Of a stretch of DNA of 64,000 nucleotides, positions 1-64,000 are shown piece after piece (within the stretch, counting starts at the first letter, position 1; every line of letters begins with the position of its first letter). A program made the position numbers and the translations under genes. The DNA is from Burkholderia ubonensis subsp. mesacidophila (GTDB lineage: Bacteria > Pseudomonadota > Gammaproteobacteria > Burkholderiales > Burkholderiaceae): positions 2,542,001-2,606,000 of the forward strand of contig NZ_CP020738.1 of NCBI RefSeq assembly GCF_002097715.1, written 5' to 3'. The notes below the pieces were generated by a model. That model was not told the origin of the DNA, did no database searches, and was given only the letters and a program-made list of their open reading frames with translations.

Positions 1-193
1 CTCCCTCCATGGTTTGCAGGGGAACTTCCAGTCTAGCAGGCCGGAAGGATTGCGAGCGGTTCGCCGAGCCATTTCCGTATGGCCCCCGCCGGAGGCGTTC
101 CCACCTCGTTGGGTCCGTGCCTCAATCCACGATTCCGTACGCAACCCGGCAGTCAAGCCTGGCGTAACTTCCCGCCCGCGCGCATCCGTTGAA

Positions 194-199
194 TATAAT
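194..199 (+). promoter_or_regulatory. Candidate -10 element of the first LysR gene
   Basis: A perfect TATAAT hexamer lies about 57 bases before the start codon at 256. No good -35 box is visible at the expected distance, so any promoter here would probably need an activator or be weak. Bases 1-193 show no supportable gene. Confidence 0.3.
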
Positions 200-255
200 T
201 CACGATCCGTCAAAATTTCATGCACGATGCACATGCATCGGCACAAGGAGCCTGG

Positions 256-1155
256 ATGACGCTAGCCCAATTGCAGGCACTCGCCGCCGTGGTCGAACTC
301 GGTTCGCTTACGGCTGCCGCCGACCGGCTCAGTCGCAGTCAATCCGCGATCAGCCATGCGTTGACCGAGCTGGAGGACATCACGCAGGTCAAGCTGCTCA
401 TGCGTGACCGGCAGCCGGTCGTATTGACCGCTGCCGGCGAACGTCTGTGGCCTTACGTCCGGAACGTGGTGCGGGAAGCGCAGACGCTGCGCCAGCAGTT
501 CAGCCTGTCGCGCGGCAAGCTCGAAGGGCGGCTGGTGGTCGCCTCGCTGCCGAGCGTATCGCTTGCGTTCGTCGCGCCCGCGCTCGAGGCGTTGAAGGAA
601 ATGCATCCGGGCGTGTCGGCGGTGCTGCTCGAAGGCACGGACATAGAAGTCGAAGGGTGGATCGAGGACGGCACCGCCGACGTCGGCGTGGTGGCGGGCA
701 CGAAGACGTTCGCGAACAATCTGCCGCTGCTCGACGAGGATTTCGTCGCGGTAGCGGCAGCCGGCACGTTCGACGGCCGCAAGAGCGTGTCGGCCAAACA
801 GTTGTCCGCGTTGCCCTTTATTTTCTCGAAGGCAGGTTGCGGGCCGGTGATCGCGGATTACTTCGCGCGTGCTGGCGCGCAACTTCGGGCCGCGTTCAAC
901 GTGGTCGAGATGCGCACCATTCTTTCGATGGCGGAGGCAGGCATGGGCGTGTCGATCGTCCCGCGCATCACGCTCACTTACACGCCGTTCGGCGGCCGGG
1001 TGCTGGCGTTGTCACCGAGACTGCATCGTTCCGTGCGGCTGTCGTGGAACACGGCCGGCAACGCGGTGATCGATGAATTTGTCAGGCTCGCCGCCGCACA
1101 ACGCGTCAAGGCGGGAAAAGCGACCAGAACGCGGGCGAAGAAGGGAGCGCAATAG
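256..1155 (+). CDS. LysR-family transcriptional regulator
   Basis: The 299-residue product has an N-terminal winged helix-turn-helix (roughly residues 1-65, with LTAAADRLSRSQSAISHAL as the helix-turn-helix core) and a C-terminal periplasmic-binding-like effector domain, the standard LysR layout and length. The start at 256 is chosen over an upstream in-frame ATG at 220 because AAGGAG sits five bases before it and the family N-terminus begins there. The next gene is a LysE-type exporter on the same strand 123 bases downstream, a pairing often seen when the regulator senses the exported compound. The ligand cannot be told from sequence. The C-terminus ends in a basic, lysine- and arginine-rich tail. 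Confidence 0.9.
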   Translation: MTLAQLQALAAVVELGSLTAAADRLSRSQSAISHALTELEDITQVKLLMRDRQPVVLTAAGERLWPYVRNVVREAQTLRQQFSLSRGKLEGRLVVASLPSVSLAFVAPALEALKEMHPGVSAVLLEGTDIEVEGWIEDGTADVGVVAGTKTFANNLPLLDEDFVAVAAAGTFDGRKSVSAKQLSALPFIFSKAGCGPVIADYFARAGAQLRAAFNVVEMRTILSMAEAGMGVSIVPRITLTYTPFGGRVLALSPRLHRSVRLSWNTAGNAVIDEFVRLAAAQRVKAGKATRTRAKKGAQ

Positions 1156-1278
1156 GTCGCCGGCGCGATGAAAAGCGCTCATGGGTGGCTTGCAGTTTAT
1201 TCACGCTGAAGGCGACCGATATGCAATATCTTGTACGGCACGCATCAACCCGACTTCTCTGCGCCGAAGGAGACCGCC

Positions 1279-1911
1279 GTGCCTGCCTTGCCCACTCTGC
1301 TTGCTTTCGGACTCGTGTCGCTCGGCATGGCCCTGACGCCCGGCCCGAACATGATCTACCTGATTTCGCGTTCGATCTGCCAAGGCCGCCGTGCGGGTCT
1401 GCTGTCGCTCGGCGGCGTTGCGCTGGGGTTCGTGTTCTATATGTTTTGCGCGGCGTTCGGCATCACCGCGCTGGTGCTGACCGTGCCGTATGCGTACGAC
1501 GCGTTGCGCATTTCCGGCGCGCTGTATCTGCTGTACCTGGCTTGGCAGGCGCTCAGGCCGGGCGGGCGCTCGGCGTTTCAGGTCCGCCGGTTGCCGCACG
1601 ACAGCCGCCGAAAACTCTTCACGATGGGCTTCGTCACGAATCTCGCGAATCCGAAGATCGCGGTGATGTATCTGTCGCTACTGCCGCAGTTCATTTCGCC
1701 GGGACATGGCAGCGTGCTCGCGCAATCGCTGGCGCTCGGCTGCGTGCAGATCGCGGTGAGCGTGAGCGTCAACACGCTGATCGCAAGTATGGCCGGTTCG
1801 ATCGCGGGTTTTCTCGCCGGCCGGCCGGTTTGGGCGTTGGTTCAGCGCGGGTTGATGGGCACCGTGCTGGCCGGATTGGCGGTGCGTATCGCACTCGAAT
1901 CGCGAAGCTAG
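1279..1911 (+). CDS. LysE/RhtB-family amino-acid or metabolite exporter
   Basis: A 210-residue integral inner-membrane protein with about six hydrophobic segments. Near the N-terminus it carries the family motif GMALTPGPNMIYLISRS, and centrally NLANPKIAVMYLSLLPQF, both typical of RhtB/LysE translocators that export amino acids or their analogues. A GTG start at 1279 is preferred because AAGGAGA lies six bases upstream; the in-frame ATG at 1231 would add a non-conserved hydrophilic stretch. It follows the LysR gene at 256-1155 and may be its target. The substrate is unknown. Confidence 0.87.
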   Translation: MPALPTLLAFGLVSLGMALTPGPNMIYLISRSICQGRRAGLLSLGGVALGFVFYMFCAAFGITALVLTVPYAYDALRISGALYLLYLAWQALRPGGRSAFQVRRLPHDSRRKLFTMGFVTNLANPKIAVMYLSLLPQFISPGHGSVLAQSLALGCVQIAVSVSVNTLIASMAGSIAGFLAGRPVWALVQRGLMGTVLAGLAVRIALESRS

Positions 1912-2047
1912 AGCGTGTCGTGCACTTTTCGGAATCGGGACTGTGTCCGCAAGCATCAGTCTGTCGGGCATGCATGGCGAAAACCCCGTTTTTCCTTGTC
2001 CAACGTACACTGCTGCCCGTCATTGGCTGTGGATCGGAGTGAATTTC

Positions 2048-2491
2048 ATGGAACACGAGCGCAACGTGTCGCTTCCCGAGGACTGGTGCGAATTTGCGCA
2101 CCCTCACTCGGAATGCGATGTCGACCACACGCGCGTTCAGGCGGAGCTGGACATCGAGATTCACCCGGACCACCCGTTCCATGGACGCGCGCTGACGGTA
2201 CTTGCACATGCCAAAGGCAATGACGACGTTCTTTGTGCTCACAATGACGAGCCAGGGCGTTACTCGTTCATCCATCTCACATGGAGTGGACGTCCTGAGT
2301 TGGGCAACTGCCCGACCATTGATTTCGATGGGGATTGGAATGGCGTGTTGGGCTATTTCGGATACGTCGATCAAGTGCTGGCGCAGATTGCGGAGGACGA
2401 ACGCGTCGGGCGACGCCAACCAGTGACGATGGCGGGAACGTGTTCACGGCCTGTCGTTATTCGTTACAGCGAACGGAACGACATCGACTAG
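2048..2491 (+). CDS. Hypothetical acidic protein
   Basis: The product of 147 residues is acidic and soluble, with no signal peptide or membrane segment. I do not recognise a family. Its first ~115 residues are rich in His, Asp and Glu (WCEFAHPHSECDVDHTRV, WSGRPELGNCPTIDFDGDWNG), while the last ~30 residues look less conserved. Start 2048 is chosen over the ATG at 1943 because a purine-rich CGGAGTG precedes it. It is an isolated gene flanked by an exporter and a decayed phosphoesterase. A small immunity-type or stress protein is possible, but nothing proves it. Confidence 0.6.
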   Translation: MEHERNVSLPEDWCEFAHPHSECDVDHTRVQAELDIEIHPDHPFHGRALTVLAHAKGNDDVLCAHNDEPGRYSFIHLTWSGRPELGNCPTIDFDGDWNGVLGYFGYVDQVLAQIAEDERVGRRQPVTMAGTCSRPVVIRYSERNDID

Positions 2492-2580
2492 AAGCCGAAA
2501 CTTCCGAAACGTACATAACACGCTCCAGGGAGGACGGCAGGCGCGGCCGGCCGCCACCGCCCTGTTCCTGCCGTTCGCCG

Positions 2581-3063
2581 TCAGCTTCGGCGAACGGCAG
2601 CCTTCGGACCAGCCGGGGCCGTCGTGCACATCATGCTAATTGTCGCTGTCGTCGTTCCCGTGATGGCCGTGATCGCGATTTCGTAAAGGAACGGGTTGCA
2701 GATGTTGCAGTAGACGCTTGCGCCGCTGAATTTCGGGTCCGGGCTCTTGAACGTGTTCCAGCCTTCTCCGTAACACTTCCAGGAGATGTGCTTCTCCAGC
2801 AGCGAGCCGTCACCGTTGTAGCCCGGGTTGTAGCTGTTCAGCGGGTAGTCGGTGTTCGCCGCGCAGTTCGGGTTCGGGTGATACGGCAGCTTGCCGAGAG
2901 AGCCGACGATCGCGTCGACGCCCGGTTGCTTCGGGTCCGAGCAGTTGCTGTACGAGCCGCCGGTGTAGCCGTCTTGCGCATACCCGTTGTTCGTGCCGGG
3001 CTGCGGACGCGCGCATCGGTGCGTTTCACCTGCGGGCGGATTCGCCAGGATGGGCAGAGGCAA
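2581..3063 (-). pseudogene. Remnant of an alkaline-phosphatase/phospholipase C-type phosphoesterase
   Basis: This minus-strand frame carries stretches I recognise from the middle of secreted bacterial phosphoesterases of the PF04185 type: THRCARPQPGTNNGYAQDGY, YSNCSDPKQPGV, NYNPGY-like SYNPGYNGDG, KHISWKCYGEGWN and the cysteine pair YCNICNPFLYEIAI. The full family is several hundred residues long and starts with a metal-binding segment and signal peptide. Here both ends are missing, there is no good start codon, and an internal segment between SYNPGYNGDG and SLLEKHISW appears deleted. I therefore call it a decayed internal fragment. The family assignment rests on remembered motifs, not on an alignment. 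Confidence 0.6.
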
Positions 3064-3161
3064 GCGCGACGAACCGATCGGCCGGTTCGCCGCGCAACGC
3101 CGGCATGCTGGTCACGGAGCCGTGCGACGGATTCGGCGCACGGCTCCACACAGGCCGGCGC

Positions 3162-3578
3162 TTACTCGAAGGACGTCGTGACGGCGAATTCGCAGAATAC
3201 GTCCGGGCGCTCCTTGGCCGCTTCGATCGGATTGATGCTGCCGCGGTTGATCCGGCTCAGATAGAGCCCGGTGTCGGCGCGCAGCGTGATCTTGTTCGGC
3301 CCGACGTTTGCCACGGTAAACAGGCAGAACACGTCGACGTTCTGCTTGGCGGCCTCGATCGGATTGGTCGCGCCGCGATTGATCCGGCTCAGGTACAGGC
3401 CGTTGTCGGCGAGCAGCGCGATCTGCTGCGGACCGACAGTCACCACCCGGAATTTTGAAAAAACATCGATTTCCTTCTTTGCCGCCTCGATCGGATTTTC
3501 ACTGCCCCGATTGATGCGGCTCAGATACAGCCCATCGTCCGCCTGCAATGCAATTGCGATATAGCCCGAAGAAGACAT
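3162..3578 (-). CDS. Three-repeat protein, probable beta-trefoil
   Basis: The 138-residue product is almost entirely three tandem repeats with an exact 44-residue period: the motif GLYLSRINRG begins at residues 16, 60 and 104, each followed by NPIEAAK and a DVF-x-x-F strand. Three repeats of this size, each with several short beta strands, are the classic beta-trefoil (lectin, fascin or cytokine-like) architecture; the fold is my inference. There is no signal peptide or membrane segment. The start at 3578 has AGGAG upstream. A carbohydrate- or protein-binding role is plausible. It sits beside the decayed phosphoesterase and a secreted RNase. Confidence 0.8.
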   Translation of the reverse strand: MSSSGYIAIALQADDGLYLSRINRGSENPIEAAKKEIDVFSKFRVVTVGPQQIALLADNGLYLSRINRGATNPIEAAKQNVDVFCLFTVANVGPNKITLRADTGLYLSRINRGSINPIEAAKERPDVFCEFAVTTSFE

Positions 3579-3905
3579 GATCCACTCCTGTCAAAGTTTG
3601 CTTCAACACGTCGGATTTTCATGCATCGGATTGAACCGCCCTGCCTGGCTCGAACCGGCCTGATTCGAGCCATTCTGAGCATAGCTTACAAAGTTTAATT
3701 TGCAAATATGGAATCGCAAAATTGAATTAACCGAGCCACCCGCCGAGATATTTTTCCACTACTGAATAATTCAACCAATCTATTAATTTGAATAATTCAG
3801 TCATTTATCCAGCAGAATTTCGTCGATCGACCTGATCGAGCGATTCGGCCAGCCGCATCCGCAGGACGCGGCACGGGCCGCCGGGCCCGCGCCGCCCCAC
3901 CCTGC
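3579..3905. other. AT-rich intergenic stretch
   Basis: These 327 bases between the repeat protein and the RNase T2 gene are visibly richer in A and T than their surroundings, especially 3680-3800. No open frame of note is present. The stretch must hold the promoter of the repeat protein (minus strand), but no convincing -35/-10 pair stands out. The compositional break would fit an acquired segment. Confidence 0.4.
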
Positions 3906-4637
3906 TTACTTCGCGATGGTCACGCCCGTCGTCGGGCACGTGCCCTGCGTGCTGCCGTCGGTCACGAGCGACGCGGCGCTCGGGAACTGCGCGGTCGCGT
4001 CCGTCTTCACCGCGATCCACGCCTCGGTGAAATAGCTGACGCCGTTCGCCTTCGTGCATTTCAGCGACACCGCGCTGCGCGTGTTGCTGCCGAACGCGCC
4101 TTCGAACGCGGTCAGCAGCTGGTTGCGGGTCACGGTCCGGCCCGCGTTCGCCTGCAGGAACGCGTTGAACGACGTGTTGCCGAGGCGGCTGATCATGCCG
4201 GCCGCCTGGTTCCAGTATGCATCGGGCGACGCCGCGTTCGAGCAGGTGCCGTGCTTGAACCACTCGTGCTTGTCGAGACACGACGCGACGCCCGGCATGT
4301 AGGTCGACAGCGTGTTGCGGGTCGCGGCGCTGACCGGATATGCGTCCATGCTGCACCACTGGTGGCTGTTGTCGAGATCGATGTCGCTCTGCGGCACGCC
4401 GCAGAAGAACGGCTGGTTGCCGTCGTAGCTGTTCGGCCACAGCCCGTGCAGCGACAGGCTGGTCGCCGCATACGAGCCGGCGAGGTTCGAGCACTCCGGC
4501 GTGGCATGCGTCGCGCAGAAGCCCGGCTCCCACGAGGAGGCAAGCAGCAGGTAGTCGTAGCTGGTCTGCGCGCCGGCGTGCATCGAGGCGGCAGTAACGG
4601 CGAGCGCGGTCGCGGCGCGGATGAGCGTCTTGAGCAT
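3906..4637 (-). CDS. Secreted ribonuclease T2 family protein
   Basis: The 243-residue product has a Sec signal peptide (about residues 1-23, ending AGA-Q) and both catalytic signatures of RNase T2 endonucleases: CAS1 LSLHGLWP with His64, and CAS2 HEWFKHGTC with Glu125 and His129. It should cleave RNA through a 2',3'-cyclic phosphate intermediate in the periplasm or outside the cell. Many cysteines point to disulfides. The start at 4637 follows a GAGGGA ribosome-binding site and gives a normal signal peptide; a much longer upstream-open frame is non-coding extension. It is monocistronic. Its role could be nutrient scavenging. Confidence 0.93.
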   Translation of the reverse strand: MLKTLIRAATALAVTAASMHAGAQTSYDYLLLASSWEPGFCATHATPECSNLAGSYAATSLSLHGLWPNSYDGNQPFFCGVPQSDIDLDNSHQWCSMDAYPVSAATRNTLSTYMPGVASCLDKHEWFKHGTCSNAASPDAYWNQAAGMISRLGNTSFNAFLQANAGRTVTRNQLLTAFEGAFGSNTRSAVSLKCTKANGVSYFTEAWIAVKTDATAQFPSAASLVTDGSTQGTCPTTGVTIAK

Positions 4638-4916
4638 GGGGATTCCCTCGGAAAGGACTCGCGGTCGCGGGATGCGCCGCGAGATTGTCGTACGGCTGAA
4701 CGCGATTGTTGCCGCAACAACATGGCACGAATATGAATGCCGCGCTGTCCCGCCCGAGCGCCGATTCCAGCGGCTACCGGTAACCGATTGCGTCACGCAG
4801 GGTGGCGCATGGCGGCACCGCCGCGCCGCGGTTCGACAAGGTCCGGCAATTGCGCCAGAATCGTCGGCTCCGAGGGCGAAAGCCCCTTTTAACCGCGCAA
4901 GACGGAACAACAACCG

Positions 4917-5561
4917 ATGAAAACCTCGATGATGCGCCGGCGCCTGCTGGCCGCCGGCATGGTTGCGAGCAGCCTCGCGCTGTCCGGCTGTTTCACGAAG
5001 GACCTGTACGAAAAGAAAGACAAGGACTACGTCGAATCCGTGTCCGCCTTCCTGATCACCGAGGACGGCAAGCAGCTGGTGGTGCTGGGCGATCGCTACC
5101 ACTACATCTTCGCGCTGCCGGACAAGCTGCGGCCGGTGCTGATGTCCGGCTACCGGAAATCGCTGCGCTCGTCGTTCGACCGCTTCAAGGTGGACGGCAG
5201 CGCCGTGACGGGCCACTACCGCACCGTGCTGCCGCCCGACGCGTCCGCGGAGGACCGGCAGGCGGCCGTCGCCGACGGTTTCACGGAAGCAAAGAACGGC
5301 CTCGCGTTCGACGGCGAGATCAGCGGCAAGCGCTACAGCGCCGACGGCTTCGCGCAGATGCAGAAGACCGCCGCCCAGCCGTTCAACAAGCCGTACCGCG
5401 TCTGGATCCACGAACCGCTGTCCGCGTTCGACAAGGGCCTCCGGTTGCTGGCCACGCCCGTGACCGTCGCGGCCGACGGCGTGCTGGTGCTGGGCGGCGT
5501 CGTGCTGCTGCCGTTCGCGCTCGTCGCGATCGAGGCGCAAGGCGGACTCCACATCCCCTGA
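4917..5561 (+). CDS. Putative lipoprotein
   Basis: A 214-residue protein with a basic N-terminus, hydrophobic core and lipobox LSGC, giving lipidation at Cys25. The mature part begins FTKDLYEKKDKDY and has charged alpha/beta-like stretches. A hydrophobic segment (about residues 182-207, VAADGVLVLGGVVLLPFALVAIEA) near the C-terminus may be a membrane helix. I do not recognise a named family. It lies 31 bases before the XRE regulator on the same strand, so the two may be co-transcribed. Confidence 0.75.
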   Translation: MKTSMMRRRLLAAGMVASSLALSGCFTKDLYEKKDKDYVESVSAFLITEDGKQLVVLGDRYHYIFALPDKLRPVLMSGYRKSLRSSFDRFKVDGSAVTGHYRTVLPPDASAEDRQAAVADGFTEAKNGLAFDGEISGKRYSADGFAQMQKTAAQPFNKPYRVWIHEPLSAFDKGLRLLATPVTVAADGVLVLGGVVLLPFALVAIEAQGGLHIP

Positions 5562-5592
5562 TCGTTCGCCACGCCCGCACCGGAGCCTCCAC

Positions 5593-6150
5593 ATGACCGC
5601 CTCGCCGCTTCACACTCCGCCGCTCGGCCCGCTGCTGAAACGCTGGCGGCTCCTGCGCCGCGTGAAGCAGAGCCACGCGGCCGAGCTGTTCGGCGTCGCG
5701 CAATCGACGATTTCCCGCTGGGAAGCCGGCGTCCAGCAGATGTCGCCCGACGAGCGCGCGATCGCCGAGCGCCTGCTCGCGGCGCGGCTCGATTCCGCCG
5801 GCGACCGCGCGCTCGCGCGGCTCGTCGGCGACCATCCCGGCCGCGTGCACCTCGTGTGCGACCTCACGCACCGGCTGCTGGCATGCTCGTCGCTGCGCGC
5901 CGCCGAATTCGCGAAACCGCTGCCGACGATGCTCGGCGCGTCGCTGTGGCGCTATGCGACGCCGGAAATCGCCGCGCTGGAGGCGTCGCTCGACACGCTC
6001 GGCTGGCGCGACAGCGCCGGCCCGCCGTGCGTCGAGTTCGACAGCGGCGCGAACGCGTCGCGCATCGTGCCGATCCGCCGCAGCACCTGCCGCTGGACCC
6101 GGATGATCCTGTCGGACGGCTCGGCCGCGCGGCTCGTCGAAACGCTGTGA
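5593..6150 (+). CDS. XRE-family helix-turn-helix regulator
   Basis: The 185-residue protein begins with a Cro/C1-type helix-turn-helix (about residues 14-60, with QSHAAELFGVAQSTISRWEAG as the recognition region). The remaining ~120 residues form an uncharacterised C-terminal domain, so it is probably a ligand-responsive regulator rather than a minimal Cro-like repressor. It follows the putative lipoprotein gene closely. Targets are unknown. Confidence 0.8.
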   Translation: MTASPLHTPPLGPLLKRWRLLRRVKQSHAAELFGVAQSTISRWEAGVQQMSPDERAIAERLLAARLDSAGDRALARLVGDHPGRVHLVCDLTHRLLACSSLRAAEFAKPLPTMLGASLWRYATPEIAALEASLDTLGWRDSAGPPCVEFDSGANASRIVPIRRSTCRWTRMILSDGSAARLVETL

Positions 6151-6238
6151 CGCGCCGCGCATATTTCATGCGTGGACAGCCCACCGGCATCCGGCCTACG
6201 CTTGACGGCCCCCAACCCGGACCTTGCGGACCTCACCG

Positions 6239-6820
6239 ATGACTCCCGACACGATCCACGCCCGGCTCGCCTTCCTGCGCGAAGCGGAACGCCTGAAGGA
6301 CGTGCTGCGCAGCGGCCACACGTCGGCCGGCCGCGCGGAAAGCACCGCCGAGCACAGCTGGCGGCTGTGCCTGATGGCGCTGGTGTTCGCCGACGCGCTC
6401 GACGGCGTCGACCCGCTGAAGCTGCTGAAGCTGTGCGTCGTCCACGACCTCGGCGAAGCGCTGCACGGCGACATCCCGGCGGTCGAGCAGGCCGCGCACC
6501 CGGACAAGAGCGCGCACGAGCGGCGCGACCTGCTGACGCTGACCGTCGGCCTCGACGCCGCGCTGCGCGACGAGATCGTGTCGCTGTGGGACGAATACGA
6601 GCAGGCCGCGTCGCCGGAAGCGAAGGCCGTCAAGGCGCTGGACAAGCTGGAAACGATCCTGCAGCACAACCAGGGTGACAATCCGCCGGACTTCGACTAC
6701 GCGTTCAATCTCGGCTACGGCCGGCGCCATACGGACGCGAGCCCGCTGTTCCGCGCGATCCGGGCGATCGTCGACGCCGACACGCAAGGCCGGATCGACG
6801 CCGGCGCGCGGGACGCGTGA
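6239..6820 (+). CDS. HD-domain hydrolase (YfbR/HDDC2-like)
   Basis: The 193-residue soluble protein has the metal-binding HD signature: His39 in AEHSWR, then His69-Asp70 in CVVHDLGEALHGDIPA, followed by a later conserved Asp in VKALDKLETILQ. Size and motif spacing match the HD hydrolases that include 5'-deoxynucleotidase YfbR and HDDC2, so a nucleotide monophosphate phosphatase role is likely but unproven. The start at 6239 is chosen over the in-frame ATG at 6224 because the family N-terminus begins with TIHARLAFL, just after it. It stands between the XRE regulator and the efflux operon. Confidence 0.85.
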   Translation: MTPDTIHARLAFLREAERLKDVLRSGHTSAGRAESTAEHSWRLCLMALVFADALDGVDPLKLLKLCVVHDLGEALHGDIPAVEQAAHPDKSAHERRDLLTLTVGLDAALRDEIVSLWDEYEQAASPEAKAVKALDKLETILQHNQGDNPPDFDYAFNLGYGRRHTDASPLFRAIRAIVDADTQGRIDAGARDA

Positions 6821-7082
6821 TCGGGCTGCGGCGAGCGCACGCGACGCGGACGCCGGCCGTCGCGGCGCCGTAAAGATTGCCCACAAACGCGCACAATCGC
6901 GCACAATTCGCCAGCAATTCAGCAGACGAATTCGCTTATCATAGGCGCCCGACCCGATTCATCCTGGCCGCATCGCAACGCATGCCGGCTCCGATCCGGC
7001 CCACCGTTCCGGTCTCCGACCACCTGATTGCCCGATCGGCCGCACGCGTCGCCGACGCCCGATTCACCTTCGCCGCGCCCTC

Positions 7083-8276
7083 ATGAAACAGAACCGCCGC
7101 CGCTGGCGCATCGCGCTGGCCAGTGTTGTCGTCGTCGCGATCGCCGGCGGCCTGTCGCTCCACTATCTCTCGCCCGACCGGCATCCGCGCTACCTGAGCG
7201 CGCCGGTCGCGCGCGGCGACCTCGAGAACGCGGTGCTGGCGACGGGCGCGCTGCAGGCGTTCCGGCAGGTCGACGTCGGCGCCCAGGTGTCGGGACAGCT
7301 GAAGACGCTGAAGGTCCGGCTCGGCGACAAGGTCGCGAAGGGGCAATGGCTCGCGGAAATCGATCCGGTCATCTCGCAGAACGCGCTGCGGCAGGCGCGC
7401 ACCAGCGAGGAAAGCCTGCTCGCGCAGCAGCGCGCGACCGCCGCGCAGCTCAAGCAGACCGACCTCGCGTTCCGTCGCCAGCAGACGATGCTGCCCGACG
7501 ATGCCACCTCCCGCGAGGCGTTCGAGTCCGCGCGCGCGGCGCTCGACGTACAGCGCGCGAACCTCGCGTCGCTCGACGCGCAGATCCGCGCGGCCCGCAT
7601 CCAGATCGACACCGCGCAGGCCAATCTCGGCTACACGCGCATCGTCGCGCCGATGGACGGCGAAGTCGTCGCGATCGTCACGCAGGAAGGCCAGACCGTG
7701 ATCGCGCAGCAGCAGGCGCCGGTGATCCTCAAGCTCGCCGATCTCGACACGATGACGGTCAAGGCGCAGGTCTCCGAAGCCGACGTGATCCGCGTCCAGC
7801 CCGGCCAGACCACGTATTTCACGATCCTCGGCGAACCGGACCGGCGCTACTACGGCAAGCTCCGCGCGATCGAGCCGGCGCCGCAGAATTTCCTCGAATC
7901 GCAGGCCGGGCTTGGCGGCGCGGCCGGCGGCGGCAGCTCGAAAACGAACGCCGCCGTGTTCTACAACGCGCTGTTCGAAGTGCCCAACCCCGGCCATCGG
8001 CTGCGCATCTCGATGACCGCGCAGGTCAACATCGTCCTCGGCGGCGCGCGCAACGCGCTCAGCATCCCAGCCGCCGCGCTCGGCGCGAAGGACAAGAACG
8101 GCACGTACGCGGTGCGCGTGCTGCACGCGGACGGCAAGACCGAGACGCGCACGATCCGCACCGGCATCAACAACAACGTGAAGGTCGAGGTGCTGGCTGG
8201 CCTGAAGGAAGGCGAGCAGGTCGTGATCGGCGACGCCGACGCCGACGCGCTCGCCGCGTCGGCGCCGGGAGCGTGA
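7083..8276 (+). CDS. macA: MacA-type periplasmic adaptor of a tripartite efflux pump
   Basis: The 397-residue membrane-fusion protein has one N-terminal membrane anchor (about residues 8-28), then the lipoyl/barrel-sandwich half motif GDLENAVLATGALQAFRQVD, a coiled-coil hairpin (roughly residues 95-185) and beta-barrel and membrane-proximal domains. It bridges the MacB inner-membrane ATPase and an outer-membrane channel. The next gene begins two bases after its stop codon, and the outer-membrane factor follows, so all three parts form one operon. Macrolides, peptides or siderophores are known substrates of the family; the substrate here is unknown. Confidence 0.93.
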   Translation: MKQNRRRWRIALASVVVVAIAGGLSLHYLSPDRHPRYLSAPVARGDLENAVLATGALQAFRQVDVGAQVSGQLKTLKVRLGDKVAKGQWLAEIDPVISQNALRQARTSEESLLAQQRATAAQLKQTDLAFRRQQTMLPDDATSREAFESARAALDVQRANLASLDAQIRAARIQIDTAQANLGYTRIVAPMDGEVVAIVTQEGQTVIAQQQAPVILKLADLDTMTVKAQVSEADVIRVQPGQTTYFTILGEPDRRYYGKLRAIEPAPQNFLESQAGLGGAAGGGSSKTNAAVFYNALFEVPNPGHRLRISMTAQVNIVLGGARNALSIPAAALGAKDKNGTYAVRVLHADGKTETRTIRTGINNNVKVEVLAGLKEGEQVVIGDADADALAASAPGA

Positions 8277-8278
8277 CG

Positions 8279-10315
8279 ATGTCGCGGCCGCTGCTGCAGC
8301 TGACCGACGTCACGCGGCGCTTCCCCGCCGGCGACCGGGACGTCGTGGTGCTGAAGAACGTCAGCCTGTCGATCGACGCCGGCGAGATCGTCGCGATCGT
8401 CGGCGCGTCGGGCTCCGGCAAGTCGACGCTGATGAACATTCTCGGCTGTCTCGACCATCCGAGCGCCGGCAGCTACACGGTCGGCGGACGCGAGACCCGA
8501 ACCCTCGACGGCGACGAACTCGCGCAGCTGCGCCGCGAGCGCTTCGGCTTCATCTTCCAGCGCTATCACCTGCTGCCGCACCTGAGCGCGGTCGCCAACC
8601 TGGAGATGCCGGCGATCTACGCCGGCAGCGCGCCGGCGGAGCGCCGCGCACGCGCGCAGCGCCTGCTCGCGCGCCTCGGGCTCGCGGACCGCGAAGACCA
8701 CCGGCCGAGCCAGCTGTCGGGCGGCCAGCAGCAACGCGTGAGCATCGCGCGGGCGCTGATGAACGGCGGCGAAGTGATCCTGGCCGACGAGCCGACCGGC
8801 GCGCTCGACTCGAAAAGCGGCGAGGAAGTCATCCGCATCCTGCGCGAGCTGAACGCGCTCGGCCACACGGTGATCATCGTCACGCACGACGAACACGTCG
8901 CCCGGCACGCGCGCCGCATCGTCGAGATCCGCGACGGCGAGATCGTCGCGGACCGGTCGAATCCGCACACCGTCGCAGCCGCCGACACGGCGGCGGAGCC
9001 GGATACCGCGTGGCACGCGACACCCGTGCTGCTCGCGCACGCCGGCGCCAACGCCGACCCGGCGCTCGCCGTCGCCGCCGCACGACCCGCGCAGCCCGCG
9101 CGCCGCCTGTCGGCCGGCGCCGGCCGTTTCGCGGAGGCATTCCGGATGGCGTGGCGCGCGCTCGTGTCGCACCGGCTGCGCACGGTGCTGACGATGCTCG
9201 GCATCATCATCGGCATCACGTCGGTCGTATCGATCGTCGCGATCGGCGAAGGCGCGAAGCGCTACATGCTCGACGAGATCGGCAGCATGGGCACGAACAC
9301 CATCAACCTGTATCCGGGCCTCGACTGGGGCGACAGCCGCGCGGACGCGATCCAGACGCTCGTGCCCGCCGACGTCGCCGCGCTGGCCGAGCAGCCGTAT
9401 GTCGACAGCGCGACGCCCGAAACGTCCCGCACGCAGTTGCTGCGCTATCGCAACGTCGACGTCAACGCGCTCGTCAGCGGCGTCGGGGAGCGGTTCTTCC
9501 AGGTGCGCGGGATGAAGCTGGCGCTGGGCGTCGCGTTCGGCGCGGACGAGGTGCGCCGCCAGGCGCAGGTCGCGGTGATCGACCAGAACACGCGGCGCAA
9601 GCTGTTCGGCGCGCGCCCGAATCCGCTCGGCGAAGTGATCCTGATCGGCAATCTGCCGTGCGTCGTGATCGGCGTCGTGGCCGACAAGAAAAGCGCGTTC
9701 GGCGACGTGAAGAGCCTGAACGCGTGGGTGCCGTACACGACCGCGAGCGGACGCCTGTTCGGCCAGCAGCATGTCGACAGCATCACCGTGCGCGTGCGCG
9801 CCGGCCAGCCGAGCCAGGCCGCCGAGCAGAGCCTGACGAAGCTGATCGCCCAGCGGCACGGGCGCAAGGACTTCTTCACGTACAACATGGACAGCGTCGT
9901 GAAGACGGTCGAGAAGACCGGCCGGTCGCTGACGCTGCTGCTGTCGCTGATCGCGGTCATTTCGCTGGTGGTCGGCGGGATCGGCGTGATGAACATCATG
10001 CTCGTGTCGGTCACCGAGCGCACCCGCGAGATCGGCATCCGGATGGCGGTCGGCGCGCGCCAGACCGACATCCTGCAGCAGTTCCTCGTCGAGGCCGTGC
10101 TGGTCTGCCTGCTGGGCGGCGCGGTCGGGATCGCGCTGTCGTTCGGCGTCGGCCTCCTGTTCTCGATGTTCGTCGACCAATGGAAGATGGTGTTCTCCGC
10201 CGGCGCGATCGCCACCGCGTTCCTGTGCTCGACGCTCACCGGCGTCGTGTTCGGCTTCATGCCGGCGCGCAACGCGTCGCGGCTCGATCCGATCGATGCG
10301 CTCGCGCGGGACTGA
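8279..10315 (+). CDS. macB: MacB-type ABC efflux ATPase/permease
   Basis: The 678-residue protein has an N-terminal nucleotide-binding domain with Walker [10 protein letters not shown], signature [15 protein letters not shown] and Walker [14 protein letters not shown]. Then comes a linker, a first transmembrane helix near [20 protein letters not shown], a large periplasmic domain and three C-terminal helices, the type VII ABC layout. It powers the pump from the inner membrane by mechanotransmission. The ATG at 8279 lies two bases after macA ends, implying translational coupling; the frame stays open far upstream, but that part is macA read out of frame. Confidence 0.95.
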
Positions 10316-10321
10316 CGAAAC

Positions 10322-11698
10322 ATGCCTATGACCCTGCCCCACCCGATCCGCCGCCTGGGCGCACTCGCCTGCGCCGCCGCGCTCGCCGCCGGCTGCGCGG
10401 CCACGCGCAACCAGCCGCTGCCCCCGGTCACGATGCCGGCCCACTGGGAATCGCCCGTGCCGCCAAGCGCGCCCAACGCGCCCGTGGACTGGTGGCGCAG
10501 CTTCAGCGACCCGGTGCTCGACCGCCTGATCGACGACGCGCTGCGCACCAACAACGACCTCGCGATCGCGGCGATCCGCGTGTACCGCGCGCGGCTGCAG
10601 GCCGGGCTCGCCGACACGAACCTGACGCCCGGCGTCACGCTCGGCGCGAACGGCAGCGTGTCGCGCACGCTCGATACGCACCAGATGAGCCGCGCGAGCG
10701 GCGTCACCGGCACGCTGAGCTACGAGCTCGATCTGTGGGGCCGGCTCGCCGCGCTGCGCGACGCCGCGCGCTGGGAAGCCGACGCGACCGAGGCCGACCG
10801 CGAAGCCGCGCGGCTGTCGCTGATCGGCACGACGGCCGCGCTGTACTGGCAGATCGGCTACCTGAACCGGCAGATCGCGCTCGGCGACGCGAACATCGCG
10901 TATGCGGCGCGCACGGTCGCGCTGGTGCGCTCGCGCCACGCGGCCGGCGCGACCTCCGGGCTCGATCTTGCGCAGGCCGAGCAGAGCCTCGCCGCGCAGC
11001 GGGCCGCGCAGACGCAGTTGCTCCAGCAGCGCACCGAAAACCGCCACGCGCTCGCGATCCTGTTCGACCGGCCGCCGCAGCAGAGCGCCGCCGAACCGCC
11101 GACGCTGCCCGACGGGCCGCTCCCGGCGGTCGCGGCCGGCCTGCCCGCGAACCTGCTCGGCCGGCGCCCGGACCTGCGTGCGGCGGAATTCCGGCTGCGC
11201 GAATCGCTGGCGAACGTCGACGCGACCCGCACGAGCTTCTATCCGACCTTCACGCTGACGGGCAACGTCGGCACGTCGAGCACGAGCCTCGAGCGCGTGC
11301 TCGCGAACCCGATCGGCACGCTCGGGCTCGGGCTCGCGCTGCCGTTCATCCAGTGGAACACGATGCAGCTGCAGATCAAGGTGTCGCAGACGCAGTACCA
11401 GGAAGCGGTCGTCGGTTTCCGCCAGCGGCTCTATTCGGCGCTGGCCGAGGTCGAGAACGCGCTGTCTGCGCGCGTGCAGCTCGAACGCGAGGCGGAACAG
11501 CGCACGCTGTCGCTCGCGCAGGCGCAGCGCGCGGAAACGCTCGCCGCCGCGCGGTTCGCCGCCGGCGCGACGGACGTGCAGCCGTGGCTCGACCAGCAGC
11601 AGCGGCTGCGTGACGCGCAGAGCGCCGAATCGCTGAACCGGCTGAACCGGCTCAACAACCAGATGACGCTGTATCGGGCGCTCGGCGGCGGCGCGTAG
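10322..11698 (+). CDS. NodT-family outer-membrane efflux lipoprotein
   Basis: The 458-residue TolC-like factor has a lipoprotein signal ending AAGC (lipidated Cys25) and two copies of the outer-membrane efflux repeat with long alpha-helical stretches; LSYELDLWGRLAALRDAARWEA and LLGRRPDLRAAEF-type motifs are family hallmarks. It forms the outer-membrane exit duct for MacAB, whose genes lie immediately upstream (six bases after macB stops). Confidence 0.93.
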   Translation: MPMTLPHPIRRLGALACAAALAAGCAATRNQPLPPVTMPAHWESPVPPSAPNAPVDWWRSFSDPVLDRLIDDALRTNNDLAIAAIRVYRARLQAGLADTNLTPGVTLGANGSVSRTLDTHQMSRASGVTGTLSYELDLWGRLAALRDAARWEADATEADREAARLSLIGTTAALYWQIGYLNRQIALGDANIAYAARTVALVRSRHAAGATSGLDLAQAEQSLAAQRAAQTQLLQQRTENRHALAILFDRPPQQSAAEPPTLPDGPLPAVAAGLPANLLGRRPDLRAAEFRLRESLANVDATRTSFYPTFTLTGNVGTSSTSLERVLANPIGTLGLGLALPFIQWNTMQLQIKVSQTQYQEAVVGFRQRLYSALAEVENALSARVQLEREAEQRTLSLAQAQRAETLAAARFAAGATDVQPWLDQQQRLRDAQSAESLNRLNRLNNQMTLYRALGGGA

Positions 11699-11737
11699 CA
11701 ATCGGTTGCGGCGCGACGGCCACGCCGCCCGCAATCG

Positions 11738-13276
11738 TCATTCCGCGACCGCCGTGCGCCGCCGCGCCGGTGCGAACGCGACGACGCTCGCCGTCGCCAG
11801 CACCGCGACGCCCACCGCGCCATACACCATCACCCACCCGAACCCGTGCACGAGCGCCGCATGCAGCGCCGCGCCGGTCGGATCGGCTTGCGCCAGCGCC
11901 GGGGCCAGCGCGCGCCACCCTTCGGTGCGGCCGGCCGCGATCTCCTGCGCGAGCCCACGGAGCGCTGCATCGCCGACCGCGCCGCCGACGCTCGCCTTCA
12001 GGCCCGACACGATCCCCGCGACCAGCACGAAGCCCATCATCGCGATGTTCAGCGCGACCGAGATCATCCGCGCGCTCATGTCGATGCCGGACGCCATCCC
12101 GGCACGCGCGCTCGGCACCGCGCCCGTCGTCGTGTTGGTGACCGGCGTGTTCGTCAGGCCGAGCCCGAGGCCCGCGATCAGGCAGCCGGGCAGCATCGTC
12201 AGCCAGTCGGCGTGCGCGGCCGCGCTGCCGACCCGCATCAGCGCGAAGCCCGCCGCGATCGTGAAGAGCCCGCCCGGAATCACGACGCCCGGCCCGTAGC
12301 GCAGCGCGAGCCGCTCGCCGACCGGCGGCGCGACCAGCGTCGGCAGCGTGTACGCAAGCAGCGCGAGGCCGGCCGTCACGCTGTCGTAGCCGAGCGCGAC
12401 CTGGAAGTAGATCGGCAGGTAGATCATGAACGGCCAGAAGCTGAAGTTCATCCCCATCGAGCCGAAGATCGCGCCCGTGAACGCGCGGATCCGGAACACC
12501 GAGAAATCGAACATCGGGCGCGCGCTGCGGCGCTCGGCGACCACGAAACACGCCAGCGCCAGCGCGGTCGCACCGAGCACCGCGAGCCCGGTCGCGCTGG
12601 TCAGGCCGATCTCGGCGCTCTGCGTGATGTAGAACGACAGGCCGAGCAGCGCGAGCGACAGCGTGACGATGCCCGCGACATCGAGCGTGCCCGCGTGCGG
12701 ATCGCGCGACTCGCGCACCGCGCCGCCGATCAGCGCGAGCGCGACAGCCGCGAGCGGCGCATGCACGAGGAACACCCACGGCCAGCTCGCGACCGCGACG
12801 ATCGCGCCGCCGACGATCGGCCCGAAGCCGAGCCCGATCCCGAACACGATCCCCCACACGCCGAACGCGCGGCCGCGCTCGCGGCCCTCGCGGAACTGGT
12901 GCGACAGCACCGCGATCTGGCAGGTCAGCATCGCGCCGCCGCTCGCGCCCTGCAGCAGCCGGCCCGCGACGAGCACCGGCACGTTCGGCGCGAACCCGCA
13001 CAACAGCGACGTCGCGCCGAACAGCAGCGTGCCCGCGACATACACGCGCTTGCGGCCGAAACGGTCCGCGAGCGTGCCCGCCGCCATCAGCACCGTCGCG
13101 CAGGCGATCGTGTACGCGTTCATGATCCACTGCAGGCCGTTGAAGTCGCCGTGCAGCACGTCCTCGAGCGTCGGCAGGATCACCGGCACGCTCGAGATCT
13201 CGAGGCCGAACATCAGGGAAGTGAGGCAGACGGCCGCGAGTGCGACCGCATTTCGTCGGGTGTCGGATTGCGTCAT
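11738..13276 (-). CDS. DHA2-family MFS drug exporter (EmrB/QacA type)
   Basis: The 512-residue protein has about fourteen hydrophobic segments and the motif A-like loop LADRFGRKRVYVAG and motif C-like GFGPIVGGAI expected of proton-driven DHA2 exporters. It lies in the inner membrane and probably exports drugs or other toxic amphiphiles. It points away from the LysR gene at 13468, with 191 bases between their starts, so the two likely share a divergent control region. It converges on the efflux operon at 11698, with no clear terminator seen between them. Confidence 0.9.
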   Translation of the reverse strand: MTQSDTRRNAVALAAVCLTSLMFGLEISSVPVILPTLEDVLHGDFNGLQWIMNAYTIACATVLMAAGTLADRFGRKRVYVAGTLLFGATSLLCGFAPNVPVLVAGRLLQGASGGAMLTCQIAVLSHQFREGRERGRAFGVWGIVFGIGLGFGPIVGGAIVAVASWPWVFLVHAPLAAVALALIGGAVRESRDPHAGTLDVAGIVTLSLALLGLSFYITQSAEIGLTSATGLAVLGATALALACFVVAERRSARPMFDFSVFRIRAFTGAIFGSMGMNFSFWPFMIYLPIYFQVALGYDSVTAGLALLAYTLPTLVAPPVGERLALRYGPGVVIPGGLFTIAAGFALMRVGSAAAHADWLTMLPGCLIAGLGLGLTNTPVTNTTTGAVPSARAGMASGIDMSARMISVALNIAMMGFVLVAGIVSGLKASVGGAVGDAALRGLAQEIAAGRTEGWRALAPALAQADPTGAALHAALVHGFGWVMVYGAVGVAVLATASVVAFAPARRRTAVAE

Positions 13277-13467
13277 GCGATGTCGCGTCGTTGCCCGGCG
13301 GCCGGACGGCGACGCCTCCAGGTTCGTGGCAGGCGTTCGCTGCGCGCGGCCTGCGGCGTCGCACGCGATGAACGGGAGTCGGTACTATAGTGAGAATTTC
13401 ACTCCCCATTGAGGCATCCATTTCTCATGACTCGGGACCATCAGGAACCAATCGGCAACATCGCACC

Positions 13468-14373
13468 ATGACCGACCGACTCGACGGCGTGACGACCTTC
13501 GTGCAGGTGGTCGAATCCGGCAGCTTCGCGCTCGCGGCGGAGCGGCTCGACATGACGCGCTCGGCGGTCGGCAAGGCGATCGCGCGGCTGGAGAAGCGGC
13601 TCGGTGCGCGGTTGCTGCAGCGGACCACGCGCAGCCAGAGCCTGACCGACGACGGCCAGGCGTACTACGACCGCTGCGTGCGCGCGCTCGCGGAGCTGGA
13701 AGCCGCGGAGGCCGACCTCGACTGCGGCCGCCACGAGCCGCGCGGGCGGCTGCGCGTGAGCGTGCCGCTCGCGTTCGGTCACCATTGCGTGACGCCCGTG
13801 CTGCTCGATCTCGCGCACGCGTATCCGCACCTGCGGATCGACGTGGCGATTTCCGACCGCTTCGTCGATCTCGTCGAGGAAGGCTTCGACCTCGCGGTGC
13901 GGATCGGCAAGCTGCCCGACAGCACGAGCCTCGCGGCGCGCCGGCTCGGCACGCAGCACGGCAGCCTCGGCGCGGCGCCGTCGTACCTGGCCCGCTTCGG
14001 CATGCCGACGACGCTCGACGCGCTGAAGGATCACCGGACGATCGCGTACTCGCGCGCGGGCGTGCCGCAGCCGTGGGACCTGCGCGCGCCGGACGGCACG
14101 CCGACGCGCATCGACTTGCGGCATCAGCTCAGCTTCGACGACGTGCAGGCGATCGCGGCGGCGGCGATATCGGGTTTCGGGATTGCGTGGCTGCCGAGCT
14201 GGCTGCTTGCGCACCACGTGCGCCGCGGCGAGCTGGCGGTCGTGATGGACCGGTGTTTCGTCGAGACCGGCGACGTCCACGCAGTCTGGCCGCAGACGCG
14301 CTACCTGCCGCGCAAGACGCGCTGCGCGATCGACGCGCTCGCCGCGGCGATTCCGTCGATGATCGGGGATTGA
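13468..14373 (+). CDS. LysR-family transcriptional regulator
   Basis: A 301-residue LysR protein with N-terminal winged helix-turn-helix (SGSFALAAERLDMTRSAVGKAIARLEKRLGA region, about residues 14-44) and a substrate-binding domain. The CrgA/AaeR-like pattern (RTTRSQSLTDDGQAYYDRC) is common in Burkholderia. It is divergent from the DHA2 exporter at 11738-13276 and is the likely regulator of it. Start 13468 is chosen because the family N-terminus MTDRLDGVTTFVQVVE starts there; the upstream ATG at 13390 adds unrelated sequence. Confidence 0.9.
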   Translation: MTDRLDGVTTFVQVVESGSFALAAERLDMTRSAVGKAIARLEKRLGARLLQRTTRSQSLTDDGQAYYDRCVRALAELEAAEADLDCGRHEPRGRLRVSVPLAFGHHCVTPVLLDLAHAYPHLRIDVAISDRFVDLVEEGFDLAVRIGKLPDSTSLAARRLGTQHGSLGAAPSYLARFGMPTTLDALKDHRTIAYSRAGVPQPWDLRAPDGTPTRIDLRHQLSFDDVQAIAAAAISGFGIAWLPSWLLAHHVRRGELAVVMDRCFVETGDVHAVWPQTRYLPRKTRCAIDALAAAIPSMIGD

Positions 14374-14375
14374 AC

Positions 14376-14408
14376 GACGACGGGGCCGCGTTGCGCGGCC
14401 CCGTCGTC
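14376..14408. terminator. Bidirectional hairpin terminator
   Basis: A perfect 15-base-pair stem (GACGACGGGGCCGCG paired with its complement) and a three-base loop TTG lie between the convergent LysR gene and the minus-strand valine operon. There is no strong T-run on either side, so it may act as an mRNA end-stabilising hairpin or as a barrier between convergent transcripts. Confidence 0.65.
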
Positions 14409-14436
14409 AATGCACGCAGCGCGGCGTGCATTCACG

Positions 14437-15576
14437 TCACGCGTTGCCCAGCTCGGCGAGCGGATGCGCGGCGAGCTTCCACGGCGACGTGAGGAAATGC
14501 CGCACGCGTTCGGCGCGCAGTTCGACGAGCGACGCCGGCGCCCAGCGCGGCTTGCGGTCCTTGTCGACGAGATGCGCGCGCACGCCTTCGCGGAAATCGC
14601 CCTCTTCGATCGAACGCGCGACGATGCCGAGCTCCATCCGGAGCGATTCGGCCAGCGTCATCTGGCGGCCGCGCAGCAGCGCCTCGCGCGTCACCGCGAG
14701 CATCGTCGGCGAATGGCCGAGCAGCGCGTCGAGCGTCGCCTGCAGCCACTGGCGATGCTCGCGCGACAGCTCTTCGCGCCCGAGTTCCTGCGTGAGCGTC
14801 GCGACGGTCCGCTCGACCGTCGAGCGCTTGTCGAAGTGGCGCACGATCCATGGCAGCTGGGTGTCGAGCGCCGCATGCGGCACGACGTTGCACGGCGGCT
14901 CGAACACCCGGCGCAGCGCGGCGAGCACGTCGCTGTCCCATTTGAGGTTCTCGATGCGCGTCTCGAACGTGTCGAGCCACGACGACGGCACGCACAGGTC
15001 CGCGAGCTTCGCGGCGAGTGCATCCGCGCCGGACAGCGTCGCGCCCGTCAGCCCCACGTACAGCTCCAGCTCGACCGGCATCCGCGCGAGGAAATGCGTC
15101 GCGCCGACGTCCGGCACGAAGCCGATGCGCGTCTCCGGCATCGCGATCTTGCTGCGCTCGGTCGCGACCCGCAGCGCCGCGCCCTGCGCCAGCCCCATGC
15201 CGCCGCCCATCGTGATGCCGTCCATCAGCGCGACGACCGGCTTCGGGAACGTATGGATCGCGTAGTCGAGCCGGTATTCGTCGACGAAGAACGGCAGCCA
15301 CGCGTCGCACTGCGCGGCGCTCCTGTAAAGCGCGCGCACGTCGCCGCCCGCGCAGAAGCCCTTCTCGCCCGCGCCGCGCAGCACGACGGCAACGATCTGG
15401 TCGTCGGCGCGGCAACGCTCCAGCAGTGCCGCCAGCTCGCGCACCATCCCGTGCGACAGCGCGTTGAGCGCGGCCGGCCGGTTCAGCGTGATCAGCGCCA
15501 CGCGGTTCAGCACGCGACACAGCACCTCGGGCGCCGCATCGGCAAACGCGTCATGCGTCGTGATCGGCGTGCTCAT
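14437..15576 (-). CDS. 3-hydroxyisobutyryl-CoA hydrolase
   Basis: The 379-residue crotonase-fold protein is longer than ordinary enoyl-CoA hydratases and fits the HIBYL-CoA hydrolase branch. Conserved segments are LNRPAALNALSHGMV, GAGEKGFCAGGDVRALY, DGITMGGGMGLAQGA and PETRIGFVPDVGATHFL, where the glutamate of PETRIG and aspartate of PDVG are the usual catalytic residues. It releases 3-hydroxyisobutyrate from its CoA ester in valine breakdown. Its start codon overlaps the stop of the upstream hydratase gene (ATGA), so it is the translationally coupled last gene of the operon. Confidence 0.9.
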   Translation of the reverse strand: MSTPITTHDAFADAAPEVLCRVLNRVALITLNRPAALNALSHGMVRELAALLERCRADDQIVAVVLRGAGEKGFCAGGDVRALYRSAAQCDAWLPFFVDEYRLDYAIHTFPKPVVALMDGITMGGGMGLAQGAALRVATERSKIAMPETRIGFVPDVGATHFLARMPVELELYVGLTGATLSGADALAAKLADLCVPSSWLDTFETRIENLKWDSDVLAALRRVFEPPCNVVPHAALDTQLPWIVRHFDKRSTVERTVATLTQELGREELSREHRQWLQATLDALLGHSPTMLAVTREALLRGRQMTLAESLRMELGIVARSIEEGDFREGVRAHLVDKDRKPRWAPASLVELRAERVRHFLTSPWKLAAHPLAELGNA

Positions 15577-16364
15577 CGGTCTTGCTCTCCATCGGGGTGC
15601 CACTGCGGCGCGCGCTTGCCGAGAAACGCGGCCACGCCTTCGCGCGGGTCGTTCGTGTCGAACAGGTCGACGAAGCGCTCGCGCTCGACCGCGAGCGCCG
15701 CGCTGCGCGGCACGCCGCGTCTCGCGAGGCCGATCAGCTCCTTGCTGTACGCGACCGCGTGCGGGCTCTGCCGCACGACGTTGCGCGCCAGCGCGAGCGC
15801 CGCGTCGCGCGCGGCTCCCGTGTCGACCACGTCCTCGACGAGGCCGATCCGCAGCGCGGTCGCCGCGTCGACGCGCACGCCGGCCAGGATGATCTTCTTC
15901 GCCCAGCCTTCGCCGACGAGCCAGGGCAGCGTCTGCGTGCCGAGCCCGCACGGCAGCAGCCCGACCGACGGCTCGGGCAGCGCCATCTGCGCATGCGTCT
16001 CCGCGATGCGCAGGTCGCACGCGAGCGCGCATTCGAGCCCGCCGCCCATCGCATAGCCGTTGATCGCCGCGATCGTCACGAAGCGCGCGTCGGAGAGCGT
16101 CTCGAACGCCGAGCCGAAACGCGTGGCCATCGCGCGCGCGACCGCCGGGTCGCCGTCGGCGAACGTGTTGAGGTCCGCGCCCGCGCTGAAGAATTTCGGG
16201 CCGTCGCCGGTGATCACGAGCGCGCGCACGCGCGGGTTCGCGTCGAGCGCGCCGACGGTCTCCTGCAGCTGCCGCAGGCCGTCGGCGGTAAAGGCGTTCG
16301 CGGGCGGCCGCTTGAGCGTCGCCAACGCGATCGCGCCGTCGTCGACGAAGTCCAGTTCGATCAT
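15573..16364 (-). CDS. Enoyl-CoA hydratase (valine pathway)
   Basis: The 263-residue crotonase-family protein has the oxyanion-hole motifs PKFFSAGADLNTFADG and NGYAMGGGLECALACDLRIA and the catalytic-region PEPSVGLLPCGLG. In this context it should hydrate methacrylyl-CoA to 3-hydroxyisobutyryl-CoA. Its ATG shares one base with the stop codon of mmsB upstream (TGATG), and its own stop overlaps the hydrolase gene, giving tight coupling through the operon. Confidence 0.9.
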   Translation of the reverse strand: MIELDFVDDGAIALATLKRPPANAFTADGLRQLQETVGALDANPRVRALVITGDGPKFFSAGADLNTFADGDPAVARAMATRFGSAFETLSDARFVTIAAINGYAMGGGLECALACDLRIAETHAQMALPEPSVGLLPCGLGTQTLPWLVGEGWAKKIILAGVRVDAATALRIGLVEDVVDTGAARDAALALARNVVRQSPHAVAYSKELIGLARRGVPRSAALAVERERFVDLFDTNDPREGVAAFLGKRAPQWHPDGEQDR

Positions 16365-17263
16365 CACGCGTCCTTCTTCGGGGTCGGTTGGTAGAGGCGG
16401 ATCACCGCCGAGAAATCGAGCTGCCCGTCGCCGCGGCTGCTCATCGTCTGGTACAGCTGCTGCGCGAGCGCGCCGAGATAGACGGGCTGGCGCACCTGCT
16501 TCGCCGCGTCGTTCGCGAGGCCGAGGTCCTTCAGCATCAGGTCGGTGCCGAAGCCGCCCGTGTAGCCGCGCGACGACGGCGCGGTGCCGATCACGCCCGG
16601 ATACGGGTTGTACGTGTCCGAGCTCCAGCAGCGGCCCGTCGACGTGTTGACGATGCCCGCGAGCACCTTCGGGTCGATGCCGAGCGCGACGCCGAGCGAC
16701 ATCGCCTCCGACACGGCCGCCATCGAGATGCCGAGCACGAGGTTGTTGCAGACCTTCGCGACCTGCCCCATCCCGGTCGCGCCGCAATGGACGATGTTCT
16801 TGCCCATCCCCGCGAGCACGGGCTGCACGCGTTCGAAATCCGCGTCGCTGCCGCCGACCATGAAGGTCAGCGTGCCGGCCGCCGCGCCGCCGGTGCCGCC
16901 CGACACCGGCGCATCGACGAACGCGCCGCCGTGCTCGCGCACGAGCGCGCCGAACGCCTGCGCGCTCGCCGGGTCGATCGTGCTCGAATCGATCACGATC
17001 GCGCCCGCGCCGAGCCCGGCCAGCACGCCTTGCTCGCCGGTCAGCACCGAGCGCACGTGCGGCGCTGCCGGCAGCATCGTGATCACGATTTCCGCGCCGG
17101 CCGCCGCGTCGCGCGGCGAGCCGGCCGCCTGCGCGCCCGCGTCCTGCAGCGCGCGCAGCGCATCGGCGCTGAGGTCGAACACATGCACTTCATGGCCGGC
17201 CTTCAGCAGGTTCAGCGCCATCGGCGCGCCCATGTGGCCGAGGCCGATAAAACCGATCTTCAT
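16364..17263 (-). CDS. mmsB: 3-hydroxyisobutyrate dehydrogenase
   Basis: The 299-residue protein has an N-terminal Rossmann fold (MKIGFIGLGHMGAPMALNLL), the substrate motif FVDAPVSGGTGGAAAGTLTFMVGG and the catalytic-lysine region GQVAKVCNNLVLG of beta-hydroxyacid dehydrogenases. It oxidises 3-hydroxyisobutyrate to methylmalonate semialdehyde with NAD+. It lies 15 bases after mmsA, as in Pseudomonas mmsAB. Confidence 0.95.
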   Translation of the reverse strand: MKIGFIGLGHMGAPMALNLLKAGHEVHVFDLSADALRALQDAGAQAAGSPRDAAAGAEIVITMLPAAPHVRSVLTGEQGVLAGLGAGAIVIDSSTIDPASAQAFGALVREHGGAFVDAPVSGGTGGAAAGTLTFMVGGSDADFERVQPVLAGMGKNIVHCGATGMGQVAKVCNNLVLGISMAAVSEAMSLGVALGIDPKVLAGIVNTSTGRCWSSDTYNPYPGVIGTAPSSRGYTGGFGTDLMLKDLGLANDAAKQVRQPVYLGALAQQLYQTMSSRGDGQLDFSAVIRLYQPTPKKDA

Positions 17264-17278
17264 TTTTCAGCCCCTTGT

Positions 17279-18808
17279 TTAGTGCAGACGGATCGTCGTG
17301 TTCACCGGGCCGGCCGTCGTGTCGTCGTCGAACCAGCGCGCGGTGACCGTCTTCGTCTGCGTATAGAACTGCACGACCTGCTTGCCGTACGGGCCGAGGT
17401 CGCCGAGCTTCGAGCCGCGCGACCCGGTGAAGCTGAAGTACGGCACCGGCACCGGGATCGGGATGTTGATGCCGACCTGGCCGACGTCGATCTCGCTCTG
17501 GAACTTGCGCGCGGCCGCGCCGCTCTGCGTGAACAGCCCGACGCCGTTGCCGAACGGGTTCGCGTTGACGAGCGCGATCGCGTCGTCGAGCGATTCGGCT
17601 TCGAGCACGACGAGCACCGGGCCGAAGATCTCGTGCGTGTAGATCGACATGTCGGTCTTCACGCCGGAGAAGATCGTCGGGCCGACGAAGTTGCCGCTCT
17701 CGTAACCGGGCACCGTCACGCCGCGGCCGTCGAGCTCGAGCTTCGCGCCCTCCTTCACACCCGCTTCGATCAGCGACAGGATGCGTTCCTTCGCGGTCTT
17801 CGACACGACCGGGCCGACGTCGGTGCCGGCCTCGGCTCCTGCGTTGACCTTCAGCAGCTTCGCCTTCTCGATGAGATCGGGCAGCCAGTCGCGCGCCTCG
17901 CCGACCAGCACCGCGACCGACGTCGCCATGCAGCGCTGCCCCGCCGCGCCGAACCCGGCGCCGACGAGCGCGTTGATCGTCTGTTCGCGGTTCGCGTCGG
18001 GCAGCACCACCGCGTGGTTCTTCGCGCCCATCATCGCCTGCACGCGCTTGCCGTTCGCGCTGCCGAGCTGGTACACGTGCGTGCCGACCGCGGTCGAGCC
18101 GACGAACGAGATCGCTTTCACGAGCGGATGCGTGCAGATCGCGTCGACGACCTCCTTGCCGCCGTGCACCACGTTCAGCACGCCCTTCGGCACGCCGGCC
18201 TCGATCGCGAGCTCGACGAGCTGCATCGTCGACAGCGGGTCCTGCTCCGACGGCTTCAGCACGAACGTGTTGCCGCACACGATCGCCATCGGGAACATCC
18301 ACAGCGGAATCATCGCGGGGAAGTTGAACGGCGTGATGCCCGCGCACACGCCGAGCGGCTGGCGCAGCGTGTAGGTGTCGACGCCGCCCGCAACGTTCTC
18401 CGCGAATTCGCCGAGCTGCAGCGTGCCGACCGAGCACGCGTGCTCGACCACTTCGAGGCCGCGGAAGATGTCGCCTTCCGCGTCCGGCAGCGTCTTGCCC
18501 TGCTCGGCGGTCAGCGTCTTCGCGATCCGCTGCTGGTTCGCGCGCACGAGATCCTGGAACTTCAGCATGATGCGCATGCGCGCGGCGATCGGCGTGTTCT
18601 TCCACGACGCGAACGCCGCCTGCGCGGCCTGCACGGCCGCGTCGACTTCGGCGACGGTCGCGAACGGCACGCGCGCAAGCACGTCCTGCGTGGCCGGATT
18701 GATGATGGCGCGCCACTCGTGCGTCTTCGATTCGACGAATTCGCCGTCGATCAACAGCTTGACCGTCGGCACGTCTTGCCCCGCCTGGGGCGTCGGATTC
18801 GCATTCAT
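17279..18808 (-). CDS. mmsA: CoA-acylating methylmalonate-semialdehyde dehydrogenase
   Basis: A 509-residue aldehyde dehydrogenase with the cofactor and active-site motifs of the MMSDH branch: [26 protein letters not shown] and the nucleophile region [11 protein letters not shown]. It converts methylmalonate semialdehyde to propionyl-CoA using NAD+ and CoA. The start at 18808 is fixed by AAGGAG a few bases upstream and by the family N-terminus. It lies 99 bases after the acyl-CoA synthetase gene. Confidence 0.95.
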
Positions 18809-18907
18809 CGTTTGACTCTCCTTGGGAGTGCCGCCGCGCGACGTCGCGCACAGGCGGCCGGTTCGATGCATCGGCGGGCAGCGCGACTCGCGCGGCCCGC
18901 GCTCAGG

Positions 18908-20614
18908 TCATTTCAGTTCGGCAGCAAAATCCTCTTCCCAGTACTCGCCGGGCATCCGCGCGCTCGTGTCGTCGCCGCGCTCGATCTCGCGGCGGCGCAG
19001 CTCGACGCGGCGGATCTTGCCGGAGATCGTCTTCGGCAATTCCGCGAACTGCAGGCGGCGGATGCGCTTGTACGGCGCGAGCTTCTCCCGCGAGAAGCGG
19101 AAGATCTCGAGCGCCAGCGCCGGGCTTTCCTCGTAGCCCTGGCGCAGCGCGATGAAGGTCTTCGGCACCGCGAGCCGCAGCGGGTCCGGGCTCGGCACGA
19201 CCGCCGCCTCCGCGATCGCCGGATGCTCGATCAGCACGCTCTCCAGCTCGAACGGGCTCAGCCGGTAGTCGGACGACTTGAACACGTCGTCCGCGCGGCC
19301 GATGTAGACGAAGTAGCCGTCGTCGCGGCGCATCGCGATGTCGGACGTGCGGTAGTGGCCGTCGCGCATCGCATGCGCGGTCGCGTCGGGGTTGTTCGCG
19401 TAGCCCGTCATCAGGCCGACCGGGCGCTCGACGCCCGCGCCGACCGGCAGCGCGACCTCGCCTTCGCTCACCGGCGCGCCGTCCGGGTCGAGCAGTTCGA
19501 TCCGGTAGCCGGGCATCGGGCGGCCCATCGAACCGGCGACGACCGGCTGGCCCGGCGAGTTGCCGATCAGGCAGGTGGTCTCGGTCTGGCCGTAGCCGTC
19601 GCGGATCGTGATGCCCCACGCCTTCTTCACGCGCTCGATGATTTCCGGGTTCAGCGGCTCGCCCGCGCCGACGATCTCGCGCAGCTTCACGTCGAACGAC
19701 GCGAGCGGCTGCTGCACGAGCATGCGCCAGACGGTCGGCGGCGCGCACAGCGTCGTCACCTGGTGCTTGACGAGCGCGTCGAGCACGACCTTCGGCTCGA
19801 AGCGCGCGTAGTTGAACGCGAACACGCACGCCTGCGCGTTCCACGGCGCGTAGAAGCAGCTCCACGCGTGCTTCGCCCAGCCGGGCGAGCTGATGTTCCA
19901 GTGGATGTCGCCCGGCTGCAGGCCGACCCAGTACATCGTCGACAGGCTGCCGACCGGGTACGTGCGGTGCGTGTGCTCGACGAGCTTCGGCTTCGACGTC
20001 GTGCCCGACGTGAAATACAGCAGCATCGGATCGCTCGCGTGCGTGAGCCCGTCCGGCTCGAACGCGGCCGGCGCCGCGTAGCCGTCGTTCATCGCGAGCC
20101 AGCCGTCGCGCGGCGCGCCGGCGACGATCCGCTGCGCGAGGCCGAGGTCAGGCTGCTCGAATTTCGCGGTTTCGTTCTCGTCGACGATCGCGTATTTCGC
20201 GCCGCCGATCTGCACGCGGTCGCGCACGTCGTCGGCGGACAGTTGCGTGGTCGCGGGCAGCACGACCGCGCCGAGCTTCATCGCGGCGAGCATCGCGTCC
20301 CACAATTCGACGCGGTTCGGCAGCATCAGCAGGATCCGGTCGCCGCGCACGACGCCGATGCCGCGCAGCCAGTTCGCGATCCGCGACGACCGCTCGGACA
20401 TCTGCGCGAACGAATACGGGTCGCCATTGCCCGTCGCCGCGTCGACGATCCACAGCGCGGGCTGGTCGTTGCCGTGCGACATCACGTCGAAATAATCGAG
20501 CGCCCAGTTGAAATGGTCGAGCGTCGGCCACTGGAAATCGCGGTACGCGGTTTCGTAGTCGGTGCGATGGCGCAGCAGAAAGTCGCGTGCGTTCAGGAAA
20601 GCCTGTGCCGTCAT
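18908..20614 (-). CDS. AMP-forming acyl-CoA synthetase
   Basis: The 568-residue adenylate-forming enzyme has the P-loop LLYFTSGTTSKPKLVEHTH and motifs DGYGQTETTCLIG and YIGRADDVFKSSDYRLSPFE typical of medium- and short-chain acyl-CoA synthetases. The C-terminal TISGKIRR holds the catalytic lysine. It would activate a short carboxylic acid, perhaps isobutyrate or a related branched acid, to its CoA ester, feeding the acyl-CoA dehydrogenase encoded upstream. The start at 20614 is preceded by GGAGAC. Confidence 0.9.
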   Translation of the reverse strand: MTAQAFLNARDFLLRHRTDYETAYRDFQWPTLDHFNWALDYFDVMSHGNDQPALWIVDAATGNGDPYSFAQMSERSSRIANWLRGIGVVRGDRILLMLPNRVELWDAMLAAMKLGAVVLPATTQLSADDVRDRVQIGGAKYAIVDENETAKFEQPDLGLAQRIVAGAPRDGWLAMNDGYAAPAAFEPDGLTHASDPMLLYFTSGTTSKPKLVEHTHRTYPVGSLSTMYWVGLQPGDIHWNISSPGWAKHAWSCFYAPWNAQACVFAFNYARFEPKVVLDALVKHQVTTLCAPPTVWRMLVQQPLASFDVKLREIVGAGEPLNPEIIERVKKAWGITIRDGYGQTETTCLIGNSPGQPVVAGSMGRPMPGYRIELLDPDGAPVSEGEVALPVGAGVERPVGLMTGYANNPDATAHAMRDGHYRTSDIAMRRDDGYFVYIGRADDVFKSSDYRLSPFELESVLIEHPAIAEAAVVPSPDPLRLAVPKTFIALRQGYEESPALALEIFRFSREKLAPYKRIRRLQFAELPKTISGKIRRVELRRREIERGDDTSARMPGEYWEEDFAAELK

Positions 20615-20733
20615 CGAATTGTCTCCATCCAGGTTGCGCAGCGCGGCGGGCTCGAGGCCCCCGCGCTCCGCGATGCCCCGGCCGTTTTTCGGTCTCTGGG
20701 GCTGGCTGCTGTCACCAGGCAACCGGCGCGACA

Positions 20734-23041
<2,308 letters not shown>

Positions 23042-23048
23042 TTTCGTG

Positions 23049-23118
23049 GCGCCCGGCTAGGGGCGCCCGGCTAGGGGCGCCCGGCTAGGGGCGCCCGGCC
23101 AGGGGTGCGCGGCCAGGG
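23049..23118. repeat. Five tandem 14-base repeats
   Basis: Five head-to-tail copies of a 14-base unit (GCGCCCGGCTAGGG) begin eight bases after the AraC gene stop. The first three copies are identical, the fourth differs by one base, and the fifth by a few. The intact units contain TAG, and the array lies between genes, so it is not a coding repeat. Its length could vary by replication slippage. Confidence 0.9.
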
Positions 23119-23247
23119 GCATACGGCGTGCGCCACTCCGGCCCCGCCATCGCGCTTTCCGCAGAAACCGCCTACTCTTTAAACATCGGGCCAGCGCCCT
23201 TCCTGCGGGCCGGACAGCGTGCAACCGCGCGCCGCCCGGACGCCCCG

Positions 23248-24819
23248 ATGCGCTTTCAACGCCATTGGCATCTGCCGACGCACGACGCGTCGGGCCGACA
23301 TGCCCACCACCCGCTGTCGACGCGGGTCGCGCGCGCCGCGCTGTTTGCGGCGCTGCTCGTCGTCTGTGCGATCGCCGCGGCGCCGCGTGCCGCGAACGCG
23401 CCCGCGCCCGCGGCCCGTCCGCCCATCATCGTGATCCCGGTCAACGGCGCGATCGGGCCGGCCAGCGCCGATTTCATCATCCGCTCGCTCGAGCGCGCGG
23501 CGAAGGAGCGCGCGCCGCTCGCGATCCTGCAGCTCGACACGCCGGGCGGCCTCGATTCGTCGATGCGGGTGATCATCAAGGCGATCCTCGGCTCGCCGGT
23601 GCCGGTCGCCGCGTTCGTCGCGCCGAGCGGCGCGCGCGCGGCGAGCGCGGGCACCTACATCGTGTACGCGAGCCACGTCGCGGCGATGGCGCCGGGCACC
23701 AACCTCGGCGCGGCGTCGCCGGTCCAGTTCGGCATCGGCGGCGCGCCCGGGGGCGCCCCGCCGTCGCCGACCGGCGGAGCATCGCCCACGTCGCCCACGT
23801 CGCCCGCATCGGGCGCGTCCGGCACGCTGCCGAGCGACACGCAATCGACCGAGGCCCGCAAGGTGATGCACGATTCGGCCGCCTACATCCGCGGCCTCGC
23901 GCAGCTGCGCGGCCGTAATGCCGATTGGGCGGAGCGCGCGGTGCGCGAAGCGGTCAGCCTGTCGGCGAACGAGGCGCATGCGCAGCACGTCGTCGACGTG
24001 ATCGCGCTGGACCCGGCCGACCTCGCGCGCCAGGTCGACGGCCACACCGTGACGACATCCGCCGGCGCGCAGCATCTCGCCACCGCGCACGCGCCGCTCG
24101 TCGTCGTCGAGCCCGACTGGCGCAGCCATTTCCTGTCGATCATCACCGATCCGAACGTCGCGCTGATCCTGCTGACGCTCGGCATCTACGGGCTGTTCTT
24201 CGAATTCGCGAACCCGGGATTCGTGCTGCCGGGCCTCGTCGGCACGATCTGCCTGCTGATCGGCCTGTTCGCGATGCAGTTGCTGCCGATCAGCTACGCG
24301 GGCCTCGGCCTCGTGCTGCTGGGCCTCGCGTGCCTCGTCGCCGAGGCGTTCCTGCCGACCTTCGGCGTGCTCGGCTTCGGCGGCATCGCATCGTTCACGA
24401 TCGGCGCGCTGATGCTGATCGACACCGACGTGCCCGGCTACGGGATTCCGTGGCCGCTGATCGCGAGCCTCGGGCTCACCGGCGGGCTGCTGGTGGCCGG
24501 CGTGTCGAGCCTCGCGCTGCGCGCGCGGCGCCGGCCGGTCGTCACCGGCGCCGAGGCGATGGTCGGCAGCATCGGCGAAGTGCTCGACGACGGCCTCGTG
24601 CCCGACCAGCCGCAAACGGCCGCCGGCCCCGCGCCGTCCGCCGCCGGCTGGGCGCTGGTGCGCGGCGAGCGCTGGCGGGTCGCGTGCAGCGCGCCGCTCG
24701 CCGCGGGCTGCCGGGTGCGCGTCACGGGCCGCCAGGGGCTGATGCTGACGGTCGCCCCGCTTTACGACAAGCCGCCGCCCGCGCTCGCCCGAGAACAACG
24801 CAAAGGAGAACAACAATGA
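23248..24819 (+). CDS. Long-form NfeD membrane serine protease
   Basis: The 523-residue protein has an N-terminal signal or anchor, a ClpP/crotonase-like protease domain ([18 protein letters not shown], then LDTPGGL; the likely Ser nucleophile in [10 protein letters not shown] and Lys in [12 protein letters not shown]), about five transmembrane helices (about residues 300-430) and a C-terminal OB-fold NfeD domain. A low-complexity Gly/Pro/Ser/Thr insert lies in the protease domain ([21 protein letters not shown] region). Its stop overlaps the start of the slipin gene, the usual STOPP operon, which suggests a membrane quality-control role. Start 23248 is chosen over 23128 because the latter adds unlikely sequence. 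Confidence 0.9.
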
Positions 24820-25589
24820 TTGGCTATACGTTCGGCTTCAGCAGCCTTCTGATCGTCTTCGGCGTGCTGCTCGTCGCGTCGTCGATCCGCATCTTCCGCG
24901 AATACGAGCGCGGCGTCGTGTTCATGCTCGGCCGCTTCTGGAAAGTGAAGGGGCCGGGGCTCGTGCTGATCATCCCGATCGTCCAGCAGGTGGTGCGCAT
25001 CGACCTGCGCACCGTCGTGTTCGACGTGCCCGCGCAGGACGTGATCACGCGCGACAACGTGTCGGTGAAGGTGAACGCGGTCGTGTATTTCCGCGTCGTC
25101 GATCCGGAGAAGGCCGTGATCCAGGTCGCGCGCTTCTTCGACGCGACCAGCCAGCTCGCGCAGACGACGCTGCGTTCAGTGCTCGGCAAACATGAGCTGG
25201 ACGCGCTGCTCGCCGAGCGCGAGCAGCTCAATGCCGACATCCAGAAGACGCTCGACGCGCAGACCGACGCGTGGGGCATCAAGGTATCGACGGTCGAGAT
25301 CAAGCACGTCGACCTGAACGAGACGATGGTGCGCGCGATCGCGCGGCAGGCGGAGGCCGAGCGCGAACGGCGCGCGAAGGTGATCCACGCGGAAGGCGAG
25401 CTGCAGGCGTCCGAAAAGCTGCTGCAGGCCGCGCAGCGGCTCGCGCTGCAGCCGCAGGCGATGCAGCTGCGCTACCTGCAGACGCTGACGACGATCGCGG
25501 CCGACAAGAACTCGACGATCGTGTTTCCGCTGCCGGTCGACCTGCTGACCGCGGTGCTCGACCGGTTCGGGCCGTCGCGAGAGCGTTGA
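24816..25589 (+). CDS. Slipin / stomatin-like SPFH protein
   Basis: The 257-residue protein has an N-terminal membrane hairpin (about residues 5-25), an SPFH/band 7 domain starting at [20 protein letters not shown], and a C-terminal coiled coil ([20 protein letters not shown]). It is the natural partner and presumed substrate of long-form NfeD; in the archaeal pair the protease cleaves the stomatin C-terminus. Its ATG overlaps the nfeD stop codon (ATGA) and AAAGGAG lies seven bases before it. Confidence 0.93.
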
Positions 25590-25685
25590 GGGAGCGACGC
25601 ACCGCAACCGCAGCGCAGCCACCGGGCGCGGGCGGCGGTCGAAGGCCGCACGCCCGCTCCGGCCGCCTCGCTGCGCGAACGGCCG

Positions 25686-26963
25686 TTACGCCAGCAGCCT
25701 GCGCTCCGTCTTGCCGTACTTGATCGACTTCTCGTCCGGGATCATCAGGCCCGTGTGCTCGTCGCGGCCCTGCAGGATGAAGCGCGCGTCCGGATTGCCG
25801 ATCTGCGCGGCCGCGAGCTTGCTGTCCGCGCCGATCTCGCCTTTCTTCATCCGGTTGACGATCACGCCGACCGCCGTGTCCTTGAAGTCGCGCAGCATCC
25901 ACGCGTCGCCGTCGCTGTCGCCCGCCACCAGCACCGGGCCGTAGCCCTTCTTCGCTTCCAGCACGTTGCGAATGCCGACGGTCTTGCCCGGGCCGTAGTT
26001 GAAGTGCCAGCCGTCCGGGTAGTGGCTGACGTAGCGGGCGTCCTTCATGTCGAGACGCAGGCCGATCACGTTCTCCGGCGGCACGCCGTAACCGTAGTTC
26101 GGGTTGCCGGCGAACACGCGCACGACGTCGTCGAGCGACGCGGTGCTCACGTACACGTCGATGCCGTTCGCGCGCAGCGTGTGCATCAGCCCGCGGATTT
26201 CCTCGTGAATGCGGATGCCGTGAAAATGCGTGTCGGCGACGACGCCTGCCTTGCCCGGCAGCGTCTTCGGACTTTCATACTTCACCTTGCGCAGCGCGTC
26301 GCCGATGCCGTGGTCGTTCGACGCTTGCGCCATCGCCTGCAGTTCGGCGGTCGTCATGTTCCGGTAGAAATAGATGATCCACTTGTAGCCGATCTCGAGC
26401 GGATGCGTGTCGCAGATCGCGTCGTACATGAAGTACAGCTTCGCGCGGAAATCCTTGAACTGGTCGGTCTCGCGAATCTCGTCGAGACTCTTGTCGCCGC
26501 CGAATCCCTTGTAGTTCGCGTACAGCCAGCGATAGTCGGCCTCGACATCTGCGGCGAGATCCTCCATCGTCACCGGCTTGCCGTCCACCGTCGTGTAGTC
26601 CTTCGCGAACGCGCCCTTCGGCACGTCCTTCCACATCACGTCGACGAACTCGTCCGGCGTCAGCTTGTACTGAAGCTGGTTGATCTGGTACATCAGCAAC
26701 GCCTCTTCGCAGTCGTTCATGATGCACGTGTTGTCCCAGTCGAACACCGCATACGGGCGCCGCTTCGCGTCGTAGCCCGGGCTCGCCGCGCCATGCCGAT
26801 CGAGCACCGCCTGCAGGCGCGCGGCGTTGAACGGCGACCAGCGGCCCGGGTCCAGCGCGGCCGGCGCGGCCGCGTTCTTCGCGTCGGTCGTGCCGGCCTT
26901 GAGCACGAGCGACGTCGCGGCGGCTGCCGCGGCAAAGGTATTCAGGAAGGTGCGGCGCTGCAT
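25686..26963 (-). CDS. Exported HAD phosphatase (phosphorylcholine phosphatase-like)
   Basis: The 425-residue protein starts with a twin-arginine type signal ([20 protein letters not shown]), predicting Tat export. The HAD nucleophile motif is VFDWDNTCIMND (DxDNT), with motif II near VYVSTAS and the acidic motif GDSDGDAWML. DxDNT and periplasmic location resemble Pseudomonas phosphorylcholine phosphatase (about 350 residues), but this protein is longer and the substrate is an inference. The start follows an AAGGAGA site. It is divergent from the MlaC-like gene. Confidence 0.82.
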   Translation of the reverse strand: MQRRTFLNTFAAAAAATSLVLKAGTTDAKNAAAPAALDPGRWSPFNAARLQAVLDRHGAASPGYDAKRRPYAVFDWDNTCIMNDCEEALLMYQINQLQYKLTPDEFVDVMWKDVPKGAFAKDYTTVDGKPVTMEDLAADVEADYRWLYANYKGFGGDKSLDEIRETDQFKDFRAKLYFMYDAICDTHPLEIGYKWIIYFYRNMTTAELQAMAQASNDHGIGDALRKVKYESPKTLPGKAGVVADTHFHGIRIHEEIRGLMHTLRANGIDVYVSTASLDDVVRVFAGNPNYGYGVPPENVIGLRLDMKDARYVSHYPDGWHFNYGPGKTVGIRNVLEAKKGYGPVLVAGDSDGDAWMLRDFKDTAVGVIVNRMKKGEIGADSKLAAAQIGNPDARFILQGRDEHTGLMIPDEKSIKYGKTERRLLA

Positions 26964-27286
26964 GGTCTCTCTCCTTGGAATTGACGATTCGACTTCGGTC
27001 GCTACCCTGCTCGACACGCGGCGCGCATCGCGGTGCACCGGCGGTTCATCCGCCCGGTCGAGCCGGGGCGGCTTCGGAACGGTGGCGAATGATCTGGCGA
27101 AAATATTGCGGCAATTTGACAGCGTCTCGTCACGATGCGACAGGGAGTTGATCCGCCGCGACATGCCGAATCGTTCGGGGCGGCGCTCGAGCGCCCAACC
27201 CCGCGTGCAAAGGTTGATTTGACGAACCTGTCCGCCGACGACATTTTTAGTATCCTCAAGGAGGTCAGCAACTCGTCGGATCAATC
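26964..27286. other. Divergent intergenic region
   Basis: These 323 bases hold the starts of two divergent genes. A strong AAGGAGGT lies at 27258-27265, but it is 21 bases before the only plausible ATG of the MlaC-like gene, too far for normal initiation, and no in-frame start lies closer. No convincing -35/-10 pair was found. Confidence 0.4.
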
Positions 27287-27958
27287 ATGTCGAAACATGC
27301 TCGAATCATTACGTTCGCCACGGCATTGGTTCTGGCCGCGCCATTGACTGCCTGGTCGACACCCGCGTGTTGCGAGACGGCAGAGGTTCATATCGACGAT
27401 CAGTCCGCCGCCCAGTCGCTGATCCAGACCGTCACGCGGGAAATCCAGGAGGAAATGCGGACCCGCGCGATCGCGCCGGGCGACACCGCGCGAATCGTGG
27501 AGATCGTCAATCGCAACATCCTGCCGTACACGGATCTGCGCCGCACGACCCAACTGGCGATGGGCCAGTCCTGGAAAAAGACGACGCCCGCGCAGAAAGA
27601 CGCGATCCAGAAACAGTTCGAGCAACTGTTGATCCACACCTATTCGGGCGCGCTCGGGCTCGTGACGCCGAACCTCGAGTTCCGCTATCCGCCGTCCCAC
27701 GGCCCGGCCGATGCGACCGACACCGTCGTCAAGACGATTGCCGTCTACAACGGCGAACCCGTCGAAATCAACTACCGCCTCTACCGTTCGCCGATGGGCT
27801 GGCGCGTGTACGACCTGAACGTGATGGGCGTGTGGCTGGTGCAGATCTACCGGCATCAGTTCAACGAAGTCATCCAGCAGAAGGGCGTCGACGGGCTGAT
27901 CCAGGCGCTTGCCGAGCAGAACAAGCGGCTCTCCGTCTCGCCGCGCACGTGGCAGTGA
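27287..27958 (+). CDS. MlaC/Ttg2D-family periplasmic phospholipid-binding protein
   Basis: The 223-residue protein has a Sec signal peptide (cleavage around residue 25-30) and the MlaC fold motifs: NILPYTDLRRTTQLAMGQSW, TPAQKDAIQKQFEQLLIHTY and the C-terminal GWRVYDLNVMGVWLVQIYRHQF. Such proteins carry phospholipids (or hopanoids, in HpnM relatives) between the two membranes. No other mla genes are adjacent, so this is an orphan copy whose lipid cargo is unknown. Confidence 0.87.
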   Translation: MSKHARIITFATALVLAAPLTAWSTPACCETAEVHIDDQSAAQSLIQTVTREIQEEMRTRAIAPGDTARIVEIVNRNILPYTDLRRTTQLAMGQSWKKTTPAQKDAIQKQFEQLLIHTYSGALGLVTPNLEFRYPPSHGPADATDTVVKTIAVYNGEPVEINYRLYRSPMGWRVYDLNVMGVWLVQIYRHQFNEVIQQKGVDGLIQALAEQNKRLSVSPRTWQ

Positions 27959-28352
27959 CGCAGCGCCGATTTCGCTGACAGCCACCGATGCAGTTCGGAC
28001 AAGGCCCCGGCGACGGGCGCCTCGTCCGCTGCGCGTCGGGTCGTGAACCTCTCTCCTGCCGGTCAATCGACCGGCGCTTGTTCCTGACTTCCCCTTCGCC
28101 GCCGGAAGCCGCTCCCGCCCGTTTCAATGCGTCGGGCGGGCCGTGGCGCTAGAGCGTCCCCTCCAATTCCCCGCTCCATTGGGAGAAATCCTCATCTGCA
28201 GGGGCTGGCGCGTCCGGCGGAACCGTCTATTATGCTTACATTGTTCAATGGCACATTTAAAGCTGACTGAATAACCCGGCGGCGGCGGCGGCACCCGGCG
28301 GGCGTGTTCGGGATCAGCGACGACAAGCCTGTACGAAACCGGAGACGCCACG
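27959..28352. other. Intergenic region with a weak hairpin
   Basis: No gene is supportable in these 394 bases. A 7-base-pair inverted repeat (GCCGGTC, loop AATC, GACCGGC) at 28058-28075 lies about 100 bases after the MlaC-like stop and could end that transcript. The stretch 28225-28265 is AT-richer and probably holds the promoter of the M24 gene. Confidence 0.4.
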
Positions 28353-29228
28353 ATGACCGACCATCCCCTGCCGGAAGTCCACCTCGACGAACTGCCGCAG
28401 TTCCGCGCGGTCCAGCAGCTCGCGTACCGCTGCGTGGAAACCGTCGGCGGCCTGCTCTACCCCGGCATCACCGAGAAGGAAGCCGCGCGCCTGCTCGCCG
28501 AATGGCTGCAGGACCACGGCGTGCGCGACTGGCTGCACAAGCCGTTCGCGTGGTTCGGCGAGCGCACCGCGTTCGAGGGCTTCTCGGGCCTCAAGCACAT
28601 GGGCGGCTTCAATCTCGCGTTCTTCCCGAGCAATCGCCAGCTCGAAACCGACATGCCGGTGATCCTCGACGTCGCGCCGGTGCTCGACGGCATCGTCGCC
28701 GACGTCGGCTATGCGCATTGCCTCGGCGAGAACCCGATCCTCGAGCAGTTGCAAGACGACCTGATGGACCACCGCGAGCTGATCGTGCGGCTCGTCAAGG
28801 CGCGCCGGCCGATGGCCGAAGTCGCACAGGAAGTCGACGCGCTGTGCCGCCGCCAGGGCGTCGAGCCGCGCCACAAGGCCTATCCGTTCAAGGTGCTCGC
28901 GCATCGCGTCGCGAAGATCCACAAGCTGTCGAAGCCGCGCTTCGTCGCGCGCTTCGGGCTGAACGCGACCCGCAACCTGCTGCTCGACCAGGGCCGCGCC
29001 GCGAAACAGCAGGGCTGGTCGCCGCTGTGGTCGATCGACCGCCGCTCCGAGCATGCGCCGGTGCCGGGCCTGTGGGCGGTCGAGCCGCACCTGGGCTTCG
29101 CGGGCGTCGGCGCGAAATTCGAGGAACTGCTCGTGATCACCGACGACGATGCGTACTGGCTCAACGACGACCTGCCGCACGTGCGCCGCTGGCAGCGCCG
29201 CCAGGCCGAGCACGCGGTCGCGGCCTGA
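28353..29228 (+). CDS. M24-fold (pita-bread) aminopeptidase-like protein
   Basis: The 291-residue soluble protein resembles M24 family metallopeptidases (methionine aminopeptidase/creatinase fold): YPGITEKEAARLLAEWLQDHGV, then ILDVAPVLDGIVADVGYAHCLGENP and a terminal GLWAVEPHLGFAGVGAKFEELLVI. The metal ligands expected are Asp, Asp, His, Glu, Glu; several candidates are present, but I cannot confirm a full set, so catalytic activity is uncertain. It lies 35 bases before the hydrolase-SDR fusion gene and probably belongs to the same operon. Confidence 0.75.
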   Translation: MTDHPLPEVHLDELPQFRAVQQLAYRCVETVGGLLYPGITEKEAARLLAEWLQDHGVRDWLHKPFAWFGERTAFEGFSGLKHMGGFNLAFFPSNRQLETDMPVILDVAPVLDGIVADVGYAHCLGENPILEQLQDDLMDHRELIVRLVKARRPMAEVAQEVDALCRRQGVEPRHKAYPFKVLAHRVAKIHKLSKPRFVARFGLNATRNLLLDQGRAAKQQGWSPLWSIDRRSEHAPVPGLWAVEPHLGFAGVGAKFEELLVITDDDAYWLNDDLPHVRRWQRRQAEHAVAA

Positions 29229-29263
29229 CGCCCCACCCTTTTCCGAACCTGAGCGGACCCACG

Positions 29264-31051
29264 ATGCAGCCACTTTCCGACGAAGCGCCGCTGGCCCTGT
29301 TCGATTCCGTCTTCACCGAAACCGCCGTCGCGTCGGGTGACCTGACGCTCGCGGTCCGGACCTGGGGCGATCCGGCCCGCACACCGGTCGTGCTGGTGCA
29401 CGGCTATCCGGACAACAGCAGCGTCTGGCAGGACGTCGCGCCGCTGCTCGTGCGCCAGCATTACGTGATCGCCTACGACGTGCGCGGCGCGGGGCTGTCG
29501 GGCGCGCCCCGGCGCACCGCCGACTACCGGCTCGCGAAGCTGACCGGCGATTTCACGGCGGTCATCGACACGCTCTGCCCCTGCCGCCCCGTCCACCTGA
29601 TCGCGCACGACTGGGGCTCGATCCAGGGCTGGGAATTCGTCACCGAGCCGCGGCTCGCGGGCCGCATCGCGTCGTACACGTCGTGCTCGGGCCCGTGCCT
29701 CGACCACGTCGGTTTCTGGCTGCGCGAACGCCTGCTGCGTCCGACGCCCGCATCGCTCGGCAAGCTCGGCGGCCAGCTCGTGCGTTCGTGGTACGTGTAC
29801 CTGTTTCACCTGCCGTTCATTCCGGAGTTGAGCTGGCGGCTGTGGCTCGGCCGCGCATGGCCGGGCCTGTTGCGCCGCGTCGAGAAGACGCGCGTCGCGC
29901 CGCGCGCGACGCAGGCCGACGACGGCGCGCGCGGCGTGCGGCTCTATCGCGCGAACTTCCTCCGCCGCCTGTTCACGCCGCGCGAGCGCCATGCGCATGC
30001 GCCGGTGCAGACGATCGTGCCGCTCGGCGACAAGTACGTGAGCCCCGCGCTGTCCGAAAACCTGTCGCGCTGGGTGCCGCAGTACTACCGTCGCGAAGTC
30101 GCCGCCGGACACTGGCTGCCGCTCGCCGATCCCGCGCGCTTCGCGGGCCTCGCGCAGCAGCTGATCGATGCGGTCGAGCGCGGCGAAGAACCGCCCGCGC
30201 TCGCCAACGCTCGGCGCCGCGCGACGAGCGGACGCTTCAGCGGCAAGGTCGCGGTCGTCACCGGCGCGGGCAGCGGGATCGGCCGCTGCGCGGCGCTGGC
30301 GTTTGCGCGCGAAGGCGCGACGATCGTCGCGGTCGACATCGACACGGCAAGCGCCGAGCGCACTGCCCTGCTGGTCCGGCTGATCGGCGCGCAGGCCCAT
30401 GCGAAACGCGTCGACGTCGGCTCCGCCGACGAGATGGAAGCGCTCGCCGGCTGGGTCGGCAGCGCGCTCGGCGGCGCGGACGTCGTGATCAACAACGCCG
30501 GCATCGGCTTGGCGGGCGGCATCCTCGACACGAGCGCCGCGCACTGGGCGCGGATCCTGCACGTGAACCTGTGGGGCGTGATCCATGGCTCGCGGCTGTT
30601 CGCGCAGCAGATGGCCGCGCGCGGCACCGGCGGCCACATCGTCAACACCGCGTCGGCGGCCGCTTTCGGGCCGTCGCGCGACCTGCCCGCGTATGCGACG
30701 ACCAAGGCCGCGGTGCTGATGCTCAGCGAATGCATGCGAGCGGAACTCGCGGAGCAAGGCATCGGCGTGACGGCCGTGTGCCCGGGCTTCGCGGAAACCG
30801 GAATCATGGCGTCGACGCAATACGCGGGCGCCGATGCGCAGGACGAAGCGCGATTGCGCAAGCGCGCGACGAAGCTCTACCAGATGCGCGGCCTGAAACC
30901 CGAAACCGTCGCGCAGGCGATGGTCGACGGCGTGCTGCGCAACCGGCCGGTCGTCGCGGTCGGCGCCGAGGCGCACGCGCTGCGCTTCGTCGGCCGCTTC
31001 ATGCCATGGCTCGGCCGGATGATCGCCCGCGTCAGCATGGCATCGCATTGA
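29264..31051 (+). CDS. Fusion of alpha/beta hydrolase and short-chain dehydrogenase
   Basis: One 595-residue chain joins two enzymes. Residues about 1-310 form an alpha/beta hydrolase: VVLVHGYPDNSSVWQD oxyanion region and the nucleophile-elbow position HDWGSIQGW, with an Asp in place of Ser or a shifted nucleophile as in epoxide-hydrolase-like relatives. Residues about 325-595 form an SDR: cofactor motif VTGAGSGIGRCAAL, NNAGIG and the active site Tyr-x-x-x-Lys in YATTKAAV. A substrate could pass from hydrolysis to oxidation in one protein. It is followed after 42 bases by the PF10118-type gene. Confidence 0.88.
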   Translation: MQPLSDEAPLALFDSVFTETAVASGDLTLAVRTWGDPARTPVVLVHGYPDNSSVWQDVAPLLVRQHYVIAYDVRGAGLSGAPRRTADYRLAKLTGDFTAVIDTLCPCRPVHLIAHDWGSIQGWEFVTEPRLAGRIASYTSCSGPCLDHVGFWLRERLLRPTPASLGKLGGQLVRSWYVYLFHLPFIPELSWRLWLGRAWPGLLRRVEKTRVAPRATQADDGARGVRLYRANFLRRLFTPRERHAHAPVQTIVPLGDKYVSPALSENLSRWVPQYYRREVAAGHWLPLADPARFAGLAQQLIDAVERGEEPPALANARRRATSGRFSGKVAVVTGAGSGIGRCAALAFAREGATIVAVDIDTASAERTALLVRLIGAQAHAKRVDVGSADEMEALAGWVGSALGGADVVINNAGIGLAGGILDTSAAHWARILHVNLWGVIHGSRLFAQQMAARGTGGHIVNTASAAAFGPSRDLPAYATTKAAVLMLSECMRAELAEQGIGVTAVCPGFAETGIMASTQYAGADAQDEARLRKRATKLYQMRGLKPETVAQAMVDGVLRNRPVVAVGAEAHALRFVGRFMPWLGRMIARVSMASH

Positions 31052-31093
31052 CGGCGCAACTACGCAACAACAACGCCGCACAGGGAGACACAC

Positions 31094-31999
31094 ATGACCA
31101 CTACCGCCGAATACCACAAGATCAAGGCCCGCCACGTGAAGTTCGACTTCAGCGACACGCCGGTCACGTGGGTGCCGAACGATCCGGGCAGCACGCACAT
31201 CATCAACACGCTGAACCTGCTGTTTCCGGAAGGCGAGCTGTGGTTCTGCCGCGTGTACAACAAGGCGTTGCCGCTCATCGCCGACGCGCGGCTGCGCGAC
31301 GAGGCCGAAGGCTTCCTGCGGCAGGAGGCCGTGCATTCGCGCTCGCACGGCGGCGTGCTCAAGCACTATTACGACCGCCACGGGATCGACACGAAGCCGT
31401 TCACGCAGAAGCTCAACCGGCTGTTCACGCGCGTGCTCGGCGAAGCGCCGCTCGGGCTGAAGATCGGCCATACGCGGTTCTGGCTGCGCCAGCAGCTCGC
31501 GGTGATCGCGTCGCTCGAGCACTTCTTCGGCTATCTCGGCAACTGGGTGCTCAACGCGCACGGGCTCGACGAAGGCCACGCCGATCCGACGATGGTCGAC
31601 CTGCTGCGCTGGCACGGCGCGGAGGAAGTCGAGCACCGCACCGTCGCGTTCGACATCTACCGCCACCTGGGCGGCACGTATCCGGAGCGCTGCGTGCACA
31701 TGGCGTTCGTGATCGTGCTGCTGCTCTACTACATCACGACGGGCGCGAAGTTCATGTACCGGCGCGACCCGGGCGCGGGCCGCTATCCGGGTTTCGCGCG
31801 GGCGTGGTGGCAGGGCTCGCGGCGCGGGCATCTGCCGTCGTTCTGGAAGGTGATCGGCGCGGCGCTGCGCTACTTCAAGCCGAGCTACACGCCGCACCAC
31901 GAAGGGTCGACCGAGCAGGCGCTCGCCTATCTCGCGCGCTCGCCGGCCGCGCAGGCGGCCGCGCACGGCGGCAACTGGGGGGCGACGAAGGGCGCGTGA
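31094..31999 (+). CDS. PF10118-type predicted metal-dependent hydrolase
   Basis: The 301-residue protein has the conserved set of the PF10118 family as I recall it: WVPNDPGSTHIINTLNLLFPEGE, EAEGFLRQEAVHSRSHGG, IASLEHFFGYLG and WHGAEEVEHRTVAFD, repeated Glu-x-x-His patterns that suggest a ferritin-like di-metal centre. One or two hydrophobic segments lie near residues 205-225 (AFVIVLLLYYITTG). Activity of the family is not known. The neighbouring hydrolase-SDR fusion and M24-fold gene suggest a shared lipid or hydrophobic-substrate pathway. Confidence 0.82.
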   Translation: MTTTAEYHKIKARHVKFDFSDTPVTWVPNDPGSTHIINTLNLLFPEGELWFCRVYNKALPLIADARLRDEAEGFLRQEAVHSRSHGGVLKHYYDRHGIDTKPFTQKLNRLFTRVLGEAPLGLKIGHTRFWLRQQLAVIASLEHFFGYLGNWVLNAHGLDEGHADPTMVDLLRWHGAEEVEHRTVAFDIYRHLGGTYPERCVHMAFVIVLLLYYITTGAKFMYRRDPGAGRYPGFARAWWQGSRRGHLPSFWKVIGAALRYFKPSYTPHHEGSTEQALAYLARSPAAQAAAHGGNWGATKGA

Positions 32000-32069
32000 C
32001 GCGCGGCGGCGCGTGCGGCCCGCGCCGAAATGCGTACAATCGCGGCTTCATTTCCCTGGAGGTGCCGCG

Positions 32070-32357
32070 ATGGCCATGAAAAAAACCGATCTCGAGAAAA
32101 ACAAGGCGCTCAAGCTGACGCACGCGATGAAGCAATCCGGCTCCGCGCGTTTCGGCAAGGGCAGCGAAACGGCGGCGCCGCTCGACCGCCGCGCGCAGCG
32201 CAAGCTCGACCAGGAACAAGGGCTCGTGCCGTTCGCGTGCAAGCTCAACGCGGAACTCGTCGAGCAGCTGAAGGCGCGCGCGGCGACGCATCCGGACGGC
32301 ATGACCGGCCTGCTGTCCGAACTGCTCGTCAACGGGCTCGCGCAGCGCGACGCGTGA
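32070..32357 (+). CDS. Small basic hypothetical protein
   Basis: A 95-residue soluble protein, lysine-rich at its N-terminus (KKTDLEKNKALKLTHAMKQSG) and with a C-terminal segment that reads like a ribbon-helix-helix or coiled helix (ACKLNAELVEQLKARAATHPDGMTGLLSELL). It could bind DNA, but the family is not recognised. CTGGAGG eight bases before the ATG supports this start. Confidence 0.7.
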   Translation: MAMKKTDLEKNKALKLTHAMKQSGSARFGKGSETAAPLDRRAQRKLDQEQGLVPFACKLNAELVEQLKARAATHPDGMTGLLSELLVNGLAQRDA

Positions 32358-32381
32358 CCCGCACGTATCTCGAAATTTTCG

Positions 32382-32410
32382 TTGACAACACGACGGCTGC
32401 GCGACAAACT
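32382..32410 (+). promoter_or_regulatory. Candidate promoter of a short leader transcript
   Basis: A perfect TTGACA lies at 32382-32387. With a 17-base spacer, the -10 position (CAAACT, 32405-32410) matches the consensus only at half of its bases. The element precedes a 28-codon reading frame and a terminator, so a short transcript is possible. Confidence 0.3.
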
Positions 32411-32417
32411 CGTTCGC

Positions 32418-32504
32418 ATGCCTACGTTCAAGCTCATCGCCATTGCGATTAATCGCCGAGTGAATGCCCATGCGGGCGAATCACCGGGGGCGCTTGTGCG
32501 TTAG
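32418..32504 (+). other. Possible 28-codon leader peptide
   Basis: A short frame starts ATG CCT ACG and ends TAG, encoding MPTFKLIAIAINRRVNAHAG and eight more residues. It falls between a TTGACA box and a terminator hairpin upstream of the DUF2917-like gene. No clear ribosome-binding site precedes it. It may be chance; its value is in its position. Confidence 0.25.
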
Positions 32505-32532
32505 CATCCAGAGCAGCACTGCATGTCACAAG

Positions 32533-32565
32533 GCCTCACCGGAAACGGATGAGGCTTTTTGTTTT
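32533..32565 (+). terminator. Intrinsic terminator or attenuator
   Basis: The stem GCCTCA (32533-32538) pairs with TGAGGC (32550-32555) and is followed by TTTTTGTTTT, a textbook rho-independent terminator. It stands 40 bases before the DUF2917-like gene, so it ends an upstream transcript or attenuates that gene. Confidence 0.65.
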
Positions 32566-32605
32566 GGTGCGCGTCATCCGCCCGGCTCAACGAATGGAGA
32601 TGACG

Positions 32606-32980
32606 ATGGACCAGGCAAGCCCGTTGTTTGTTCGTCCCGATCTGCGCCGCCCCGGCGCGATCGCATTGCCGAGCGTCGTGATTCATTTCGCCGTCGCGCC
32701 GCGCAAGACGCTGACGTGGCGCGCGCCGAACGACGCCGAAATCCGTACGCACGATGCGCCGCTGTGGCTCACGCGCCAGACGAGCGTCGACGATTACTGG
32801 ATCCGGCCCGGCGACGTGCTGCGCATCCCGCGCGGCGAACGCATCTGGCTGAGCACGGACGGCGACCTGCCGGCCGAGGCGTCGATCACGACCGCGTACG
32901 CGATGCGCGGCGGATGGCTGCAACGCGCGCTCGCGCAGATGCGGCGCATGCTGCGCGGGCCTTGGCGAAGTCGGGAATGA
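32606..32980 (+). CDS. DUF2917-like protein
   Basis: The 124-residue soluble protein has a small cupin-like beta pattern (LTWRAPNDAEIRTHDAPLWLTRQTS, DYWIRPGDVLRIPRGERIWLSTDG) that matches what I know of DUF2917. The function is unknown. ATG codons at 32594, 32600 and 32606 are all in frame; 32606 is preferred because GGAG ends six bases before it. The earlier ATG at 32549 lies inside the terminator and is unlikely. Confidence 0.7.
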   Translation: MDQASPLFVRPDLRRPGAIALPSVVIHFAVAPRKTLTWRAPNDAEIRTHDAPLWLTRQTSVDDYWIRPGDVLRIPRGERIWLSTDGDLPAEASITTAYAMRGGWLQRALAQMRRMLRGPWRSRE

Positions 32981-33140
32981 GGCGGCTGTTTTCACGCGCG
33001 CGGCGCGCGCGATGCCAACGTTAGCGACGTAAGCGACGTGAGGAAACGCGTGCACCTGCGATGCGGCGCATCGCAGGTGCGCATCGAATGACGCGGCACG
33101 CCGCTGCGTGCCGCGAGCAATCGCGCGCCGCGCGCGGCCA

Positions 33141-33419
33141 TCAGGTGCTGGCGGCGAGACGCGGGCCCGTGCCGCGCGGACTGGATTCGACTTCAGGCCG
33201 TTGCGACGGCTGCGCGCTCACCCAAGGTTCGATGCCCTGCCTCTGCACTTCCTCGAGAAAGGACACGCGCGTACGCCAGTAATCCGCTTGTAATTTCGCA
33301 TCGATGACGCGCTGCTCGGCCGTGAACAGTTCCATGCGTGCCGTGACGAGCATCGACGCAGCGGTTTTCTCCGGCGTGGGGGCGTGCCGCAACGCCCAAC
33401 GGCTGATCCAGTTCAACAT
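33141..33419 (-). CDS. Small coiled-coil hypothetical protein
   Basis: A 92-residue protein with a helical centre (TARMELFTAEQRVIDAKLQADYWRTRVSFLEEV) that reads like an amphipathic or coiled helix, and a disordered Pro/Ser/Arg C-terminus. No signal peptide is seen. The start at 33419 is supported by GGAGGT upstream. I do not recognise a named family. Confidence 0.65.
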   Translation of the reverse strand: MLNWISRWALRHAPTPEKTAASMLVTARMELFTAEQRVIDAKLQADYWRTRVSFLEEVQRQGIEPWVSAQPSQRPEVESSPRGTGPRLAAST

Positions 33420-34141
33420 GCTGACCTCCGTGATAACGGACGAACCCGCATCGGGCAATCGCAATCGGCCGCGCGCCGCCCGTGCGCGCAACGGCCGCCG
33501 TGCTTCACCACCGGGCGCTCCACGGGCCGCCGACTCCCCGCGTTAGCGGCCATCGGCCCGGTGCGCATGCACGGTTTCTCTATCCTAGAAACAGTTGCCG
33601 GTTAACGCGATGGGGTCTTGCACTCTTTTACACAGAAACCACAGTCCGCGTTGCAGCACGAGATGACTGTTGCGTGCGGAACGGCTTCAGCGCAGCATAG
33701 CCCGATGCCCGCGCGGCGCTGGACTGACGAATCGACGAAGCGGTTCGCATTCGCGTTCACGCCCGCCCCCGCCGCTCGCGAACGATGCGGCGCATGCACG
33801 GCTTGCATCCAGCATGCGTACGCTCCGTTTCATCCGCATGTCGGCACCGTTGCCTCCGCTTCGGCTCCCCCGACGCCCCGTTTTCCACCGTTTTCCGCCC
33901 TTTTCCGTCCGAACCGGTAAAATGCGCGCCTTCTTCGCGCGGCCGGGTTTTCCACCCGTTCGCGCGCAGCCGCCGATCGTGCCCCGTAACTATATCGTCC
34001 GACCTATCCCGGCTATTACAATCCGCCGATAGTCGCGCAATAGTGGCTGGTTACAGTACGCCGGCCGTACCCGGCTGGCTGCGCAGGTACAACAAAGCAA
34101 CGCAACAAGCAACACGACAACCCGACCGGAGAAACGCCTAC
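33420..34141. other. Long intergenic region before the purine permease
   Basis: No gene is supportable in these 722 bases; the open frames present have atypical composition. Three TTTTCC hexamers recur at exactly 10-base spacing at 33881, 33891 and 33901, with a fourth TTTTCC at 33944. They may be phased protein-binding sites, or simple repeats. The permease promoter probably lies in 33980-34120, but no clear boxes were found, and I could not make a purine riboswitch fold by eye. Confidence 0.4.
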
Positions 34142-35443
34142 ATGGAATCCATCAAGCGGTATTTCGGCTTCGCTGAAGCCGGCACCGACTTCCGCACCGA
34201 AATACTCGCGGGCGTCACCACGTTCCTGACGATGGCTTACATCATCTTCGTCAACCCCGCGATTCTCGGTGACGCCGGCATGCCGAAGGAATCCGTGTTC
34301 GTCGCGACCTGCCTCGTCGCGGCGCTCGCGTCGATCATCATGGGGCTGTACGCGAACTATCCGATCGCATGCGCGCCCGGCATGGGCCTCAACGCGTACT
34401 TCGCGTACACGGTCGTCAAGGGAATGGGCTTCACGTGGCAGGCCGCGCTCGGCGCAGTGTTCATGTCCGGCTGCCTGTTCCTGCTCGTCACGCTGTTCCG
34501 CGTGCGCGAAGCGATCGTCAACGGCATCCCGAAATCGCTGCGCATCTCGATCACCGCCGGCATCGGCCTGTTCCTCGGCATCATCTCGCTGAAGACCTCG
34601 GGCGTGATCGTCGGCAGCCCGGCCACGCTCGTCACGCTCGGCGACCTGCACAAGCCGACCACGATCCTGTCGATCATCGGCTTCTTCACGATCGTCACGC
34701 TCGACCACCTGCGCGTGCGCGGCGCGATCCTGATCGGCATCATCGGCGTCACGATCCTGTCGTTCTTCTTCGGCGGCAACGAATTCCACGGCGTGTTCTC
34801 CGCGCCGCCGTCGATCGACGCGACGCTGTTCAAGCTCGACATCGGCGCGGCGCTGTCGACCGGCGTGATCAACGTGATCCTGGTGTTCTTCCTCGTCGAG
34901 CTGTTCGACGCGACCGGCACGCTGATGGGCGTCGCGAACCGTGCGGGCCTGCTCGTCGAAGGCAAGATGGGCCGCCTCAACAAGGCGCTGCTCGCGGACA
35001 GCACCGCGATCGTCGCGGGCTCGGTGCTCGGCACGTCGTCGACCACCGCGTATATCGAAAGCGCGTCCGGCGTGCAGGCCGGCGGGCGCACCGGCATGAC
35101 CGCGATCACCGTCGCGGTGCTGTTCCTCGCGTGCCTGTTCATCGCGCCGCTCGCGGGCGTCGTGCCGGGCTATGCGACCGCGCCCGCGCTGCTGTACGTG
35201 TCGTGCCTGATGCTGCGCGACATGGTCGACGTGCCGTGGGACGACGCGACCGAGGCCGTGCCGGCCGCGCTGACCGCGCTGCTGATGCCGTTCACGTACT
35301 CGATCGCGAACGGCGTCGCGTTCGGCTTCATCGCGTATGGCGGCCTCAAGCTGCTGACGGGCCAGGTGCGGCAGGTCAAGCCTGTCGTGTGGATCATCGC
35401 CGCCGTGTTCCTGTTCCGCTTCTTCTATCTCGGCAGCGAATGA
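34142..35443 (+). CDS. AzgA-type guanine/hypoxanthine permease (NCS2 superfamily)
   Basis: The 433-residue inner-membrane protein has about twelve to fourteen hydrophobic segments and the marks of the AzgA/GhxP branch: the first helix GVTTFLTMAYIIFVNPAILG, ACAPGMGLNAYFAYTVV, and ELFDATGTLMGVANRAGLL. It is expected to import adenine, guanine or hypoxanthine with protons. The start at 34142 is fixed by the family N-terminus MESIKRYFGF and by CGGAGAAA upstream. It stands alone and ends at a strong hairpin. Confidence 0.93.
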   Translation: MESIKRYFGFAEAGTDFRTEILAGVTTFLTMAYIIFVNPAILGDAGMPKESVFVATCLVAALASIIMGLYANYPIACAPGMGLNAYFAYTVVKGMGFTWQAALGAVFMSGCLFLLVTLFRVREAIVNGIPKSLRISITAGIGLFLGIISLKTSGVIVGSPATLVTLGDLHKPTTILSIIGFFTIVTLDHLRVRGAILIGIIGVTILSFFFGGNEFHGVFSAPPSIDATLFKLDIGAALSTGVINVILVFFLVELFDATGTLMGVANRAGLLVEGKMGRLNKALLADSTAIVAGSVLGTSSTTAYIESASGVQAGGRTGMTAITVAVLFLACLFIAPLAGVVPGYATAPALLYVSCLMLRDMVDVPWDDATEAVPAALTALLMPFTYSIANGVAFGFIAYGGLKLLTGQVRQVKPVVWIIAAVFLFRFFYLGSE

Positions 35444-35471
35444 GCGTTGCGCAACGCGCCGCATAACGAAA

Positions 35472-35493
35472 AACGCCACCTTCGGGTGGCGTT
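35472..35493. terminator. Bidirectional intrinsic terminator
   Basis: A perfect 9-base-pair stem (AACGCCACC / GGTGGCGTT) with a UUCG-type tetraloop. On the minus strand it runs into TTTTT, so it is a strong terminator for the DUF1488-like gene; on the plus strand the tail is GTTTGC, weaker, ending the permease transcript. Confidence 0.8.
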
Positions 35494-35628
35494 TGCATTG
35501 GTGCGCAGGCATCGGGCGGCGACGAGACGGCGACGGCAAACCGCCCGCGCGCCACGGCGGCGCGTGCAGACTTGACGCCGATCGGGCCCGCTGCGCTCAG
35601 CGGCGCCCGCTCGACACGTGCTCGACGT

Positions 35629-35916
35629 TCAGCGCCAGTTCGCCTCGTAGAAGCGCACGTAGCCGCTGCGCAGCGTCACGCATTGCGCGCGCGTTTCCGA
35701 CAGCAGGCGCCGGGCCGCAGCCTCGATGCGGTCGCGGTGCATGTCGAACGCGCCGACCATGTCCTCGAAACGCGGGGATGCCGCGCCGAAGTGGTCTTCC
35801 AGCGCCTCCGCAGTGATCTGGCATTGGACGCGCTCGCCATTGACCAACGCCGGAAACGCAAGCATCAGTTCGCGCCCCGAATACTCTGGCGCCTCGTTCG
35901 GGAAATGGATCTGCAT
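35629..35916 (-). CDS. DUF1488-like protein
   Basis: The 95-residue soluble protein begins MQIHFPNEAPEYSGRELMLAF and has ALVNGERVQCQITAEALEDHFGA, the pattern I know from DUF1488. The function is unknown. A GAGGCGG stretch precedes the ATG. It is a single gene, ending toward the bidirectional terminator. Confidence 0.75.
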   Translation of the reverse strand: MQIHFPNEAPEYSGRELMLAFPALVNGERVQCQITAEALEDHFGAASPRFEDMVGAFDMHRDRIEAAARRLLSETRAQCVTLRSGYVRFYEANWR

Positions 35917-36161
35917 GGGGGAGCCGCCTCGACCGTCCGGTAGAAAATGAGTGACCGCGTACGTCGTCTGCTACCGGCCGGACGAAATGTTCGCGGGCTG
36001 GCCGGCAACGACACGGCCCGCGGAGTTTGGCGCGGACAATGCATGCCGGTTGCATTCACTTTAGACGGTTTCGCGCAGGAGGCAAATTTTGCGCGCGCGG
36101 CGTTCCGCCGCGGTTTTCGTCAGGCCAATCCGGCGCCGGGCGCGCCGGATCCGGTCCGGCG

Positions 36162-36353
36162 TCAGTGGGGATCTTTCGGCCACACGTTGAGCGCGACCGC
36201 GGTCGTCGCGACGCCCAGCCCGATCGCCGCCGCGCCGTACAGCAGCGCGTCCTGGATATCGAAGAGCAGGCCGTGGATCGCCACACCGATGCCGCCCAGC
36301 ATGACGAAGGTGGCGATGGCCGCCAGGATGACCCTCAGTTCCGTCCGAACCAT
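36162..36353 (-). CDS. Small two-helix membrane protein
   Basis: A 63-residue protein with two hydrophobic segments (about residues 8-28, ILAAIATFVMLGGIGVAIHGL, and 36-56, YGAAAIGLGVATTAVALNVW), presumably an inner-membrane hairpin. The ATG at 36353 is preferred over 36410 because the longer version adds an arginine-rich tail. The family is not recognised. Confidence 0.6.
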   Translation of the reverse strand: MVRTELRVILAAIATFVMLGGIGVAIHGLLFDIQDALLYGAAAIGLGVATTAVALNVWPKDPH

Positions 36354-36637
36354 GATGCGTCTCCCGAACGGATGCATGTCGCGGCGCATGCGTGCTGCAA
36401 TGCGGAACAAAGCGCGGCGTGATCCAATTTCATCATTGCATGCGTCCGCTTAAAAGCAAGCAGAATTTGCCCGCGGTCGCGCATCTCGCGCGGCGCTTGT
36501 ATGATGGAGCGTTCCCGCGTGGCCGGCCCTGCGCCGGACGTCGCGCGAGCGGGGAACGCACCCCGCCGGCAGCTACAGATCAGCATGGGATCGGGAGCGC
36601 GCGCCAAGGCGCACGCTCTGGTCACTGGAGACACGTC

Positions 36638-38542
36638 ATGCCCCAATCTTCCGTGCTGCCCGCCACCGCGGGCCGCGTCGACCTGCTTTCGCAGGCGCAT
36701 GCCCGTTCGACCGCGGTCGGCCTGCGCACGAGCGACCTGCCCGATTTCTCGCCGCTGTCGCGCGTTGCGCTGCGCGAACTGATCTCGGGCCATCACTCGC
36801 TGTACACGCACGCGCGCCCGGTGATGGAAAACCTGCACGCGCAGATCGCCGACACGCAAAGCCTCGTGCTGTTGACCGACCCGGACGGCGTGATCCTGCA
36901 CAGCATCGGCGACGCGGACTTCATCGAGAAAGCCAACCGTGTCGCGCTGTGCCCGGGCGTCTCGTGGGCCGAAGGCGCGCGCGGCACCAATGCAATCGGC
37001 ACCGCGCTCGCGTCGGGCCAGGCACTCGCGGTGCACGGCACCGAACATTTCCTGCGTGCCAACCGCATCCTCACCTGCTCGTGCGCGCCGATCGTCGATC
37101 CGTTCGGGCGCACGCTCGGCGCGCTCGACGTGAGCGGCGACCCGCGCGGCTTCAGTTCGCACACGCTCGCGCTCGTGCGCATGTCCGCGCAGTTGATCGA
37201 GAACCAGCTGTTCGCGAACCAGTGCGCGGAAGCGCTGCGCGTGCGCTTTCACGCACACGAGGAATGCGTCGATTCGCTGTTCGCCGGGCTGGTCGCGCTC
37301 GGGCCCGACGGCGGGCTGATCGCCGCGAACCGCAGCGCGCAATTCCAGCTCGGCGCACCGTTCGACGCGCTGCGGCATCAGGGTTGCGACGCGCTGCTCG
37401 GCATGTCGTTCGGCCTGCTCGCGCAGCAGGCCGCCCGCGCGCCGGGCGCGACGTTCCGGCTGACGCTGTCGAGCGGCGTGCGCGTGCTCGCGCGCTGCGA
37501 ATTCGCCGACGCGCAGAAAACCCCCGTCGCCGTCACGCCCGGCGCGTCGCCCGAGGTGCGCGCTCCCGTGACCGATCCCGACGCGATCACGTTCGCGACG
37601 CTCGACACCGGCGACGCACGGATGGCCGCGGTGCTCGAACGGGTCGCGAAGATCCGCGGGCGCGACCTGCCGCTGCTGATCCTCGGCCAGACCGGCACCG
37701 GCAAGGAATGGCTCGCCCGCGCGCTGCACCATGCATCGCCGCGCGCGGAGGGCCCGTTCGTCGCGGTGAACTGCGCGGCGCTGCCCGATTCGCTGATCGA
37801 GGCCGAGCTGTTCGGCTACGAGGACGGCGCGTTCACCGGCGCGCGCAAGCGCGGCAGCCCCGGCAAGATCGCCCAGGCCGACGGCGGCACGCTGTTCCTC
37901 GACGAAATCGGCGACATGCCGCTCGCGCAGCAGGTGCGGCTGATGCGCGTGCTGCAGGAACGCGCGGTCATGCCGCTCGGCGGCGCGCGCGCGGTGCCGG
38001 TCGACGTGCGCGTGGTGTGCGCGACGCACCGCGACCTGCGCGCGATGATCGCCGACGGCACGTTCCGCGAGGACCTGTTCTACCGGATCAACGGGCTCGC
38101 GGTGACGCTGCCGCCGCTCGCGACGCGCACCGACCTGCCCGCGCTCGTCGACCGGATTCTCGCGCGGCTCGCGCGCAGCGAGCCGATGCCGCGCCGGCTC
38201 GCGCCCGACGTGCTCGACGCGTTCGCGCGCCATCGCTGGCCGGGCAACCTGCGGCAGATGACCAACGTGCTGCGCACCGCTGGCATGCTCGCCGAGGACG
38301 AAGCGGAAATCGCGCTCGCGCATTTGCCGGACGACTTCTGGCTCGACTGCGATGCGGCGCCGGACGCGCCGGAAGCACCGGAAGCACCGCCGGCGCCGAT
38401 GCGCGACGCGACGACGCTGCAGGATCACCAGTCGGCGGTGATCGACGCGGTGCTCACGCGACACCGCGGCAACGTGTCGGCGACCGCGCGCGAGCTCGGG
38501 CTCGCGCGCAATACCGTGTACCGGCATCTGCGCCGGCACTGA
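36638..38542 (+). CDS. AcoR-type sigma-54-dependent activator
   Basis: The 634-residue protein has an N-terminal sensor with GAF-like fold (about residues 60-200), a central AAA+ domain with Walker A GQTGTGKEW, the sigma-54 contact loop GAFTGARK and a Walker B-type LFLDEIGDMP, and a C-terminal Fis helix-turn-helix (GNVSATARELGLARNTVYRHL). It activates promoters with -24/-12 boxes. It belongs to the AcoR type, which often controls acetoin or alcohol metabolism, but no such genes follow. The start at 36638 is preceded by CTGGAG. Confidence 0.92.
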   Translation: MPQSSVLPATAGRVDLLSQAHARSTAVGLRTSDLPDFSPLSRVALRELISGHHSLYTHARPVMENLHAQIADTQSLVLLTDPDGVILHSIGDADFIEKANRVALCPGVSWAEGARGTNAIGTALASGQALAVHGTEHFLRANRILTCSCAPIVDPFGRTLGALDVSGDPRGFSSHTLALVRMSAQLIENQLFANQCAEALRVRFHAHEECVDSLFAGLVALGPDGGLIAANRSAQFQLGAPFDALRHQGCDALLGMSFGLLAQQAARAPGATFRLTLSSGVRVLARCEFADAQKTPVAVTPGASPEVRAPVTDPDAITFATLDTGDARMAAVLERVAKIRGRDLPLLILGQTGTGKEWLARALHHASPRAEGPFVAVNCAALPDSLIEAELFGYEDGAFTGARKRGSPGKIAQADGGTLFLDEIGDMPLAQQVRLMRVLQERAVMPLGGARAVPVDVRVVCATHRDLRAMIADGTFREDLFYRINGLAVTLPPLATRTDLPALVDRILARLARSEPMPRRLAPDVLDAFARHRWPGNLRQMTNVLRTAGMLAEDEAEIALAHLPDDFWLDCDAAPDAPEAPEAPPAPMRDATTLQDHQSAVIDAVLTRHRGNVSATARELGLARNTVYRHLRRH

Positions 38543-38620
38543 CGGCGAACGCGGCGGGTGTGCGGACGGCATCGGGTATGCTTGGCGGCTTGCCGTTGCG
38601 ATCCGCCGCTTTATTCCGAC

Positions 38621-38920
38621 ATGACCGATTCCGAACGCCCTCCCCTCGTCCGCGTCGAACCGCTTGGCGTGAGCTTCGACGCGCCCGACTCGCTGACGCT
38701 GCTCGAAGCGGCCGCGTTCGCCAACGTGTCGCTGCCGCGCTCGTGCCGCAACGGAACGTGCCGGACGTGCCTGTGCAGGATCGTCAGCGGCAGCGTGCGC
38801 TATACGATCGAATGGCCGGGCCTGAGCCGCGAGGAGAAGGCCGACGGCTACACGCTGCCGTGCGTCGCGGTCGCGACGTCGGACGTCGTGATCGACGTGC
38901 CGGACGCAGTCATGCTGTGA
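38621..38920 (+). CDS. Plant-type [2Fe-2S] ferredoxin
   Basis: The 99-residue protein carries the cluster ligands in SCRNGTCRTCLC and a distal YTLPC cysteine, the Cys-x4-Cys-x2-Cys...Cys pattern of plant-type ferredoxins. It is an electron carrier, probably for an oxygenase or reductase. It follows the sigma-54 activator by 78 bases on the same strand, but the partner enzyme is not adjacent. Confidence 0.87.
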   Translation: MTDSERPPLVRVEPLGVSFDAPDSLTLLEAAAFANVSLPRSCRNGTCRTCLCRIVSGSVRYTIEWPGLSREEKADGYTLPCVAVATSDVVIDVPDAVML

Positions 38921-38979
38921 CGCGCGCGGCGCGCGATCCGTCCGCAACGGTAACGCTTCACCCACGCTTGGAGAGCGCC

Positions 38980-39474
38980 ATGACCCAGCAAACCGATCGC
39001 ATCGAAAAGCAGACCCTGTTGTCCGCACCGCTGGAACGCGTATGGGAAGCCGTCAGCAACGCCGGCGAGTTCGGCAGCTGGTTCGGCGTGACCTTCGACG
39101 GGCCGTTCGTCGCCGGCCAGCGGCTCTTTGGACGGATCACGCCGACGACCGTCGACGCGGACGTCGCGAAGGCGCAGGAGCCGTATGCCGGCGCGGTATT
39201 CGAGATCGTCGTCGACCGCGTCGAGCCCAAGCGCCTGTTCTCGTTCCGCTGGCATCCGTTCGCGATCAATCCGGACGTCGATTATTCGAGCGAGCCGATG
39301 ACGCTGATCACGTTCACGCTCGACGCCAAAGCGGACGGCACGCTGCTGACGCTCACCGAAGCCGGGTTCGACCAGCTGTTCGCCGAACGCCGCGCGAAGG
39401 CGTACGAGATGAACGACCAGGGGTGGGCTGCGCAGATGACGCTGATCGGGAAGTATCTGGCGAAGCACCCATGA
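38980..39474 (+). CDS. SRPBCC (AHSA1/START-like) protein
   Basis: The 164-residue protein has the Activator of Hsp90 homolog 1-like pattern: IEKQTLLSAPLERVWEAVSN, FGSWFGVTFDGPFVAGQ, YAGAVFEIVVDRVEPKRLFSF and LLTLTEAGFDQL. Such proteins form a helix-grip cavity that binds hydrophobic ligands. The biological role is unknown. A TTGGAGAG precedes the ATG. Confidence 0.85.
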   Translation: MTQQTDRIEKQTLLSAPLERVWEAVSNAGEFGSWFGVTFDGPFVAGQRLFGRITPTTVDADVAKAQEPYAGAVFEIVVDRVEPKRLFSFRWHPFAINPDVDYSSEPMTLITFTLDAKADGTLLTLTEAGFDQLFAERRAKAYEMNDQGWAAQMTLIGKYLAKHP

Positions 39475-39508
39475 GGTGCGGGCGGCGGCGTGGCATCATG
39501 CCGCCACC

Positions 39509-40108
39509 ATGGAAATATCGATCCCGAAGACAGCAAATCCGATTCGTCATTCAGCAACGATGGGCGGAACGGCACACGGAACGATCGTCGCGGCGTTCCC
39601 CGACATCCTGCGTGCCGACGCAAGCGCCGTCGCCGGTCGGATGCGATGCCCCACCACGACACTTCCCGGCGTGTCCGTCACCGTTCGCGGCGAAGCGCTG
39701 AACCTGCCATACCGCATTCATCACGAAGAAGGCGAAGCGCTGCTGGCCGACCTGAGCGGCGTACAGGCAGCGATTTACTCTTGCGTTCTCACTCGGCACA
39801 CCGACGGCCGCGTGCGCCAGCGGCAAATTGAAAGACTCACGGCCGAATCCCGGGACTGGATTGCGCCTTTCATCATTCAACTCTGCGGCGAGTACGTCAT
39901 CGAGATTCTCGACGACGTCGAGCGTCTCCTGTCTCGCCACGATCGCGACATTTACGGCGCGTTCATTCGGGACAATCCCGCGTTCTACCGAAAGACGCGC
40001 GACCGCATGGTCAGCTACTGGGATTGCTACTACCGTTGGCTGTACAAGCGAAAGCACGACTATGTCGGCTTTCGTCTGCTTGATCAGTTTGATGAATGGG
40101 CGCGATGA
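39509..40108 (+). CDS. Hypothetical protein
   Basis: The 199-residue soluble protein has several aromatic and charged motifs (LNLPYRIHHEEGEALLADLSG, WIAPFIIQLCGEYVIEIL, DNPAFYRKTRDRMVSYWDCYYRWLYK) and no signal peptide. I do not recognise a family. Start choice between 39476 and 39509 is uncertain; the latter removes an unlikely MRAAAWHHAAT start. Its GC content seems a little lower than the neighbours. Confidence 0.6.
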   Translation: MEISIPKTANPIRHSATMGGTAHGTIVAAFPDILRADASAVAGRMRCPTTTLPGVSVTVRGEALNLPYRIHHEEGEALLADLSGVQAAIYSCVLTRHTDGRVRQRQIERLTAESRDWIAPFIIQLCGEYVIEILDDVERLLSRHDRDIYGAFIRDNPAFYRKTRDRMVSYWDCYYRWLYKRKHDYVGFRLLDQFDEWAR

Positions 40109-40826
40109 CTTTTGAGGTTCATGCAGCAATCCGGGCGCGCCCGTTCAACCAGGCATTGATGGTGCTTGTGGCGTTGGCATTCCGTCTGAAAAATCGATGT
40201 CCTTTTAATCAGTCGAAATTGCTCCATTCCACATATGAAAATTTCGCAACGTGCATTGTTGCCTGCGACCCCTTCAGCATTTTCCGTGGAAATGTAAAAG
40301 GAGCGACGCGCCGATCTCCGCCCCAATCGAAATGGCGACATTACGCCGCACTCCTGATCGTGGGAGCCGCGCACGGGTCGGACCCTTCGCCGACCCAATT
40401 GATCAGTCGTGACGATCTTTGCATTTCGTAACAACTTGGGTTGATTCGTTAGGGTCACCTGCCGTAAATTTTGCCCGTCGCCCGGCGGCATCCGGCAGTT
40501 GGGCGATGTTTCATTCTGCATATCACGCATGCCGGATACCAGGATGGCCCGCCATCCGACACTGCAAGTCCGCACGCCGTGCGGACTTGATCAAGCTGTC
40601 GAACTAGCACTGAGTATCGATTCGACTACATGCAGCCCGATAGGGCCCGACGCGCCGTAGCGGGCTCGCCGAGTCGTTCCTGTCATGACGGACTTGATCC
40701 GGCGTGACAGCGGGACACATAGTCGAATTTTTATATTTGCATCGCACTCCTAATGCATTGAGGAGACTCGACCGGATTTTCGACGGCACCAATTAATTTT
40801 GCGCAATTTGCGAAGGAGGACAGAAA
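40109..40826. other. Gene-poor, AT-richer region
   Basis: This 718-base stretch is visibly lower in GC than its neighbours. Open frames on both strands (for example 40096-40431 plus and 40084-40575 minus) have no recognisable domain and atypical residue usage, so I do not call genes. A short palindromic CCGCACGCCGTGCGG lies at 40571-40585. It could be scar DNA or a regulatory region of the membrane protein that follows. Confidence 0.4.
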
Positions 40827-41429
40827 ATGGAATTCGTACGAATGGGAATCGTCTTTGTTCATCTGATCGCCTGCTGTGTCGCGATTGGTCTCGTGCTGAC
40901 CAGTGACATCGCGATGGTCAAGCGGCTCTTGGATACTGACGGGCCCGCCGATCTTGACCAGGTCCACCTGCCCAGTCTGCAGCGCACCGTCACGCTGGCG
41001 CTGACGGTGCTTTGGATCACCGGCGTTGCGGTCATTGCGTTCGATATGCGGACTCAGGGTCTCACGTATCTCCACAATCCCAAACTGCAGGCCAAGATCG
41101 GCATCGTCGCCTTGCTGACCTTCAACGGTATCGCTTTGCACTCCACGGTCCTCCCGGCACTGCAGAAAGCAGGATCCCTGCTGAAGCTCTCCTTTGAACG
41201 ACGCATGGTTGCCATTTTCCTGGGCGTGGTTTCCGCAGTCTCGTGGTTCTATGCGGCCATGCTGGGCGTCGGGCGTCCGTTGAGCTGGAAATATTCGTTG
41301 TTCCAGATCCTGGCAGCTTACCCGGCACTGATTGCTGGTGGAATTGCCGCCATGCTGTTCATCACGGCACTGGCGAAATCCAGGAAGCCCGTTGAACGAT
41401 CGAATACCGAAGAGGTCGCGGCCTATTGA
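40827..41429 (+). CDS. DUF2214-like inner-membrane protein
   Basis: The 200-residue protein has about five transmembrane helices (for example IVFVHLIACCVAIGLVLTSD, ALTVLWITGVAVIAFD, AKIGIVALLTFNGIALHS, YPALIAGGIAAMLFITALA) and polar loops. A DUF2214 assignment fits the length and topology but I am not certain. AAGGAGG occurs before the ATG. It stands alone between a gene-poor stretch and an MFS gene. Confidence 0.65.
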   Translation: MEFVRMGIVFVHLIACCVAIGLVLTSDIAMVKRLLDTDGPADLDQVHLPSLQRTVTLALTVLWITGVAVIAFDMRTQGLTYLHNPKLQAKIGIVALLTFNGIALHSTVLPALQKAGSLLKLSFERRMVAIFLGVVSAVSWFYAAMLGVGRPLSWKYSLFQILAAYPALIAGGIAAMLFITALAKSRKPVERSNTEEVAAY

Positions 41430-41611
41430 GCGCCAACACCCGCGGGATGCGTACTGTTCGCAGCGGTACGCATCCCGTTGTCGCACAACCCGCGCTTCGG
41501 CTTGTTCGATTGTTTCCCCGCCTTCAACACTGCAATGAATATTCACCCAAGATAAGAAGCCGGACTGCCAATACGCTGTGAGAACCTTCGCGCCTCACAA
41601 GACCGTATCCC

Positions 41612-42817
41612 ATGTCCGACCTCGACACTTCCCCACGCAGCCTGTCCATCGCGCTGCTCGCGATTTCCGCATTCGTCATCGTCACCACCGAATTCCTGAT
41701 CGTCGGCTTGCTTCCCGCGCTCGCGCGCGACTTCCGGATTTCGATTTCCACCGCCGGACAACTCGTCACCCTGTTCGCATTCACGGTGATGCTGTTCGGC
41801 CCTTTGCTGACCGCGGCCCTGTCGCACGTCCAGCGCAAGCGGCTGTTCGTCGCGATCATGTGCGTGTTCGCCGCCGCCAACACGCTCGCGGCGCTGGCGC
41901 CGAATCCGTGGGTGCTCGCGATCGCCCGTTTCATCCCGGCACTGCTGCTGCCCGTGTTCTGGGGCACCGCGAGCGAAACGGCGAGCCAGCTGGCCGGCCC
42001 CGGTCAGGCCGGCCGCGCGGTTTCTCAGGTCTATCTCGGGATCGCCGCGGCCACGCTGTTCGGCATCCCGCTCGGCACCGTCGCGGCCAACGCGATCGGC
42101 TGGCGCGGCGCGTTCTTCGGGCTCGCGGTGCTGTCGCTCGTGATGACCGCGCTCCTCGCGGCCTTCATGCCTGCCCGCGCGCGGCCGGAAAGCATGCGCA
42201 TCGCGGCGCAATTGAGCATCCTCGGCGACCGGCATGTCATCGCGAACGTCGCGCTGTCGGTCGTCGTGTTCACCGCGATGTTCACGGCCTACACCTATCT
42301 CGCCGATCTGCTGGAACGCGTCGCGCACGTGCCGCCCGCGCAGGTCGGCTGGTGGCTGATGGGCTTCGGCGCAGTCGGACTCGCGGGCAACTGGCTCGGC
42401 GGACGCTACGTCGATCGCCATCCGGCCGGCGCAACCGCCGCCTTCGTGCTGCTGCTGGGCATCGGCATGGCTGCGAGCATGCCGCTCGCGTCCTCGACGC
42501 GCTGGCTGGGCGCGGCGCTGGCCGTCTGGGGCATCGCCTATACCGCGCTCTACCCGGTCTGCCAGGTGCGCGTGATGAAAGCCGCGTCGCATGCGCAGGC
42601 GCTGGCCGGCACGCTGAACGTGTCCGCGGCCAACGCGGGCATCGGCCTCGGCGCGATCGTCGGCGGCTACACGATCGAGCACAGCGCGCTCGCCAACGTC
42701 GGCTACGTCGCCGCCGCGATCGCGCTGCTCGCCGCGCTGATTGCGCTCGCCATCGGCCGCCGCCGACCGGCGCGCGTCGACGCCGGCCTCGGCTCGCCGG
42801 GCGTTGCCGGGCAATAG
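41612..42817 (+). CDS. DHA1-family MFS transporter
   Basis: The 401-residue protein has twelve hydrophobic segments and the start TTEFLIVGLLPALARDF, typical of AraJ/PbuE/SotB-like exporters. It probably exports sugars, nucleosides or drugs with proton exchange. The LysR gene that follows 109 bases downstream on the same strand may regulate it. No ligand can be inferred from sequence. Confidence 0.88.
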   Translation: MSDLDTSPRSLSIALLAISAFVIVTTEFLIVGLLPALARDFRISISTAGQLVTLFAFTVMLFGPLLTAALSHVQRKRLFVAIMCVFAAANTLAALAPNPWVLAIARFIPALLLPVFWGTASETASQLAGPGQAGRAVSQVYLGIAAATLFGIPLGTVAANAIGWRGAFFGLAVLSLVMTALLAAFMPARARPESMRIAAQLSILGDRHVIANVALSVVVFTAMFTAYTYLADLLERVAHVPPAQVGWWLMGFGAVGLAGNWLGGRYVDRHPAGATAAFVLLLGIGMAASMPLASSTRWLGAALAVWGIAYTALYPVCQVRVMKAASHAQALAGTLNVSAANAGIGLGAIVGGYTIEHSALANVGYVAAAIALLAALIALAIGRRRPARVDAGLGSPGVAGQ

Positions 42818-42926
42818 CGAATACGCCGCGCTCCCCCCGGGCCCTGACCACGGTCAAACGGCAATCTCGCCAAGCGACGGGAAATGCATGGAGAATTGAG
42901 CCCTCGTCCACCTATCGCCCGCGCCG

Positions 42927-43844
42927 ATGTCGACAGAACGTCTCAAAGGTATCGAAGTCTTCGTCGCCATCGCCGAGGCCGGCAGCTTCACGGCCGCGGC
43001 GGAACGGCTCCATCTCACGACCTCGGCCGTCAGCAAGACCATCGCGCGGCTGGAAGCGCGGCTCGGCGCCCGGCTCTTCGAGCGCACGACGCGCCGCCTT
43101 GCGCTCACCGGCGCGGGCGAGGCGTTCCATCGCACCTGCACCCGCATCCTGACGGACCTCGAAGCGGCCGAAATCGACCTCGCCGCCGAGCACGTCGAAC
43201 CGGCCGGCCGCCTGCGCGTCGACGTGCCGGTGACGTTCGGCCACCTGCACGTGCTGCCGCTGCTGCTCGAATTCGCCGAGCGTCATCCGCGCCTGAAGCT
43301 GCACGCGTCGTTCACCGACCGCTTCGTCGATCCGGTCGAGGAAGGCATCGACGTCGCGGTGCGGATCGGCGGCGTCGACCTGCTTTCCAACCTGCTCGCG
43401 CATCGGACCATCTGCCGGGAGCGCGTGATCTTCTGTGCGGCGCCGCGCTATCTGCAGCAGCGTCCGGCGATTCGCGAGGTGGCGGATCTCGAGCACCACG
43501 ATTGCGTGACCTACGGCCGCGCGGACGGCAGCGTGAGTCCGTGGGTCGTGGCCCGCCCGAACGGGCAGGTCGAACGCCGCACGATGAACGGCCGGATCGT
43601 CGTCGGCAGCGGCGAAGCGCAGGTTCAGGCGGTGAAGGCCGGTTACGGAGTCGCGCAGCTGGCGACCTGGATGATCCGCGACGCGCTGCGCAGCGGCGAA
43701 CTCGTCGACGTGCTGCCCGCATGCGCGACGGCGGGATTGCCCGTCAACCTGATCTGGGCGCGTCACCGGGAGCGCTTGCCGAAGGTGGGCGCGACGCTGG
43801 CGTTCCTGGATCGCGCGTTGCGCGCCGTCTGCGCGGAAGACTGA
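42927..43844 (+). CDS. LysR-family transcriptional regulator
   Basis: The 305-residue LysR protein has the N-terminal winged helix (GSFTAAAERLHLTTSAVSKTIARLEARLGA region, about residues 19-48) and a C-terminal ligand domain. It sits between an MFS exporter (upstream) and a LysE-type exporter (74 bases downstream), so either transporter could be its target. The inducer is unknown. Confidence 0.9.
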   Translation: MSTERLKGIEVFVAIAEAGSFTAAAERLHLTTSAVSKTIARLEARLGARLFERTTRRLALTGAGEAFHRTCTRILTDLEAAEIDLAAEHVEPAGRLRVDVPVTFGHLHVLPLLLEFAERHPRLKLHASFTDRFVDPVEEGIDVAVRIGGVDLLSNLLAHRTICRERVIFCAAPRYLQQRPAIREVADLEHHDCVTYGRADGSVSPWVVARPNGQVERRTMNGRIVVGSGEAQVQAVKAGYGVAQLATWMIRDALRSGELVDVLPACATAGLPVNLIWARHRERLPKVGATLAFLDRALRAVCAED

Positions 43845-43917
43845 CGCGCGCATCGCGGCGCCGGCGTGGCATCATCCCTGCATCCCCACACGCGGCATCG
43901 ACTTCACGGAGCGACGC

Positions 43918-44550
43918 ATGTCCGTTCAGACCTGGATGATCTTTGCGGCAGCCTATCTCGTCACCACGCTGTCGCCGGGGCCCAACGTGCTCCTCGTCGT
44001 CCGGAATACCGTGCGCTACGGCCGCCACGGCACGGCCGCGACCATCGCCGGCAATCTGGTTGCGCAACTGTTCGTGGTCGTGCTCGTCGCGCTGGGCGTC
44101 GGCGCGGTACTGGCCGCGATGCCGCCGTTGTTCGTCGCGATGAAGGTCGTCGGCGCGCTGTACCTGATGGTGCTGGGCGTCAGGCAACTGCGCGGCCCGC
44201 GCACCGGGGCCGATGCGCAGACCCGCATGCAGCCGCACGAGATGCCGGACCGGAAGAAGCTGTTCCGGGAAGCGCTGCTGGTGTCGGCCAGCAATCCCAA
44301 GACGCTCGTCTTCCTGTCCGCGTTCATGCCGCAGTTCATTGCGCACGACCGCCCGCTACCGATGCAATTCGCCGTGATGTACCTGACGATCGCGTGCATG
44401 GTGGTGCTCGTCCACAGCGTCTACTCGGCCGGCGTGCACCAGTTTCATCGCGGCTTCGGCATGACCGGCTGGGTGCACGCGCTCAAGCGCGCGAGCAGCC
44501 TGCTGTTCGTCGGGCTGGGCATCCGGCTGCTCACGTCCCGGCAGGCGTAA
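43918..44550 (+). CDS. LysE/RhtB-family exporter
   Basis: The 210-residue membrane protein has six predicted helices and the family motif TTLSPGPNVLLVVRNTVRYG at the N-terminus, plus VSASNPKTLVFLSAFMPQF. It likely exports amino acids or related metabolites. It follows the LysR gene at 42927. It resembles the exporter at 1279-1911 but the two are clearly diverged. Confidence 0.9.
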   Translation: MSVQTWMIFAAAYLVTTLSPGPNVLLVVRNTVRYGRHGTAATIAGNLVAQLFVVVLVALGVGAVLAAMPPLFVAMKVVGALYLMVLGVRQLRGPRTGADAQTRMQPHEMPDRKKLFREALLVSASNPKTLVFLSAFMPQFIAHDRPLPMQFAVMYLTIACMVVLVHSVYSAGVHQFHRGFGMTGWVHALKRASSLLFVGLGIRLLTSRQA

Positions 44551-44554
44551 GCGT

Positions 44555-44923
44555 TCACGCGACGCAGATTCCCTCCACCGCCACCTTCTGAAAAAGGTGC
44601 GGTGACGCAACCGCCGACGCCGGATACGCGGACAGCTTCGCGCGAAACGCCGGATCGGTGAACGCCGCGCGAAAGTGCGCGGTGGACTCCCACACTGCAT
44701 AGTTCAGATACGTCGGACGCTCGCCGACCGCGCGATGCAATTGCGTCGAGATGAAGCCCGGCTGCCGCTTCATGAACGCGGCATCGTCCTGCCAGACCCG
44801 CAGGAATGTCTGTTCATCCGCCGGCTCCAGCGTGAAGACGTTGACGAGGACGACCGGCGCGACCTCCTCGGCGAGCTGGCGGTCGATCGGAAAGGCGGGA
44901 TCGAGCGGGCGAAACTGTGGCAT
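44555..44923 (-). CDS. Antibiotic-biosynthesis-monooxygenase (ABM) family protein
   Basis: The 122-residue protein has the ferredoxin-like ABM pattern: VVLVNVFTLEPADEQTFLRVWQ, MKRQPGFISTQLHR and YLNYAVWESTAHFRAAF. These small dimeric proteins oxidise quinols or degrade aromatics or haem; specificity is unknown here. GGAG lies six bases before the ATG at 44923, which decides against the in-frame ATG at 44938. It is divergent from a MarR gene, and the gap contains operator palindromes. Confidence 0.85.
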   Translation of the reverse strand: MPQFRPLDPAFPIDRQLAEEVAPVVLVNVFTLEPADEQTFLRVWQDDAAFMKRQPGFISTQLHRAVGERPTYLNYAVWESTAHFRAAFTDPAFRAKLSAYPASAVASPHLFQKVAVEGICVA

Positions 44924-44948
44924 GATCGGCTCCATCAATTTGGTTGTA

Positions 44949-44967
44949 TGATGTCAATTCGACATGA
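44949..44967. promoter_or_regulatory. Candidate MarR operator 1
   Basis: An imperfect inverted repeat TGATGTC-AATTC-GACATGA (one mismatch) lies between the divergent ABM and MarR genes, close to the ABM start. It shares its half-site with the perfect palindrome 18 bases to the right, as expected for two binding sites of one regulator. Confidence 0.6.
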
Positions 44968-44984
44968 CACATGTATAGCAAATC

Positions 44985-44998
44985 GACATCATGATGTC
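44985..44998. promoter_or_regulatory. Candidate MarR operator 2
   Basis: A perfect 14-base palindrome GACATCATGATGTC sits 21 bases before the MarR start codon. Together with the repeat at 44949-44967 it makes a two-site operator spanning the divergent promoters; MarR dimers typically occupy such sites and release when a phenolic or similar ligand binds. Confidence 0.65.
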
Positions 44999-45019
44999 AA
45001 TATGCATTGATGGTGACAG

Positions 45020-45493
45020 ATGAGAAAAGCGAAACGTACGCCGGCAGGCGAGATCCTGACCGATTTCATTCTCGATTTCTTCCGGCTCAACAGCCGGATG
45101 CTGGCGTCCGGCGACCGGCTGGTCGCCGGGCTCGGGCTGACGAGCGCGCGTTGGCAGATTCTCGGCGCGATCGCCGGCGCCGGGCAGCCGCAGCCGGTCG
45201 CGTGGATTGCGCGCGATCTCGGTGCGAACCGCCAGAATGTGCAGCGCATCGTCAATGATCTGGAAGCGGAAGGACTGGTGCGCTTCGAAGTGAACCCGCA
45301 CCATCGGCGCGCGCAGCTCGTCGTGCCGACCGACAGCGGCAAGCAGGCGTTCGACGCGGCGATGAGCCTGCAGGCCGCGTGGGTGAACCGTCTGTCGGAC
45401 GGGTTGTCGGTGGACGATCTCGAGGCGACGCGGCGCGTCATCGCGGGACTGCGCAGGAACCTGGACGAGACCGACGGCAGCGAACCAAACTAG
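45020..45493 (+). CDS. MarR-family transcriptional regulator
   Basis: The 157-residue protein has the winged helix-turn-helix of the MarR family (LTSARWQILGAIAGAGQPQP, WIARDLGANRQNVQRIVNDLEAEGLV, then the beta wing NPHHRRAQLV). It probably represses itself and the divergent ABM monooxygenase gene from the palindromes between them. Confidence 0.92.
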   Translation: MRKAKRTPAGEILTDFILDFFRLNSRMLASGDRLVAGLGLTSARWQILGAIAGAGQPQPVAWIARDLGANRQNVQRIVNDLEAEGLVRFEVNPHHRRAQLVVPTDSGKQAFDAAMSLQAAWVNRLSDGLSVDDLEATRRVIAGLRRNLDETDGSEPN

Positions 45494-45596
45494 CGCATAG
45501 CGTCGCGACGTGCTGAAGAGCACCTTCAGGATCGGCCCTTGAAGCCTGCGCGTCGCTCGGCGCAGCCCCTTCCACAACCGCATACCGGCACTCGAC

Positions 45597-46424
45597 ATGT
45601 ACCGAATCCTTTCCACGCTTTCCGACCCCTGCGCGTGCATCGCGTCCGAAGATGTCCTCGGTCACGTGCAGCGCGGCGACCGCTTCAACGCATGGGCGAT
45701 CGACGGCGCATCGTTCCTGACGGACCATCCGTTCACCACGTTCGGCGATCGGTCCGACGCGCACTGGTTCGCGGCGGAGCTCTCCGCGTACCTCGCGCAC
45801 GAGCTGCGCGAACGGGAATTCGACGCCGCCCGGCTTCGTCCGGTGCTGGAAGATTTGCGGCGGCGCTATCTGTCGTTGTCCCCGGATACGCCGCTGTGGG
45901 CCTATCCGGCCGCGGCGTGCACGATCGTCGAATTGCAACGCTCCGGCGACCACGTCGTCGCGGACATTCACCAGTACGCGGACTGCTTCGCATTGTTCGG
46001 CGCGGGCCGCAGCGACGAGCCGGCGCCCGCGGTCAACGATTTCCGGTCGACCGCGTCGCGGATTCAATGGCGGCCGCGTTCGGGATTCTCAGGCGAACAA
46101 CTGGCGCGTCAGCGCGAGCGTCGCATCGAGCAACAGCACAACCGGAATACGACCGCGCTGACGCTCAATCCCGACAGCGCCGCGAACGGCATGCACATCC
46201 GGCAGACTTTCGCCGCGCCATGCCAGGTGCTGCTGGGGACCGACGGCGTATCGCGCGCGTGGGAATACTACGGCCTCGTCGATCAGGGCGACGTCATCGA
46301 CTTCGTGTCGAGCAACGGCCTCCCGGCGTTGTTTGCGCGCCTGAGACACCACGAGGAAAACTACGTCCATCCCGAGATGAAATCGCGGGACGATGCGGCG
46401 GCGCTGCACATCCTCTGCGATTGA
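45597..46424 (+). CDS. PP2C-like serine/threonine phosphatase
   Basis: The 275-residue protein shows PP2C-like motifs: EDVLGHVQRGDRFNAWAIDGASFL (metal-binding Asp-Gly), PAAACTIVELQRSGDHVVA, then QYADCFALFG. Acidic residues that bind two metals in PP2C enzymes appear in part, but I cannot verify all of them. It is convergent with the lasso-peptide exporter gene, 12 bases away. Whether it is part of the peptide locus or a neighbour is unclear. Confidence 0.65.
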   Translation: MYRILSTLSDPCACIASEDVLGHVQRGDRFNAWAIDGASFLTDHPFTTFGDRSDAHWFAAELSAYLAHELREREFDAARLRPVLEDLRRRYLSLSPDTPLWAYPAAACTIVELQRSGDHVVADIHQYADCFALFGAGRSDEPAPAVNDFRSTASRIQWRPRSGFSGEQLARQRERRIEQQHNRNTTALTLNPDSAANGMHIRQTFAAPCQVLLGTDGVSRAWEYYGLVDQGDVIDFVSSNGLPALFARLRHHEENYVHPEMKSRDDAAALHILCD

Positions 46425-46436
46425 CGCGCGTCCGGC

Positions 46437-48140
46437 TTACGACAGCGGAACGAATTCGCGGACCGTGCCATCCTCGAGGCGATAGGCCCGGTCGGCGAGC
46501 TTCAACAGCGAGTGATGGTGCGTAATGACGACGAGCGTCGGCACGCGTTGCCGGATGCGGGCGAAGATCCGCGCTTCGCGGGCGCCGTCGAGCGACGACG
46601 TCGGCTCGTCGAGAATCACGACGGACGGGCGCCTTGCGAGCGCGCGCCCCAATGCGATGCGCTGGCGCTCGCCCCCCGACAGCGCCCGGCCCTGGATGCC
46701 GAGCGGCCGGTCCAGCACGTCGCCGTCGCCGCCATTGCCGAGCTCGTGCAGCTCCAGCATGTCGACCAGCTCGCGCAGCGCTGAATCGGGCGGCGCGTCG
46801 TCGCAGCCATAGACTAGGTTCTCGCGCAACGTTCCGGTCAGGATCAGCGGCGATTGCGGCGCAACGGCCACCTCGCTCGCGATGTCGCCGACCGCCACAT
46901 CGCATACGTTTGCACCGTACAACGCCACCGTGCCGTGCGCCGGCTTCGCGAGACCCAGCATCAGATTCGCCAGACTGGATTTTCCGCCGCCGGACGGCCC
47001 CATCAGGACGACCAGCTCGCCCCGAGCGATTTTCATGTTCACGTCGCGCAGCATCGTCCGCCCGCTCCATGCAACGTCGACGTGCTCGAGACGATAGACT
47101 TCGGTGGCCGAACGATCGAACGATGCGCGCGTATCCGTTCGCTCGGCCGGAAGTTCCAGCAGGCCGAAGCCGTCGCGCAATGCGATGTGGTTGCGGCGCA
47201 GATCGGACAGCGAAGCGGCGAGACTCGCAAATGGCATCGTCAGCGCGACGATATAGCCGACGATCATCACGAAGTCGCCGACCTGAAACGTCGAGCGCGT
47301 CACTTCGACTGCCGTGACGACGGTGAACACCGTCAGCAGCACCCCGGTGCACACCGTTTGCGCGGCGAGCAGCAACGCCAGGCGGGCGTTGCCGCGGGTC
47401 AGCTTGGCCGTGTAGACGCCAAGAATCCGGTGCAGCGCCGCATCCTCGCGCACGTAGGCATTATTGAGCTTGATGTCGAGCATGAAGCCCAGCTTCTCGA
47501 CGAGATGGCTCGACAGCATGTCGGCCGCACTGAAGACCTCCGCGTGCGCGCCCTTGCTCTTGTTCGCGATACCCCATGTCACGACGAACAGGACGAGCAT
47601 CGCACCGACGAACGCGAGCGCGAATGCGCCGTTCGTCACCTGCCACAGCACGGCGCCCGACAGCACCAGCTGGAACAACGTCGGCGCAATGATCCAGAAC
47701 AGCGCCATCGAAATTGCGCTGAACGCGTCCCTGCTGCGCGCCACGATCGATACCAGTGTGCCGGGGTCGATTTCCGTCAGCCGGGCATAGTCGACCCGAA
47801 TCAACCGCGCGTAGATCGCGTGATGAAACGCCGCGTCGCATCGCGCGAGAACGGCAGCCGCAATCATGTTCTTCAGCCACTCGCACGCGTGAGCGACCGT
47901 CCACGTCACACCGTACGCGGCCGTCAGCACGACCGCCGATGCGGCATACCCGTGCACCGCGCCGAGCGACAGCGCATTGGTCGCCTGCCGCAACAGATAC
48001 GGCACGAGGGTGTACAACGTCGCAACGAGCGCCATGAACAGCGTTGCGAGGATGAAATGCACCGGCAGCCGGGGATAGCGGCTGACCGTGATCCTGTAAG
48101 CCGTGACGTAATCACTGACCAGTTCCGTTACGAAGGACAT
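46437..48140 (-). CDS. Lasso-peptide ABC exporter (D protein)
   Basis: The 567-residue protein joins about six transmembrane helices (residues 1-320) to a nucleotide-binding domain: Walker A GPSGGGKSS, signature LSGGERQRIALGRAL and Walker B VVILDEPTSSLD. This McjD-like half-transporter is the usual exporter and immunity factor of lasso peptides. Its start codon lies 13 bases inside the end of the cyclase gene, so they are translationally coupled. It is the last gene of the operon. Confidence 0.92.
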   Translation of the reverse strand: MSFVTELVSDYVTAYRITVSRYPRLPVHFILATLFMALVATLYTLVPYLLRQATNALSLGAVHGYAASAVVLTAAYGVTWTVAHACEWLKNMIAAAVLARCDAAFHHAIYARLIRVDYARLTEIDPGTLVSIVARSRDAFSAISMALFWIIAPTLFQLVLSGAVLWQVTNGAFALAFVGAMLVLFVVTWGIANKSKGAHAEVFSAADMLSSHLVEKLGFMLDIKLNNAYVREDAALHRILGVYTAKLTRGNARLALLLAAQTVCTGVLLTVFTVVTAVEVTRSTFQVGDFVMIVGYIVALTMPFASLAASLSDLRRNHIALRDGFGLLELPAERTDTRASFDRSATEVYRLEHVDVAWSGRTMLRDVNMKIARGELVVLMGPSGGGKSSLANLMLGLAKPAHGTVALYGANVCDVAVGDIASEVAVAPQSPLILTGTLRENLVYGCDDAPPDSALRELVDMLELHELGNGGDGDVLDRPLGIQGRALSGGERQRIALGRALARRPSVVILDEPTSSLDGAREARIFARIRQRVPTLVVITHHHSLLKLADRAYRLEDGTVREFVPLS

Positions 48141-49954
48141 TGAATTCCTCTTGAAACGTCCGCCTCCGACTGCGCCTTCCCCGGTCCGATCCGCGCATCG
48201 GACACCGGGCGTTCGCGCGTCGCATCGGATGAATCTTTCAGCGCTCGAACGAACATTTCGGTCGCATAGATGCGGGTGATCTCCACCAGACCGTCCGGAA
48301 AGCCCAGCGCGGCACGCTTGATCAGCCTGGCCAGCGCGTCTGGCTCGACGAGCCGGTTTGCCGCACACCAGCCGTCGACGCAAGTCTCGCGCACGTGCGC
48401 ATGATTGACCTTGATTCCCTCGAGTGCCGAATGCATGATGTCTCCCTTGTCGGTCCGCCATAGATTCGGCAGGCCGGAAGCCGCGAAGACCGATCGGCGG
48501 ACGGCGAGCCGGCTGTGATCCGCAGAAAACATCTCATCGATTCGCATGCCCAGCGCGTGCTCCACGATGGGTTGGGTCAGAAACGGCATCACGGGACGCG
48601 CGTGCGCAGTCTGCACGAGTGCGTCGTCGATGATCGCGCTTGTCGCCGCGATCTGGTACCGCCGCGCCGGCTTCAGCCGCAGCGATAGCCTGCGCATGAT
48701 ATCTCCGTTCAGGTCCGTCATCGGTCGCGGCGCACCGGGCGGTACGACCGCCTGCGACGCCGGCTGGACCGCAGGCTCTCCCAGATAGCGGGACGCCTCG
48801 GACCGAGCCTGCGCGAGCACGGTCCACAGCGGCACCCGGTAATGGATCGCGAGATCGCGCGCCGCGCGCCAGACGCGCCTGAACCGCAGGCTCGACGCCG
48901 CATCGACGAGCACGCCGAACGGCGGCTGCGCCAGGTACAGCGCGTCGCCGCCATGTCCGTTCAGCATGAGCCCGTCGCCCCCAGGAACGCCCGACTCGGC
49001 AAGACCGTTCGCATGCGCGAGAAAGCACAGCTTCGTCGCCGGGATCGCCACCGTCGGCGCACGCTCGACCGGCGTGAACGGCAGGCGCGCAAGCAGCGGA
49101 TAAGTGCGATGCTCGATCTGACAGTGATCGGCAACGGCGCGTGCAATCGACACCTCGTTCGATGACGCGCGCAGCGGATCGAAATGCGTGACCGCAACCG
49201 TCCGCCGATGCAAATCCGCTCGTCGCAACGCGACCGCCAGCGACGTCGAATCGATGCCGCCTGACAACTCGAGGAAGATCGTCGCGTCGCCGTCCAGGCA
49301 CGACCGCTGGACCATGGTCAGCACATCGATGAAGTCACGTCCATCACGACGAGCCGTCCAGTTCCAGGGTGACCACGCGCGCCGGAACTCGAGCGGCTGG
49401 TGACGTTTCCAAAGCACTGCCTGGCCGGGGGGAAGAAGCGAGATGTCGCGCCATCCGGTCGACCCGGGGTCTCCGCAGCCGTACGTCACGAACTGGCTGA
49501 GATAACGCGCATCCGGCTCCCCCGGCACCCGGCCCGGTTCGATCAGTTCGTCGATCGTGCCGCCGACGTGGACCGCGCCGTCAGCCGCCCGATGATAGAA
49601 GACCGATCGCTGGCCACATGGGTCCGACAGAATCAGGAAACGGTCCGCGCGCTTGTCATACACGATGATCGAATAGTCGCCCCAGTACCGCCGGCTCACG
49701 TCTTCGTGATCGATCAACGCCGTGCGCACGATGTCCTCCACGCACACGGGCGCGCCGTCGCGCTCAAACAGCCGGCCCTGGACGGCCCATGCCGCATTCG
49801 AATTTTCTCCGAACACCGGCGGCCGCCGTCCGTCGGACTCGCACGCGCCGAAAAACACCGCGACACAACCGCCCTCGTTCGACCAGACACGTTCGCCGCG
49901 CAGGCGCGATACGGCCTCCGGCCGCATCGATGGTTGCAATACCGCATATGCCAT
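48128..49954 (-). CDS. Lasso-peptide cyclase (C protein, asparagine synthetase-like)
   Basis: The 608-residue protein has an inactive glutamine-amidotransferase-like N-terminal domain and an asparagine-synthetase C-terminal domain with the PP-loop LELSGGIDST (residues 229-237). In lasso systems it adenylates the acidic side chain of the core and joins it to the N-terminal glycine. A TTG at 49960 would add two residues, but the ATG at 49954 is preferred. It lies 21 bases after the B gene stop. Confidence 0.94.
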   Translation of the reverse strand: MAYAVLQPSMRPEAVSRLRGERVWSNEGGCVAVFFGACESDGRRPPVFGENSNAAWAVQGRLFERDGAPVCVEDIVRTALIDHEDVSRRYWGDYSIIVYDKRADRFLILSDPCGQRSVFYHRAADGAVHVGGTIDELIEPGRVPGEPDARYLSQFVTYGCGDPGSTGWRDISLLPPGQAVLWKRHQPLEFRRAWSPWNWTARRDGRDFIDVLTMVQRSCLDGDATIFLELSGGIDSTSLAVALRRADLHRRTVAVTHFDPLRASSNEVSIARAVADHCQIEHRTYPLLARLPFTPVERAPTVAIPATKLCFLAHANGLAESGVPGGDGLMLNGHGGDALYLAQPPFGVLVDAASSLRFRRVWRAARDLAIHYRVPLWTVLAQARSEASRYLGEPAVQPASQAVVPPGAPRPMTDLNGDIMRRLSLRLKPARRYQIAATSAIIDDALVQTAHARPVMPFLTQPIVEHALGMRIDEMFSADHSRLAVRRSVFAASGLPNLWRTDKGDIMHSALEGIKVNHAHVRETCVDGWCAANRLVEPDALARLIKRAALGFPDGLVEITRIYATEMFVRALKDSSDATRERPVSDARIGPGKAQSEADVSRGIQCPS

Positions 49955-49975
49955 GATCAACGCACCGTCGAATCA

Positions 49976-50635
49976 CTAGATTTCGAGAATGACCGCCAGT
50001 TGATCGCGGAGCGTGCTTTCGTCCCCGACCACCTCGCCGTCGAGTTCGGCCCATGCGTGCGCATAGAACGGCCGGCTCTGCACGCCGACGACCAGCCGAA
50101 GATCGTGACCGTAGCGAAAGCCGAGCAAAACCAGCACCGCCCCCCACTCAAGGCACTTGGTCTTCTTCGTGTACAACATGCAGGCTGCATTCAGCGAACG
50201 GATCAGCACATCGATACCAACCGTGCTGCGCTTGCTGCGCGCAAGCCGCTTCCGCTCGATCAGGCGTTTCAGTCCAATCATCCGCTCGGCATTCGCGCAG
50301 CGATGCACGCAGCGGAGCAGCGCCAGCGCTCGCGCAACGATCAGCACGTTCGCCGAAAACGATACGTCGCGCTCCTTGAGCATCCAGCAGTTCAGCGACA
50401 CGCCGGAATATGCGCTGCGCGGGCCAGCACTGATCCATTCGAGCGCCGACTCGTCATTCGGCAATGCGACGCCGAACCCCATCTCGCCACCACGGCCACT
50501 GCCCGCGCGAGCTTCGTCGGCGCGGCGCCTCAACTCCCTCGATTGCCGCTCGGAAAATACCGTATAGGCGTCACTCGCCATATCGAGGCTGATTAGCTGA
50601 TTTTCGAACCAGGCAAAATGAATATCTCTATTCAT
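49976..50635 (-). CDS. Lasso-peptide leader peptidase (B protein, RRE plus transglutaminase fold)
   Basis: The 219-residue protein combines an N-terminal RiPP-recognition element (HFAWFENQLISLDMASDAY region, about residues 1-80) and a C-terminal transglutaminase-core-3 protease. The expected triad is Cys161 (TKCLEWG), His193 (AHAWAELDG) and Asp199. It binds the precursor leader and cuts it before the core. One fused B gene is usual for proteobacteria; actinobacteria often split it. Its start lies 57 bases after the precursor gene, across a GC-rich hairpin. Confidence 0.93.
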   Translation of the reverse strand: MNRDIHFAWFENQLISLDMASDAYTVFSERQSRELRRRADEARAGSGRGGEMGFGVALPNDESALEWISAGPRSAYSGVSLNCWMLKERDVSFSANVLIVARALALLRCVHRCANAERMIGLKRLIERKRLARSKRSTVGIDVLIRSLNAACMLYTKKTKCLEWGAVLVLLGFRYGHDLRLVVGVQSRPFYAHAWAELDGEVVGDESTLRDQLAVILEI

Positions 50636-50646
50636 ATTATCCGCTC

Positions 50647-50671
50647 GCCCACCCCAACTGACGGGGCGGGC
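50647..50671 (-). promoter_or_regulatory. Hairpin between precursor and maturation genes
   Basis: A 9-base-pair stem (GCCCGCCCC with GGGGTGGGC, one G-U pair) and loop GTCAGTT lies between the precursor stop and the B gene start. Such a structure can attenuate transcription or protect the upstream RNA from decay, so that more precursor than enzyme is made. No T-run follows. Confidence 0.7.
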
Positions 50672-50692
50672 TCGAATCAGTGAACGAAGCGC

Positions 50693-50824
50693 TTAGAACT
50701 TATACACCCACGCACCGATTTCCAGGATCGACCCGCCCCGGGTGCCTTGCGTAGACTCGGTCGCATTCACCGTCTCGACTTCTTCGAAATCCAGAACTTC
50801 AACGATTTCCTGTTGCTGATCCAT
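50693..50824 (-). CDS. Lasso-peptide precursor (A peptide)
   Basis: This 43-codon gene encodes an acidic leader (residues 1-26, containing VLDFEEVETVNATESTQ) and a core GTRGGSILEIGAWVYKF (27-43). The marks are: Thr25 at position -2 of the leader end, Gly27 as core residue 1, and Glu35 as core residue 9, giving a nine-residue macrolactam ring; and the operon order A-B-C-D with the maturation enzymes. A strong AAGGAGAGG lies six bases before the ATG. The product should be a threaded peptide with an eight-residue tail, where Trp, Tyr or Phe could lock the ring. Activity, perhaps antibacterial, is unknown. Confidence 0.92.
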   Translation of the reverse strand: MDQQQEIVEVLDFEEVETVNATESTQGTRGGSILEIGAWVYKF

Positions 50825-50892
50825 TTAACCTCTCCTTATTCAAAAAATCACAACCAGACATGATTCGCAAAAAAAGAAGACAGAAAAACTTC

Positions 50893-50909
50893 AAGCATTT
50901 CGAATGCTT
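50893..50909. promoter_or_regulatory. Inverted repeat in the precursor leader region
   Basis: A perfect 7-base inverted repeat AAGCATT-TCG-AATGCTT lies just downstream of the candidate -10 box of the precursor gene (minus strand). It could be an operator or a hairpin in the leader RNA. Confidence 0.45.
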
Positions 50910-50914
50910 CATAT

Positions 50915-50944
50915 ATTATCAAGCAAACCGTAATGCCGAAGTAA
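50915..50944 (-). promoter_or_regulatory. Candidate promoter of the lasso-peptide operon
   Basis: On the minus strand TTACTT (50939-50944) and GATAAT (50915-50920) are separated by 18 bases, in a strongly AT-rich stretch 90-120 bases before the precursor ATG. The match is moderate; other TA-rich hexamers nearby are possible. The 267 bases between the precursor and the divergent S10 gene (50825-51091) hold no other gene. Confidence 0.45.
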
Positions 50945-51091
50945 TTCTATTGGAAAAATCCTCATCCGCAACAATCCAGCCCGGATAATATTTCCCAATT
51001 GATTAAAAATGTTCATATTAAATATCAATCACGCCGATTCCACACGAAATAAATTCACCATTCGAATCAATTACTCTCATAAGATCGGTTA

Positions 51092-52648
51092 ATGAAAAAC
51101 AACCTCCCGAACTCTCGACATGCGTGGCGGCTGCTCGCGGCACTGACGACGCTGCTTTGCGCATGCGGCGGTCAGGACCATGATGCTGCACCCGGCCAAT
51201 CGCCTCCATTGCCCGCATCCGCGTCACAGCCGGCGGCCGGCATCGACCGGCCGTTCGTCGACGAGCGCTCGTACTCGAATCGCGGCGACGCCGCGCTGAA
51301 CGATGCATCCGAAGCGGCCGCCGTCGTTCATCGACAGATCATGGTCGGCGGCCGCACGCTGCCCTACACGGCAACCACGGGACATCTGTCCGCGACGGAC
51401 CGCGATACGGGGAAGCGCGCTTCGATGTTCTACGTTGCGTACTCGGTCGACAATATTGATCCCGTCCGACGTCCGGTCACGTTCCTGTTCAACGGCGGTC
51501 CCGTTACCGCGAGCGTCTGGTTGCATCTCGGCAGTTGGGGGCCCAAGCGGATTTCGACGGAGACACGCGCCGCGGACGGAAGCAGCTACCCGTTGATCGA
51601 TTCCAGCGACAGCCTGCTCGACCAGACCGATCTCGTGTTCGTCGATGCCGTCGGCTCCGGCTATTCGCAAGCGATCGCGCCGAGCGTGAATCGGGATTTC
51701 TGGGGCGTGGACGCGGACGCGACCGTATTCCGCGACTTCATCTCGCGTTACGTCGCCGTCAACGGACGCGGCGCATCCCCAATCTATCTCTACGGGGAAT
51801 CGTACGGCGGCATTCGCGCGGGCGTGCTCGCCGATCTTCTCGAAACGGCGGGCATCAAGGTGAGCGGCGTCGTGCTGAACTCGCCGATCCTGAATTTCAA
51901 CACCGCATGCGACCTCGGTGCGCCGGATTGCACAGGTTTCGTTCCGACCTACGCCGCGGTATCCACGTATCACCGCGTGTCGAACAAGCCCGAGGCGATG
52001 TCGCCCGCCGACTACATCGAGCAGGCTCGCCGCTTTTCCATCGACGCGTATCGGCCCGCGCTGCGGGCCAGCATCGACCTCGGCACCGCACCATCCATCG
52101 CACTGTTGTCGGCATTGAACGGCTACACCGGTCTTGCGTCGAGCCTGTGGGCGAATCATCTCAACCTGACGCCCGACATTTACTCCGTCAACGTGAAGCC
52201 GGGATACGTCGTCGACATCAATGACGGACGTCTCGCCACGCCGGCCGGCGGCGACTGGAGCGATCCATACAGCGACGCGTTCGAAAGCCACATCCGCACG
52301 CTGCTCCCCGGCTTCCTCGGCTACCGGAGCGGATCAACCTATTCGATGGCCGCGGGTGACTCCTGGCAATGGACGCACGACGGGCTGCCATTGCCCGATG
52401 CAATTCCCGATCTCGCCTCGGCGCTCACTCAGAATCCCGATATGAAGATCCTCGCATTGAACGGCTACCACGACCTGAACTGTCCATTTTTCCAGACCGA
52501 TCTGGAACTGGCGCGAATCGGCAAGATGTCGCAGGTGCGCTCGTACACATTCGCCGGCGGGCACATGACCTACCTGACCGAAGCGTCGCCCGAGCCGTTG
52601 AGACAGGCATTGCGCGATTTCTACGGACACCCCGGAGCCGGATCATGA
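51092..52648 (+). CDS. S10-family serine carboxypeptidase-like lipoprotein
   Basis: The 518-residue protein has a lipoprotein signal (Cys25 in LLCACGG) and an alpha/beta-hydrolase peptidase domain of the S10 type: nucleophile Ser237 in GESYGG, Asp461 in NGYHDLNCPF and His491 in GGHMTY, in the expected order. It should trim C-terminal residues of peptides outside the cytoplasm. It diverges from the lasso operon and its stop codon overlaps the EF-hand gene start (ATGA). A role in processing or destroying the lasso peptide is a guess from position. Confidence 0.88.
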   Translation: MKNNLPNSRHAWRLLAALTTLLCACGGQDHDAAPGQSPPLPASASQPAAGIDRPFVDERSYSNRGDAALNDASEAAAVVHRQIMVGGRTLPYTATTGHLSATDRDTGKRASMFYVAYSVDNIDPVRRPVTFLFNGGPVTASVWLHLGSWGPKRISTETRAADGSSYPLIDSSDSLLDQTDLVFVDAVGSGYSQAIAPSVNRDFWGVDADATVFRDFISRYVAVNGRGASPIYLYGESYGGIRAGVLADLLETAGIKVSGVVLNSPILNFNTACDLGAPDCTGFVPTYAAVSTYHRVSNKPEAMSPADYIEQARRFSIDAYRPALRASIDLGTAPSIALLSALNGYTGLASSLWANHLNLTPDIYSVNVKPGYVVDINDGRLATPAGGDWSDPYSDAFESHIRTLLPGFLGYRSGSTYSMAAGDSWQWTHDGLPLPDAIPDLASALTQNPDMKILALNGYHDLNCPFFQTDLELARIGKMSQVRSYTFAGGHMTYLTEASPEPLRQALRDFYGHPGAGS

Positions 52649-53109
52649 CCGTCAAGACACCTCGCCCATTCCACCCGGCCGCCGCTTGGCCACGCAGCAT
52701 GGTCCATCCCGCGCTGCGCGCGCGCGTCTTCGCCATCGCATTGACGGGCGTGCTGTCGTGCGCCCCGAGACTCGCCAGCGCCGACGCGGCAGCGAATGCC
52801 GCATATGGCCCGGGCGCGGAGCGACAGCGCACGCAACCGGAGCGCATCGAGATTCCGCGCGACATCCGGCAGCCGACCGAACCGCCCTTGTCAGGACAAG
52901 ATCTGCTACAACATTTGCGCGACCGTTACCGACAACGTTTCGACGCGGCCGACGTGCAAGGAGCGGGCCGCATCACCAAAGAACAGGCGCGTCGCGCCGG
53001 ATGGGGCTACGTTGTACGAAACTTCGACGCAATGGATGGGACGGGTAGCGGAACCGTCGGCTTCAGCGACATCATGAACTTCATGCGCCGCAACGGGGCC
53101 GGCTTGTAA
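52645..53109 (+). CDS. Exported EF-hand-like protein
   Basis: The 154-residue protein has an N-terminal signal peptide (about residues 20-46) and two EF-hand-like segments near the C-terminus: FDAADVQGAGRITKEQA (loop about 103-114, lacking several ligands) and FDAMDGTGSGTVGFSDI (loop about 131-142, better, but ending in Asp rather than Glu). It may bind one calcium ion. Its start overlaps the S10 peptidase stop, so a functional partnership is likely. Confidence 0.78.
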   Translation: MTVKTPRPFHPAAAWPRSMVHPALRARVFAIALTGVLSCAPRLASADAAANAAYGPGAERQRTQPERIEIPRDIRQPTEPPLSGQDLLQHLRDRYRQRFDAADVQGAGRITKEQARRAGWGYVVRNFDAMDGTGSGTVGFSDIMNFMRRNGAGL

Positions 53110-53320
53110 CGAACGCCGCGCGACCGACCGGCGTTCGGCGCACCGCCGCTTCTCGTTGCGTCAAGCGCCGCTGCCGTGATCGCGACACCCGCATCCGGCG
53201 CCGTGCGCGTGACAAATGTAGTTGACCTGACTACGATCGAAGCCAAATCAGCTACAAATTTCCTGCAAACCGCCGTGCCGACGCCTCCAACACGATCCGG
53301 CAGCAAACACCCCGGCCACG

Positions 53321-53345
53321 CCGCCGGCCCGTTGCAGGCCGGCGG
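53321..53345 (-). terminator. Hairpin after the liv operon
   Basis: A perfect 9-base-pair stem (CCGCCGGCC / GGCCGGCGG) with loop CGTTGCA lies just beyond the livF stop codon on the minus strand. No T-run follows, so it may be an mRNA-protecting hairpin or rho-assisted terminator. Confidence 0.6.
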
Positions 53346-53354
53346 CTTCCTGCA

Positions 53355-54055
<701 letters not shown>

Positions 54056-54056
<1 letters not shown>

Positions 54057-54829
54057 CACTCTTCCCCCAGATACGCCTTGATCACGCGCGGATCGTTGCG
54101 GACCGCCTCCGGCGAGCCGATCACGATCGGCCGGCCGTGCTCCATCACGAGAATGCGATCCGACACGCCCATCACGAGGCTCATGTCGTGCTCGATCAGC
54201 AGCACCGCGACGCCGAACTCGCGACGCAGCCGGTCGATCAGGTGCTGCAGCTCGATCTTCTCCTGCGGGTTGAGGCCGGCCGCCGGCTCGTCGAGCATCA
54301 GCAGGCGCGGCTCGGTGATCATGCAGCGCGCGATCTCGAGCCGGCGCTGGTGGCCGTACGACAGCGTGCCCGCCGGCCGGTTGGCGACCGACGTCAGGTT
54401 CATCCGCTCGAGCCACACGGCCGCGCGTTCGAGCGCTTCCTTCTCCGCGCGCCGGTACGCCGGCGTCGCGAACAGGCCGTGCAGCAGCCCCGACTTCACC
54501 TTGCGGTGCTGCGCGACGAGCAGGTTCTCGACGACCGTCAGCGACTTGAACAGACGGATGTTCTGGAACGTCCGCACGAGGCCCTTCAACGCGATCTGGT
54601 GGCTCGCGAGCCCCGCGATGCGGTGCCCGTCGAGCACGACCTCGCCCGAGGTCGGCTTGTAGAAGCCGCCGACGCAGTTGAACACGGTGGTCTTGCCCGC
54701 GCCGTTCGGCCCGATGATCGCGAACACCTCGTCGCGGCGCACGTCGAAATCGATGCCGTCGACGGCGAGCAGCCCGCCGAAGCGCATCTGCAGCCCAGCG
54801 ACCTTCAACAGTTCTGCATTCGCGCTCAT
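54056..54829 (-). CDS. livG: Branched-chain amino-acid ABC transporter ATPase LivG
   Basis: The 257-residue ATPase has Walker [10 protein letters not shown], the LivG-specific [21 protein letters not shown], signature [15 protein letters not shown] and Walker [14 protein letters not shown]. Its start overlaps the end of livM (ATGA), so it is translationally coupled. It pairs with LivF. Confidence 0.95.
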
Positions 54830-56097
54830 TGCGGCAGCTCCACGTGGGGACGGCTCGCGGGCAACAGGCCCTGCGGACGCCACATCATCATCAACACCAT
54901 CACCAGGCCGAAGATCAGCATCCGGTACTCGGCAAACCCGCGCGCGACTTCCGGCAGCACGGTCAGCAGGATCGCCGCGAGGATCACGCCGAGCTGCGAG
55001 CCCATCCCGCCGAGCACGACGATCGCGAGGATCAGCGCCGACTCGATGAAGGTGAACGATTCCGGATTCACGAGGCCCTGGCGCGCCGCGAAGAACGCGC
55101 CGCCGATGCCCGCGAACGCCGCGCCGAGCGTGAACGCCGACAGCTTGATGCGGGTCGGGTTGAGCCCCAGCGAACGGCACGCGATCTCGTCGTCGCGCAG
55201 CGCTTCCCACGCACGGCCCATCGGCATGCGGATCAGGCGGCTCGTCACGAACAGCGTGAAGCCGACCAGCAGCAGCGCGAGCAGGTACAGGAAGATCACC
55301 ATGTGCTCGCCGCTGTACTCCAGACCGATCAGCTCGTGGAAGGTCTTCGCGCCTTCGACGCTCGCGGTGCGCGCCATCTCGAAGCCGAACACGGTCGGCT
55401 TCGGAATGCTCGAGATGCCGTCCGGCCCGCCGGTGAGGCTCGTCAGGTTGTTCGCGAGCAGGCGGATGATCTCGCCGAAGCCGAGCGTGACGATCGCGAG
55501 ATAGTCGCCGCGCAGCCGCAGCACCGGGAAGCCGAGCAGGAAGCCGAACGTCGCCGACGCGATCGCGGCGAGCGGCAGGCATTCCCAGAACGTGAGCCCG
55601 AAGTACTGGTTGAGCATCGCATACGTGTAGCCGCCGACCGCGTAGAAGCCGACGTAGCCGAGGTCGAGCAGGCCCGCGAAGCCGACCACGATGTTCAGCC
55701 CGAGGCCGAGGATCACGTAGATCAGCGCGAGCGTCGCGACGTCGACCGCGCCGCGCGACCCGAAGAACGGCCACACGAGGCCGACCGCGAGCAGCACCCA
55801 GACGATCGCGCGCTGCTGCGTCGCGCCCATCGCGGGCATCGCCGGCAGCGTCACCGCGGCTTTCGCGCGCGTGAGCCACGGCTTGAACAGCTGGAACAGG
55901 AACACGGCCGCGACCGCGATCCACACGGGGCGCCAGTGCGGCTCGAGCACGACCTGGTAGCCGTCGAGCTTCAGTTGCAGGCCGAGCACGGGCACCGTGA
56001 GGATCGCCGTCAGGAGCGCGGCGGCCACGGCGTTCTTCAGCGTGTCGCCGAACGAGGCGCCGGCAGCCGGCCGGCGGACGGAAATGACTTGGCTCAT
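54826..56097 (-). CDS. livM: Branched-chain amino-acid ABC transporter permease LivM
   Basis: The 423-residue permease has about ten membrane segments and the family motifs [44 protein letters not shown] and [13 protein letters not shown]. An N-terminal extension of about 100 residues with added helices is a known variant of this family. It lies 11 bases after livH. Confidence 0.94.
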
Positions 56098-56108
56098 CTG
56101 CGCCTCCC

Positions 56109-57035
<927 letters not shown>

Positions 57036-57151
57036 GTGCGGGAAGCTCCCGGTAGCGCCGCGCCATGCGCCGCCGCCGGATCACGGCGGGGCTGCGGGCA
57101 ACGCACGGTGTCGTCACGAGCCGCCCGTCGACCGCTCGCGCGGCGACAATA

Positions 57152-57190
57152 CGCACCCGCCCCGCCCGGGTCTCGGGCGGGGCGGGTGCG
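57152..57190 (-). promoter_or_regulatory. Strong hairpin between livK and livH
   Basis: A perfect 16-base-pair GC-rich stem (CGCACCCGCCCCGCCC and its complement) with a seven-base loop follows livK by about 16 bases. It is well placed to stabilise the livK message and to limit read-through into livHMGF, giving excess binding protein. No T-run follows. Confidence 0.8.
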
Positions 57191-57206
57191 CGGGCGGGTA
57201 CTCCGT

Positions 57207-58328
57207 TTAGTTGGCGGCGACGGTCTTCGTCGCGTCCTTGTGCCACGTGTAGACGACGAACTTGAACGCCTTCAGGTCGCCCTGTGCGTCGAACGCGACC
57301 TTGCCGATCGGCGTGTCGAACGTCGTCTTGTGCAGGTACGCGGCGACCTTCGTCGGGTCGGTGGACTTCGCTCCCGCGATCGAGTCGGCGATGACCTTCA
57401 CCGCCGCATACGCCGGCATCTGGAACGGGCCGTTCGCGTCGCGCTTCTTGTCGGCGAATGCCTTCACGAGCGATGCGTTGGCCGGGTCGGCCGTGAAGTC
57501 GGCCGGCAGCGTGACGAGCATGCCTTCCGACGACGGGCCGGCGATCGCCGTCACGTCCTTGTTGCCGACGCCCTCAGGCCCCATGAAGGTGGCCTTCACG
57601 CCCTGCTCGCGCGCCTGGCGCATCAGCAGGCCCATTTCCGGGTGGTAGCCGCCGAAGTAGACGAAGTCGACGCCTTGCGACTTCAGCTTCGTGATGATCG
57701 CCGAGTAGTCCGAATCGCCGGCGTTGACGCCTTCGAACAGCACGACCGGGATCTTCGCGGCTTCGAGGTCCTTCTTCACCGACGATGCGATGCCCTGGCC
57801 GTACGACTGCTTGTCGTGCAGCACCGCGACCTTCTTCGGCTTCACGTGCGTGATGATGTACTTCGCCGCCGCCGGGCCTTGCTGGTCGTCGCGGCCGATC
57901 GTGCGGAAGATGAAGTGACGCTTCTTGCCTTCGGTCAGCTGCGGCGCGGTGGCCGACGGCGTGACCATCACGATGCCTTCGTTCTCGTAGATGTCGGACG
58001 CGGGAATCGTCGAACCCGAGCACACGTGGCCGATCACGTACTTGATCTTCTGGCTGACGATCTTGTTGGCGACCGCGACGGCCTGCTTCGGCTCGCACGC
58101 GTCGTCCATCATCACCACTTCGAACTTGTTGCCGCCCGCGCCGCCCGCTGCGTTGATCTGCTCGATCGCGGTCAGCGCGCCGGCCTTCACCATGTCGCCG
58201 TACTGGGCGACCGAGCCGCTCATCGGCCCGGCAATGGCGATCTTCACGGTTTCCGCTTGCGCGGCGGCGGCGCCGGCGGCGAACAGCACGGCGGCGACGG
58301 AGATGGACGTAAGACGGGACAGCGTCAT
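57207..58328 (-). CDS. livK: Branched-chain amino-acid-binding protein LivK
   Basis: The 373-residue periplasmic protein has a Sec signal (cleavage after about residue 25, AQA-ET) and the LIVBP fold: KIAIAGPMSGSVAQYGDM, MMDDACEPKQAVAVANKIV, YVIGHVCSGSTIPASDIYE and FIFRTIGRDDQQG. It captures leucine, isoleucine and valine for LivHMGF. Its start is fixed by GGAG upstream. It heads the operon and is separated from livH by a hairpin. Confidence 0.94.
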   Translation of the reverse strand: MTLSRLTSISVAAVLFAAGAAAAQAETVKIAIAGPMSGSVAQYGDMVKAGALTAIEQINAAGGAGGNKFEVVMMDDACEPKQAVAVANKIVSQKIKYVIGHVCSGSTIPASDIYENEGIVMVTPSATAPQLTEGKKRHFIFRTIGRDDQQGPAAAKYIITHVKPKKVAVLHDKQSYGQGIASSVKKDLEAAKIPVVLFEGVNAGDSDYSAIITKLKSQGVDFVYFGGYHPEMGLLMRQAREQGVKATFMGPEGVGNKDVTAIAGPSSEGMLVTLPADFTADPANASLVKAFADKKRDANGPFQMPAYAAVKVIADSIAGAKSTDPTKVAAYLHKTTFDTPIGKVAFDAQGDLKAFKFVVYTWHKDATKTVAAN

Positions 58329-59130
58329 TAGGAGCTCCTCGATGTTGTTAGTCATACGGGCAAAGGCGGCATGACTTGCGCAATCGAACAGCACCCGGGG
58401 CGAGGACATGGGACACGCCCGAGACGCGGAGACGGACCTGCGGCGGAATGGACTGTGCGGGGCCCGGCTCTTACCATCCCCCGAAGGGGACGTCTGGTTC
58501 GGAAAGACAACGTGATGCGTCTTGCATTGCGCAAGCGTTTCGCCTGCCCCGCTTGCCAAAGCGCTCGTCGGATGGATGGTCCGACAGCCGTTGGCAAGGC
58601 AGTCGAAATTATATGGGCGTTTTTCTTTCGTCTGTCAAAAATGCCGACCAACCAAGGGAAAACACGTAGGCGGAATCGGGGTGCGGTAGCGATGGCGGAG
58701 CAACCGGATTTAAAAGGGCACGCTTGCTCGCAGTGCAATCCGGTTGCGACGGCGGACGAGATTTCGCCATCCTGTTCGGCAGGACAAGGCGTTCGGGAAT
58801 CCGGGAGGTTCGACCGCGCAAGCACGTGATTTAAAGGGCGATATCGGGTGGACAGGACGCCCGAACGGCAGGCGTGTGCCGCACCATTTCGGGGAATCGG
58901 GGCGGGACGGCCAACCATTCGATTGGCAGACCGAACACGTTGATTAGAAAGCTCGCTGTTATTTTTGTGAAATAATAGGCGCCCTATTCCGCAGTCCAGC
59001 CAGCTTCCGCCGCGATTCGCGTCCATCGTGCGCCACGCGCCGCATCCCTTGCCGCGCCGCCGCGCATGCAGCCGCCAGCCAGTGACCTGCCCGTTTTTTT
59101 CCGATGCATGTCCGTTGCTTCCGATCGCCG
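58329..59130. other. Long leader and divergent promoter region
   Basis: No gene is supportable in these 802 bases. The minus-strand livK promoter candidate lies at 58608-58638, so livK mRNA would carry a leader of about 270 nucleotides, enough for regulation by structure. The stretch 58600-58720 and 58930-58985 are AT-richer than the rest. Confidence 0.45.
58608..58638 (-). promoter_or_regulatory. Candidate liv promoter
   Basis: On the minus strand a perfect TTGACA (58633-58638) and perfect TATAAT (58608-58613) are separated by 19 bases, longer than the optimal 17. Activation by DNA twist-changing regulators, or use of a neighbouring -10, could explain this. Confidence 0.55.
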
Positions 59131-59766
59131 ATGAATCACGCCCTTCGATTTGCTCCCGCCGCGCTGGCTTGTGCGTTGTCCGTATCGACTTCCTGCGCGT
59201 GGAGTCACGATACGTCCACCGACGCCACGACCGGCACGAACGTATTCCGCGCGGAACGACGCGCCGTGGATGACGTGCGCATCAGACGCGACGCGCGTGG
59301 CGGGCGCGACGGGCGCTTTGCCGCGCCGGCGTCGCGCAGTCCGTTCGACACGCCTGACACGCGCGAACTTCGCATTTCCGGCGGGCGGCTCACGCCCCGT
59401 TCGCCAGACCATCGCGCCGACGACGACCGCTGGGCCGCCGCCCGCGCTGCGATCGGTGCGGGCGGCGGCGACAGCCTCGGCCGCCGCGTGCCCGAGCATG
59501 AGCGGCGCATTCTCGACTGGGATGCGTACCTGCGCGCCACCGACACGCGGCTCACGAGCCCGAACCGCACATTCGATTCCTACTCCCCGCGCGCGCCGTT
59601 GCGCCGATTCGACGGCACCCGCGGCGTGCCCGGCACGCCGAATCCATTCGACCCGTCGGTCCCGCAACCGGAAACGCGCACGTTCTACGACAACGGCGCG
59701 GGCACGCGCTGCACGGCGACGGGCGGCGGCAGCGCGTCGCGGTCGTCGTGCAACATCCGCTGGTGA
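59131..59766 (+). CDS. Exported low-complexity hypothetical protein
   Basis: The 211-residue protein has a signal peptide (about residues 1-24, ending in an SCAWS region). The rest is rich in Arg, Asp, Gly and Pro (RRDARGGRDGRFAAP, ADDDRWAAARAAIGAGGGDS) and seems disordered. Two cysteines lie near the C-terminus. No family is recognised. Start 59131 is chosen over 59104 because it places the signal peptide at the N-terminus. Confidence 0.55.
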   Translation: MNHALRFAPAALACALSVSTSCAWSHDTSTDATTGTNVFRAERRAVDDVRIRRDARGGRDGRFAAPASRSPFDTPDTRELRISGGRLTPRSPDHRADDDRWAAARAAIGAGGGDSLGRRVPEHERRILDWDAYLRATDTRLTSPNRTFDSYSPRAPLRRFDGTRGVPGTPNPFDPSVPQPETRTFYDNGAGTRCTATGGGSASRSSCNIRW

Positions 59767-59829
59767 TCTCGCCAGCAAGCGTGAGCGCGAACCGGCGCGT
59801 CGCGCCAGCCGTGTCGTTTCGACGGGGAT

Positions 59830-60300
59830 TCAGAACGGCTTGGTCGGCAGGTACTTGCCGTCCAGCGTGATGACGGCGCGCGAGCCCCCCTCCGGATCGT
59901 CGACCTTCTTCACGTCGATCTTGAAGTTGATCGCGCTGATGATCCCGTCGCCGAACTTCTCATGAACCAGGGCCTTGAGGGTCGTGCCGTAGACCTGCAG
60001 CATCTCGTAGAAGCGGTAGATGGTCGGATCGGTCGGCACACGGTCCTCGATGCTGCCGCGCAGCGGGATGGTCTGCAGCAGCGCAACGGCATCGGCGTCG
60101 AGGTCCAGCGTCTTGCCGACGTGCCTGGCGGCTTCGGCCGGCAGCGGATGCTGTCCGAGCAACGCCGCGGTCACGAACGCTTCGCTCAGGCCGGTGCCCT
60201 CCGCGATCTGGGCGAACGACAGGTCCTTCCTCGCCTTGGACAGGAGGATGGCGTCTGCCAGGTCGAGGCGAGCGTTCTTGCTGAATTGCGATTGAATCAT
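59830..60300 (-). CDS. cynS: Cyanate hydratase (cyanase)
   Basis: The 156-residue protein matches CynS in length and all catalytic positions: Arg96 and Glu99 in IYRFYEML and Ser122 in GIISAINF. It converts cyanate and bicarbonate to ammonia and two carbon dioxide, as a decamer in the cytoplasm. It lies 30 bases after cynT. Confidence 0.97.
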
Positions 60301-60330
60301 GGTGATATCTCCTTGAGTGAGGGACGAAAA

Positions 60331-60990
60331 TCAGGCAGCTGCCTGAAGCTGATGGTGAGTCGCGCGGACTTCGGGGTTGTCCGCCAGGGAAACGAATTTG
60401 CCGGTGGCGCCATCGAACGCATCGATACGGCCGCTTTCGATGTCATAGATCCAGCCGTGGAGCGCAACCCGCCCCTCTTCGAGGGCCAGGCGTACGGACG
60501 GATGCGTCTGGATGTTCGCGAGTTGCGCGACCACGTTCTCCCGCACCATCGCATCCACCTTGTGATGCTCGCTCTCGTGGCTGCGCGCCTCGTTCACGAC
60601 GCGAGCCGAATCGGCGTAACGCAGCCAGTTGCCCACCGCCGGCATGTGATCCATGCATTTGCAGGTGGCGATCGCGGTCATGGCGCCGCAGTCCGAATGC
60701 CCGCAGATCACGATGTCCGATACGCGCAGTGCGGCAACCGCATATTCGACCGACGCCGAGACGCCGCCCGGCTCAGGTCCGTAGGACGGGACGATGTTGC
60801 CGGCATTGCGGATCACGAACAGGTCGCCGGGCTCGCGTTGCGTGACGAGTTCGGGCACCAGACGGCTGTCGGAGCACGAGATGAACAGCGCTCGAGGGCT
60901 CTGATGCGTGGCCAGGTTCCTGAACAGTTCGGCGCGCTTGGGAAAGGCGTCTCGCTGGAACTGCAGGAAGCCTTCAATGATGTCTTTCAT
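60331..60990 (-). CDS. cynT: Beta-class carbonic anhydrase of the cyanate operon
   Basis: The 219-residue protein has the zinc ligands of beta carbonic anhydrases in [12 protein letters not shown] (Cys, Asp) and GHSDCGAM (His, Cys). It re-supplies bicarbonate used by cyanase. It is the first gene of cynTS, with GGAGG before the start at 60990, and is divergent from cynR. Confidence 0.95.
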
Positions 60991-61052
60991 GGCGAATCCT
61001 CCGTGGGTCATCGTGTTGCGCGATGCGATGGACCGAAGGTTACGCCCCAACT

Positions 61053-61083
61053 TGCATAAGTAAAAATACCGATTTATTATGCA
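61053..61083. promoter_or_regulatory. Candidate CynR operator
   Basis: TGCATAA (61053-61059) and its exact complement TTATGCA (61077-61083) flank a 17-base AT-rich centre between the divergent cynT and cynR. LysR-type regulators bind such dyads next to the promoter they control. A related CTTATG follows at 61098. Confidence 0.6.
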
Positions 61084-61113
61084 GTCTATTGGATTTGCTT
61101 ATGTGAAATCGGC

Positions 61114-62034
61114 ATGCTCGTACGCCACATCAAATACTTCCTGGCCGTTGCGGAACACCACAGCTTCACGCGTGCCGCCACTGCGTTGCATGTGTCCCAG
61201 CCGGCCTTGTCGCAGCAGATCAAGCAGCTGGAAGAAAGCCTCGGGGCGCAGCTCTTCGATCGAACCGGGAGAGCGACGCGGCTGACGGACGCCGGTGAGG
61301 TGTACTTCCGGTATGCGCGCGGTGCGTTGCAGGGCCTGGAGGAAGGCAAGCGCGCGATCCACGACGTGGGGGACCTGAGCCGGGGCTCGCTGCGTATCGC
61401 CGTGACGCCGACGTTCACTTCCTATTTCATCGGGCCGCTCGTCGAGGCGTTTCACGGCCGTTACCCGGGCATCACATTGACGGTGCGCGAGATGTCGCAG
61501 GAGCGCATGGAGGAACGGCTGGTCGACGACGAACTCGACGTCGGCATTGCATTCGAAGATGTCCAGTCACGGGACATCGATACGCAACGCCTGCTGGTCG
61601 AGACGCTTGCGCTGGTCGTCGGGCGGCGTCATCCGTTGGCGAAGCGGCGCTCGGTGCGCGTATCCGCGCTGAACGACGAATCGCTGATCTTGCTGAGTTC
61701 CGAGTTTGCGACGCGCGAGCATGTCGATCGCTATTGCCGTCAGAACGACGTGCGCCCTCAGGTGCTCATGGAGGCCAATTCGATCAGCGCGGTGATCGAG
61801 GTCATTCAAAGGACCCAATTGTCCACCTTGCTGCCGGCGACGATTGCGCGTGGGCGGGATGATCTGGTTGCCGTCGCCCTGGATCCATTGCCGCTGCAAA
61901 GAACGGCGGTCCTCATGCAGCGCAAGGGCGCCTACCAGACGGCCGCTGCGCGCGCCTTCATCGAAGTCGCCTTGGACGTCGCGGAGACGCTCGCACGGCG
62001 TCCGAAGCGAGCGGCGCCGGCATCCGGACAGTAA
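61114..62034 (+). CDS. cynR: LysR-type regulator of the cyanate operon
   Basis: The 306-residue protein has the LysR winged helix-turn-helix ([22 protein letters not shown] region) and a ligand domain. Its divergent position against cynTS, and the dyad between them, identify it as CynR, which activates cynTS in response to cyanate. No cynX is seen in the window. Confidence 0.93.
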
Positions 62035-62138
62035 ATGCAGACATGGGCAGGCGATATCGCCGAAGACGACTGCCCTGACGGCCAACAGCTGTTGCAGGCC
62101 CGAATATACTGTCCCGTTTCTTCTCGACGTTTACCGCC

Positions 62139-62849
62139 TTGTACTACTGGAACCAGCCCAATTTCGAAGGACTCTTGAAGCTGGCGGAAGAGTTCGATGC
62201 CCATCCCGACCTGAAGCCGCTGGCCAGCTATTGCCGCTTTCGCGAGCAGGGGCTGCGTCGTGACGCGTTCGCCGCGCTCGAAGGCTTCCTGGTCGCGTCG
62301 CGGGCGTTCGACAGCGCGACGGCCCGGCGTGCCGCCGTCGACATCCTCGAGGCCAATGCGCGGACTTCGGAAGCCCATCAGTTCCTTACGCAACCGCTGA
62401 CGGCGCGGTTCCTGTTTCCGACATTGCAGACGTGGAGGGTCGAAGCGCCACATGCGAACCTGCCGGTCCGGTGGCTCGGCATCCTCAAGCGCGACGATGC
62501 GCTGCTGGCCGGCGCGCTCGCGATGTGCCCCGACGACACGCCGGTCAGGAAGATGCTGGTCGAGCATGCACTCGACAGCGCCGACTTCGGGACGCATCAC
62601 CTCGACGAATCGGTCTTCATCGGCAGCGTCGATTACGCGCGCTCGGAGCTGGATCGCGCCAGGAATCTCATCGCCGATGCGCCGGATTCCGCGGCGTTTG
62701 CCCGCCTCGCGTCGGAAGTGGACCATTTCGACCGTCTCATCGCGGACTGGCAAGTGTGGCTCCGGAATCCGGTCGGCACGTTTCCAGACTGGTGCGCGGC
62801 ACAGGGGCGGGATTATCGATTCGCGGTCGCGATCTATTACGACAATTAA
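62139..62849 (+). CDS. Hypothetical protein with non-ATG start
   Basis: The 236-residue protein begins, in the only available reading, at TTG (62139) or possibly CTG at 62109. No ATG or GTG occurs between the upstream stop at 62076 and residue 1, and no ribosome-binding site is visible, so the N-terminus may be unusual or damaged. The product is soluble and acidic, mainly helical in appearance. The family is not recognised. It lies 16 bases before the next unknown gene, which suggests an operon. Confidence 0.55.
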   Translation: MYYWNQPNFEGLLKLAEEFDAHPDLKPLASYCRFREQGLRRDAFAALEGFLVASRAFDSATARRAAVDILEANARTSEAHQFLTQPLTARFLFPTLQTWRVEAPHANLPVRWLGILKRDDALLAGALAMCPDDTPVRKMLVEHALDSADFGTHHLDESVFIGSVDYARSELDRARNLIADAPDSAAFARLASEVDHFDRLIADWQVWLRNPVGTFPDWCAAQGRDYRFAVAIYYDN

Positions 62850-62865
62850 TCGAGCACCCTTAAAA

Positions 62866-63411
62866 ATGCCTATGCAACTCGACACACAATTTGGCGTAGT
62901 CACGATCGTGAATGAGCCGACTTATACATTCGGATCGCAAGACAATATTCACGCCTATCCTCTCGAATTACGTCTCGGGAACGACTCCCCGTCTTCCGTT
63001 CACGGAGTCGAGCTGAATGGGTGTCGCGTTGCGGTCGTCGGTGCCGGCGCCGGATGCTCAGCGGTACATGCGCATTCGGCCGTCGCGATCGACGACAGGC
63101 TGTACCTGGCCGTAGGCAATCATGTCGCCTGCCTGTCGTTGAGTTCACCGCATCCGCTGGTCTGGTCGACCCGCGTTGATATGGCGACATGCTTTGGCAT
63201 TTACTGGGAAAGCGACCGGGCTGCCCTGATCTCGCACGGGGAAATCGAAATTGCGCGCCTGTCGCTACAGGGTAAGGTCATGTGGTCGGCATCCGGTGCA
63301 GACATATTCACCGAACGCGTTCGCTTGCTGCCTGACTGTATCGAGGCTATCGATTTCAATCACGATATTTACCAGATTGACTACGCGACCGGAGCGTCGC
63401 ATATGCGCTGA
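62866..63411 (+). CDS. Hypothetical beta-rich protein
   Basis: The 181-residue soluble protein has many short hydrophobic beta-like runs (VVTIVNEPTYTFG, CRVAVVGAGAGCSAVHAHSA, DRLYLAVGNHVACLSL) resembling blades of a propeller or a jelly-roll. No known family is recognised. It follows the unknown gene at 62139 by 16 bases. An immunity-protein pair is one of several guesses. It ends 71 bases before the GNAT gene, which is on the opposite strand. Confidence 0.6.
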   Translation: MPMQLDTQFGVVTIVNEPTYTFGSQDNIHAYPLELRLGNDSPSSVHGVELNGCRVAVVGAGAGCSAVHAHSAVAIDDRLYLAVGNHVACLSLSSPHPLVWSTRVDMATCFGIYWESDRAALISHGEIEIARLSLQGKVMWSASGADIFTERVRLLPDCIEAIDFNHDIYQIDYATGASHMR

Positions 63412-63482
63412 CGGCAACGAGCACGGTTGAAACCGCTCTGGGCGATACACAGTGGCCGTCCCCGACAGTAACCAAAGTCCAT

Positions 63483-64000
63483 CTACGCCCGCCGCTCCCG
63501 CTTGAGCAACCCATACAACGCACTATCCGACACCTCGTCCCCGACCATCCAGCGCTCACGCAGCAGCCCCTCCTGAACAAATCCGAGCCGTTCGAGCACA
63601 CGCGCCGACGCGGCATTGCGCGGGTCGATATCCGCCTCGATCCGGCGCAGATCCAGCGTGCCGAACGCGTGCTCGACCAGCGCGGCAGCCGCTTCACTCG
63701 AATATCCGCGTCCCCAATGCGTGCGGGTCAGGCAAAAACCGATTTCCGCCCGCCGGCAGGGTTCATGCAAGTTGAACAGCGCGCATTCCCCGAGCACTTC
63801 ACCGGTTTCGCGCAACTCGATGGCGCAAGTAAGGTCCTCGCCGCTGGCGAACGTCCTCAGCTTGCAAGCGACGCGCTCCGTTGCCTGATCCAGGCGCGTC
63901 ATCGCCGGAAACGAGAAATAGCGCATCGCCTCCGCATCCGACCAGATCGCGAACAGCGCGTGTACGTCATCTTCTCGAAGCGGCCGCAGGTTCAGGCGGG
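63483..64000 (-). CDS. GNAT acetyltransferase, 5' end beyond the window
   Basis: This gene ends at 63483 and its frame runs off the right edge. The reading upstream of the internal ATG at 63926 continues LNLRPLREDDVHALFAIWSD, the start of a RimJ/RimL-type GNAT protein, so that ATG is internal. Motif A for acetyl-CoA binding is GFCLTRTHWGRGYSSEAAAALV. It may acetylate a protein N-terminus or a small molecule. Confidence 0.88.
   Translation of the reverse strand, partial: RLNLRPLREDDVHALFAIWSDAEAMRYFSFPAMTRLDQATERVACKLRTFASGEDLTCAIELRETGEVLGECALFNLHEPCRRAEIGFCLTRTHWGRGYSSEAAAALVEHAFGTLDLRRIEADIDPRNAASARVLERLGFVQEGLLRERWMVGDEVSDSALYGLLKRERRA

Follow-up and report, generated by a model that had tools for sequence, protein, structure and literature searches.

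The window, by which we mean the whole 64,000-nucleotide stretch of Burkholderia ubonensis subsp. mesacidophila DNA analysed here, carries on its minus strand an A-B-C-D operon (positions 46437-50824) encoding in turn a precursor, its leader peptidase, a cyclase resembling asparagine synthetase and an ABC exporter. This raises the question of what the locus makes, and whether its product belongs with lasso peptides already characterised in the genus. We conclude that this is very probably an intact class II lasso-peptide operon, with a predicted 17-residue Gly1-Glu9 product that would be exported and may be antibacterial. The operon falls in its own Burkholderiaceae clade, an apparently uncharacterised lasso family that several related bacteria share.

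All four frames are open. Gene A (50693-50824), recognised from its open reading frame and from homologous precursors, encodes a 43-amino-acid precursor with a leader (residues 1-26) ending in NATESTQ and a core (residues 27-43) of GTRGGSILEIGAWVYKF; it has the expected lasso residues Thr25 at position -2, Gly27 at core position 1 and Glu35 at core position 9. Gene B (49976-50635; 219 amino acids) fuses an RRE-like N-terminus to a transglutaminase-like Cys protease, and Pfam and NCBIfam identify it as a transglutaminase-like lasso B2 protein, with lasso_biosyn_B2 above the NCBIfam cut-off. Its triad of Cys161, His193 and Asp205 is invariant in all 16 aligned B proteins. An AlphaFold2 model of B reached a mean pLDDT of 87, residues 2-62 match TbiB1 weakly, and B is matched once in its own genome (7.84 Mb, 4 contigs). 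Searches of solved structures gave nothing convincing with the B sequence (one chain, E 0.41) or the precursor profile (four chains, E 1 or worse), and Foldseek against solved structures returned no match at E ≤ 0.001.

Gene C (48128-49954; 608 amino acids) is an asparagine-synthetase-like macrolactam synthetase with an SGGIDS ATP-binding motif; it matches Pfam Asn_synthase at E 3.1e-13 and stays below the cut-offs of the curated NCBIfam lasso cyclase models. A screen of 72,556 plasmid records gave 16 matches to the cyclase, all below 60% identity; the match with the best coverage was 27% identical. Gene D (46437-48140; 567 amino acids), named an ABC transporter by Pfam and NCBIfam, has fused membrane and ATPase domains and is presumed to serve export and self-immunity. 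Pfam recognised no isopeptidase-type gene among the neighbours scanned. Together, the open reading frames, the Pfam and NCBIfam domains, the SGGIDS motif and the B triad bear out the proposal, made in an earlier note on this DNA, of a complete lasso-peptide operon.

The 17-residue core lacks Cys, and Glu9 is the single acidic residue in it, which leaves Gly1-Glu9 as the only standard ring closure. This ring had been proposed before, and Glu9 is kept in all 13 distinct family cores described below. Recomputing the masses first calculated by hand gave the same values, about 1834.97 Da for the macrolactam (predicted monoisotopic mass 1834.973 Da; [M+2H]2+ 918.494) and 1852.98 Da for the linear core. 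Trp13, Tyr15 and Phe17 had all been suggested as plugs; the first two are each conserved in 12 of the 13 cores, but position 17 varies (E, F, L, R or absent). Since the conserved tail positions are Trp13, Val14 and Tyr15, Trp13 and Tyr15 are the better plug candidates.

How far does this core extend beyond its own genome? A single-sequence search of 5.8 billion proteins with precursor A found one homologue, 64% identical, and a search across the genus found precursors in 4 of 65 genomes, own genome included. When 398 Burkholderiaceae genomes were searched with a profile of four precursors, 15 matched at E ≤ 0.1, of which 8 were strong (E < 1e-12, own genome included); the remaining 7, with E values of 0.02 to 0.09, were excluded from the family. 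Two of the weakly matching genomes, G325 and G078, have sequences that look like other lasso precursors. Against the protein database the profile found nine proteins, including one from Cupriavidus sp. CP313 and one from B. multivorans that is out of frame in the core.

P0008, G039 and G177 were dropped because they repeat the cores of P0007, G036 and G396, respectively, and P0009 because its core is out of frame. The 13 distinct cores that remained have 16-20 residues and the motif G-x-x-[G/S]-G-[A/S]-[I/M]-L-E-x3-[W/F]-[V/I]-[Y/K]. Gly1, Gly5, Leu8 and Glu9 are invariant, as is Thr at position -2, and Gly4, Trp13, Val14 and Tyr15 each occur in 12 of the 13. Positions 2, 3, 10-12, 16 and 17 vary, and the Cupriavidus core ends naturally at Lys16. 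The near-fixed ring and tail aromatics point to Trp13 and Tyr15 as probable plugs and to a ring whose function may be constant. The core had been called distinctive; no identical core appeared in the papers searched, but the conserved family to which it belongs has at least 13 distinct cores. A search of the main text of articles, drawn from few of the subscription journals, yielded no paper with the core, core fragments or family motifs. The novelty of the core thus held in the literature searched, with the 64% identical protein as its sole single-sequence homologue. The sequence family is new as far as is searchable, though a prediction list could hold it, and it is ordinary in kind.

The window cyclase is about 67% identical to that of B. 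singularis, 59% to that of G259, 54-55% to those of G396 and G177, 48% to that of G387, 44-45% to those of G036 and G039 and 44% to that of G070 (family range 44-68%). A maximum-likelihood tree built from 21 cyclases unites the nine family members in one clade with support of 95/98; according to a program warning, placement is unsure for the long branches, namely capistruin, ubonodin-like, G325, G078 and G070. The window operon combines the GxxGG[AS]ILE core motif with a cyclase inside this nine-member clade. The A-B-C-D order is shared by B. singularis and five further loci, with all frames open in B. singularis and in four of those five. A B. ubonensis protein (WI84_29360) is 90% identical to B across 77% of its length, and both A and D show more synonymous than non-synonymous change.

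The spacer between A and B has a further feature in common with most of the related loci, a GC-rich stem-loop with a 10-bp stem immediately downstream of A (50647-50671, minus strand); the 57-nt spacer folds at -26.6 kcal/mol (z -2.8, 200 shuffles). Similar stems of different sequence occupy the same place in B. singularis, G036, G039, G387 and G070, with spacer z values of -2.9 in B. singularis, -4.0 in G036, -2.4 in G387 and -3.5 in G070; G396, whose spacer is longer, gave -1.7. The stem-loop may keep expression of A above that of B, C and D. For capistruin, a passage of PMC7549694 reports a higher yield in Escherichia coli from an engineered cluster whose A-B spacer was replaced.

Does the product keep its full length after export, or is it shortened? 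GC falls to 34% over the 267 bases that separate A from the next gene, a divergent S10 serine carboxypeptidase (51092-52648, plus strand; Pfam Peptidase_S10). This gene overlaps one for an EF-hand-like protein (52645-53109, plus strand), whose EF-hand_6 score of 22.7 bits is below the Pfam cut-off of 25 bits. Both proteins have apparent export signals, read from the N-terminus of S10 and from the sequence of the EF-hand-like protein. We consider it unlikely, but worth weighing, that S10 trims the exported peptide by Phe17 or by Lys16-Phe17, to give a 16-residue (predicted 1687.905 Da) or 15-residue (1559.810 Da) lasso. The same pair lies divergent from A in B. singularis (about 68-70% and 48% identical), where the outer flanks differ and the genes that follow in the window map to a different contig (G038: C12 versus C36); the dedicated S10 copy thus adjoins the operon at different chromosomal places. 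The pair thus travels with the operon in one sub-lineage, and a close S10 orthologue occurs only in these two (G000 and G038) among 65 genus genomes (next best, 48-49%). Trimming would also fit the hydrophobic ends of the window and B. singularis cores (F and L) and the natural Lys16 end in Cupriavidus, and a passage of PMC13352647 describes endogenous carboxypeptidases that cut other lasso peptides to the lower plug. However, no S10 match was found in the 16 kb examined at each of the G036, G039, G396 and G070 loci (at G387 the contig extends only 0.47 kb beyond A on the upstream side). S10 genes are moreover general in the genus (64 of 65 genomes at E ≤ 1e-20), so the operon-linked copy may be an unrelated passenger. 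An EF-hand-like gene also follows S10 in the three paralogue loci examined elsewhere. The untrimmed 17-residue peptide remains the predicted product.

A second question is whether the operon is still in use. The operon, S10 and EF-hand-like genes together make up a variable stretch of about 6.9 kb (46430-53320), and in two close relatives, G062 and G010, the operon flanks lie close together with only remnants between them. In G062, the roughly 450 bp between the flanks consist of pieces of D and the right edge, indicating loss rather than absence; these D pieces rule out a clean, precise insertion of the 6.9-kb stretch at that site. At the G010 locus, pieces of C remain and D is open (95% identical), in one long frame continuous with the C remnant; A, B, S10 and EF have no match there. 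These different remnants at the same site in sister genomes might suggest that the operon is silent or decaying in the window lineage and makes nothing. We judge this very unlikely, as the four frames are open in the window, A is conserved, and D on the window branch has 11 non-synonymous against 24 synonymous changes.

We examined 11 family loci, of which six are intact. In each of the five degraded loci B is missing or disrupted; D is open in three and lost or interrupted in two. In another genus (g3), G259 has an open D and a C cut short at its start, and the 10.5 kb searched there contain neither A nor B; in G177, A lies on one contig and open C and D, together with rearranged pieces of B, on another; and in G396, a draft of 86% completeness, B and D are interrupted. 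On the G010 branch, D has 15 non-synonymous to 20 synonymous changes against a neutral expectation of 73% non-synonymous (binomial p 1.4e-4), although these changes date partly from before the loss. C has 40 changes on the G010 branch versus 19 on the window branch, and D has 35 versus 35 (Fisher p 0.0496). The pattern is suggestive of D being retained by selection in G010 and is compatible with retained immunity; as the last gene, D would also be spared passively by deletions from the A side.

We also asked whether the operon belongs with one of the lasso types characterised in related bacteria. We compared it with loci that we take, from their cores, to be of capistruin, burhizin/mycetohabin (from a burhizin core), pandonodin and ubonodin-like type. 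The cyclases of all four types lie outside the nine-member clade. The earlier note had read the core as capistruin-like, and its Gly1-Thr2 start and nine-residue ring stand, as do the shared genus and the A-B-C-D order, but kinship with capistruin is extremely improbable and in our view ruled out: Thr2 occurs in only 2 of 13 family cores, the G021 cyclase is 24.6% identical to that of the window and falls outside the 95/98 clade, on a long branch of unsure placement, and B is matched over only 59 amino acids at 39%. Capistruin, from the B. thailandensis group, also differs in its 19-residue core and in its ring and tail sequence. A target in common with capistruin could still be true.

The other types differ as well. 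The burhizin/mycetohabin loci of Mycetohabitans are Burkholderiaceae lasso operons with A, B, C and D, but their cores carry GGxGxYxE with a ring of eight and their cyclases are 28-30% identical; this rules out identity with a mycetohabin, including mycetohabin-16, whose name suggests 16 residues. The ubonodin-like operon (G047) shares genus and gene order, but has a 28-residue core ending in Tyr-Gly, and its cyclase aligns in part, at about 20-22% identity. The Pandoraea operons, presumably of pandonodin type, share the A-B-C-D order, and of the characterised types in the comparison theirs are the nearest cyclases (35-38% identical, with 35-36% for two of the loci), joining the clade in the tree with weak support (60/76); their B proteins are about 28-30% and their D 26% identical. 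Their cores differ, with 33 residues, a ring to Glu8, a long tail and two Cys, and the Cys-free 17-residue core rules out the pandonodin type (class IV; two tail Cys, core of about 33 residues). The disulfide, length and tail of pandonodin are described in a passage of PMC13352647.

We thus return to a class II lasso peptide of a separate family. By analogy with known lasso biosynthesis, which covers cleavage, cyclisation, threading and export, the RRE-like domain of B would bind the leader of A, and the Cys-His-Asp peptidase of B would cut after Gln26, with Thr25 at -2. C, with ATP, would activate the Glu9 side chain and bond it with the Gly1 amine that cleavage has released; the resulting nine-residue ring would encircle a tail held by Trp13 and/or Tyr15, and D would export the 17-residue product and protect the producer. 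Antibacterial lasso peptides, capistruin and ubonodin among them, typically come with an exporter D and without an isopeptidase. Both of these are described as RNA-polymerase inhibitors in passages of PMC13352647 and PMC8506256. Our guess is that the product is most likely a narrow-spectrum antibacterial against related bacteria.

These results bear on how much of this chemistry has been catalogued. Capistruin and ubonodin appear among the Burkholderia products given in passages of PMC10826400, and passages of the papers cited here name these two as characterised in strict-sense Burkholderia, although lasso clusters occur in 17 of 60 species (28%; PMC8506256). Some clusters may have escaped automated mining, since the B genes called in the database (window genome and B. 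ubonensis; P0010, P0011) are too short, at 168 amino acids without the N-terminal domain, and the B. ubonensis call is annotated 'hypothetical protein'. The operon offers a separate enzyme clade and exact masses to look for, and its nearly fixed ring points to a target or receptor that is conserved. The range of loci found in nature, from intact through D-keeping to lost, would make the role of D in immunity open to testing. It is also conceivable, though decidedly unlikely, that a dedicated S10 trims the threaded tail extracellularly in some producers, and that some non-producing relatives shed A and B and keep D as stand-alone immunity. If true, the ecology of the family (producer, immune non-producer and sensitive) would be readable in its remnants.

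B, the leader peptidase of the window operon, is called in the databases as a 168-aa protein lacking the N-terminal domain, both in the window (P0010) and in B. ubonensis (P0011; WI84_29360, which carries the database name 'hypothetical protein'). B-like proteins are encoded in Babeliales/Dependentiae MAGs, at L011:4083-4445 and L012:6001-6651, and are 38% and 28% identical, respectively, to window B over the matched part.

Lasso-like loci with other gene orders were found in two genomes whose precursors fall outside the family. At L094:4350-8510 in G325 (genus g3), the genes run A, C, B, D rather than the usual A, B, C, D; the possible core, GTGGGSIVEGRYAVYKCPYGLISPRC, contains two Cys residues, and the exporter D is 37% identical to window D. 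The lasso locus of G078 (genus g15; L095:3344-6288) has the cyclase gene C followed by the precursor (possible core GMNGVVLEGVQGRFSV), whereas the precursor usually lies ahead of B. Genome G047 encodes a ubonodin-like precursor (L093, about 1160-1245) whose core, GGDGGIAEYFNRPMHIYDWQIMDSGYYG, differs at two positions from ubonodin. The g18 genomes, small members of Burkholderiaceae (1.9-2.8 Mb), carry one or two lasso-type cyclases each (three genomes); the cores of one of them (G101, locus L128) are presumably burhizin/mycetohabin-like.

Not every family operon is intact. The family precursor of the g3 genome G177 (L066:8285-8416) has no B, C or D behind it, and C, D and rearranged pieces of B lie apart from it on another contig (L121), an arrangement that could represent either a split operon or an assembly break. 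In B. multivorans, precursor P0009 has a leader of the family type and an out-of-frame core, and is probably a remnant of another decayed operon. The family operon of G036 is intact, and is flanked by ORFs that read in translation as transposase-like (L031:3184-4065 and 9677-10534); their presence on either side suggests that the operon is mobile in this genome.
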